Below, piece after piece: positions 1 to 37,284 of a DNA stretch of 37,284 bases. This DNA is from Candidatus Eiseniibacteriota bacterium. GTDB taxonomy: Bacteria > Arandabacterota > Arandabacteria > JAGLYR01. Both the position numbers and the translations under genes were made by a program. The stretch is taken from NCBI GenBank assembly GCA_023132135.1, contig JAGLYR010000059.1, forward strand, positions 1-37,284, read 5' to 3'. A model generated the notes under the pieces. The model was given only the letters and a program-made list of their open reading frames with translations. It ran no database searches and was not told the origin of the DNA. How positions within the stretch are numbered: the first letter of the stretch is position 1; the number at the start of each line of letters is the position of its first letter.

Positions 1-87
1 CGCGTTCGCGGGGACGACGGGCGAGTGCGAGAGAGGAGTGGGCCTTGTCGCTCTGTCCCCCCGGGGGCTTTAGGTGCCCTTCTCCAT

Positions 88-121
88 GGACTAGGCACTA
101 GGGACTACGGACTAGGGACTG
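88..121. repeat. Iterated heptamer array (ACTAGGx units)
   Basis: Four successive seven-base units of the form ACTAGGC, ACTAGGG, ACTACGG, ACTAGGG lie just past the 3' end of the beta-helix gene that ends at 136. Only one arm is visible here, with no complementary arm before the window edge. The style (near-identical heptamers at a gene 3' end) matches the arrays at 4184, 17595, 20141, 22201 and 24131, although the heptamer sequence differs. The rest of 1-135 shows no gene. Confidence 0.6.
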
Positions 122-135
122 CTCTTGATCCCTGC

Positions 136-2127
136 TCAGTCTTGCGCCGGTTGGCGGAATTTCGCCTTGATCGCGCTCCAGGTCGCCTGCTCGATTCGAC
201 TCGGTCCCGTGCAGCCCACACCCAGTGCGCCCACCAGACCACAGATGGGATGATCCGCACAGGGAGACTGCGGTTGCAGGTGGTAATCACCGCTCGACGC
301 GCAGCAGAAGAGGGGATCCTCGGAGAAGTTGCCGTTGCTCCCCTGCTGATGCTCGATGCACCCCACCCAGTCACCTCCCTCGTTCCCGTAGACGTCGCAG
401 CACAGGAGCAGAGGAAAACTGCAATCGTGGCAATAGGCCGCTTCGCCCTGGGTGCTGAACACGATCAGCGTATTCTGAAGCGTCGGCCAGCACAGGACGT
501 TGCACGTGATCCCGCCTCCAATGGAGGCTGCGTTGTGGGTGAATGTGCACCTTGAGAGCAAGGGATTGGATTGATTCCCGCAGTTCAACCCACCGCCATC
601 CTGAGCAGTGTTGCGGGCAAAAGTGCAGTACTCGAGGGAAGGTGAGCTCATCCGGCAAATGGCTCCGCCACCGCTGTCCGAAGCAAAGTTGTCTACGATG
701 TCCGTCGAACGCACGGTGATCAAGCCTGGGCCACCGAAGTAGATTCCCCCACCCTCTGCGGCCATGTTGTCCGATATCACGCAGTCGACAATGGTCACCT
801 CAGTAGTGGCTACGAGTGCGATGCCCCCGCCAAGCAGCGTCGCCCTGTTACCGGTGATCACACAACCGCTGACCGTGCCGCCACTGCACACGAACATGAT
901 GCCCCCACCCATCTGCTCCTCGGCGCCGGGTCCGCAAGCATTTCCACCCGTGATCGTGAACCCTTCGACCCTCGCGTCGCAATCGTGATCGGTGTCAACA
1001 TAGATCACGTGATAGTGGCCTGTTCCGTTGATGGTGGTTCTCTCGGATCCCACGTCTGACCTCACCACGACCCCCGCTCGCATGACCAGACCCTCGAAGT
1101 ACTCGCCCGGCGCCACAACCACAGTATCCGCCGGGGCCGCCGCGTAGATCCCATACTGGATTGTCGGGTACTCCTCAGGCACGCGCAGGACCCGAGCGTA
1201 CTCGTATGAAATCGTGAAGGGATCGCCGCTCATGTCCGAGGGATCGCCGTCCACGGCGTCGGATACTCTTACGAAGCAATCTGTCGATTGCTCGTCGGGC
1301 ACCGTCCACAGGTAGAACCTCGCGCTGGCGGAAACAGTCGAAATGTCCCGCCACGTGGCGCCACCGTCGGTGCTGTACTCAATTCGCGCGAGTTCGAAGC
1401 CGCTGGATTCCCACTCGATGGGGGGAGTCGATCCGACCTGCAGTGTTTCGCCCCCGTTCGGGGCAACCAGCAGAATCGTCTGATCGGACCCGCTACTTCC
1501 GATCACGCATCCCTTCTCCTCGACCACGGGGTCTTCAACATGATCCGGCCCCGGACCCAGCACGTAGTTGTGAGGGTCGTAGGGATACGAGTAGTGACTG
1601 GGGCTGTAGTCCAGAGCGATGGGGAAATATCCCGTGTATGAGGACAGGTCAAAAAACGCGTACGCGAAAGGAGCGAGGTGCGAGATAGGATCACCAAGAC
1701 ACGTGGTTCCCACAAAACAGGCAAGGCTACCCTCCCCACCGTTGGCCTCGTAGGGATCCCCCAGAATCAGCGCTTCCTCACAGTAGGTTGGCAGCGCCAG
1801 GGCAGGTGCACCCCGCCCCATGGGCCAACCGGTGACGTAATATTCGACGCAGTGGATGCACAGGTCAATGTCGTAGGCGAGGAAGAGAATATAGCCGCAG
1901 TAGTCTGTGACGGCAAGATCCGCTATGCTCAGCGCGACGTTGATGTCCGCAGAACTCGCAGGCGCGAGATCGTCACAGCAGAGATAGTCATCTGATGCCA
2001 CGAGATGCATGGCCAGCTTCGCGTTGGGATTCGGTCCGGCCGCGGCGGGGTGCGCGCGGAAACCCAGAACCACGACCCCCGTCATCATAATCATGACCGC
2101 GATAGCCAAACGGCTCATCCGTTTCAT
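136..2127 (-). CDS. Secreted right-handed parallel beta-helix repeat protein with WSAIKAKFR tail
   Basis: 663-residue exported protein. I place the start at the ATG at 2127 because GAGGTG lies six bases upstream and the product then opens with a classic signal peptide (MKRMSRLAIAVMIMMTG..., cleavage near HPAAAG). Residues about 30-210 are a Cys-rich all-beta domain. Next is an Ig-like module with the phrase APNGGETLQVG, then a parallel beta-helix (about 310-600) introduced by 'EYPTIQYGIYAA' and rich in GGG/GNxA turns such as VTGGGI-type rungs. The C-terminal cassette (GNFSEDPLF, GDYHL, SPCA, LVGALGVGC) is shared with the proteins at 17710 and 18849. The protein ends with ATWSAIKAKFR plus five residues, the tail motif found on four other proteins here. 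Such beta-helices usually bind or cleave polysaccharide or act as surface adhesins; no catalytic residues can be assigned, so the substrate is unknown. Confidence 0.85.
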   Translation of the reverse strand: MKRMSRLAIAVMIMMTGVVVLGFRAHPAAAGPNPNAKLAMHLVASDDYLCCDDLAPASSADINVALSIADLAVTDYCGYILFLAYDIDLCIHCVEYYVTGWPMGRGAPALALPTYCEEALILGDPYEANGGEGSLACFVGTTCLGDPISHLAPFAYAFFDLSSYTGYFPIALDYSPSHYSYPYDPHNYVLGPGPDHVEDPVVEEKGCVIGSSGSDQTILLVAPNGGETLQVGSTPPIEWESSGFELARIEYSTDGGATWRDISTVSASARFYLWTVPDEQSTDCFVRVSDAVDGDPSDMSGDPFTISYEYARVLRVPEEYPTIQYGIYAAAPADTVVVAPGEYFEGLVMRAGVVVRSDVGSERTTINGTGHYHVIYVDTDHDCDARVEGFTITGGNACGPGAEEQMGGGIMFVCSGGTVSGCVITGNRATLLGGGIALVATTEVTIVDCVISDNMAAEGGGIYFGGPGLITVRSTDIVDNFASDSGGGAICRMSSPSLEYCTFARNTAQDGGGLNCGNQSNPLLSRCTFTHNAASIGGGITCNVLCWPTLQNTLIVFSTQGEAAYCHDCSFPLLLCCDVYGNEGGDWVGCIEHQQGSNGNFSEDPLFCCASSGDYHLQPQSPCADHPICGLVGALGVGCTGPSRIEQATWSAIKAKFRQPAQD

Positions 2128-2216
2128 TGTCATCACCTCATGGGAAAAAGGACCTGCTCCGCGTGCATTCTGTTTCGCACCCTCCGGGGCATTCTCCATT
2201 ACCATTTTCACTGCCT

Positions 2217-2225
2217 AGTATATCA
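2217..2225 (-). promoter_or_regulatory. Extended -10 promoter for the beta-helix gene
   Basis: On the minus strand this reads TGATATACT, an extended -10 (TGn plus TATACT) about 90 bases upstream of the chosen ATG at 2127. The -35 is poor (TTCCTC at 17 bases), which extended -10 promoters tolerate. Confidence 0.45.
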
Positions 2226-2291
2226 CAGATGAGGCCGCTGAGGAAGCGGTAGCCCGCCTTTCTCAATTGCAGGACCTGACCCCGGCGACAG

Positions 2292-2317
2292 GGAACCTGG
2301 ATTCCCATCGTCTCGTA
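2292..2317 (+). promoter_or_regulatory. Possible ECF-type autoregulatory promoter
   Basis: GGAACCT at 2292-2298 is followed by CGTA at 2314-2317, with 17 bases between GGAAC and CGTA. This resembles group IV (ECF) promoters, whose -35 element is GGAAC/TGAAAC-like and whose -10 is often CGTA or CGTC. It lies 120 bases ahead of the sigma gene at 2437, so autoregulation would make sense. Inferred from pattern only; a sigma-70 -10 (TATACT, 2316-2321) overlaps it. Confidence 0.35.
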
Positions 2318-2436
2318 TACTATGCAGAGTGTCCGGCGGAAAAGCACCGGCCGGTCATTTTGGTGCAACTTACGGGCCCCTCACATGTGTCTACGTACTG
2401 AGGGCACCGGACAGTGCTGACCCTGACCGAGGATGG

Positions 2437-3108
2437 ATGCGGATCGTGGAACCTACGGAATCCTGGCAACGCCTGATCGAGCTATTGAAGCCTTTTCATG
2501 ATCAGGCCGCAGCAACGGCCCGGCGACTCAGCCGGTCCGGTGAAGACGGTGACGACCTCTTCCAGGAAGCCGTGATACGCGCGTACGAGAAGCTTCCGAC
2601 CCTTCGGGATGAGTCACGCTTTCGGCCCTGGTTCTACTCTGTTCTTCTCTCGGTACACCGGAATCGAACGCGGCGTGGTTTCTGGCGTCGTTTCCTTCCT
2701 CTGGAAGGTAACGATGGAAAATCTATCGATGTGGTCGGCGAGGACGGTGTGGCGTTGGACGAACAGCGGCGGGGGTCCGATCGGATGTCCCGGGCACTCT
2801 CGACCCTTCCGCCGGAACAACGTGAGGCCGTGGTCCTCTTCGAGCTGGAAGAATTCTCCATCGAGGAAATCGCGGCCATCCAGATGGTCTCCGTCTCGGC
2901 GGTGAAGTCCAGACTGGCTCGGGGGCGTGAGCGACTTCGCCGTCACTACGAGAGACTGGAGTTTTTTTCGCGAGGGGAACGCCCTGAGCGAGAGATCCCC
3001 CATGTTGGCGCCACGCCCGCCTTCGGGGCGGTCCCGGTGACCGGGATCGCGAAGGCAGAAGGGTGTGGAAACCGAGGTGCGCCCCTCCCGGAGGGTGAAA
3101 CGCCATGA
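2437..3108 (+). CDS. ECF-family RNA polymerase sigma factor
   Basis: 223-residue sigma-70 family factor of the extracytoplasmic-function type. Region 2 (about residues 15-85) has the DDLFQEAVIRAYEKLPTLRD core and the RFRPWFYSVLLSVHRNRTRR helix. Region 4 (about 118-172) has the usual LPPEQREAVVLFELEEFS-IEEIA then VSAVKSRLARGRERLRR helix-turn-helix. Regions 1 and 3 are absent, as expected for ECF. I start at ATG 2437, which follows a GAGG Shine-Dalgarno; an upstream in-frame extension exists but shows no sigma homology. The about 50-residue tail after region 4 is unusual and low in recognisable structure. The stop overlaps the start of the next gene (ATGA at 3105-3108), so the pair is translationally coupled, typical of sigma/anti-sigma pairs. 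The signal sensed is unknown. Confidence 0.93.
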   Translation: MRIVEPTESWQRLIELLKPFHDQAAATARRLSRSGEDGDDLFQEAVIRAYEKLPTLRDESRFRPWFYSVLLSVHRNRTRRGFWRRFLPLEGNDGKSIDVVGEDGVALDEQRRGSDRMSRALSTLPPEQREAVVLFELEEFSIEEIAAIQMVSVSAVKSRLARGRERLRRHYERLEFFSRGERPEREIPHVGATPAFGAVPVTGIAKAEGCGNRGAPLPEGETP

Positions 3109-4172
3109 ACTCCCCCAGCGACAAGAACCGCGAGCGCATGGATTCGGATATCATCCAGTCGGATCTGAAGGCGCTTCGGGAATCAACGAAACGGAATCTA
3201 CCGACAATGGACCAGACCGCGCAGGCGCTCTGGGAGCATAACCTGCGCGTTTCCCAGGAGGGTATCTTCATGAAGTTCCTGCATTCACTCAGACAGCGTC
3301 CGGCTCTGGCCACAGCTCTGGGAGTATTGATCGTGGCCGCCGTCCTTCTCGCCGTGCCAGTGTCCTACACCAGGACCGTGGGATACGAGGCCACGCTCGA
3401 TCTGGCCGAAGCCGTTCAGCCGGGTCTGGATATCTCGGGAATTGCGGAACAGTTCGGCAAGGCACTGGATACGGACGATGTTCTAATTCGAGCCGCCCTG
3501 GCCGGTTCCAGGATCGTTGCCCGGCTCCCCGTCCAGCCCCGCTCGGATGTGGAGAGCGCGGCGGCGCATTTCGCGAAATCCCTTACAGAGAAGGGCGTTC
3601 CTGCAAAAGCGGCGATCCGTCCGCTGACGGAGCAGGTCACAGGAAACGTGTACGCCATGGCTGCCAACCAGATCGTCGAGATTCGCGTCAACAGCGAGGG
3701 CATGACCGACGAAGAGATTGAAAACGAGATTCGCGCCCAGATCGAGGCGGCCGGCTTCGAGGCCTGCCTCGTGAACGTCGACACGAGCGGCGACGAGAAG
3801 CGGATCGAGATCGGGGTAGCCTGCGACGACGCAATGTGCGCGGATGGGCCAATGCAGCTTCGCGTCAGTGTTGATGGGATGGAGCCGCCGCCCGCGGGAG
3901 CTGAATTCCGGCAGGCGATCGAGCTTCGAATCGCCTCCGAAGGCAAGACCGCGGAGGAAGCCGAGGCCGAAGCTCTGGAGCACCTTGCGGCGATGGGGTT
4001 GACGGACATCACGGATATCGATGTCCAGGCGTGCGACGGCTATTACCGCATCTGCGTCGGCGCCGCCGATGATCTTCCGTGCTGCGGCGGGGACAACACC
4101 AACAACGCCCCCAAGGCACCGGGCACCGAGGAAAAGACGTGGGGTGAGATGAAGAAGCAATTCAAGGAATAG
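3105..4172 (+). CDS. One-pass membrane protein, probable anti-sigma partner, with TWGEMKKQFKE tail
   Basis: 355 residues. The N-terminal about 66 residues are charged and cytoplasmic. One membrane segment spans about 67-87 (LATALGVLIVAAVLLAVPV), and the rest is a large acidic extracytoplasmic region. That region holds two similar halves with the 'EEIENEIRAQIEAAGFE' / 'EEAEAEALEHLAAMGL' pattern, suggesting an internal duplication, plus pairs of cysteines (ACDDAMCA, DVQACDGYYRICVG, PCCGG). ATGA overlap with the ECF sigma gene and the topology argue for an anti-sigma factor that holds the sigma at the membrane, although I do not see a canonical zinc-binding anti-sigma motif (HxxxCxxC) in the cytoplasmic part. 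A ribosome-binding GGAGGG precedes the ATG. The last residues, EEKTWGEMKKQFKE, resemble the tail motif of four secreted proteins in this window. Confidence 0.75.
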   Translation: MNSPSDKNRERMDSDIIQSDLKALRESTKRNLPTMDQTAQALWEHNLRVSQEGIFMKFLHSLRQRPALATALGVLIVAAVLLAVPVSYTRTVGYEATLDLAEAVQPGLDISGIAEQFGKALDTDDVLIRAALAGSRIVARLPVQPRSDVESAAAHFAKSLTEKGVPAKAAIRPLTEQVTGNVYAMAANQIVEIRVNSEGMTDEEIENEIRAQIEAAGFEACLVNVDTSGDEKRIEIGVACDDAMCADGPMQLRVSVDGMEPPPAGAEFRQAIELRIASEGKTAEEAEAEALEHLAAMGLTDITDIDVQACDGYYRICVGAADDLPCCGGDNTNNAPKAPGTEEKTWGEMKKQFKE

Positions 4173-4183
4173 TGGAGTACATG

Positions 4184-4254
4184 CGAGAGCCGAGAACCGA
4201 AAGCCGGAGAGGAGAATCTTTTTCCTCTGTCGGCTCTCGGCTCTCGGCTTTCGC
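4184..4254. repeat. Inverted heptamer-array hairpin between convergent genes
   Basis: The left arm carries purine-rich units (GAGAGCC, GAGAACC, GAAAGCC). The right arm carries the complementary units CGGCTCT, CGGCTCT, CGGCTTT, so the segment can fold into an imperfect hairpin around a TCTTTTTCC loop. It lies between the 3' ends of two converging genes (4172 and 4264), which fits a bidirectional terminator role. The same unit family recurs at 24131-24233. It is followed by CGCTCGTGCTGG, a piece of another recurring module. Confidence 0.7.
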
Positions 4255-4263
4255 TCGTGCTGG

Positions 4264-5115
4264 CTAATCGAAAAACATCTCCGCGAACTGCTCGGCGTCA
4301 GCAAATGAGCGGGCGATCATCTCTTCGATAAGGAACTCCTCGATCCCGAACTCGTTCTCCGCCGCCTTCTTGATCGCTTCTGCGCCGTCATTCTCGGGGG
4401 AGTACTTCGCAAACGAGACGAGGCGAACAGCAGGATCTGCGCCCGACTCGGCGTTATCACCGTGATGGCCCCCGATGGCCTTGACCAGGTACTCCGGCAG
4501 CCCCCAGTCCTCCGCCATGAGGGCTCCGACCGTGGCGTGATCGAAGCCGAACAGCTCACGCTCCAGGTCGTCCAACCGAGCTTCGTCGTTGGCGTGCAAC
4601 TGATCGAGGAGAGTGGCATAGCCTTCGGAGTCCACACCTGCAAGCACGGGCACAGCGATGTCAAGGAGAAGCCCGGCGGTAAAGGCCTCGGCCTGCGTCG
4701 CCGCGTGCATGTGCTGCGCGAGTACCCGGGCCAGGGTCGCACGGCGGGCTGCCGCTCCCCAGAACCAGCCGGTCTCCATGCATTCCATCCGGCTGGGAAT
4801 CTGGTCCGCGGCGGCGAAGGTCAGGACCAGCGACTCCAGGCGGGAGCGCCCCAACAGGCCGACAGCATGTTGGAGGTTGCTGACCTGAGTGGACAGCCCA
4901 AGGGCGGCGGAGTTGATCAACCGGAGGATCCGCACGGTCAGGCCAGGGTCCATCTCGACCCGGCTTGCCACCTCGGACATGTGGGTTTCGGGATCACGAA
5001 GGAGGCTGAGCAGGTTGATCACGGTGGGGGAGACGCTGGGCAGATCATATCGCCCCAGGAGCTCCCGGAGCTCTGCCCGTGGGTTTCGTTTCCGGCGCTT
5101 CAACAATGTGAGCAT
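4264..5115 (-). CDS. HDOD-domain protein
   Basis: 283 residues. An HDOD domain spans about residues 15-210, with hallmark stretches LPSVSPTVINLLSLLRDPE, VEMDPGLTVRILRLINSAAL, 'QHAVGLLGRSRLESLVLTF' and 'HATVGALMAEDWGLPE...GGHHGD'. HDOD proteins resemble HD phosphohydrolases but usually lack catalysis and act in signalling or regulation. It is predicted cytoplasmic and has no extra output domain. One base separates its ATG from the stop of the upstream channel gene (5117), so the two are an operon and very likely work together. The C-terminal about 50 residues are acidic and unassigned. Confidence 0.9.
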   Translation of the reverse strand: MLTLLKRRKRNPRAELRELLGRYDLPSVSPTVINLLSLLRDPETHMSEVASRVEMDPGLTVRILRLINSAALGLSTQVSNLQHAVGLLGRSRLESLVLTFAAADQIPSRMECMETGWFWGAAARRATLARVLAQHMHAATQAEAFTAGLLLDIAVPVLAGVDSEGYATLLDQLHANDEARLDDLERELFGFDHATVGALMAEDWGLPEYLVKAIGGHHGDNAESGADPAVRLVSFAKYSPENDGAEAIKKAAENEFGIEEFLIEEMIARSFADAEQFAEMFFD

Positions 5116-5116
5116 G

Positions 5117-6142
5117 TCACTCGCCCCTGCGGGCCATCTTGGTTGCCAAGATGGAGAGAAGGCCCCCGAGCAACACGTACCCCAGCAACACCTGAGTCAT
5201 GGCCACGATTCTGGCGGCGGACGTAACGGGGACCATGTCGCCGTAGCCAAGGGTTGTCAACGTGACCACGCTGAGGTAGAGCGGCGCCACCCAACTCCTG
5301 TCCGGGCCGAAATCGACCCCGACCATGGAATAGAGCCCGGCGAACAACAGGATCTGGGCGACGATCCAGATGCACCACCTGCCAATGCTGCGCCCGCAGT
5401 CGCTGGTGAGCTTCCAGATGGAATAGATGAAGGCGGACAGTTTGCTGCTCTTTCGAAACTCCCACAGGTAGTTCTCGTCCACGAGGTGCCGGCGCAGCCG
5501 GTAGGCTCCGGCGAAGTTGATGTCCCGGATATCGGCGCCAATCCATTCGGCGGTCTGGAAGCCGTCCACCGCCCGCAATCGGCTCTCCCGCAGGTCGGTA
5601 TTGTTGAAGACGGCCCGGTCCAGTCGGGTCAGGGAAAGATCGGCGCCGCGCAGATCGGCGGCTGTGAAGTCCGAGCCGGTCAGATTCGCCTCTCGGATCC
5701 GGGCCCCGTTCAGGTGGGCGCATCGAACGTCGGCGCCGGACAGGTCGGCCTTCGTCAGCGTGGCTTCCTCCAGGTTGATTGAGAAAAGCCTTGCATCCCG
5801 GAGAACCGCGAGGCCAAAGCCGGCCTTTCTGGCGTTGGCATTCTCCAGGTTGGCCTGTGAGAGGTCGGCCCCGGCCAGCTCGGCTCCCTCCAGGTCCGCT
5901 CCAACCATGCTGGCGCGGACACACGTCGCCTTGAAGAGAGCGGCTCCGGTGAGCTTTGCGCCGGAAAGGTCGGCGTCGGTGAAATCGGCGCCGGATAGCT
6001 GGAGGCCGGTGAGGTTTGCGCCGGGGAGAGACACGCCCCTGAAGTCGAGCTCCGACCTGGGGATCGTCTCCCCTGAGCGCAGTCTCTCCAGGAGACTCAG
6101 CGCCTCTTCGCGAGGCAGTGTGCTGGTGCGTTCCTCAACCAT
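5117..6142 (-). CDS. Pentapeptide-repeat protein with two-helix potassium-channel domain
   Basis: 341 residues from ATG 6142. I prefer this start because the upstream in-frame extension (up to 6271) lacks repeat or membrane character; the ribosome site is weak either way. Residues about 25-195 are A(D/N)LxG pentapeptide repeats (e.g. GADFTDADLSGAKLTGAAL), which fold as a right-handed quadrilateral beta-helix. A linker follows, then a membrane segment (WCIWIVAQILLFAGLYSMV), a pore helix and selectivity filter (TLTTLGYGDMVPVTS, about 285-300), and a last membrane segment (MTQVLLGYVLLGGLLSILA). This is a 2TM K+ channel of the ion_trans_2 type with a cytoplasmic pentapeptide domain. The filter TLGYGD is intact, so conduction of K+ is expected. 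It is directly followed by an HDOD gene, suggesting a signalling pair. Confidence 0.9.
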   Translation of the reverse strand: MVEERTSTLPREEALSLLERLRSGETIPRSELDFRGVSLPGANLTGLQLSGADFTDADLSGAKLTGAALFKATCVRASMVGADLEGAELAGADLSQANLENANARKAGFGLAVLRDARLFSINLEEATLTKADLSGADVRCAHLNGARIREANLTGSDFTAADLRGADLSLTRLDRAVFNNTDLRESRLRAVDGFQTAEWIGADIRDINFAGAYRLRRHLVDENYLWEFRKSSKLSAFIYSIWKLTSDCGRSIGRWCIWIVAQILLFAGLYSMVGVDFGPDRSWVAPLYLSVVTLTTLGYGDMVPVTSAARIVAMTQVLLGYVLLGGLLSILATKMARRGE

Positions 6143-6308
6143 GTAATCCACTGTCCATCCCTGATATAGGTCAATAGGCAGAAACGGGAGGGGTAGGCTG
6201 CACGCCATCTCCTCCCGTCTCATAGGGATCGGCATGAGGGCAGGTGTTCTTGATGCTCTTTCACCCTCCATGCTGTCCCGAACTACCAGAGTTACCGCGA
6301 ATTACCCG

Positions 6309-9300
6309 CTATTTCAGGAGCACCATCTTTTTTGTCTCCACGAATCCCGACGTCACGAGTCGACAGTAGTAGATCCCACTGGCCACGACGCAACCGGAAT
6401 CATCCCTTCCCTCCCACACCACCGCATGCTCACCCATCCCCCGGTTTCCAACGACAAGAGTCCGGACCAGCCGGCCATTCACGTCATAAATGCAGAGGCT
6501 CACGTGTCCCGGGCCGCGAAGCGAGAAGGCAACGGTCGTTCGCGGGTTGAACGGATTCGGGTGGTTCTGCCGCAACACGGACTGAGTCAGAATCGTCTCT
6601 TCCGCTACGGCGACGGCGGTCAGGTGCGCCGCGCGAGCGGCTTCCGTGTTGGACCTCAGGTCCATCAGTCCCATCCCGGCCACAACCGCATAGGACACGC
6701 CGACGCTATTCCCGGCTTCGACCGATACGGGGCCGACCGTCATTACCATCGACCAGTCATCGGGCGGTCCCGGGGAGGTGTCGATGATGCCGCTCGCCAT
6801 GAACGCCCATTTGCTCGAATCCTCAATGGCCCCCATCGTCGGCCAGACGTACGTCGGGTTGTGAACGAACCGGAACGAGCCCGGCACGTCGGGCGACAGG
6901 AGAGCAATCCCCACGTACGCACTGTCCAAGCCTTCGGCGTCGTACTGGTACCCGAGAGACAGATCACCCGCGTAGCCGCCGGTGTCCAGCGCCGGGTTCC
7001 CAACGTCCCAGTCCATGTAGAGACCGAGGTAGAGGCTATCGATGTCTGCGACCCCCGTGTTCTCAATACTGAAGCTCATGATCACGTAATCGTCGTCGGG
7101 AGCGTCGGCCCGCGCCACGGACTCCTGGGACACGAGCAGACCCAGCGGAGACGGGGCGCCGCTGTCGTCGAACCGGGCAGTGCCCGTCTCGGGCGTACCT
7201 TCGTCGATGATCAGCTCTCCCCCACTGACGGTCTGCCAGTCGTAGTCGCAGGAACCGTCCATCACCCGGTCCGGCGCCGTGCCGGCCCAGAACGATCCGA
7301 AGGTCAGGTAGTTTGCCGGATCGGAGGACGGATACTGGAACCCGTCTCCGAAGATATCGCCCAGCAATTTGTCCCAGTAGCCATAGCAGCCGCCGTCCGT
7401 GACGGTGAAGGTGACGTTCCCTGCGTCATGGTTCGCATACCGGAACTGGGTCACTCCGATGTCGAAAGGCTGGTCCAGCACCGGTTCGTCCGTGTCGTTA
7501 CTCTCAACGCGCACGGTGGCCGAGTACCATCCGGGAGCAGTCGAGCCTGCATCCACCGTCAACGTGACGACCACGGTATCTCCGGGGGGCACGGCGCCCA
7601 GTTCGGGATCGATCGTAAGCCATGGGACACTGCTCTCCTTCGTGGGGATGCCGTCCGCATCCCCTGCAGGGAGCAGGCCGAGCGCTCCACCGAACTTGGC
7701 AAGAAGCAGCGAACGCTCCCGTTCCTCACTCGATCGATCTTCCATCCCCTTCGCTTCGAAAGCCGAGACGTTGAAGATGAGTGAGGCCTGCCCCGTATTG
7801 ATCACGTGCAGGTAGGATTCTTGAACACCGGCCGGGAAGACGATCTCGTCCCACGCGGCCGGCGACAGGCTGATCTCCGGGACCAGCAAGATCTGTCCCA
7901 CCACCCGGGCGCTCACAACGGCCTGGAGAGGATCGTCACTCTCGATGTGGAGCGTGTCCACAGATCCCGCCTGCTCCGTCGGAGAATACCGGATGGTCAC
8001 CGCCACGCTGTCTCCACCGACGATAACCTGCGGGAAGCCGGGAGAGACAACCTGGAAGGGCACCGCCAGTCCTGTGATCCCGGAAACCGTGAGATCACAG
8101 GTCCCCGCACTCCGGATCACAAGTTCCCAATCCAGGGAGCTGCCCACGGCCACGGCACCGTAGTCATGGTCCGTTTCCGACAGGTCGATTGCGGGGCGCA
8201 CACCGGTGCCCTGGAGCCACACAAAGATCTCCGGTTCAAATACATGGTCCGTGTAGACTGTCAACGTACCGTTGAACACGTCCTCATACGCGGGGGCGAA
8301 CGACACGGTGATGCCGAGGGCTTCGCCCGGATTCACCACGTGCGGATACCCGGTCGTCTCGAGTCCGAAGAAGACGCCTCCCACCGAGGCGCCGGTCACC
8401 GAGAAAGGAAGTGTATCGTTATTGTAGATGACCACACCGTCCTGGTATGTCCGGCAGATGTGCACCGTACCGAAGTCGAGACCTGTGTCGCAGATCAACA
8501 GATCCTCACCAATCCCGTCGAGGTCAAGCAGAACAACGGGTTCGTCCGGATCGTTGCTCTCGATGTGCAGGACGCACGAGCACGGCCCGGCGATGTAGGG
8601 GTGGAAGACGACCCGGACTTCCAGGCTGTCGCCCGCGGCCACGCTCACTTCCCGGACCTCGGGATCCACATGGAAATTCCCGTCGTCGCACCAGGCATCC
8701 TCCACCCAGAGGCTGCCGGTCCCCTCGTTATGAACGTAGAAGGACCACTCACGACTGTCACCGCAGGCGCAGGTACCGTAGCTGTGGCCGGTCTCCGCCA
8801 CGGCAATATCCGGACTCGTGATGTGGATCTCGAGCGCGACCACCACCTCTTCCTCGTCGGGATCATCACAGGCGATCACAATGGAGCCGTTGTAGAGTCC
8901 GAGCGCGAGGCTGTCGGCCTCAAACGCCACGTTCATCATGAAGTCGGACCCGGGCGCAAGCACCGTGTCCGCCGACGTGAGGGTCACGCAACTCCAGGCA
9001 TCTCCCAGACTGTCCCGGACCTCCGCGCTCATCGTGAGGTCATAGGAGCCGGAGTTCATGATCTGAATCTCGGCATCCTCCGTCGATCCCGCAGACACGG
9101 TGATGACCACGAGCGAGTCTCCCACCTCGATGTCCGGGTGGATGATCTCCAGGACCTCCGGACTCAGGCCCCAGGCCATCGTCGTGCCGTCGTCAATGAC
9201 ACCGCCCACGTAGTATCTCCCTACGGGAACGTGAAACGCATCCCATTCGTATGCGTTTGTCGGATCGTCCTCACTGATGTTGGACGCGCCTTCGATGGAG

Positions 9301-12300
9301 ACCTTCTCGGCCATGAAGTCTGCATAGTTCTCATCCACGTAGTAGAGGCTCACGACCGCGTCGTCGTCCGGATCGTCGTCCGTCCACTCGATATCGAAGC
9401 TCAGGTGCGTAGAATCCGGGAACATGGGTGTGTCCACGGTGATCGTCGGGCCGCCGCTTCCGGAGTGGAGCCACGAGGCGTAGTTCACAAAACCAACCGA
9501 CGGGTTGTCCATCTGGTCCCAGATGGTCGAGATATTCGCCGGGTATGGAGATGCATCCATCTCGGCCGTTCCGGCGTTGCCCCACCAGTTCCGATGCGCC
9601 TTCACCGTGCTGTTTGTTCCATTGTAGACGTCGTACTGGGAATTCGAGTACAGCCGGTTGTTCATGCCCTCCCAGAATACGGTGTCCCCCAGGCAGACAC
9701 AGCCGAGCGAGTCGTTGAACACGCCGTAGCTGTTGAGCGTAATCGTGTTGTCTTCCACCAGTACGTTGGCCCAGTTGAAGCTGTGGATGCCGGCTACGGC
9801 GTTGCTCGAGATCACGTTCGACAGGATGTAGGGCATGGCCTGCTGCCGGACATCGATCCCGTCGGCGTGATTGCCCGTGATGTTGTTATCGCGAATCATG
9901 GGACGGGCATTGATGAATCCCTCGCCCACGAAGGCAACTCCGTTCAGATTCCCCGAGATCTGGTTGTCGTGGACGTCGAGCGTCTGCGGCGAGTTACTGA
10001 TACTGATTCCATTGCCGACGTTGTTGTGGATCTCGTTCTGGAAGATGTCCATGAACTCCCCGGCCCAACCGCTGATGAATGCGCAGTAGATGCCGCCCCC
10101 ATTGCCGACCGTCTCGTTGTCGTTGACGGTACTCTGGCTCCCGCGGAATCCGGCGATGCTGATTCCGAAACCGTAATTGTCTCGAACGACGTTCAACGAG
10201 ATATCGGCCACCACGGAATCGGCAATGGTCACCGAGATGCCATGGCCGCCGTTGTCGCGGCAGTCGTTGCCCGTGGCCGTCAGGGTTTCTGCCGGGTGCG
10301 ACTGGAGACGAATCCCCACCCCGGAGCAGTCGTGGACCGAGCAGTCGGTAACCGTCGGATCGCTTCCGTCCCAGTCGATTCCTGTTGCCGCGTACTCGAC
10401 CTCACACTCGTTGAGGGTCGTTCCGGCACCGGGACCCGAGAGGCGGATCCCACCCCAGTCGCCCGGACTCTGCCCGAGTGACGTGAAGACAACGGGGTTG
10501 CCCGGGATACCGTTGGCCACGAGCGTACCTTCGACAATGAGTTCCCTGGTTCCCGTCACATCACTGGAGGCCAGCTCTTCTCCTGCGGCGATGGTGATCT
10601 GATCAGGGGCAACGATCGTGACACTCCCGTTCATGACGTACTTGCCCGGACCGGAGCCGTCTTCGATACCTCCGTCGGACTGATCCACCAGGTTGTCCAG
10701 GTCCCAGCTCACCCCCGTTCCGCGAGTTTTGTACTCCGGCATCGCGGACACGGTGATCGTGTTCGTATCTTCGTTGGGCGGAGAAGCGCTGTCCTCGGCC
10801 CGGATCATGAAGTAGTAGGTCCTCCCGTTCTGCAGACCGGTGACCGTGAACTTGTTGTCATAGTTGGGCGCGCCGTTCTGGGGATACACGTCCGCAAGTT
10901 TCGTCCCGTCCGTGGCCGGCAGTTGGGTGTTGTAGTACACGTTGTAGCGGACGGGTGGATTGTCCTGATCGGTGGCGTGGTACCAGAAAAGAGCCACCTC
11001 ACTCACGTCCGGCCCCGCAGCCTGAACGCCCGTGCTCGTGATCCACTGAGGCGGTGTCGTGTCGGTGGGAATGCCACTCGTGTATACAGGATCAGAATAG
11101 TTGCCGGCGGCATCGTATGAGAAGCCGCTGTAAAAGTACTCGGTACCATTCACCAGACCGCCGTCCCAGATCGTCGTCCCCGTGCAGTTGCAGACCTGCG
11201 AGCCGTCGTTCGGGCCAGTCGGATAGCCGAAGGTGCTCCTGCGGATGCGAAGATGATTGAAGTCCGGATCACTGGGCTTGTTCCACGTCAGATCGATCGC
11301 CCCGTCGTAGGGGTGGGCCGTGAAATCGCTGGCCGGCCTCGGCGGAATCAGGTCCCACGCGGTCGCCGTATCCTGGGCGGCCGGATGCGCTGCCGAGGAG
11401 TTGCCGTTGATATCCCGGGCGAAGGCTCCATACGCGTACTGAGTCGCGTTTACCACGTCGGTGTCCGTGCAGCTGGAACCGTTACCCGAATAGACAATCC
11501 TGCCGTCGTTCTCGTCGACGGGATATCCCCCGGAAGACTTGGCGCGAATGATAGTGCCGGTCCAGTCGCTGTCACCCGGGTTCACCCAGGTGAGCGAGAT
11601 TCCACTGGACACAGTCGTCGCCAACAGCGAGGTCGGATTCCCAGGGGGGATCACGTCCAGCGGTATCGCCGAGGACTCGTTGGAGAGATTTCCCTCGGCT
11701 CCCGGAGCTCCGCGCGCGGCCACGGCCAGGTAGTACGTCGTCAAACTGGAGAGACCCGACAGCGTGTGACTGGTGACGTTGCTGAGCAGAATCGGCGAGG
11801 CCCCCCCGTTCGCCCCCGTCCCAGTGTAGTCCCCCGACACTGTTCCGTAGTAGAGGTAGTACGCTTGGGCGCCTGACGCGGCGTTCCAGCTTAGATTCAG
11901 GGATCCGTTTACCCCTGAGCTCGTCGCCAGGAAGCCCGTCGGCGTACCTACGGTGGCAGAGGGAACAAACTCGTAGGCGCCCATGTCGAGGCCGGGATCG
12001 CTCCCCGCGTTCCTGCACGGTGAACCGGCGTGTAGCCGATAGTCGCCCGACACCCGGTTCATGAACAGGGGATCCATGGCGATGTCCGAATCGGCCACTC
12101 CTTTGAAGGAACAGCCCTGGTGTTGGACGTAGCTTCCGTGACTCGCCTCGATGTCGTTATAGCCCCAGTAGATGCGCGTTGAGAGGTTGCAGTGGACCCC
12201 GACCATATGGTTGAAGTAGATGATATTGTCCTGGAGGCGGATCTCGGAACCGTTGAAGAACCCCACCCCATGATCGTTCTCGATGATGGTGTTGTTATGA

Positions 12301-13688
12301 ATAGTGGGACTGCTGTTGCCCAGATAGATTCCACTGCAGTTGCCGCCGCAGTTCTTGATCAGGTTCCGCTCGATTTGCGGATATCCCATGGGCGAGTTGA
12401 GAGAGGTGATCCCGTCACCGCCGTTGTCGGTGATGACATTGTCCCGAATGATACACGTAACATCGGGCACCCAGATGCCCGGCTGGTACGGGGCACTGTT
12501 CCGGATGGTGAAGCCCTCGATGGTTGTCCCGTATGCCATGGAGACCACGTACTGGCCGACTCCCCCCCCATCGATGATGCTGCTGCCGGCGCCCGCCCCT
12601 TCGAGCGTCACCCAGGGTGTCATCAGGACGTTCTCGTAGTAGAGTCCGGCCTCCACCCGAACTGTGTCTCGCTCCCCGGCCGCGTTCATCGCGGCCTGGA
12701 TCGAGGTGAAGTTGCTGGCGCTCGGCCCCACGGTCCACACCCGGCCGTCCTTCCAGCCGTTCAGGGAATAGAAGTTCCCGATGTAGCCGTCTTTGGTCGG
12801 GTCCTGATTGTCGAAGCCGGGCATGTGTTGCTCATATCCGATGCCGTCCCCGTTGTCGTCGTACATGGAGTGTTCACCGGCTGCCCTCGACAGCGGCCCA
12901 ATCCAGTTGAAGGCTTCGGCCATGGACACGTGGCCGTCCCCATTGGTATCGACGTTGTCGGCCGGGTCGTTTCGGAGGGCCTTCCTCCATTGGCCGGCCC
13001 AGCCCCAGCTGTTCACATGAGTCGAGTCCTGCGAGGTGATGGAGATCACACCCATGCGCGAGACATTGTCGATGACCATCCCGCTGAAGCACGGGTTGTA
13101 GGCACCGATGATCTGCTTCGCCGTGATGGGCGCCATGAGAGCACCGTACTCGGAATCGGTGATCCGGCCGTCGTGGGCAACCAGATTGCATACGCGCACC
13201 GTCTGGCCGTCAACCTGCATCGTGGTGTCGCCGTGATCCACCCAGTAGATGTAGAGGAGATCCTCTGCGTCGCACACCGTGGCCGCCCAGGCGTATGCCG
13301 CCTCGATGTTGGCAACGTTGCTGGTTCCATCTACGATCTCCGGATGGGCGTCCGCGCTGTCGCCGTAGGACAGGAAGAAGATGTTACCATTCGTGAATCC
13401 ACGCTCGATAAGTTCCCAGCACATACCCGCCGTATCGCCCCAGTACCATCTGTACTTCTGTCCGCTTTCATCTCCCCCCATGACGATGATAGCGTAGCGG
13501 TCCTCGTAGGAATGCCACGTACCCTTCTTCCCCGGGGGGGGCTCGTAATCATCGCCTCCAGGGACCGGCATGCCCTCTGCGGACATCTGGTATGGAAGTG
13601 GGACATCGGCCGCGCCGGACGCCGAGAAACCAGCGATAGCGATCCACAGGATAGCCGCCACCATGAGAACAGACCTGAACCGGTTCAT
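6309..13688 (-). CDS. Giant secreted protein: legumain/caspase-like domain, beta-helices, FnIII, Ig/ASH-like repeats, FlgD-like C-terminus
   Basis: 2459 residues. The start at 13688 follows AGGAGGA and opens with a signal peptide (MNRFRSVLMVAAILWIAIAG...SGA). Residues about 60-300 are a clan CD cysteine-peptidase domain (C13 legumain/caspase fold). 'YAIIVMGG' begins the first strand, the catalytic pair is likely His152 (IYWVDHGD) and Cys200 (AYNPCFSG), and two EF-hand-like calcium loops follow (DTNGDGHVS, DDNGDGIG). Then come a parallel beta-helix (about 320-580), several fibronectin type III domains (about 590-1010), a second beta-helix with NosD-like HGI/GNGI rungs (about 1050-1400), four or more ASH/'choice-of-anchor D' Ig-like repeats (HDYGAV, ESNDPDEPV) and a final FlgD-like domain with NHPNPFNP and YCRLVTSGFVETKKMVLLK. 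That C-terminus resembles type IX-style sorting domains of the FCB group. Role: surface or secreted protease/adhesin; substrate unknown. Confidence 0.9.
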   Translation of the reverse strand: MNRFRSVLMVAAILWIAIAGFSASGAADVPLPYQMSAEGMPVPGGDDYEPPPGKKGTWHSYEDRYAIIVMGGDESGQKYRWYWGDTAGMCWELIERGFTNGNIFFLSYGDSADAHPEIVDGTSNVANIEAAYAWAATVCDAEDLLYIYWVDHGDTTMQVDGQTVRVCNLVAHDGRITDSEYGALMAPITAKQIIGAYNPCFSGMVIDNVSRMGVISITSQDSTHVNSWGWAGQWRKALRNDPADNVDTNGDGHVSMAEAFNWIGPLSRAAGEHSMYDDNGDGIGYEQHMPGFDNQDPTKDGYIGNFYSLNGWKDGRVWTVGPSASNFTSIQAAMNAAGERDTVRVEAGLYYENVLMTPWVTLEGAGAGSSIIDGGGVGQYVVSMAYGTTIEGFTIRNSAPYQPGIWVPDVTCIIRDNVITDNGGDGITSLNSPMGYPQIERNLIKNCGGNCSGIYLGNSSPTIHNNTIIENDHGVGFFNGSEIRLQDNIIYFNHMVGVHCNLSTRIYWGYNDIEASHGSYVQHQGCSFKGVADSDIAMDPLFMNRVSGDYRLHAGSPCRNAGSDPGLDMGAYEFVPSATVGTPTGFLATSSGVNGSLNLSWNAASGAQAYYLYYGTVSGDYTGTGANGGASPILLSNVTSHTLSGLSSLTTYYLAVAARGAPGAEGNLSNESSAIPLDVIPPGNPTSLLATTVSSGISLTWVNPGDSDWTGTIIRAKSSGGYPVDENDGRIVYSGNGSSCTDTDVVNATQYAYGAFARDINGNSSAAHPAAQDTATAWDLIPPRPASDFTAHPYDGAIDLTWNKPSDPDFNHLRIRRSTFGYPTGPNDGSQVCNCTGTTIWDGGLVNGTEYFYSGFSYDAAGNYSDPVYTSGIPTDTTPPQWITSTGVQAAGPDVSEVALFWYHATDQDNPPVRYNVYYNTQLPATDGTKLADVYPQNGAPNYDNKFTVTGLQNGRTYYFMIRAEDSASPPNEDTNTITVSAMPEYKTRGTGVSWDLDNLVDQSDGGIEDGSGPGKYVMNGSVTIVAPDQITIAAGEELASSDVTGTRELIVEGTLVANGIPGNPVVFTSLGQSPGDWGGIRLSGPGAGTTLNECEVEYAATGIDWDGSDPTVTDCSVHDCSGVGIRLQSHPAETLTATGNDCRDNGGHGISVTIADSVVADISLNVVRDNYGFGISIAGFRGSQSTVNDNETVGNGGGIYCAFISGWAGEFMDIFQNEIHNNVGNGISISNSPQTLDVHDNQISGNLNGVAFVGEGFINARPMIRDNNITGNHADGIDVRQQAMPYILSNVISSNAVAGIHSFNWANVLVEDNTITLNSYGVFNDSLGCVCLGDTVFWEGMNNRLYSNSQYDVYNGTNSTVKAHRNWWGNAGTAEMDASPYPANISTIWDQMDNPSVGFVNYASWLHSGSGGPTITVDTPMFPDSTHLSFDIEWTDDDPDDDAVVSLYYVDENYADFMAEKVSIEGASNISEDDPTNAYEWDAFHVPVGRYYVGGVIDDGTTMAWGLSPEVLEIIHPDIEVGDSLVVITVSAGSTEDAEIQIMNSGSYDLTMSAEVRDSLGDAWSCVTLTSADTVLAPGSDFMMNVAFEADSLALGLYNGSIVIACDDPDEEEVVVALEIHITSPDIAVAETGHSYGTCACGDSREWSFYVHNEGTGSLWVEDAWCDDGNFHVDPEVREVSVAAGDSLEVRVVFHPYIAGPCSCVLHIESNDPDEPVVLLDLDGIGEDLLICDTGLDFGTVHICRTYQDGVVIYNNDTLPFSVTGASVGGVFFGLETTGYPHVVNPGEALGITVSFAPAYEDVFNGTLTVYTDHVFEPEIFVWLQGTGVRPAIDLSETDHDYGAVAVGSSLDWELVIRSAGTCDLTVSGITGLAVPFQVVSPGFPQVIVGGDSVAVTIRYSPTEQAGSVDTLHIESDDPLQAVVSARVVGQILLVPEISLSPAAWDEIVFPAGVQESYLHVINTGQASLIFNVSAFEAKGMEDRSSEERERSLLLAKFGGALGLLPAGDADGIPTKESSVPWLTIDPELGAVPPGDTVVVTLTVDAGSTAPGWYSATVRVESNDTDEPVLDQPFDIGVTQFRYANHDAGNVTFTVTDGGCYGYWDKLLGDIFGDGFQYPSSDPANYLTFGSFWAGTAPDRVMDGSCDYDWQTVSGGELIIDEGTPETGTARFDDSGAPSPLGLLVSQESVARADAPDDDYVIMSFSIENTGVADIDSLYLGLYMDWDVGNPALDTGGYAGDLSLGYQYDAEGLDSAYVGIALLSPDVPGSFRFVHNPTYVWPTMGAIEDSSKWAFMASGIIDTSPGPPDDWSMVMTVGPVSVEAGNSVGVSYAVVAGMGLMDLRSNTEAARAAHLTAVAVAEETILTQSVLRQNHPNPFNPRTTVAFSLRGPGHVSLCIYDVNGRLVRTLVVGNRGMGEHAVVWEGRDDSGCVVASGIYYCRLVTSGFVETKKMVLLK

Positions 13689-14165
13689 CGCTCTTCCTCC
13701 TGTCGCTCGGGTTCTCCAACCCGTATCACTTCGGTTTACAGCAGAGGATCTTCCCGTCGATGTCGGTTCCGAGATAGGTGGATCGCCTGGTGTGATGAGA
13801 TTCGGGAGATGCCGGGTCATACCTTCCTCCGCCCTTTCCGGGACCTGATTGCGGCCCCTTCACCCGTAATTCCGCTACGGCCGGAGAATCTAACAGACGG
13901 TTCTTTGTACCGCGGCCCCGGATTCATTACGGAGACGGGCCCTTGCCATCTCAGGATATCGGTGGCATAGTGAGGACAGGGAACCGAAGCGGCGGCGGCA
14001 ACGGCCATCGGGATCGTTGTCCGAGATCGAGCCTCCAGTCGCAGAACTGGATCGCGGCTCCACACACTGCTTCCCGGCCTCCAAGAGTTCACGTGCCATG
14101 CTGGTTCCCTGAGGAACAGCGCGCGATCGGAGCTGTGGAGAGGGGGTGGGTCGAGGATCCGCCCC
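13689..14165. other. Intergenic spacer, no gene
   Basis: This stretch is upstream of the giant gene and downstream of the radical SAM gene, both on the minus strand. I see no convincing coding region. It contains one copy (13907-13949) of a 43-bp repeat that also occurs at 16030-16072. No consensus promoter stands out ahead of the giant gene. Confidence 0.6.
13907..13949. repeat. 43-bp dispersed repeat, copy 1
   Basis: This begins GTACCGCGGCCCCGGATTC and ends GGGCCCTTGCCAT. It matches 16030-16072 in the same orientation at 38 of 43 positions, and the five differences are clustered in the middle. The second copy abuts the RAYT element, suggesting this is part of a RAYT/REP-associated repeat. 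Confidence 0.7.
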
Positions 14166-15320
14166 CTATTCTTGCTTTCCCACGCGGATCTTCCGGAATG
14201 GATGAAGCCGGCGGTAGATGCGCAGGTGGGTGGGGCCCATGTTGCAGGTGGTGAAGCATTCCTTGCAGATGGGGCGGCCGGTTTCGTGTATCCGCAGGGC
14301 GGCCGCCCTCATCTTCCGGTAGGCTTCGTTGTGCCAGACGTTCCGGAATCCCGCCTCCACGTGGATGTTGCCCAATGGTTCATCGCAGTAGCAGCAGGGA
14401 CGGACCGCGCCGTCGGGGCCGATGGCGGCTTCCATCCAGCCCGCGTAGCAGGGCACCCGACGCTGGAGGTTGTCCTCCGTCTCGATGCTCCGCTCCTCAT
14501 CGCGAATGGTGCGGAGGAAATCGAGTACTTCGCTGCGGATCCGGCATCGGGAAAGTCGCGAGACGAAGTCCTCCGATACGCCGAGAATCCACTCGCGGTG
14601 CTCCGGGTCAAGCTTGAGGAACTCGGTCTCATCCACTGTACCCATGATCCGCACGTCCAGAGAGTCGATCCCGACCTCGCAGGCCTGGTCGATCATGGCG
14701 GGCAGGTCCCGGTAGTTGTGCCGGTAGATGACGTGATCGACTTCCACGACCGGCACGGCGGCCTTCCTGGCTCGTCTCTCTTCGACCAAGTCGCGGACGA
14801 AGGTCGTCACGGTCTCGAACCCGTTCGCCAGGTTGTCCTTACCACACACCACGCCGTAGGTGTCGGGCGTCGCCGCGTTCACCGAACAGCTGACGGAGCT
14901 GCAGCCCATGCGAACAAGCTCCCGTGCGAACTCCCGGTCGGGCACCACCCCGTTGGTGACGAGCTGGGCCTTCATTCCGGACCGCTGGATGGCATCGATG
15001 ATCTCGAGGACGGCTGGGTGGATGGCCGGCTCTCCCCGCCCGGAGAGCGTCACGTGCTCGACCTTCATCTCCGCCAGGTCCCGGACTACCGCCAGGGCGG
15101 TTTCCCGGTCCATGGTCTTGCGGTCCTGATAATAGGTGAGGATCTGGGTCACGGGCGCTTTCATGTACTTGCCGTGGGACTCGCAGAACTCGCAAGCCAG
15201 GTTGCAGGCGTGGGTGATCTGTAGGAACACTCGCTCCGGCCCAATGCGGGGCTTCATGCTCCGGGTGCCCATCAGCCTCGCCGCTCTCAGGGCCTTCTCT
15301 CTGATTCTCTTGAGGTTCAT
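14166..15320 (-). CDS. Radical SAM enzyme with SPASM-like C-terminal cysteines
   Basis: 384 residues, predicted cytoplasmic. The radical SAM cluster motif is CNLACEFC (Cys39, 43, 46), binding the [4Fe-4S]-SAM centre. A GGEP-like strand follows (HVTLSGRGEPAIHP, about 95-108), then 'VTNGVVPDREFARELVRMG' and 'SVNAATPDTYGVVCG', all typical of the MoaA/SPASM branch. The C-terminus has PCYAGW, RPCCYCDEPLGNI and CKECFTTCNMG, cysteines expected to hold auxiliary clusters as in the SPASM/Twitch domain. Such enzymes modify peptides, cofactors or tRNA-linked and sugar substrates; the neighbours here (secreted proteins) do not reveal the target, and I see no obvious precursor peptide next to it. The start at 15320 follows a GAAGGG. 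Confidence 0.9.
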   Translation of the reverse strand: MNLKRIREKALRAARLMGTRSMKPRIGPERVFLQITHACNLACEFCESHGKYMKAPVTQILTYYQDRKTMDRETALAVVRDLAEMKVEHVTLSGRGEPAIHPAVLEIIDAIQRSGMKAQLVTNGVVPDREFARELVRMGCSSVSCSVNAATPDTYGVVCGKDNLANGFETVTTFVRDLVEERRARKAAVPVVEVDHVIYRHNYRDLPAMIDQACEVGIDSLDVRIMGTVDETEFLKLDPEHREWILGVSEDFVSRLSRCRIRSEVLDFLRTIRDEERSIETEDNLQRRVPCYAGWMEAAIGPDGAVRPCCYCDEPLGNIHVEAGFRNVWHNEAYRKMRAAALRIHETGRPICKECFTTCNMGPTHLRIYRRLHPFRKIRVGKQE

Positions 15321-15539
15321 TTCGACCCTTCGGGTAAGTCTGCCTCTTCTCGGTACTCTCTTGCCACCAGACTTGTCACCGAGTCATCCCGCCGTGCTCA
15401 CCCAGCGCAGGTGCTCCCCCATGTATCGGAACATCCCGGCGCCGGGCTGAGTCCTACCTGGACTCCCACCCCACACCGGGCGAATCGTAACACGCCCGCC
15501 GGTGCAATTCAACGCTATCGTTGGGCCCGAAAGCAGCGC

Positions 15540-15564
15540 GGGGATCGGCCCTGAGCCGATCCCC
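15540..15564. other. Perfect 10-bp stem hairpin
   Basis: GGGGATCGGC and GCCGATCCCC flank a five-base loop. It lies 14 bases outside the left terminal repeat of the RAYT element and has no T-run, so it may be a REP-like hairpin or part of a terminator rather than a complete rho-independent site. The remaining spacer 15321-15539 shows nothing I can identify. Confidence 0.6.
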
Positions 15565-15663
15565 GCGTCCATCGGAATTTTGGGGATATCAGACTACTAA
15601 ATAGCATCTTGACTGGCCTGGCCGGTATGTCTATGCTGGGGGCCAGATATTCACACACAAGAG

Positions 15664-15715
15664 CGACCGGCGGGACTCCAAGCTCTGGAGTCCGGGAGGC
15701 ATTTGCCGCCGGTCG
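15664..15715. repeat. REP-like two-tier hairpin inside the RAYT remnant
   Basis: The outer stem CGACCGGCGG/CCGCCGGTCG (10 bp) encloses an inner stem GGACTCCA/TGGAGTCC (8 bp). A TTTT run follows on the plus strand, so it could also terminate transcription. Y1 transposases of this family mobilise REP hairpins, which makes this the likely REP-like part of the element. Confidence 0.65.
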
Positions 15716-15790
15716 TTTTCTCATTGCTGGGGGCCACTTGGCGCGGGGGAGAGGAGGGGTCGGGATGCCGAAGGGTTCCCCCCTGATGGA

Positions 15791-15982
15791 GTGATCTTAG
15801 ATTGGTCCGCCTGGCTCAAGGAGGAGGAGAGCGAGGAGACTATCAAGGTCATCCGGCAGTGCACTCACACCGGGCGTCCTTGCGGCAGTGAAGAATTCGT
15901 GCATCGTCTGGAGGATATGCTCGGGAGGGTCCTCCGGCCACGCAAGACAGGCCCTAAACCCAAATTCAACTCTTGGAGATAG
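15791..15982 (+). pseudogene. RAYT transposase C-terminal fragment
   Basis: 63 codons starting at a GTG and ending KFNSWR. The fragment has the two signatures of RAYT C-termini: an LDWSAWLKEEESEE acidic start and 'THTGRPCGSEEFVHRLEDMLGR' followed by LRPRKTGPKPK. Full-length relatives are usually over 200 residues with an HUH motif and catalytic Tyr. None of that is present upstream, where the sequence is hairpin and noncoding. It is therefore a truncated, inactive remnant. Confidence 0.8.
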
Positions 15983-16029
15983 CGCTCGGAGAGACTTCCG
16001 AGTTTAGTAGTCTGATGTCCCCAAAACCG

Positions 16030-16072
16030 GTACCGCGGCCCCGGATTCGAGGCGGAGGCGGGCCCTTGCCAT
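16030..16072. repeat. 43-bp dispersed repeat, copy 2
   Basis: Second copy of the repeat at 13907-13949 (38 of 43 identical, same orientation), beginning three bases after the right terminal repeat of the RAYT remnant and 150 bases upstream of the serpin start. Confidence 0.7.
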
Positions 16073-16221
16073 ACCCGCCGGATCGGGGGGGGGTTGTCAA
16101 CGGCGGGATGGTGGAGTAAGGTGGGGATGGAACTCCCCGGTTGCCCTGCGGGTTCATCTCGCGGAGGCCCGGTGGAGGCTCCGGGTTCCCGGAAGATGGA
16201 GTCCTTACTCGGAGGTGAGCC

Positions 16222-17550
16222 ATGGAATCCATGAACGGCAGGAAGAAAACCGCGCAGGTGGTCCTCCTTCTCGCGGTGCCCGTACTGGCGATCGCCGGCT
16301 GCGGCGAATCGGTGCAGACGCCGGGCACCGATACCCCGTGGACGACGTACGAATCGGATCTGCCGCGGAACCAGCCCCCGGCTACCACCGAGACCGAGCT
16401 CGACGCGCTGGTGCGCGGGAACCACGAGTTCGCCATCGACCTCTACGGGCAGTTCCGCACGGAAGACGGCAACCTCCTCATCTCGCCCGTCAGCATCCGG
16501 ATTGCCTTCGCCATGGCATACGGGGGCGCCAAGGGGCAGACGGCGGCCGAGATCGCCGACGTCATGCACTTCCCGTTTGGAGGTGAAGCGCTTCACGACG
16601 CCATGAACGCGCTCGACCTGGCGCTCGCCAGGCGGAACCTGCCGGCCACACCCGATGAAGATCCGGTGGAACTCCATCTGGTCAACGCCTTCTGGGGCCA
16701 GGAAGGGGAGGCGTTCCGCCCGGACTACCTCGATCTCCTTGCGGTCTACTACGGGTCGGCCATGCGGGCGCTCGATTTCGTGCACGAACCGGAAGAGTCC
16801 CGCAGCATCATCAACGCGTGGGTGGCCGAGAGAACACGGCAGCGAATCCTGAAGCTCCTGCCGCCCGGATCCATCGATCCTCTCACGGTCGCAGTCCTCA
16901 CGAACGCGCTCTATTTCAAGGCCCCGTGGGCGGACCCCTTCCCTGAGTACGCGACCTCCGACGGGCCGTTCCACCTGAAGGACGGGACGCTTCTCACAGT
17001 CCCCATGATGCATGCGACCGAATCCCACCGGTACGCCGCCGGCGACGGTTGGCAGGCGCTGGAGATGGACTACCGGGGCGAAGAACTCTCGATGGTGTTC
17101 CTGCTTCCGGATAAAGGGACGTTCGATGAGTTCGAGGCGGGTCTCGACGCCGACCGCCTGGAGACGATGCTCGGTTCGCTGGAGGATGCCTCCGTCACGG
17201 TGACGATCCCGAAGTTCACTTTCGGATCGGAGAGCATGTTCCTCAACGACCCACTGATCGCTCTCCGGATGCCCTCTCCCTTCGTTGCGCGTTCGGCCGA
17301 TTTCTCGGGGATCTGGGGCGAACCTGGCGAGATGTGGATCAGCTCTGTCTATCACAAGACCTTCATCGCTGTGGACGAGAAGGGCACCGAGGCGGCGGCC
17401 GCCACGGCAATCGTCTTCGAGAGGTTATCGATCCTGCCCGGCGAGCCGGCCGTCTTCACGGCGGACCGGCCGTTTATGTTCCTTATCCGCGACCGGATGA
17501 CGGGCGCTCTTCTCTTTTTCGGCCGCGTGCTCGACCCGACGGCGGAGTAG
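16222..17550 (+). CDS. Serpin-family protease inhibitor, lipoprotein
   Basis: 442 residues, with GGAGGTG upstream of the ATG. The N-terminus has a charged start, a hydrophobic run and a lipobox LAIAGC (Cys27), so it is predicted to be a lipid-anchored periplasmic or surface protein. The serpin core is clear: 'LLISPVSIRIAFAMAYGGAKGQTAAEIADVM', 'VLTNALYFKAPWADPF', and the reactive-centre hinge EKGTEAAAATA (Glu386 as P17, Thr389 as P14, alanines P12-P9), which is the pattern of inhibitory serpins. By counting, P1-P1' falls near Leu402-Ser403 with Arg401 at P2, which would suggest elastase/chymotrypsin-like or subtilisin-like targets; this is inference. The C-terminal serpin signature DRPFMFLIRDRMTGALLFFGRV is intact. 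It probably shields the cell from its own or foreign proteases. A strong hairpin follows the stop codon. Confidence 0.95.
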   Translation: MESMNGRKKTAQVVLLLAVPVLAIAGCGESVQTPGTDTPWTTYESDLPRNQPPATTETELDALVRGNHEFAIDLYGQFRTEDGNLLISPVSIRIAFAMAYGGAKGQTAAEIADVMHFPFGGEALHDAMNALDLALARRNLPATPDEDPVELHLVNAFWGQEGEAFRPDYLDLLAVYYGSAMRALDFVHEPEESRSIINAWVAERTRQRILKLLPPGSIDPLTVAVLTNALYFKAPWADPFPEYATSDGPFHLKDGTLLTVPMMHATESHRYAAGDGWQALEMDYRGEELSMVFLLPDKGTFDEFEAGLDADRLETMLGSLEDASVTVTIPKFTFGSESMFLNDPLIALRMPSPFVARSADFSGIWGEPGEMWISSVYHKTFIAVDEKGTEAAAATAIVFERLSILPGEPAVFTADRPFMFLIRDRMTGALLFFGRVLDPTAE

Positions 17551-17594
17551 CCTGGACTATGCACGAATCCGGATGGATTCGCACACAGTCCAGG
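17551..17594 (+). terminator. Two-tier hairpin after the serpin gene
   Basis: CCTGGACT/AGTCCAGG (8 bp) encloses CGAATCC/GGATTCG (7 bp), starting at the base after the stop codon. There is no T-run, so termination may rely on the stem alone. Confidence 0.55.
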
Positions 17595-17705
17595 CAGAGC
17601 AATGGAGCAATCGATCAATAGAGCAATAGAGTCAGGAGAAAGGCATCGTAGAAGAACACAGTCTGCTCCATTGCGGTCCACTGTTTTGTTGTTCTGTTGC
17701 TCCGA
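17595..17705. repeat. Octamer-type iterated array with inverted arms
   Basis: Left arm units are near-repeats of (G/A)GAGCAAT (GGAGCAAT, CGATCAAT, AGAGCAAT). The right arm (17660-17702) carries TGCTCCAT ... GTTGTTCT, GTTGCTCC, partly complementary to the left. It lies between converging genes (serpin and the beta-helix gene ending at 17710), the same position as the array at 4184. Confidence 0.6.
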
Positions 17706-17709
17706 CCCA

Positions 17710-18837
17710 TCACCGCTTGCGATACCAGGGGCGGTAGAGGGCTTTGAGCGAAGACCACGTTTCGCTCTTGATGCGGGTCGCACCGCATCCAATGCCGTAC
17801 GCGCCGACTAGGCCACAGCCGTAGCCGTGAGCGCACGGTGAGTTGCAGTCAATGTGGTAATCGCCGGTACTTGGCTCGCAGAACAGCGGGTCCTCGGAAA
17901 AATTGCCGCTGACTCCGTACTGGTCCGCCACGCCGCCCACCCAATCACCCCCGGCGTTGCCGTATAGATCGCAGCACGTCAAGGTCACATTGCCAGGGTG
18001 ACAATAGATCGCTTCCCCGCGCGAGCTGAATGCAACAACGGTCCTGTCGGCTTCTACGGAGGAGTAGGGTCCGCACCAGATCCCACCGCCTCCAAATGCG
18101 CCGAAATTCTCCGAGAGGGTGCAGCTGCAGAGTGCCGGGCAAGCGTTCGCACTAGAATACACTCCACCGCCGTAGACACTATCATTCCGGTACATGGTGC
18201 ACCTGGTCAGGCTCGGACAGGAAGAATGGATGCAATAGACAGCGCCCCCGTAGGTCCCGCTATTCAGGTGAAACCTGCAGTCTGTCAAGGAGGGCGACGA
18301 GTGATTCCCGCAGAAAAGACCCGCGCCGTACGTGCCGCCCTCGTTCAAGAAGAAAAAGCAGTTGACAAGGTTGGGGGACGACCCGTCCATGCAGGCCACC
18401 CCAGAACCTCTACCCCCGCAGTGGCACCGGAAGATGTTGCAGTTCACTATGCGGGGGGACGAGTTGAGACAGAGTATGCCCGCGCCTCCAAACACCTCGG
18501 AGCCGGAGAAGACGAACCCTTGAGCGATCCGGAATCCCTCAATGCAGGTAGTCGAGTCGAGATTCTCGCAGTACAGGACTCTGCTCCGGCGTTCGCCATT
18601 GATGGACGCGCCGTCGGGTTCCCCGCTCTCGCTCCGCAGGGTGATACCCGACTTCATGACGATGTCGTGCTCATAGTACATCCCGCAGGCCACCAACACC
18701 GTGTCCCCGGCGCTTGCGGAGTCGATTCCCGCTTGGATCGTGGGAGCGTCGGTTGGGACATGCCAGGTGATAGCCTGAGCCGTGGACGAGAGGGCAGGGA
18801 CAGCAGCACAAAGAAGGAAAAGCACTAACCGCTTCAT
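17710..18837 (-). CDS. Secreted beta-helix protein with WSSLKALYR tail (paralog 2)
   Basis: 375 residues. The signal peptide is MKRLVLFLLCAAVPALSSTAQA, with GAGGTG ahead of the ATG. A beta-helix follows, entered by WHVPTDAPTIQAGIDSASAG then 'GDTVLVACGMYYEHDIVM', with repeated GGG/CxSSP-NC rungs (SSPRIVNC, SPNLVNC, PSLTDC), so cysteines are unusually regular and may form a ladder. The C-terminal cassette GVSGNFSEDPLFC, GDYHIDC, SPCA, GLVGAYGIGC is shared with the proteins at 136 and 18849. It ends ETWSSLKALYR plus six residues. It is 11 bases downstream of its paralog, so the two are one transcript. Function unknown: secreted or surface beta-helix. Confidence 0.88.
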   Translation of the reverse strand: MKRLVLFLLCAAVPALSSTAQAITWHVPTDAPTIQAGIDSASAGDTVLVACGMYYEHDIVMKSGITLRSESGEPDGASINGERRSRVLYCENLDSTTCIEGFRIAQGFVFSGSEVFGGAGILCLNSSPRIVNCNIFRCHCGGRGSGVACMDGSSPNLVNCFFFLNEGGTYGAGLFCGNHSSPSLTDCRFHLNSGTYGGAVYCIHSSCPSLTRCTMYRNDSVYGGGVYSSANACPALCSCTLSENFGAFGGGGIWCGPYSSVEADRTVVAFSSRGEAIYCHPGNVTLTCCDLYGNAGGDWVGGVADQYGVSGNFSEDPLFCEPSTGDYHIDCNSPCAHGYGCGLVGAYGIGCGATRIKSETWSSLKALYRPWYRKR

Positions 18838-18848
18838 GGGTCACCTCA

Positions 18849-20045
18849 CTAACGGTACAGCGCCTTGATCGAAGACCAGCTTGCGTCTTCCTGCTGCGGC
18901 TCTGCCACCGCGGTAATCCCGCAACCAATCGGGAACGCGCCAATGAGATCGCATTCCGGGTTGGGTTGAGTGAACGGGGCGCAAGGTGAATTCGCGTGAA
19001 GGGTCAGATCCCCGTTCGCCAGATCGCAGAAGAGCGGGTCCTCGGAGATGTTGCCGTTGATGCCATATTGACCATCAGCGCAGTCTACGTAGTCGCCACC
19101 CTCGTTGCCGTACAGGTCGCAGCATGTGAGAGACGCCACCGCAGTCTCGTCGCACCCGATCGCGCTGTATCCACTGAAGCAGATGATGGTCCTCTCCAGC
19201 GAGAGGGTAGTACCCCTGTTACAATAGATGGCTGACCCGGGAGAGTTTGAGACGAATGTCGCATTGGTCAGACTGGGATGAGAGTTGAGGTAGAACTCTA
19301 TCGCAGCACCCCAACCGCCGTCATTCTCAATGAAGGCAACACGATCGAAGATCGGGGCCCCTCGGCACCAGACCGCGCCGCCCCCCCACGCAGAGTTCCT
19401 CAAGAAGGTCACATTCGTGAGCACCATCCCACCCGAGGAGTACATTCCGCCACCGTAACAATCTCTCTCGTCGGAAGTGCTGTTCTCAACAAAGAGTACA
19501 TTCGTTAGATTCATGGGCGGACCACCGGTTGAGGATGCATGTATCCCGCCGCCCTTATCGCTCGCAAAGTTGTTGCGAAACTCGCAGTCGGAAATCGTGG
19601 AATGGGAAAACACGCACTTCAGCCCACCGCCAACGTCCTCTGACACGTTGCCTAAGAAGATACACCGTGTGATTCTCGGAGAAGAGTGTTCGCACGTCAT
19701 GCCCCCTCCCCTCAGCGGATCGGTCCCTCCGGTAATTGTGAATCCCTGGATGGTTGATGTAGTGTCCACGTTCTCGCAGTAGATCACCCTGCCAAGCTGC
19801 TGAGCGTCTATCGTCACGCATTCAGGCTCCCCCGTCTCGCTCCGCAGGGTGATGCCCGATTTCATGACAATGTCATGCTCATAGTACGTGCCGCAGGCAA
19901 CGAGGACCGTGTCCCCAGCGCTTGCGGAGTCGATCCCCGCTTGGATCGTTGGAGCATCGGTGGGTACCTGCCAAGTGGCGGCGTGAGCGGAGGATATTGG
20001 GACGGAAAGACAGGCAAGCAGGAGAAGAGCACAGAGGAACCTCAC
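18849..20045 (-). CDS. Secreted beta-helix protein with WSSIKALYR tail (paralog 1)
   Basis: 398 residues from a GTG start at 20045, chosen because it gives a complete signal peptide (RFLCALLLLACLSVPISSAHA) and follows a G-rich ribosome site. The N-terminal helix entry is almost the same as in the downstream paralog: VPTDAPTIQAGIDSASAGDT then 'VLVACGTYYEHDIVMKSGIT', and the DNA coding for it is close to identical between the two genes. The central rungs differ. The C-terminus has INGNISEDPLFCD, GDLTLHANSPCA, CDLIGAFPIGC, then ASWSSIKALYR exactly at the end. Its stop lies 11 bases before the ATG of the next gene. Role unknown: secreted beta-helix, possibly polysaccharide-binding. Confidence 0.88.
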   Translation of the reverse strand: MRFLCALLLLACLSVPISSAHAATWQVPTDAPTIQAGIDSASAGDTVLVACGTYYEHDIVMKSGITLRSETGEPECVTIDAQQLGRVIYCENVDTTSTIQGFTITGGTDPLRGGGMTCEHSSPRITRCIFLGNVSEDVGGGLKCVFSHSTISDCEFRNNFASDKGGGIHASSTGGPPMNLTNVLFVENSTSDERDCYGGGMYSSGGMVLTNVTFLRNSAWGGGAVWCRGAPIFDRVAFIENDGGWGAAIEFYLNSHPSLTNATFVSNSPGSAIYCNRGTTLSLERTIICFSGYSAIGCDETAVASLTCCDLYGNEGGDYVDCADGQYGINGNISEDPLFCDLANGDLTLHANSPCAPFTQPNPECDLIGAFPIGCGITAVAEPQQEDASWSSIKALYR

Positions 20046-20097
20046 GGCGCAGCCCCCAGTTGAACGTAGCTGAGATTACGTGGCGTTACACTCCTCT

Positions 20098-20103
20098 ACT
20101 ATA
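20098..20103 (-). promoter_or_regulatory. Candidate -10 box for the beta-helix pair
   Basis: TATAGT on the minus strand, about 52 bases upstream of the GTG at 20045. The -35 region is not recognisable, so confidence is low. Confidence 0.35.
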
Positions 20104-20140
20104 CCATACAATGAGCGCAAGTGGAACCCTGCTGGAGCAC

Positions 20141-20224
20141 TTAGAAATTGGACCGCAATAGAGAGCGGTCACTGCCCTTTCCAATGCTCTGTTCCGAGCT
20201 CTAATGTCTACTCTCTATTGCTCT
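20141..20224. repeat. Inverted heptamer-array hairpin
   Basis: The left arm TTAGAAATTGGACCGCAATAG and the right arm (CTCTAAT, GTCTACT, CTCTATT, GCTC) are built from seven-base units and are mutually complementary in part. The segment is homologous to 22201-22295. It leads directly into the CCAGCAC hairpin. Confidence 0.65.
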
Positions 20225-20225
20225 G

Positions 20226-20274
20226 CCAGCACGCGAGAACGCCGGGGTTCAGCCCCGGCGATAGACCGTGCTGG
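20226..20274. other. Nested hairpin module CCAGCAC...GTGCTGG, copy 1
   Basis: The outer stem CCAGCAC/GTGCTGG (7 bp) encloses an inner stem CGCCGGGG/CCCCGGCG (8 bp). A second copy at 24236-24282 keeps the fold but has an extra A-T pair in the inner stem, a compensatory change. A fragment of the same module (CTCGTGCTGG) sits at 4254. Confidence 0.6.
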
Positions 20275-20278
20275 CCGG

Positions 20279-20376
20279 CGCACGTCTTTCAGCACCAGAG
20301 AGGCAGCGGCCGCCGCTTTCCACCGTCTATCGAGTCCCCTGGAGTCCCAGCGACGCGCGGGGCGGCTACGCCCGAA
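20279..20376. repeat. Dispersed repeat, copy A
   Basis: About 98 bases running from GCACGTCTTTCAGCACC to GCGGCTACGCC. It is nearly identical to 22304-22393 and partly similar to 24344-24420 (shared CGTCTTTC-GCAC and CGAGTCCCCTGGAGTCCC). No coding frame is convincing. Confidence 0.7.
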
Positions 20377-20465
20377 ATCCGGGACAGAGCCCTAATTAGA
20401 TACTCGCATTCCCTGCAATAGCTTTCATCGTCCTGTTTCGGCGAACTAGAGGATTGGGGCTCTGT

Positions 20466-20614
20466 GGGGCTGTTGAAAAACCCCTTCGTTGGCACCCTTC
20501 CCGTTCGTCCTGAGTGCGGCAGGCTCGCCGCAAGGCCGGAGAGTGCCGTGTATCGAGGGACCGCAGCGACTCCGTCGCCGCGTCACGGGAGGACGGGACT
20601 TTTTCAACAACCCC
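20466..20614. mobile_element. MITE-like element with GGGG(C/T)TGTTGAAAAA ends
   Basis: About 149 bp. The left end reads GGGGCTGTTGAAAAA, and the right end reads GGGGTTGTTGAAAAA on the opposite strand (14 of 15 match). The interior codes for nothing convincing. Short noncoding elements with TGTTGAAAAA ends are widespread in environmental bacterial genomes and are presumed non-autonomous transposons. The stretch 20615-20729 holds nothing I can identify. Confidence 0.6.
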
Positions 20615-20729
20615 TCTGTCCCGATTTTTGGTCGGCCTTCTTCGGATTCCACGTCTGAGACCACGAAGAGATGGACAGCCACTCAGTTGCGCCAACGGAA
20701 TATCACTGAAACGCAAACGACTAGAAGAG

Positions 20730-20754
20730 GGGCGCGGCCGCCACGACCGCGCCC
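20730..20754 (-). terminator. GC-rich hairpin after the papain-like gene
   Basis: GGGCGCGG/CCGCGCCC (8 bp) with a nine-base loop, 25 bases beyond the stop at 20779 on the minus strand. Only a weak pyrimidine tract follows. Confidence 0.45.
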
Positions 20755-20778
20755 ATGAGGTACGAGCTGCTCCCTTGT

Positions 20779-21690
20779 CTATCGGTAGAGGGCTTTCAAA
20801 GAAGACCAGCTGGCCGGCTCCACTGACGTCGGCGGGTCACCCGCGATTGCCACCGCGTAGTTCACAGTGGCAGTGACACCAGGATACAGGTTGATGTTCC
20901 ACATACCCGCAGGATTGAAGGGCGCGAATGTGTACGGTATGGTCCGCGGAGTACCAAGAGGATGACCCATCATACCGAAGTCGTCCGAGTCCGTAATCTG
21001 CATCGTCCCTGAACTGCCCCCCGTTATATTCCACAGCGTGATTGCGTGATAACCCCATTGCCGGTACTGGTCCATGGGGCCAGGCCCTGTTTCCTCATAG
21101 TGGTAGATGTCCCCCCACCAGCACGTCAAGCCGACAGGGATGTTGTTGGTCAGCAGGCCTTGACACCACGTGATCGGATTGACCGGCGCGCTCGTGACGG
21201 AGTGCATCCACCCTCCACCACCGAACTCGGGATTCGCCATGATGGGGCCCTGCAGAGCTGCCCCGACGAAGGTGAGAGCCCAATCCTGCCAGCCCCCATC
21301 GTCGAAGGTCATGCTGTCTGCAGCCGCGTCACCACCGATACCATCTGCCCAGTACATCAATCTCCAGACGCTCCAGTTCGGAGAAGAGGCTCCACCACTG
21401 CCAATCCAAGTCGTGCACGGGTTGGCACAGCCACCGTGCACCAGCAGGTTGCTGGCACTCGCCATCCAACAACTGCGGTCGCCCGTTGGGACCATCCAGG
21501 GCCAGGCAACGGTCGACCAAGCCTCGCCGGCGTCGTGCCATGCGTCGATGTCAGTGTCAGCGTAGAAGAGAATATACGGGGGTGCCCACAAGAGCTTGTC
21601 CTGATCCACGGGCGGACCAGCGGCAGACAGCCAAAGGTGTGGACTCAGGACGAGAATAACTACGACCACCGGAATCCAAAACCTGCACAT
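20779..21690 (-). CDS. Secreted papain-like cysteine protease candidate with WSSLKALYR tail
   Basis: 303 residues from ATG 21690, chosen for the strong GGAGGTG and the signal peptide beginning MCRFWIPVVVVILVLSP. The segment GDRSCWMASASNLL matches the SCWxAsAsN(M/L)L active-site cysteine helix of papain-like secreted proteases (C39/IdeS-like groups), giving Cys74. The likely catalytic His is His215 in WGYHAITLWNI, with Asn221 or Asp234 (ITDSDDFG) as third residue. The protein is very rich in Trp. It ends PASWSSLKALYR, the shared tail. Family assignment rests on these motifs alone; activity is not proven. A near-consensus promoter lies about 350 bases upstream, leaving a long leader. An in-frame extension to 21891 exists but lacks a ribosome site. 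Confidence 0.72.
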   Translation of the reverse strand: MCRFWIPVVVVILVLSPHLWLSAAGPPVDQDKLLWAPPYILFYADTDIDAWHDAGEAWSTVAWPWMVPTGDRSCWMASASNLLVHGGCANPCTTWIGSGGASSPNWSVWRLMYWADGIGGDAAADSMTFDDGGWQDWALTFVGAALQGPIMANPEFGGGGWMHSVTSAPVNPITWCQGLLTNNIPVGLTCWWGDIYHYEETGPGPMDQYRQWGYHAITLWNITGGSSGTMQITDSDDFGMMGHPLGTPRTIPYTFAPFNPAGMWNINLYPGVTATVNYAVAIAGDPPTSVEPASWSSLKALYR

Positions 21691-22041
21691 TTCGTCACCT
21701 CCTTTGTCGACAACCGCTCTGAATTTCAGAGTCCCCACTACCGCATGCTTGCATGCGGCTTCCTTACACGTCTCTATCCCCAGCGAACCCAGGCCAACAA
21801 GTCCATGCCGACTGGAGAAGGGCCTGCCTTCCCGGTGCGCCCAAGGTCGTACCGGATTGCGATCGGCCGAGAGCGCGAACAAGTGTTTCACGCCTTCGCC
21901 CCTCTGACTCGAAGGCCTTCACCACCCCCTTCCTGAAATGCGATTGTGAGTTAGGCAGCATAGGCAGGATGAACGAACATACGCATGTGTTCAGTGGGAC
22001 AAGAACACATGATGAATTTCGCGTGTTTTGGTAGAAGTCTC
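21691..22041 (-). other. Long structured 5' leader of the papain-like gene
   Basis: About 350 bases between the predicted transcription start and the ATG. It contains two perfect hairpins: CATGTGTTC/GAACACATG (21984-22011) and CCGCATGC/GCATGCGG around an AA loop (about 21741-21760). I do not recognise a known riboswitch class. The rest, up to 22200, shows no gene. Confidence 0.45.
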
Positions 22042-22047
22042 TTCTTT

Positions 22048-22076
22048 CTTATAGCACATTTCGCTCGTCTTGTCAA
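22048..22076 (-). promoter_or_regulatory. Near-consensus sigma-70 promoter
   Basis: On the minus strand: TTGACA (22071-22076), a 17-base spacer, then TATAAG (22048-22053). The -35 is perfect and the -10 has five of six. It points to the papain-like protease gene at 21690. Confidence 0.75.
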
Positions 22077-22200
22077 GAGCATACGCACTTTGGGGGACGT
22101 TGTCAGCTTATTGTGCCCTTAGATGAGCTCGTTGAGATCAGCAAGATGCGCGCGGGGCTGATCAAGGGCGTGAAGTAGGGAAATGCATTCGGAAGAAATT

Positions 22201-22295
22201 AGATATTAGAAATTAGACCGCAATAGAGAGTCTGCTGCTTTTCTATGATGCTCTTTTCCGAGCTCTAATTTCTAATGTCTATTCTCTATTGCTCC
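22201..22295. repeat. Inverted heptamer-array hairpin
   Basis: The right arm is a clean heptamer series, CTAATTT, CTAATGT, CTATTCT, CTATTGC. The left arm (AGATATTAGAAATTAGACCG then CAATAGAG) is its imperfect complement. It is homologous to 20141-20224. Confidence 0.7.
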
Positions 22296-22303
22296 ACCAG
22301 CAC

Positions 22304-22393
22304 GGTCTTTCGGCACCAGAGAGGCAGCGGCCGCCGCTTTCCACCGTCTATCGAGTCCCCTGGAGTCCCAGCGACGCGCGGGGTGGCTACGCC
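22304..22393. repeat. Dispersed repeat, copy B
   Basis: Nearly identical to copy A (20279-20376) from GTCTTTC through GGCTACGCC, including CCACCGTCTATCGAGTCCCC. It runs into the 3' end of the four-helix-bundle gene, so it has supplied that gene's last codons. Confidence 0.7.
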
Positions 22394-22776
22394 AGTAAAT
22401 CTTCGCTGCCCGGTTTTCGGCTCTCGGATCTCGATCCCTGGCGCTTCTCTATGAGTCCGAACAACATCTTCGATATCACATCGAGCTGACGGCCTAGTTC
22501 GTTGTGTGTTTCGGCTCCGATGAGCCCTCGCCGCTTGGCAATCTCAAGAAGTGGTATACACTCGTGAGCGGAGGCACGGGCGATGACGAAGAAGTGCCTG
22601 CGGTCCTTGCCTCCATACCGGCCGTTGCCCTCTGCGATGTTTGCCGCGATCGACACGGCGGCGCGGTTGAGTTGGTCCGCAAGGTAGTACTTGCCCCGGG
22701 GGAAACTCTCGGTCAGCAATGTGATCCGGTCTGCGAAATCCAAGGCTTCGTGATAGATTCGCAGTTTCTCGACCTT
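22387..22776 (-). pseudogene. Four-helix-bundle protein (23S rRNA IVP type), start codon lost
   Basis: The protein 'KLRIYHEALDFADRITLLTESFPRG...LADQLNRAAVSIAANIAEGNGR' is a clear member of the four-helix-bundle family originally described from intervening sequences in 23S rRNA genes. The family N-terminus (KLRIYHEAL) is present in frame up to 22776, but no ATG or GTG is available there. Only a TTG inside the domain (22743) could initiate, so the gene is probably decayed or 5'-replaced. The C-terminal RQGSRSESRKPGSEDLLA is encoded by heptamer-array and repeat DNA, not by the family domain. A second 5' piece of such a gene, with ATG, lies at 24085. Confidence 0.75.
22723..22773. repeat. 51-bp direct repeat, left copy
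   Basis: It starts GATCCGG and ends GAC. It matches 24023-24073 at 40 of 51 positions in the same orientation. Both copies are the 5' coding part of four-helix-bundle genes and flank the aminotransferase gene. Confidence 0.8.
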
Positions 22777-22851
22777 GCCTCCGGGTGCCGGTAGCTCTAT
22801 GCTGACCCCAGCAGTCCACAGACAATTGCACAGCAGAAAGGACGCCCTACC

Positions 22852-24024
22852 ATGACAAGCAAGATGATCGCATCACATAGAGTCACCGAGATCTCCAAGT
22901 CCGCCATTCACATGATGACGGCCCTGTCCAGTGAGATGGAGGACGTCGCATTCCTCTCCTGGGCGAAGCCGACCTCCGACACACCGGAGTACATCAAGGA
23001 TGCGGCGATTGCAGCGATTCGGGACGGGCTGGTGGGCGGCTATTCCACGACGTCGGGTTTGCCGGAGCTGAGGAACGAGATCGTCAAGAAACTGCAGCGC
23101 GACAACCGCATCGATGCCGCTGCCTCCGAGGTCGTCATCACGGTCGGCGCAATCGAGGGCTTGGCCGCGGCCATCATGGCCGTAGTCGACCCTGGGGACG
23201 AGGTCATCCTCCCTACACCGACCTACTCCACACACATCCGCCAGGTCGTGCTCGCCTCGGCCAAACCGGTCCTCGTGCCGACGATCGAGGAAGAGGGATT
23301 CATCCTCGATCTCCCCGCGATCCGGAGGGCCGTCACGGAGAAAACGAAAGCCGTCCTGTACTGCTCCCCGAGTAATCCGACGGGCACGGTCTTTGCCGAG
23401 GACCAGCTCCGCCAACTTGCCGAGATTGCGCTGGAACACGGCCTGGCCGTCATCACCGACGAGGCCTACGAGTACTTCACCTTTGACGACCACAAGCATT
23501 TCAGCATCGGCTCGATCCCGGAGATGAAGAGGAACGCCATCAGCTGCTTCACCTTCACCAAGACCTATGCGATGACCGGATGGAGAATCGGGTACCTCCA
23601 TGCTGATGCGGACATGATCCCGCAAATCACCAAGGCGCACATCGCCTTGTCCATCTGTTCCCCTGTCGTTTCGCAGTACGCCGCGATCGCCGCACTCCAG
23701 GGGCCGCATAACTGCGTGGCGACATTCAGGGATCATTACCTCTCGGCCAGGAATCTGATGTGCGAACGCCTGGACAACCTGAAATCCGTGTTTCAGTACC
23801 ACAAGCCCGGTGGATCGTACCTCATGTTCCCAAGGATCCTCGTCGAGGAAGGACGCGATTCGATCGAGTTCTGCAAGACACTGCTCCAGAAGACCAAGGT
23901 CTCGACGACGCCGGGGGTCGCCTTCGGACCCACAGGGGAGAGCCATCTACGGCTGTCCTTCTGCGTGCCCGAAGACATGATCAACCGGGCCTTCGATAGG
24001 ATGGACGCGTACTTCGGAGGCTGA
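22852..24024 (+). CDS. PLP-dependent class I/II aminotransferase
   Basis: 390 residues, fold type I PLP enzyme of the aspartate aminotransferase superfamily, cytosolic. Seen in order: GGYSTTSGLPELRNEI near the N-terminus, VGAIEGLAAAI, NPTG (Asn175, contacts the PLP ring), ITDEAYEYF (Asp203, Tyr206), TFTKTYAMTGWRIGYL (Lys237 forms the Schiff base) and SHLRLSFC (Arg binds the substrate carboxylate). The length is standard. The substrate amino acid cannot be read from sequence, and neighbours give no pathway. The ATG at 22852 follows AAAGGACG; a second ATG lies four codons in. The gene sits alone between two fragments of four-helix-bundle genes, an unusual position for a housekeeping enzyme and suggestive of insertion. 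Confidence 0.93.
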   Translation: MTSKMIASHRVTEISKSAIHMMTALSSEMEDVAFLSWAKPTSDTPEYIKDAAIAAIRDGLVGGYSTTSGLPELRNEIVKKLQRDNRIDAAASEVVITVGAIEGLAAAIMAVVDPGDEVILPTPTYSTHIRQVVLASAKPVLVPTIEEEGFILDLPAIRRAVTEKTKAVLYCSPSNPTGTVFAEDQLRQLAEIALEHGLAVITDEAYEYFTFDDHKHFSIGSIPEMKRNAISCFTFTKTYAMTGWRIGYLHADADMIPQITKAHIALSICSPVVSQYAAIAALQGPHNCVATFRDHYLSARNLMCERLDNLKSVFQYHKPGGSYLMFPRILVEEGRDSIEFCKTLLQKTKVSTTPGVAFGPTGESHLRLSFCVPEDMINRAFDRMDAYFGG

Positions 24025-24073
24025 TCCGGATGGCGAAATCCAGGGCTTCGCGGTAAATCCGAAGTTTGTTGAC
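24023..24073. repeat. 51-bp direct repeat, right copy
   Basis: Counterpart of 22723-22773 (40 of 51 identical). It overlaps the last two bases of the aminotransferase gene. Confidence 0.8.
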
Positions 24074-24085
24074 GAGGAAGGGCAT
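24024..24085 (-). pseudogene. 5' fragment of a four-helix-bundle (IVP-type) gene
   Basis: From ATG 24085, preceded by AGAAAGGAC, it reads MPFLVNKLRIYREALDFAIR and then runs into the 3' end of the aminotransferase gene, where homology stops. It supplies exactly the start and first helix that the copy at 22387-22776 lacks. It is too short to be functional. Confidence 0.7.
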
Positions 24086-24130
24086 GGCATTGTCCTTTCT
24101 CCCCCGTCAGGTGAAACACTACCGGGAAAA

Positions 24131-24233
24131 CACGAAAGCCGAAAGCCGAGAGCCGACCGAGCCGAGAGGCGCTGTCAGCTGTTGCCCTTGAGTCTTCGAC
24201 TTTCCGGCTTTCGCATCTCGCCTCTCGGCTCTC
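24131..24233. repeat. Inverted heptamer-array hairpin
   Basis: The left arm has CACGAAAGCCGAAAGCCGAG and more; the right arm has CCGGCTTTCGCATCTC then GCCTCTCGGCTCTCC. It uses the same CGGCTCT/CGGCTTT unit family as 4184-4254, twenty kilobases away. It lies past the aminotransferase 3' end. Confidence 0.7.
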
Positions 24234-24235
24234 CA

Positions 24236-24282
24236 CCAGCACGCGAATACGCCGAGGGTTCCCCTCGGCGGTCGCTCGTGCT
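24236..24282. other. Nested hairpin module CCAGCAC, copy 2
   Basis: The outer stem AGCACG/CGTGCT encloses an inner stem CGCCGAGGG/CCCTCGGCG (9 bp). Relative to copy 1 (20226-20274) the inner stem has one extra A-T pair on both sides, preserving the fold. Confidence 0.6.
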
Positions 24283-24290
24283 CGTGCTAA

Positions 24291-24314
24291 TGGAGGCGGC
24301 GGGAATCGAACCCT
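24291..24314 (-). other. tmRNA 3'-end-like segment (possible attachment site)
   Basis: On the minus strand this reads AGGGTTCGATTCCCGCC then GCCTCCA, the T-loop and 3' acceptor typical of tmRNA (ssrA). The rest of a tmRNA is absent: no tag reading frame, no 5' half, and the T-stem is broken beyond three pairs. The 3' end of tmRNA is a classic integration target, and the accessory genes start just to the right, so an att remnant is plausible. The same stretch translated on the plus strand gives MEAAGIEP, a frequent spurious peptide in databases. Confidence 0.5.
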
Positions 24315-24343
24315 ATAGGAACGTTTTCCCTAACTGGTTGGTG

Positions 24344-24420
24344 GCGCACGTCTTTCGGCACTACAAGGGCTCATGCCGCCGTCTTCCGCCATCTTTCGAG
24401 TCCCCTGGAGTCCCCTCCAG
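24344..24420. repeat. Dispersed repeat, copy C (diverged)
   Basis: It shares GCGCACGTCTTTCGGCAC and CGAGTCCCCTGGAGTCCC with copies A and B, but the middle has diverged. It follows the tmRNA-like segment by 29 bases. The remaining spacer to 24695 shows no gene. Confidence 0.6.
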
Positions 24421-24695
24421 TCCCCTGGAATCCACCCCCGTCTTGGAGATATTTTGGAGACGGGAGCGCATAGGACCAGGGAGACTGTAGACGAGATGAA
24501 GGCCAACATACGCCGGACCACCTGGGGGAGCGAGCATAAGGTCATACGCCAGAGATCACAGATCTGAACCGTTGTTCCCTCCGCTTTGGCATTTGTCCCT
24601 AGGCTCTGAAACCGGAATCCGCGCTAAGGGGATTGGACGACTTGACAGGTGGGTGTTCGTTAGTTCCCGGCAAGGAACCAGCGGCAGCCGATCGA

Positions 24696-25796
24696 TCATT
24701 TGACGACATGCTGCGCAACGGAATGCCCGGTTGGAAGCGATTTCGGCTTCCCTCTCTTGTACAAGAAGGCCACTGGGCGCTTCAGCTCCCCCACAGTCCT
24801 AAATGACAGACTTCTTTTGCTTTCAACCCACACGTTCAAATCGCTCAGAGGTTCTAGCGACCACTCCGATAAGACCATCTCTTGACTGGCACCGCTATCT
24901 TCTCGTTCCCAGCCTGCATACAAGATGTACTGCTCTCCGATGTCGAAAGGCCAAGATAAGGTCCCCGATACGTAGCCCAGCGTCTCCTGCCCAAAATCAC
25001 ACGGGTCGATATACAGAACCTGAGTAGAAATTGTCTCCCTCGACTCATGCTTCGCAAAACGAAGGCAAATATGGAATTGCCGGCCCTTGTCCCGGTGTAC
25101 GCTTGGACGGATCGTGACTTTCGAGACTCCTTTCCCCGAATCGCCAACTAACTCCCATTCGGCCTGCCATTCTCCTTCGTTCGGCCCTTTCTGCATCACT
25201 GAGTCTGAGTCGGCAAACATGTCCAGAACAAGTAGTGCAAGGTGTTCCTCGCGACTATTGTGCACCCCCACCTCCACGTTTATCTTTGAGTGCTTGCCGG
25301 GGGGCGCTTCCTCCCTATGTCCCTTGAGCGTAATACCCGCTTTCCCTACCCATCCTCCGCCATTGAGGATCCACGTATGATTCTCTTCTACACCGTCAAC
25401 AACGGCATATTGGCTACCATCGACATGGCCACCGTCGACATCGATCTTTACTCTCCGCACTCTGTTCGCTATCTTCGCGAACTCCCTCAGATCAATCCCT
25501 AAATCTGTTCGCTGCTCCGTGATGAACGACGACACATCAGCCACCCTCTGCATGGGGCCGCTCATGAAGATCGCCCCACCAGAGATACAGAGAGCTACCA
25601 GCACAGATCCCCAAATCAGCACTTCTTTCCACGAGAAGTCTCGCTGTCGTCCGGCTTCTTTGCCCGCGGCCTTTTGTTTCCCTTTCCACCAAGCAAGACC
25701 CCCATGGAACACAAATCTATCCAGGAAATAGTAGATCACTCCTGCAAGCACTGCGCCGAAAAGCACCTTCCAAATCGGATACAATCCGGGATCCAT
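24696..25796 (-). CDS. Membrane protein of unknown function with large beta-rich domain
   Basis: 366 residues from ATG 25796 (AAAGGAGCC upstream). Two membrane helices lie near the N-terminus (about 9-30, LFGAVLAGVIYYFL; and about 58-80, LIWGSVLVALCISGGAIFM) with a Lys/Arg-rich cytoplasmic loop between them. Residues about 100-366 form one extracytoplasmic, beta-rich, Trp-containing domain (e.g. WILNGGGWVGKAGITLKG, YAGWEREDSGAS). I do not recognise a family. It lies 23 bases downstream of the gene at 25820-26308, also a membrane protein, so they are probably co-transcribed. Codon use looks less GC-biased than genes left of 24 kb, fitting an accessory region. Confidence 0.75.
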   Translation of the reverse strand: MDPGLYPIWKVLFGAVLAGVIYYFLDRFVFHGGLAWWKGKQKAAGKEAGRQRDFSWKEVLIWGSVLVALCISGGAIFMSGPMQRVADVSSFITEQRTDLGIDLREFAKIANRVRRVKIDVDGGHVDGSQYAVVDGVEENHTWILNGGGWVGKAGITLKGHREEAPPGKHSKINVEVGVHNSREEHLALLVLDMFADSDSVMQKGPNEGEWQAEWELVGDSGKGVSKVTIRPSVHRDKGRQFHICLRFAKHESRETISTQVLYIDPCDFGQETLGYVSGTLSWPFDIGEQYILYAGWEREDSGASQEMVLSEWSLEPLSDLNVWVESKRSLSFRTVGELKRPVAFLYKRGKPKSLPTGHSVAQHVVK

Positions 25797-25819
25797 AACG
25801 GCTCCTTTTGCCGCACTCA

Positions 25820-26308
25820 CTACATGCGCGCTCCTGGAAGACAAATGCAGAGTAGGAAGAATAATCCCAGAACTACCACTCCCAATGCATTTACTCTCCG
25901 GATGCTCTCCAAGTTCTTCTTTCTCTCCTTGCTGCTTACTCTGGCTTGATCTCCAAGACTAACGCTCGCCATAAACTTGGCGATGAGCAAGTAGAGCACT
26001 AGGTGCAGACAACAGATGAACACGAGAAGGTTCATGCGGAAGGCGTAGCTGCTGTCCGGCAAAATCAAGCTCGAGAACGTCTCGTTCATGAACACGGCTG
26101 CCCACAGGCTAATTGCCAACAACACCATCCAATGAGCCGTCATATGATTCTCTACACGATGATCCGCACCTGATCCGGGCATCGGTATGTCGCCCCCGGA
26201 AGTGCGGTGAATCCAGTCCGCTCTTTGGTGGATGGTCCGAAACTCCGCTGGCAACCGTCCAACAAATGCCAAGAAGACCGGAAACGTGACGGCGGTTATA
26301 AACTCCAT
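25820..26308 (-). CDS. Small polytopic membrane protein, unknown
   Basis: 162 residues from ATG 26308, which follows GAGGAG. Hydrophobic segments are at about 5-20 (TAVTFPVFLAFVG), 60-80 (MVLLAISLWAAVFM), 88-112 (MNLLVFICCLHLVLYLLIAKF) and the C-terminus (VNALGVVVLGLFFLLCICL), so three or four membrane passes. A basic stretch (SSKERKKNLESIRR) precedes the last helix. No family is recognised. It is the first gene of a probable two-gene unit with 24696-25796. Confidence 0.7.
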   Translation of the reverse strand: MEFITAVTFPVFLAFVGRLPAEFRTIHQRADWIHRTSGGDIPMPGSGADHRVENHMTAHWMVLLAISLWAAVFMNETFSSLILPDSSYAFRMNLLVFICCLHLVLYLLIAKFMASVSLGDQARVSSKERKKNLESIRRVNALGVVVLGLFFLLCICLPGARM

Positions 26309-27045
26309 GAACACGCTCCTCAGCATCCGATGCTACAGACTTCCCTTGCACACGAGCGAGAGCTCAGTGCAGATTAAGGCAGAGGTAGAAACCTCTATGC
26401 AGAAGAAGCCTACCCCGCTGCACCCCGCTGTCTTCAGCGCTCCCCCTCCATGCCCGTTCGCTAAACCTGAGCCCCTCACACCGTTGCGAACACTACCTCT
26501 TGGGGCTTTCCCCAACCGCCAGCCCCGCTCACCGGGTACAACTGATCGAATCCCCGGGGACACTTCACCCTACCACACGCCTCCCGAATTCGTCCAGTAC
26601 CTGGCGTGATCGAGGGCGCTTTGTTTCCGGGCCGCTCGCACCCCCGCTGACTCTCTCTCCCACGGTGCGAGATTCCGAGGCTCTCAATTGGAAAAACCTC
26701 GCCCACCGCAAGCGCGGGTTCCCTTCCCTCCTAGATCTCCTTAGACCGCCGTGAGCTGGGATCGAATCTCAACAGCTGATCACAAAGAACAGCGCACAGT
26801 GCGTGTTGCGCATCATTCTACCCATCTCGCATCCGAGTTCAAGCTCTGGCTTTGGGTAGCTCGCGCCTGAGAAAAACGCCCTGCCGACCATGTATCGCAG
26901 CGAGTCTCTCCATGGGCAGTTTCCCGACCGGCCAGTCGAACGATTTCGAGCGCAGCCCACTACGCTAAACCCTACCCCTTCTTCTCACCCTTCAGACAGA
27001 GCTGTGTCCCCAGCTATCCTGCCTTCGCAGCCCCGTGCCCCATCG
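26309..27045. other. Long spacer without convincing gene
   Basis: Pyrimidine-rich sequence with several short open frames, none resembling a protein. A 6-4-6 inverted repeat AGAGGT/ACCTCT lies at 26381-26396, about 75 bases upstream of the membrane-protein start, and could be an operator. Confidence 0.5.
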
Positions 27046-27082
27046 AAAAAAAACGGTCCTCGCTCATCCCGAGCGAGGACCG
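27046..27082 (-). terminator. Rho-independent terminator of the RNA gene
   Basis: A perfect 12-bp stem CGGTCCTCGCTC/GAGCGAGGACCG with a five-base loop, followed on the minus strand by eight T. This is the strongest terminator in the window. Confidence 0.9.
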
Positions 27083-27283
27083 CGACTTACCCGCCGCGGG
27101 TGAACGCACGCTCGACGATTCCCATAATCCCGGTTGGGCAGCTCTGCGGAAGGCAAGAACGCATGGCTTGTTCCCTTCACTTCGGCTGCGCAGTTGATGG
27201 CCAGAAAAGCAGATCTGGCCAAAGGCATGCCTAGAAAATGCTGTGCAGCGCCCCCAACCGCCATCGGAATCAGCAATTACCCG
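27046..27283 (-). ncRNA. Candidate structured small RNA (about 237 nt)
   Basis: An isolated minus-strand transcription unit with a near-consensus promoter (27289-27317), a strong terminator, and no convincing protein between them. The transcript can fold as a three-way junction. The closing stem is GATTCC (27266-27271) with GGAATC (27117-27122) plus CGGTTGGG (27253-27260) with CCCAACCG (27131-27138). Arm A is GCTGCACAG (27241-27249) with CTGCGCAGC (27185-27193), holding the hairpin GGCCAGA/TCTGGCC (27199-27220). Arm B is GAAGG...CAAG with CTTG-CCTTC (27149-27178). I do not recognise it as tmRNA, RNase P, SRP or 6S RNA. A 12-codon frame (MGIVERAFTRGG) and a 70-codon frame lie within it; the latter shows no family and is hard to reconcile with the pairing. 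Confidence 0.6.
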
Positions 27284-27288
27284 TGGTC

Positions 27289-27317
27289 ACTATAACAGAG
27301 ACTCCTATGGAAGTCAA
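27289..27317 (-). promoter_or_regulatory. Near-consensus sigma-70 promoter of the RNA gene
   Basis: On the minus strand: TTGACT (27312-27317), 17-base spacer, TATAGT (27289-27294). The transcript would start near 27282. Confidence 0.75.
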
Positions 27318-27393
27318 GATCTAATATGGATGCCAAGATCTAACTATTTAGATCGCACTATTCTCGATCAGCGTAAAACCCAGATCGATCGAG
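27306..27393. promoter_or_regulatory. Tandem and inverted operator-like repeats
   Basis: Two abutting 19-base repeats (27306-27324 and 27325-27343) begin TATGGA and end CAAGATCTAA, 17 of 19 identical; the first covers the -35 of the RNA promoter. They are followed by the inverted repeats GATCTAA/TTAGATC (27337-27354) and CTCGATC/GATCGAG (27363-27393). Together these look like binding sites for a dedicated regulator. Confidence 0.55.
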
Positions 27394-27538
27394 CATAATC
27401 GAGTCCATATATCCATCTGGGCGGCCAGCTGTCAAGACAAAATATTGCCCATGTGTGGATTTTTTTCCGGTCATTCGCACGCCTTCCCCAGCAGTTCCTC
27501 CTTCCCGGACTCACGACCAGCGCCCCGCCCATCTCTGG

Positions 27539-27793
27539 CTACATCATGTTGGGGATCTGCTCAAATGAGACCACTCCTGATAGCGGTGTCCAATCTTCGC
27601 CGAGAATCCCGCGGTCTCTCGTTCTTCGTGCCATCGCTCTATTCCCAGAGTTCTCAGGCATTGCGGGCACATAGGGGATGTCGAAGGGGCCGTTAGCAGG
27701 AACGTGATTTTCCTCCCCTGCAATCTTCCACCAGCGCCTTGACCTTTCAGTTTGGGCTGCGGCCTGTGTGACGTACAGATCATGAGGATACGC
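27539..27793 (-). other. 84-codon in-frame continuation after the TGA of the upstream gene
   Basis: Directly after the TGA at 27794-27796 the same frame stays open for 84 codons (AYPHDLYVTQAAAQTERSRR ... TPLSGVVSFEQIPNMM) to a TAG at 27539. The composition looks protein-like (Trp pair, PFDIPYVP, EDWTPLSG). There is no start codon at its beginning; the first ATG is at codon 45. Either the upstream gene has acquired a nonsense mutation, or this is a small separate or decayed gene. A competing frame (27544-27813) looks less protein-like. Confidence 0.4.
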
Positions 27794-28474
27794 TCAGCCC
27801 AATCGGCTGGCAATCTCGGGGTGTCTGGCGACGATGCTGTCGCCCACTCCCTGGAGGAGATTCCTGATATTCTCCGCCCCCTCTGGATTGGTCTCCGCTA
27901 TCTTGGCGAGATCAACAATCCCATCCAGGAAGGAGTCGCCTCCGCCAACCTGGCCGCCAGCTGACTCGCTTCCCACCGTGCTTTTCTGCTCGAGTCTGGC
28001 CTGCTCAACAAGGTCCATGAGGCATTGGATAAACTTCGGGAGGTCCTTGGCCTCAATCTGACCCTCGGCTCCTTCGATCAGCTGGAGGATCTTGTTTGCC
28101 GCCCGTCCGAGGGTTTGTAGTCGTTCCTTCTCATTCTCCACGAGGATCTCGGCCGTCAGCTCATGCAGCTTCCGCCTTAGGTCTCTGATTTCGCAATCGA
28201 AGTCTGCGTCCCAGCTCTTCAGTGTAGTCAGCGATCGAGGGGCTCGACAGCCGAATTGCTCTTGAAGCAAGCGCAGGGTCCCCGCGAGGCTCACGGGTGT
28301 CGGAAACCGCGCTCTTGCCATGATGAAGGCCTGCGTCACTGCCGGCGGATGCTTCTTCTGCCCACGTTTCCTTGTCCTGAGCTTCAGCACCGCCGGCTTC
28401 CGCGGCCCGGTACTCCGGCCGCTGGAACATCGGACCTTCCGTGCCCGGTCCTTGTCCACAGGTCCCGAAGTCAT
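27794..28474 (-). CDS. Helical/coiled-coil protein, unknown, possibly phage-derived
   Basis: 226 residues from ATG 28474, preceded by GGGGGTG. The N-terminal about 50 residues are very basic (RKPAVLKLRTRKRGQKKH). Next comes a helix-turn-helix-like stretch (TPVSLAGTLRLLQEQFGCRAPRSLTTLKSWDADFD), then a long amphipathic helix region (RDLRRKLHELTAEILVENEKERLQTLG...). The pattern of basic DNA-binding start, HTH and coiled coil is reminiscent of phage small terminase subunits, but I cannot name a family. An internal ATG at 28321 (MARARFPTPVSL) is an alternative start. The frame continues after the TGA (see 27539-27793). Confidence 0.55.
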   Translation of the reverse strand: MTSGPVDKDRARKVRCSSGRSTGPRKPAVLKLRTRKRGQKKHPPAVTQAFIMARARFPTPVSLAGTLRLLQEQFGCRAPRSLTTLKSWDADFDCEIRDLRRKLHELTAEILVENEKERLQTLGRAANKILQLIEGAEGQIEAKDLPKFIQCLMDLVEQARLEQKSTVGSESAGGQVGGGDSFLDGIVDLAKIAETNPEGAENIRNLLQGVGDSIVARHPEIASRLG

Positions 28475-28580
28475 CTGGATCACCCCCGTGCCAGTCCGCG
28501 TGTGTCTCATCGTGGCAGATCGCGAACAGCTGTTATCTGGGTCAGCAACCAGCCAGTTTCACTCTGTTTAGGCTCCAGAC

Positions 28581-28630
28581 AAAAAACGGCCAGGATGTTC
28601 CGGGAGCTTCCGCTCCCATCTCCCCCGGCC
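28581..28630 (-). terminator. Terminator-like hairpin
   Basis: GGCC/GGCC closes a larger fold containing GGGAGC/GCTCCC (28602-28617), followed on the minus strand by a G and a run of six T. It would end a minus-strand transcript coming from 28.7-29.3 kb, where no gene is certain. Confidence 0.5.
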
Positions 28631-29340
28631 TTCTTGTCCGAGACGGTATGCCCGCCTCTCACTATTACTCTACGCCTGCGCGGCCACAGTCGTCAAGAGT
28701 GAATCTGTTCGGGCAAAGCTACGCTGCAGCCGAATAGATGCTTCGGTTCTCGCCACCACCCGACGGTCAGGGCTCCTTCGGTGGTGACCGATTTCCCCAT
28801 GGTCCGGATTGGAAAACAGGCCCGCTGAGGGGCAATCTCGGAGGCCGAGGGTGTCGGGTCAGGGAATCGAGGTCGGGGCTCAGCGACCTTGTTTCGATGG
28901 CGGGACCTTGGGAACCTGGCGGCCAGGGTTGCCGGGCTTTCAGGCCAGGATGGGGGAGAGGCGTTCCAGTCCGTGCCCGGTGGTGACGGGACGCTCGGAC
29001 GGCAGACCACAGATCTCCGAGGCGTGCGAGGTAGGTGCCTCGGGAAGTCTGAGCTGACTCCTCGACCCAGCATGGAAATCAGTATCGTGTCGCCGGACAT
29101 CTCGGTGCTGCTTGCGGCCATCGCAGCGTGGGATGTGGGATTCACCTTGCACTGACCACTCGGCCGAAGGCGACGTGAAGCTGCACGACCCTGCCCAGTC
29201 GCCCCCGATTGGGCCATGTCGAACAAGCTTTACAATCGAGCGCCCCCCTTCTACTCTCCTTCTGCGCAGAAACGGGCGCAATCCAGTTCTGAACGGGAAG
29301 CAGAAGAGAAGCGACGGTCTTCTGAGAAGAAGCGACTACC
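28631..29340. other. Spacer with no assignable gene
   Basis: Two overlapping open frames on the minus strand (28693-29226 and 28940-29281) have the Pro/Ser/Arg-rich make-up of chance translations and resemble no family I know. The terminator at 28581-28630 suggests that something here is transcribed leftward, perhaps a decayed gene or an RNA. Confidence 0.4.
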
Positions 29341-30024
29341 ATGAACGACACTGCGTCGGCGATTTCCCAACTGAGATCCTACAGAGACAAGCATCTTGAG
29401 CTTGGCCCACACCTCTGGAGAGCTGGGGGTGGAGTCCTTTACCCTCTTGACCTCCTGGCAACGGCAACCTTGAATCGATCGGTGTGCCTGATACGCGGCT
29501 ACTGCGACTTGATCGGATCACATAACTTCGTTGCCGCCGTGCCTCTACTTAGACTCCAAATTGACAACTACCTCCGTTTCTCAGCGGCGTGGTTGGTGGC
29601 TGACCCACACGAACTCGCTATGCAGGTCCTGAAAGGTAACCCCGTCAAGGACCAGAGGGACATGTCGGAACATCGCATGACCGACGCGCACCTCGTGAAG
29701 ATCCTAGCGCAGAAGCACCCCTGGCTTCCCAATGCGTATAAGGAAGCGTGTGCATACGTACATCTGTCAGAGCAGCATATCCTCAATGCTGTCACAGCCA
29801 GAGCGGATAGTGACGGTCGCGGCTTCACCGCGAAGATCAGCGATAACGATGAGTTCGTTCCGGATACTGCGCGTGCTGAGTCAGTCGAAGTGTTCGATGA
29901 GACAACCAAGGCGATCTTGACTCTGGTGCGTGCCTGGGCATATGCCAAAGAGCACCCAGAGTCTCTGGCGAACCCCGACGTGTGGCTCGACAAAGATAAG
30001 CAGGTGGCTCAGCTGGAAAACTGA
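29341..30024 (+). CDS. Conserved-looking protein of unknown function (227 aa)
   Basis: 227 residues, predicted soluble and mostly helical, with GAGAAGAAG upstream of the ATG. Striking stretches are TATLNRSVCLIRGYCDLIGS, 'NFVAAVPLLRLQIDNYLRF' and AYVHLSEQHILN (conserved-looking His and Glu), together with KDQRDMSEHRMTDAHLV. The LRLQxDNxLR and HLSExH phrases are reminiscent of hypothetical proteins seen in defence and mobile islands, but I cannot name a domain or reaction. It lies 164 bases before a second unknown gene on the same strand and may be co-transcribed with it. Context (restriction-modification genes nearby) suggests a defence or island function by association only. Confidence 0.7.
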   Translation: MNDTASAISQLRSYRDKHLELGPHLWRAGGGVLYPLDLLATATLNRSVCLIRGYCDLIGSHNFVAAVPLLRLQIDNYLRFSAAWLVADPHELAMQVLKGNPVKDQRDMSEHRMTDAHLVKILAQKHPWLPNAYKEACAYVHLSEQHILNAVTARADSDGRGFTAKISDNDEFVPDTARAESVEVFDETTKAILTLVRAWAYAKEHPESLANPDVWLDKDKQVAQLEN

Positions 30025-30188
30025 GCTGCACTCCTCTCGAAACCCTCGCTACGGGGGGATGTGGAACCTAACGATGCAACCCGATGTCAGGCTCTGGGCC
30101 TGTACTGACCGCTTCGAAGATGCGATGCGCTAGGGCATCGGTGGCAGGTCAATCCACATCCGATCTTGCGAGACCAGGCGAGTGACCC

Positions 30189-31376
30189 ATGCCTACCGAC
30201 AAGGGCTTCCGGCGACATCTTGACGTGCTCCGGACAATGGACGATCTCCTTGGTCCTCTGAGACAGTTTCAGGAATCGCAGCGCAGGTTGATGGCAGACC
30301 TGCATGCAGGCCTGAGTGACCACGACGAGTGGATGCGGTCGGTGGGATTTGCTGTTCGAGAGCTGGAGAAGACGATCTCGTCTCTTGGCCCGACCCTGAA
30401 GTGTCTTGATGCCCTGGAGTTCCAGTCCCCAGCGTTCGACATGTTGAATTCCGCCAATGCGCTGCTGCCAGTAGTGGTGGAGTTTCAGCGAGAGATCGAT
30501 GCGACGGCAAGGCAGACGACAGCGATGGCGCGGGCTTGGCACGAGTGGATGAAGGACCTCGAGGAGCTCACTGAGACCTATGATACCGTGCACTTCGCTG
30601 TAGGCTCGCACTTTGCCCGCATTGCTGAAGCGTCCCTTACGGCGCAGCGCGTGGTTTCCGCAGTCTCCTGGGAAAATATCGGAGTGGCCGTTGAAGCCAC
30701 CATACAAGAGCAGGATGCCATACGCCGCTCATTCCTTGAACTCACGGAGAGCTATTCGGCGCTGACCCAGTCATTCGCGGAGGCTGGCCGATCGATCTTG
30801 TCCGTTCCTCCATTTGTGACAGGTCTGCCGCCCGTTGAAATCCTCGCCGCGGCAGATGCGTTGTCAGTGATCTCGCATGAAGCTCCGGAGAAGACGACCG
30901 AGGAAGCCAATCTGGCCAAAGAGCTGGCTGCCGACATCGAAGACGCGCTCGATGAGCTCCTCACAGACCTGGATCCCGATCTAGTCCAAACTTGGCGAGG
31001 AGCCAAGGCAGCCCTCGAGTCGGACAACCCAGACCGGTTCCGCCATGCAGCGGTTTCTCTGCGTGAGTTGGTCACCCACGTTCTCCACAAGATCGCGCCA
31101 GATGAGGAAATCCGCCTCTGGTCATCAGATCCCAGTCATTTCAGCAATAACCGACCGACGCGGAGAGCACGGATTCTGTTCGTTTGCCGCAGCATCAACC
31201 ATGACCCCTTCACCTCGTTCGTTGAGAAAGATGTCGCATCTGCTCTGGAACTGATGGACCTGCTTCAGAAGGGCACTCACGAGTTGAGCACGGGCGTTTC
31301 GGAAAAACAGGCGGGCGTTTTGATTATCCGAGCGCAGTCGCTTCTTCGGCTGCTCCTTGCGACTGCGAAAGAGTGA
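30189..31376 (+). CDS. Helical protein with pPIWI-associated-type C-terminal domain
   Basis: 395 residues, soluble. Residues about 1-240 are long amphipathic helices (RQFQESQRRLMADLHAGLSD, LEELTETYDTVHFAVG). Residues about 270-385 contain 'WRGAKAALESDNPDRFRHAAVSLRELVTHVLHKIAPDEE', then NNRPTRRARILFVCRSINHD, PFTSFVEKDVASALELMDLL and KGTHELS. This resembles the C-terminal domain described as a predicted pPIWI-associating nuclease (pP_pnuc type) in prokaryotic conflict systems; I assign it from memory of the motif pattern, so it needs a profile search. No PIWI or pPIWI_RE gene is present in the window. The ribosome site is weak (GGCGAGTG). Probable defence function by domain and neighbourhood. 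Confidence 0.7.
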   Translation: MPTDKGFRRHLDVLRTMDDLLGPLRQFQESQRRLMADLHAGLSDHDEWMRSVGFAVRELEKTISSLGPTLKCLDALEFQSPAFDMLNSANALLPVVVEFQREIDATARQTTAMARAWHEWMKDLEELTETYDTVHFAVGSHFARIAEASLTAQRVVSAVSWENIGVAVEATIQEQDAIRRSFLELTESYSALTQSFAEAGRSILSVPPFVTGLPPVEILAAADALSVISHEAPEKTTEEANLAKELAADIEDALDELLTDLDPDLVQTWRGAKAALESDNPDRFRHAAVSLRELVTHVLHKIAPDEEIRLWSSDPSHFSNNRPTRRARILFVCRSINHDPFTSFVEKDVASALELMDLLQKGTHELSTGVSEKQAGVLIIRAQSLLRLLLATAKE

Positions 31377-31451
31377 TTGGGAGACCGGCCTGTGTTCGGA
31401 ATGATCCTACTTTCACCCGCGACTCGCCGGGACGAGATGATCCCGAGCCAG

Positions 31452-31476
31452 CGCTCTCGGCTTGCGCGTGAGAGCG
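31452..31476. terminator. Hairpin between convergent genes
   Basis: CGCTCTC/GAGAGCG (7 bp) with an 11-base loop, midway between the 3' ends at 31376 and 31541. No clear T-run, so a weak terminator candidate. Confidence 0.4.
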
Positions 31477-31540
31477 GACAGCTAGCTCCCCCAGATCCTT
31501 CCGTTCCATCCCCGCTTAATGTAGTCTGCTCACAATCCAC

Positions 31541-32584
31541 TCATTTCGGAGTAGTCACAGTCCGGGAGCTGAATGGGTGGAAATCAGGAACCCGACTGTA
31601 GATCATACCCCCGTCCATTTCGTGAACCGCTGCGTCTGGAAAGAGCTCTTTTGCCTCAAGCGGATTAAGGGCTTTGGGGTTGAGGCATATTGACAAGCCC
31701 TGCCCCCAAGTTTCAGGGAAGTCGGGGTCACCGATCTCGTATTCGAAGATCATCGGGGCGACGGCATTCGGGTCAGGATTGTAGCACGTTCCAACGCGAA
31801 CCATCCTTATACTATCACATCGGTGTCGTCCAAGTTGCCCCATGCGACCGAATTTGGTCACCGTCCCACTGTTACTGAACATGACTGCACTGATGTTCTC
31901 TCCTTCAGGCTCGAAGAAGAAACCCGACGGCACCGATTTCTCACCGTGGACATGAGTCTCGACACGCCTGGGTTTGACAGTGAGATTGCCCTGCGAATCG
32001 TGTTCCCACTCGTGTCGATAACCGTAGAGGTAGGTCATGAGTGCCGAATCGGAGAAGATCAGAGACCCAGCTTCGGAGAAGTTTTCGATGGCAAACACTA
32101 TCGGCTTGCCTCTGACGTGGTCGAGTTCCCAGTAGCGCTTCTGAAGCTTCGAGTACAGCGCACTCCCCAGCTTGATTGGGAGCAAGTTCTGCTGCTTGTG
32201 GAGCACGGCGTGTTCGATTTCTTCTCCACTAGCTGTGGGCGATTCTGCCTCTTCGCCTTGTGTAGGGTTCGCTGTCACAGCCTCAACGCAGATTTCAGAG
32301 TCGTCCTTGGCAGCGACGAAGTCCGGCCGAGCAGCGAGACGCACCACGTTGAAGCCAGAGCTCGATAGACAGGCGTGCAGGTACAACTCCCACACTCTTG
32401 CGTTGAAACCGGAGGTTTGGAATTGCTCGACGAAGTTCCCATCCACATCGTCAAAGGTGTCAAAGACTTCCCTCATCGTGCCGCGGGCGGGGGCGAAAAG
32501 TCTGCTGGTCCTGAGCACTTGAAACGACGGATGTAGGTTCGCCTCCAAGACAATGGGTGTGAAGAGATCCGGTTTCCTGGCCAT
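31541..32584 (-). CDS. Unknown protein with degenerate PD-(D/E)XK-like motif, downstream of R-M genes
   Basis: 347 residues, soluble; start ATG 32584 with GGAG upstream. The stretch WELYLHACLSSSGFNVVRLA (Glu66), RPDFVAAKDDSEICVEAVTA (Pro87-Asp88, Glu101) follows the layout of PD-(D/E)XK nucleases (helix Glu, PD, then hydrophobic-E-x-K), but the position of the catalytic Lys is occupied by Val/Thr, so it may be a divergent or inactive nuclease. The rest is beta-rich with no domain I recognise. It is transcribed in the same direction as the restriction endonuclease and methyltransferase, 120 bases behind the latter, and may be a third component of that system or an independent defence gene. Confidence 0.65.
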   Translation of the reverse strand: MARKPDLFTPIVLEANLHPSFQVLRTSRLFAPARGTMREVFDTFDDVDGNFVEQFQTSGFNARVWELYLHACLSSSGFNVVRLAARPDFVAAKDDSEICVEAVTANPTQGEEAESPTASGEEIEHAVLHKQQNLLPIKLGSALYSKLQKRYWELDHVRGKPIVFAIENFSEAGSLIFSDSALMTYLYGYRHEWEHDSQGNLTVKPRRVETHVHGEKSVPSGFFFEPEGENISAVMFSNSGTVTKFGRMGQLGRHRCDSIRMVRVGTCYNPDPNAVAPMIFEYEIGDPDFPETWGQGLSICLNPKALNPLEAKELFPDAAVHEMDGGMIYSRVPDFHPFSSRTVTTPK

Positions 32585-32704
32585 GACTGTGACTCCGGCG
32601 GATCTGGACTAACTGCGATCTTCGGCTGCGAAGAGGGAGCTGGCAAGCCGAGCCGGCCCCGCGGTCCCACCATCCGATGTCTGAAGTGTACGGTCCCGCA
32701 ACGG

Positions 32705-33643
32705 CTACATGTCCGCCACGTCGAATAGCTTCGGGGAGAGGTGGTTGGTCGCGAAGGCCTGGATTCTCCTGTTCGCAAGCTTCACGTATTCTTGATCGAT
32801 GTCATAGCCGACATAATGGCGTCCTGCCTTGATCGCGGCGATTCCCGTCTGACCACTCCCCATGAAGGGATCCAGTACAACGTCGTCGCTGTACGTGTAC
32901 AGCTGGATCAGCCTGTAAGGGAGCTCGACGGGGAAAGGCGCAGGGTGGCCTGTCTTCTTCGCAGACTCGGAGGGAAATTCCCAGACACTCTTCGTGAACT
33001 CTAGGAACTCGTCCCGCGTTATCGTCCCTTCCCTCCCATCCGGCGCTGGCCTCTTGAATGCACCTTTGGAAAACACGAGGATGTATTCGTGGGTGTCGCG
33101 GAGCGTGGGATTCGAGGGCGACATCCAGCTTCCCCAAGCAGTGGAGGTCCCAGCACTGGAACCCTTCTGCCAAATGACCTCTCCCCTCATCAGGAACCCA
33201 AGGTCGATCATCTCGCTCGCTATGGAGGCATGAATCGGTAGATAGGGCCGCCGGCCAAGGTTAGCCACGTTCACACATGCCCTCCCACCAGGGACAAGTA
33301 CTCTGTGGACCTCCTCCCAGATTTTTCTCAGAAAGGCCAAGTACTCCGCCAGAGTCAGATCTTCATCGTAGTCCTTGCCGACATTGTAGGGGGGTGAGGT
33401 GACCATGAGGTGGACGCTGTTGTCAGGTAGCTCCTTCATCTGCTCTGAGGGGCCACAGATGACCTTGTCCAGAGCATTCTCCGGCACTCGGTTCTCCACG
33501 TATTGAACCGCCGCCACGTTTGGCAGTTGCTCGTACATCCTGCTGTTGTAGAAACGGGATGAGTCGTGGCTCACCCTGCCCGGAGACCCAAACGAGCTCG
33601 TCGCAGTGCCTCTACGTGGCCCCTTGCTGCTATTCTTTGGCAC
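32705..33643 (-). CDS. Beta-class DNA methyltransferase (N4-cytosine or N6-adenine)
   Basis: 312 residues from a GTG at 33643. I choose this start because GGAGG lies within the end of the upstream gene and the GTG begins one base after that gene's TGA; it also includes the family N-terminus GTATSSFGSPGRVSHDSSRF. The catalytic motif IV is TSPPY (residues 82-86) and comes first. The SAM-binding motif VLDPFMGSGQTG is near the C-terminus, followed by YVGYDID, so the order is IV-TRD-I, the beta class. S/TPPY motifs are usual in N4-cytosine enzymes, though N6-adenine cannot be excluded. It protects host DNA from the coupled ThaI-like endonuclease. An in-frame extension to 33715 overlaps the endonuclease gene and seems unlikely. 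Confidence 0.9.
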   Translation of the reverse strand: MPKNSSKGPRRGTATSSFGSPGRVSHDSSRFYNSRMYEQLPNVAAVQYVENRVPENALDKVICGPSEQMKELPDNSVHLMVTSPPYNVGKDYDEDLTLAEYLAFLRKIWEEVHRVLVPGGRACVNVANLGRRPYLPIHASIASEMIDLGFLMRGEVIWQKGSSAGTSTAWGSWMSPSNPTLRDTHEYILVFSKGAFKRPAPDGREGTITRDEFLEFTKSVWEFPSESAKKTGHPAPFPVELPYRLIQLYTYSDDVVLDPFMGSGQTGIAAIKAGRHYVGYDIDQEYVKLANRRIQAFATNHLSPKLFDVADM

Positions 33644-33644
33644 C

Positions 33645-34283
33645 TCAGTCGATCCTCCAGTTTTCCACCCACCGCTCGTAGGGATCATATTTGTCGGTGG
33701 GTCTCCGCCACTCAATCTCGATCTTCTTCGTAAGACCGTGCTCGACCAGCGCTCGCATCGCCTCCCTGCTTATTTCTACGCCTCGTGGGTTAGTTCCTGG
33801 CTTTGGCAGCTTGAAGTATCTCTCACTGCTCAGATGCTGGATAACGCCTCGCTGCGCCTCGACGGGGATGTAGTACAGTCCACCCTGTTTCCCCCAAGTG
33901 ATCTGCACCACAAGGTAGTCGCAAGATGGTTCGAATTCCCGAACGAACTTCCTCGCCCGCTCGGCGTCAACCGTCCAGATTGCCTTCACCGCCCCAATTC
34001 TATTGGAGGAGGTCGTCAACGTCTTGATCGAAAGAGGCTCACCCGAGACTTTCACATCCACTTCGTGCTCGGTGATCGGAAGCTCCGTTTCGACGTTCTC
34101 CGGACCAAACCTGTGAACTAGCAGGGCGACCAGAATCCGCTCCCGTAGGGAACCAACCTCCATGCCGATCTTCCCGGCCCGAGAGGAGTCCCTTTCTGCA
34201 TAGTGAAACAAGTGGGGAAGACGACGCTTGATCTTCTCGACAAGCTCGGAATCATCGAATAGCTTCTCGACGGTTCGTCCCAT
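33645..34283 (-). CDS. ThaI-like type II restriction endonuclease
   Basis: 212 residues from ATG 34283; a GTG one codon earlier is an alternative. Phrases typical of the ThaI endonuclease family as I recall it are KIKRRLPHLFHYAERDSSRA, 'GKIGMEVGSLRERILVALLVHRFG', LSIKT, KAIWTVDAERARKF and KLPKPGTNPRGVEIS. The likely metal site is EVDVKV...LSIK (Asp76, Lys87), a PD-(D/E)XK variant with Ser in the middle position. ThaI cuts CGCG; whether this enzyme shares that site is inference. The gene is coupled to the methyltransferase (one base apart), the usual R-M operon layout. A promoter with palindromic sites lies upstream at 34353-34405. Confidence 0.8.
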   Translation of the reverse strand: MGRTVEKLFDDSELVEKIKRRLPHLFHYAERDSSRAGKIGMEVGSLRERILVALLVHRFGPENVETELPITEHEVDVKVSGEPLSIKTLTTSSNRIGAVKAIWTVDAERARKFVREFEPSCDYLVVQITWGKQGGLYYIPVEAQRGVIQHLSSERYFKLPKPGTNPRGVEISREAMRALVEHGLTKKIEIEWRRPTDKYDPYERWVENWRID

Positions 34284-34352
34284 CACTCACTCTGCTCTGA
34301 AATGCGGGATAGTAGATTCCGCCCGTGCAACGGTCCAACCGTCGCTGACCGG

Positions 34353-34382
34353 ATACTAGCACGCTATCTGGGATGAAGTCAA
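34353..34382 (-). promoter_or_regulatory. Sigma-70 promoter of the R-M operon
   Basis: On the minus strand: TTGACT (34377-34382), 18-base spacer, TAGTAT (34353-34358). The transcript would start near 34346, about 60 bases before the endonuclease ATG. An inverted repeat ACGGT/ACCGT (34329-34341) sits just downstream of the start. Confidence 0.65.
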
Positions 34383-34391
34383 CATCGTGCG

Positions 34392-34405
34392 AGGTTGTGC
34401 AACCT
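34392..34405. promoter_or_regulatory. Perfect palindrome AGGTTGTGCAACCT upstream of the R-M promoter
   Basis: A 14-base site of two six-base arms around TG, ten bases upstream of the -35. This position suits an activator or controller site, but no controller (C protein) gene is visible. Confidence 0.5.
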
Positions 34406-34464
34406 AGAGCACTTAAAGGACTGGAGATCGTTCGACAGACCCGCTCGCCGCGTTACTACTGATA

Positions 34465-37284
34465 CTAACGCTTCTTCTTCCGGCGCGCTAGGTGAGAATT
34501 GACCGGTGTCCCTGCTTCAGCCTCGCCGAGTTTCTTCTCCAGCCGCTCAAGATCACATGTGAGGCCGAGAGCATCTGCTGACCAGAATAGCTCGGCCAGA
34601 CCCACCACCCCAACTGCCTCAGTCAAGCGATCGTGCCATTCTGCAAGCTCACTCATAGTCACCTTCTCGTCCCCGCTCCACTCCTCGCGAGGCACGAGCT
34701 TGTCGGTAAGAGTCATTACTAGCGAAAAGCACTCTTCCAGCATCGGTCTCTCACTGAGTTCCGCTTCTGACAGTGTCTCGAAACGCCCCCAAAGTGCCTC
34801 ACGCTGGTCGATCACGTCCTGGGCTAACGTGCTAAAGGCATCCTGGTTCTCCCGGATATATCGCTGCGCAATACCAGCGCCCAGATCGTCGAGCTCTTCT
34901 CGATCTCGTCCGAGGTTGGCGAAGTGCCCGCACATTTCCCACAGGCGCGCCACTGTATCCACGAACTCCTGGAACTCCCGCAACCTCGGCAACTGCCAAT
35001 GCTCGAGTCCAGTACGCTGCCAGGTCACATCTGGAACGGGAAGAGCTATGTGCCGCCACTCCTTACTCTCCCCGGCGGTCTGCATGTGTACCGCGCCCCA
35101 CAAGTGCGGATAGGCTGTCTTTCGCAAGCTCTCGCCGGCAACCAGAGGAACGGCAACAATATGCTGCCAATACAACTGGGCAACGAACCCCTGCGTATCA
35201 TCGTCACGACAGGCGGCCAGAGCGCTCCGCAGACATCCTTCGACGACCCTCGAGGCATCCAGAAGGCAGCTGGGATCGGAGGCATCGCAGGCGATCCACA
35301 TCGTGGGCTTGGATTCCCATCGGGCATGGGTGTGGAGCACTCTGAAATCGATACCGTCCCCGCTGATCCGAGTCAAAGCCCTGTCCAGCTTTGTTCGGAG
35401 GTCGGCCAGAATCCGCTCTGTGTCAAGATTCCTCAGAACCTGAAGCCGCGTTCTTCGGTCAGCCGCGTCGCGAGTAGAACCTGGGTGCTCCACGAATTCG
35501 TGCCAGAGGAGATAAAGCCCTGAAAGTTCGCGCATCTCGCGCGGTGACAATCGTACATGCTCTTCGATTTCAACCCTTTCGGCGAAGACTCCTCCCAACT
35601 CGAGCTGAAAGCCATCGATGCCCTTGCACAGATCTGCCAGGTTCACCTTCGTTAGTCGTCGATTCTTTGCGTTAATACCGGCCTTCTTGAGCCGGATCGC
35701 TGTCTGCTTGCGCTCCTGCTTCCCCTTGATCTTACCCATCGTGCCATTCCACACCAGCACGGGCGGTGCCTGGGTGAGGAAGTTGTCCAGGGCGCGCGCA
35801 TATTCCCGAGCGACTTTGCTGTATCGGCTGGCCGCCTCCTTATGCTGTCCCAGCGTCTTCCCCGCTCGCTGCGCTGGCAATTCGTCATCTCCTGCTGAGT
35901 CCAGTCCCCATTCGTCCACAGCGCATTGCGGTAGGAACGCAACTCGGAAGCAGTCCGTCTTGAGTCGCTCCCATCTGTCCAAGCTAAGGTGTTCCTCTAT
36001 GATGTTGACTGGCCTCTTGCTCTCGTAGTGACCCAGTATCCCCGCCCGCAACTCAGCGCATGAGTCGAGTACGCTCTGGCGGATTCGCAAGACCTCATTC
36101 GAGAGATCCGCCCAGGTGGGCAAGCGGAACTGGAAATCAGCCAGCTGTGAGAAGAGGTGGTTCAGCTCCGGCCCCCAGCGCGGCAGAAGGTACTTCTTGA
36201 GGATTCCAGTCTTGACCGATTCGTCATGTGGAGGATCCACCAGGCTCGTGAGGTGCCCAATGCCCTTGCAGCCATATCGTTCCTTGAACGGCAGAACACA
36301 GCGGATGACACGGAGCTTGGAGACGACAAGGTCATTCAGAGACGGCTTCGCTGTCTGTGTTGTGCTCGGATCCTGCGAGCTCAAACCTATCTCTTCCCCT
36401 GTTAGCAGAAAGACCGCGGTTACGAGGTCGTTTTCCTCCACCAGCGATATTGCGCCGAGCGCAGATCGCAGCTTCTCCAGAATTCGTTCCCGATTTCTCT
36501 CGTACCACTCCGAATACCTCTCTCCCCACAGTTCAAACACACCGACGCAGGTCTCGCACATCGACTGAATATCATCGCATTGAAGCACAGCTGTGAGCAC
36601 ATCCTCTGATAACCAGTCGCAGGCTGGGCTTTCAGTCCTCAGGTGGCCAAGCCAGAAGCACACTTCACCCAGAGAACGCCAGTCCCGATCAGTTGCAGGT
36701 GGTGGGACAGACTCGCTCCTGAATCGCATGAAATTCTCGTAGTGAGTAAAGATACCCCGCGGATCCGCTTGCCGAGCCGCGAACCCGTGCGCCGCTTCAG
36801 CAGCGCGTTGGCCGGTTTCACCTAAACCCGAGAGCATCGCTGGTGACTCGAAATCCGAGATGCCGGCAACATCAGAGTTGAGCATGAACCACCAGCCCTC
36901 ATTACAACGCTCGAAGGCATCCCGAATAAGTTCTTCGTTCTCATCGACATAGTCCCGTACACCGACCCAAAGCACCGCACGTACACAACCCCGCACACCC
37001 GTCCATGTCTTTGGGTGGAAGGAGTTGACCGAATCCAGAATGGCAGCGCGCGAGCCGGCTTGGTGCAGGAAGGAAAAGAGCAGGAACCGCTCCAGATCCC
37101 GCTCTCGAATCAGCGGTAGCACACGAGCGGCAGCCTCTGGCCACGGTGAAAGCGCAGCATCGGTCAGCAATCTAGCCAATATGGTGGACCGGATAGGGTG
37201 CAGTGCGACGACATACCTTCCATCCGGCGTCAGGCGGAGGAAGTACTCCTTCTCAAAGGTGTCAACGCCGGAGTTGTTTGTCCC
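34465..37284 (-). CDS. C-terminal 939 residues of a very large protein, possibly STAND-type NTPase (partial)
   Basis: The frame is open to the window edge, so the N-terminus is missing. The first visible residues (TFEKEYFLRLTPDGRYVVAL then HPIRSTILARLL) look like the winged-helix segment that follows the NTPase core in STAND ATPases, which is why I suggest that class; no Walker motif is inside the window. The remainder is long, helical and Trp/Cys-containing, with no domain I recognise. It has a basic middle (KIKGKQERKQTAIRLKKAGI) and ends in a Lys/Arg cluster (ARRKKKR). Very large STAND proteins often act in anti-phage defence, and the adjoining R-M operon fits, but this is context only. The stop at 34465 precedes the R-M promoter. 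Confidence 0.65.
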   Translation of the reverse strand, partial: GTNNSGVDTFEKEYFLRLTPDGRYVVALHPIRSTILARLLTDAALSPWPEAAARVLPLIRERDLERFLLFSFLHQAGSRAAILDSVNSFHPKTWTGVRGCVRAVLWVGVRDYVDENEELIRDAFERCNEGWWFMLNSDVAGISDFESPAMLSGLGETGQRAAEAAHGFAARQADPRGIFTHYENFMRFRSESVPPPATDRDWRSLGEVCFWLGHLRTESPACDWLSEDVLTAVLQCDDIQSMCETCVGVFELWGERYSEWYERNRERILEKLRSALGAISLVEENDLVTAVFLLTGEEIGLSSQDPSTTQTAKPSLNDLVVSKLRVIRCVLPFKERYGCKGIGHLTSLVDPPHDESVKTGILKKYLLPRWGPELNHLFSQLADFQFRLPTWADLSNEVLRIRQSVLDSCAELRAGILGHYESKRPVNIIEEHLSLDRWERLKTDCFRVAFLPQCAVDEWGLDSAGDDELPAQRAGKTLGQHKEAASRYSKVAREYARALDNFLTQAPPVLVWNGTMGKIKGKQERKQTAIRLKKAGINAKNRRLTKVNLADLCKGIDGFQLELGGVFAERVEIEEHVRLSPREMRELSGLYLLWHEFVEHPGSTRDAADRRTRLQVLRNLDTERILADLRTKLDRALTRISGDGIDFRVLHTHARWESKPTMWIACDASDPSCLLDASRVVEGCLRSALAACRDDDTQGFVAQLYWQHIVAVPLVAGESLRKTAYPHLWGAVHMQTAGESKEWRHIALPVPDVTWQRTGLEHWQLPRLREFQEFVDTVARLWEMCGHFANLGRDREELDDLGAGIAQRYIRENQDAFSTLAQDVIDQREALWGRFETLSEAELSERPMLEECFSLVMTLTDKLVPREEWSGDEKVTMSELAEWHDRLTEAVGVVGLAELFWSADALGLTCDLERLEKKLGEAEAGTPVNSHLARRKKKR

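Follow-up and report, generated by a model that had tools for sequence, protein, structure and literature searches.

What kind of gene occupies a stretch of about 1.5 kb without clear genes in the genome of a Candidatus Eiseniibacteriota bacterium, and on what might its product act? The DNA analyzed, referred to below as the window, is 37,284 nt long and comprises positions 1-37,284 of contig JAGLYR010000059.1 (assembly GCA_023132135.1; GTDB lineage Arandabacterota, Arandabacteria, JAGLYR01). An initial sequence-only reading had placed here an orphan gene for a structured RNA, with promoter and terminator of its own, and had given no strand. The whole RNA gene lies on the minus strand, with the following elements:

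27289..27317, minus strand: promoter TTGACT-17-(TG)TATAGT, recognized from the sequence
27046..27282, minus strand: predicted transcript of ~237 nt, its start near 27282 placed by the -10 element
27046..27083, minus strand: intrinsic terminator with a perfect 12-bp stem (27054-27065/27071-27082) and T8

The promoter is of the sigma-70 type with an extended -10 element (TG before the -10) and matches the consensus at 10 of 12 positions. Shuffled sequences never contain the pattern TTGACWN16-18TATARTG, which the window has once. Across the genome (3.4 Mb), the same promoter form was found nine times versus zero for a reversed control, which argues that this form is meaningful in this organism. 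No other terminator in the window matches this one in strength; in simulated windows (n = 300), terminators of equal strength appeared at 0.003 per window, and promoter-terminator pairs in 0 of 300. The distance of about 235 nt between the two signals corresponds to an RNA of ~237 nt. Given the recurrence of the promoter form and the lack of pairs in the 300 simulated windows, a real transcription unit with its own promoter and intrinsic terminator is well supported by these signals. Thus, the near-consensus promoter, the 12-bp terminator with T8 and the ~237 nt between them, all claimed earlier, hold up on the minus strand.

The promoter also carries a repeated element:

27306..27343, minus strand: two 19-bp repeats TTAGATCTTGRCWTCCATA, arranged head-to-tail and covering the -35; a candidate operator recognized from the sequence

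A search of the organism's own genome, allowing up to three mismatches, found no other copy of the 19-bp repeat, which suggests that the repeats over the -35 serve as a local operator. Within the transcript no tandem repeats were detected, the sole repeat being that of the promoter. A Type III toxin-antitoxin RNA (ToxI-like) was ruled out because the tandem repeats are present only in the promoter and not in the RNA.

A comparison with Rfam (6S, tmRNA, SRP RNA, RNase P and the rest) produced no match at the gathering thresholds and, on a 451-nt stretch, none at E ≤ 10, in agreement with the earlier statement that no known RNA class is recognizable. An ordinary 6S RNA is encoded on contig C41 of the same genome (81 bits), and a second 6S copy was excluded on this ground together with the negative Rfam result. 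Nucleotide searches found no homologue among 60 relatives, in the eight genomes searched from the phylum, or in plasmids and phages; the best matches in relatives, plasmids and phages were short (15-41 nt), and those inspected in relatives did not extend further. The covariance search suggested by the sequence-only reading was run with a structure model over 386 genomes and returned two matches, with E values of 0.04 and 0.08, in line with chance. Scanning viral contigs with patterns, and 84,980 genomes with a 19-mer, likewise gave no convincing match to the structure model; these pattern scans require exact matches, so that diverged copies would escape them. One weak match of 82 nt, in a MAG of Dormibacteraeota, scored 18.3 bits (E 0.0019 for the four loci pre-selected by 19-mer) and was attributed to this pre-selection. 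The signal statistics, these searches and the codon score given below uphold the proposed orphan RNA gene, bounded by a promoter and a terminator of its own. The locus is therefore well supported as a stand-alone small-RNA gene, a known kind of gene represented by a new member that falls in no known RNA class.

The genes around this small-RNA gene include several with phage or defence affiliations:

27794..28510, minus strand: orphan phage small-terminase-like protein, the upstream neighbour, with a paralogue on contig C108
30189-31376, plus strand: 395-aa protein whose C-terminal part holds a predicted pPIWI-associated nuclease domain (PF18165, E 1e-28)
31541-34286, minus strand: defence cluster in which a PD-T7-1/PD-T7-5-type gene has an N4/N6 methyltransferase and a ThaI-type restriction enzyme upstream of it
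31541..32584, minus strand: the PD-T7-1/PD-T7-5-type phage-defence gene of this cluster, 347 aa (PADLOC PD-T7-1 E=1.4e-123, PD-T7-5 E=6.2e-51)

The product of 27794-28510 shares 29% identity with a protein whose gene, on contig C108, immediately precedes that of a phage large terminase (phrog_675, E 4.9e-88), and from this context we infer that the product is a small terminase. In the window the gene stands without an accompanying large terminase, the other genes of the C108 prophage have no convincing counterpart there, and no similar RNA was found near the paralogous terminase on C108. Farther out, upstream of the RNA gene, lie the pPIWI-associated nuclease-like gene, the PD-T7-1/PD-T7-5-type gene and the ThaI-type restriction-modification pair; no pPIWI match was obtained among the window proteins scanned. 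The restriction-modification genes are adjoined by a gene for a 904-aa protein (34465-37179, minus strand) for which Pfam, NCBIfam, PHROGs and PADLOC give no significant match. The two genes downstream of the RNA gene have no family matches. The G+C content, about 0.60-0.63 on the left, drops to 0.55-0.59 around the RNA gene, and the two neighbours tested have no relatives in seven relatives from the class. The accessory-island setting described by the sequence-only reading is supported by the defence genes, the orphan small terminase, the lower G+C and the absence of these two neighbours from the class. The surroundings thus fit an acquired island of defence genes, perhaps a phage satellite or what remains of a prophage. 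Elsewhere in the window, an element of ~94 nt is present in three plus-strand copies about 2 kb apart (20284-20377, 22305-22398 and 24350-24443), the second and third being 96% and 68% identical to the first; the genome contains no further full copy.

Among these neighbours, the PD-T7-1-type gene is the candidate target of the RNA. PD-T7-1 came to light when anti-phage genes were functionally selected in E. coli, and it has been found in defence islands and prophages (PMC9519451). It was rare in the genomes searched, occurring in 2 of 386 (one besides the organism's own). The PD-T7-1 profile and many relatives have ~107 extra N-terminal residues compared with the 347-aa protein. The frame above the start at 32584 is open for eight codons only, the ATG is preceded by a Shine-Dalgarno-like GGAG, and residue 6 of the protein aligns to position 2 of the shorter PD-T7-5 profile; taken together, these features make a short form starting at 32584 a reasonable prediction. 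An inverted repeat AGATCCG/CGGATCT (32565-32610, minus strand) encloses the ribosome site and start codon of this gene, and the PD-T7-1 mRNA may also fold over its own start through it. The predicted pairing between the two transcripts involves these segments:

27198..27221, minus strand: apical hairpin UGGCCAG-AUCUGCUUUU-CUGGCCA of the RNA, predicted pair probability 0.93-1.0
27197..27216, minus strand: candidate antisense segment AGAUCUGCUUUUCUGGCCAU, formed by the loop and 3' arm of the apical hairpin, identified by sequence complementarity
32565..32584, minus strand: candidate target AUGGCCAGGAAACCGGAUCU, codons 1-7 of the PD-T7-1-type gene, identified by sequence complementarity

Between AGAUCUGCUUUUCUGGCCAU and AUGGCCAGGAAACCGGAUCU, 19 of 20 positions can pair (two as G-U, with one mismatch), giving a duplex of -27 kcal/mol. 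The hairpin loop is predicted to be unpaired, and 9 of its 10 bases join the predicted PD-T7-1 pairing, so a toehold would be available. Complementarity was compared after the fact over the start regions of 11 neighbouring genes using two scoring schemes. With opening costs subtracted, PD-T7-1 was the best of the 11 start regions (-11.4 vs -7.7 for the next), and the other ten genes showed nothing notable as antisense targets. When the RNA was shuffled, a match of this quality to any of the 11 genes had a P of 0.009 (-60..+40) or 0.0013 (-35..+22), and real 200-nt DNA decoys reached it in 8/712 or 3/712 cases (about 0.011 or 0.004). Over whole strands, roughly one site per 30-40 kb matches or exceeds this one in ungapped score, and in the ~15-kb flanks of PD-T7-1 relatives chance complementarity scores are expected to equal the signal. 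On this complementarity, an antisense role of the RNA against PD-T7-1 is a tentative proposition that falls appreciably below an even chance.

Our best explanation, held with the same reserve, is that the locus encodes a stand-alone regulatory small RNA of a mobile or defence island that would pair with the start of the PD-T7-1 mRNA and lower its translation. We infer transcription, in vivo pairing, the effect of the pairing and the role of the repeats, and the course of events would be as follows. RNA polymerase would start near 27282 on the minus strand, with a regulator possibly binding the two 19-bp repeats over the -35, and transcription would stop at the strong terminator at 27046 to release the ~237-nt RNA. 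The apical hairpin would present its unpaired loop, which would pair first, after which the 3' arm of the hairpin would be invaded. The partner would be the opening 20 nt of the PD-T7-1 mRNA, whose gene lies 5.3 kb upstream of the RNA gene, and the pairing would cover the start codon of that mRNA. Translation of PD-T7-1 would then fall, keeping a potentially costly defence protein low until needed. The fuller proposal, that a small RNA with a locally regulated promoter silences PD-T7-1 as an antitoxin-like RNA brake within the same island, near an orphan small terminase, is more doubtful, and we regard it as rather unlikely in its entirety.

The strongest alternative accepts the same small RNA and treats the PD-T7-1 match as chance: the RNA would act elsewhere, on mRNAs of the chromosome, of a prophage or of incoming phages, or on a protein. 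The transcription unit is equally sound under this alternative, the evidence for the target amounts only to p of about 0.01, and several sites in the window away from start codons equal or beat the PD-T7-1 site in accessibility-corrected energy, so that the PD-T7-1 site is not exceptional by this measure. However, the PD-T7-1 site falls exactly on a start codon, uses an accessible loop and surpasses the other 10 neighbours. We consider that action elsewhere comes fairly close to an even chance.

A further alternative follows from the predicted fold of the RNA, in which the apical hairpin is enclosed by a longer structure:

27117..27271, minus strand: closed body delimited by a predicted closing stem in two segments
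27149..27178, minus strand: arm B, outer 5 bp GAAGG/CCUUC, predicted pair probability 0.7-0.8

The closing stem consists of 6 bp (GATTCC/GGAATC, 27271-27266 with 27122-27117) and 8 bp (CGGTTGGG/CCCAACCG, 27260-27253 with 27138-27131), and its predicted pair probability of 0.86-1.0 agrees with the 6+8 bp stem read earlier from the letters. The two arms of that reading fared unevenly: the apical hairpin (about 1.0) and the outer 5 bp of arm B are predicted to form, in contrast to the inner 4 bp of arm B (0.07) and to arm A, whose stem pairing 8 of 9 positions is present in the letters and has a predicted pairing probability of only 0.02. On both the given and the transcribed strand, the fold energy of the whole stretch is significant, mostly through the contribution of the terminator. 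The transcript minus the terminator folds no better than shuffles (z about 0), the body delimited by the closing stem reaches z -2.2, and confident long-range pairing gets no further than p=0.08. Considering the z of about 0 and the p of 0.08, the stems are plausible and a special fold lacks statistical proof. The description of the RNA as structured, meaning that it has a defined functional fold, is accordingly reduced to a weakly supported prediction.

A conserved structured RNA of a new class, whose closing stem and two arms would bind some protein or ligand, perhaps one that belongs to a defence system or a phage satellite, would be consistent with the pair probabilities near 1 in the closing stem and apical hairpin, with the z of the body, and with the orphan small terminase and defence genes nearby. 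However, the energy without the terminator and the low probability of arm A argue against it, and since no homologue was found in the searched collections, there is no covariation to support such a class, which we judge improbable. Still less probable is a functionless locus, either a transcription unit that is degenerate or arose by chance, or the attenuated leader that a decayed gene has left behind. The ~1.5 kb without clear genes, the absence of conservation and the ordinary fold energy point in this direction, but neither signal is damaged, each lies close to consensus, and the terminator has no equal in the window.

The weakest alternative is a small-protein gene, based on one open frame:

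27276-27064, minus strand: open frame of 66-70 codons, from the open-reading-frame list

This frame spans most of the transcript, but an open frame of such length is not rare at the local G+C, its codon score of -0.13 per codon (mean +0.29 for the known genes of the window) lies inside the range of shifted frames (mean -0.29, 95th percentile +0.14), no ribosome-binding site was seen ahead of its TTG or ATG, its stop codon falls inside the terminator stem-loop and it has no protein family match. The transcript does not look coding by these measures, and translation of the frame, rejected on its codon score, is the least probable of all the readings.

The pairing, if true, would provide an RNA brake on a defence gene, bearing on the question of how bacteria hold costly single-gene defence proteins down between infections. 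If the pairing is not true, the locus would still be a clean small-RNA gene with no relatives in our searches, from a sparsely sampled phylum (8 genomes searched).

In comparison with known systems, the RNA resembles 6S RNA (RF00013) in its predicted rod-like closing stem with an enlarged centre, and differs in having no Rfam match at E ≤ 10 and in the presence of the ordinary 6S RNA on contig C41. With the trans-encoded antisense small RNAs of bacteria it shares its own promoter and intrinsic terminator, a length of ~240 nt and a predicted hairpin loop with imperfect complementarity to a start codon. In contrast to those RNAs, no homologue was found for it, and its target is putative and located in the same island, 5.3 kb apart. 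The antisense RNAs of Type I toxin-antitoxin systems (SymR, Sok and their kin) repress translation of a costly protein encoded nearby, and the RNA described here would likewise repress a potentially costly protein encoded in its vicinity. Unlike them, it does not overlap the gene on which it would act, and that gene encodes a 347-aa defence protein rather than a small hydrophobic toxin.
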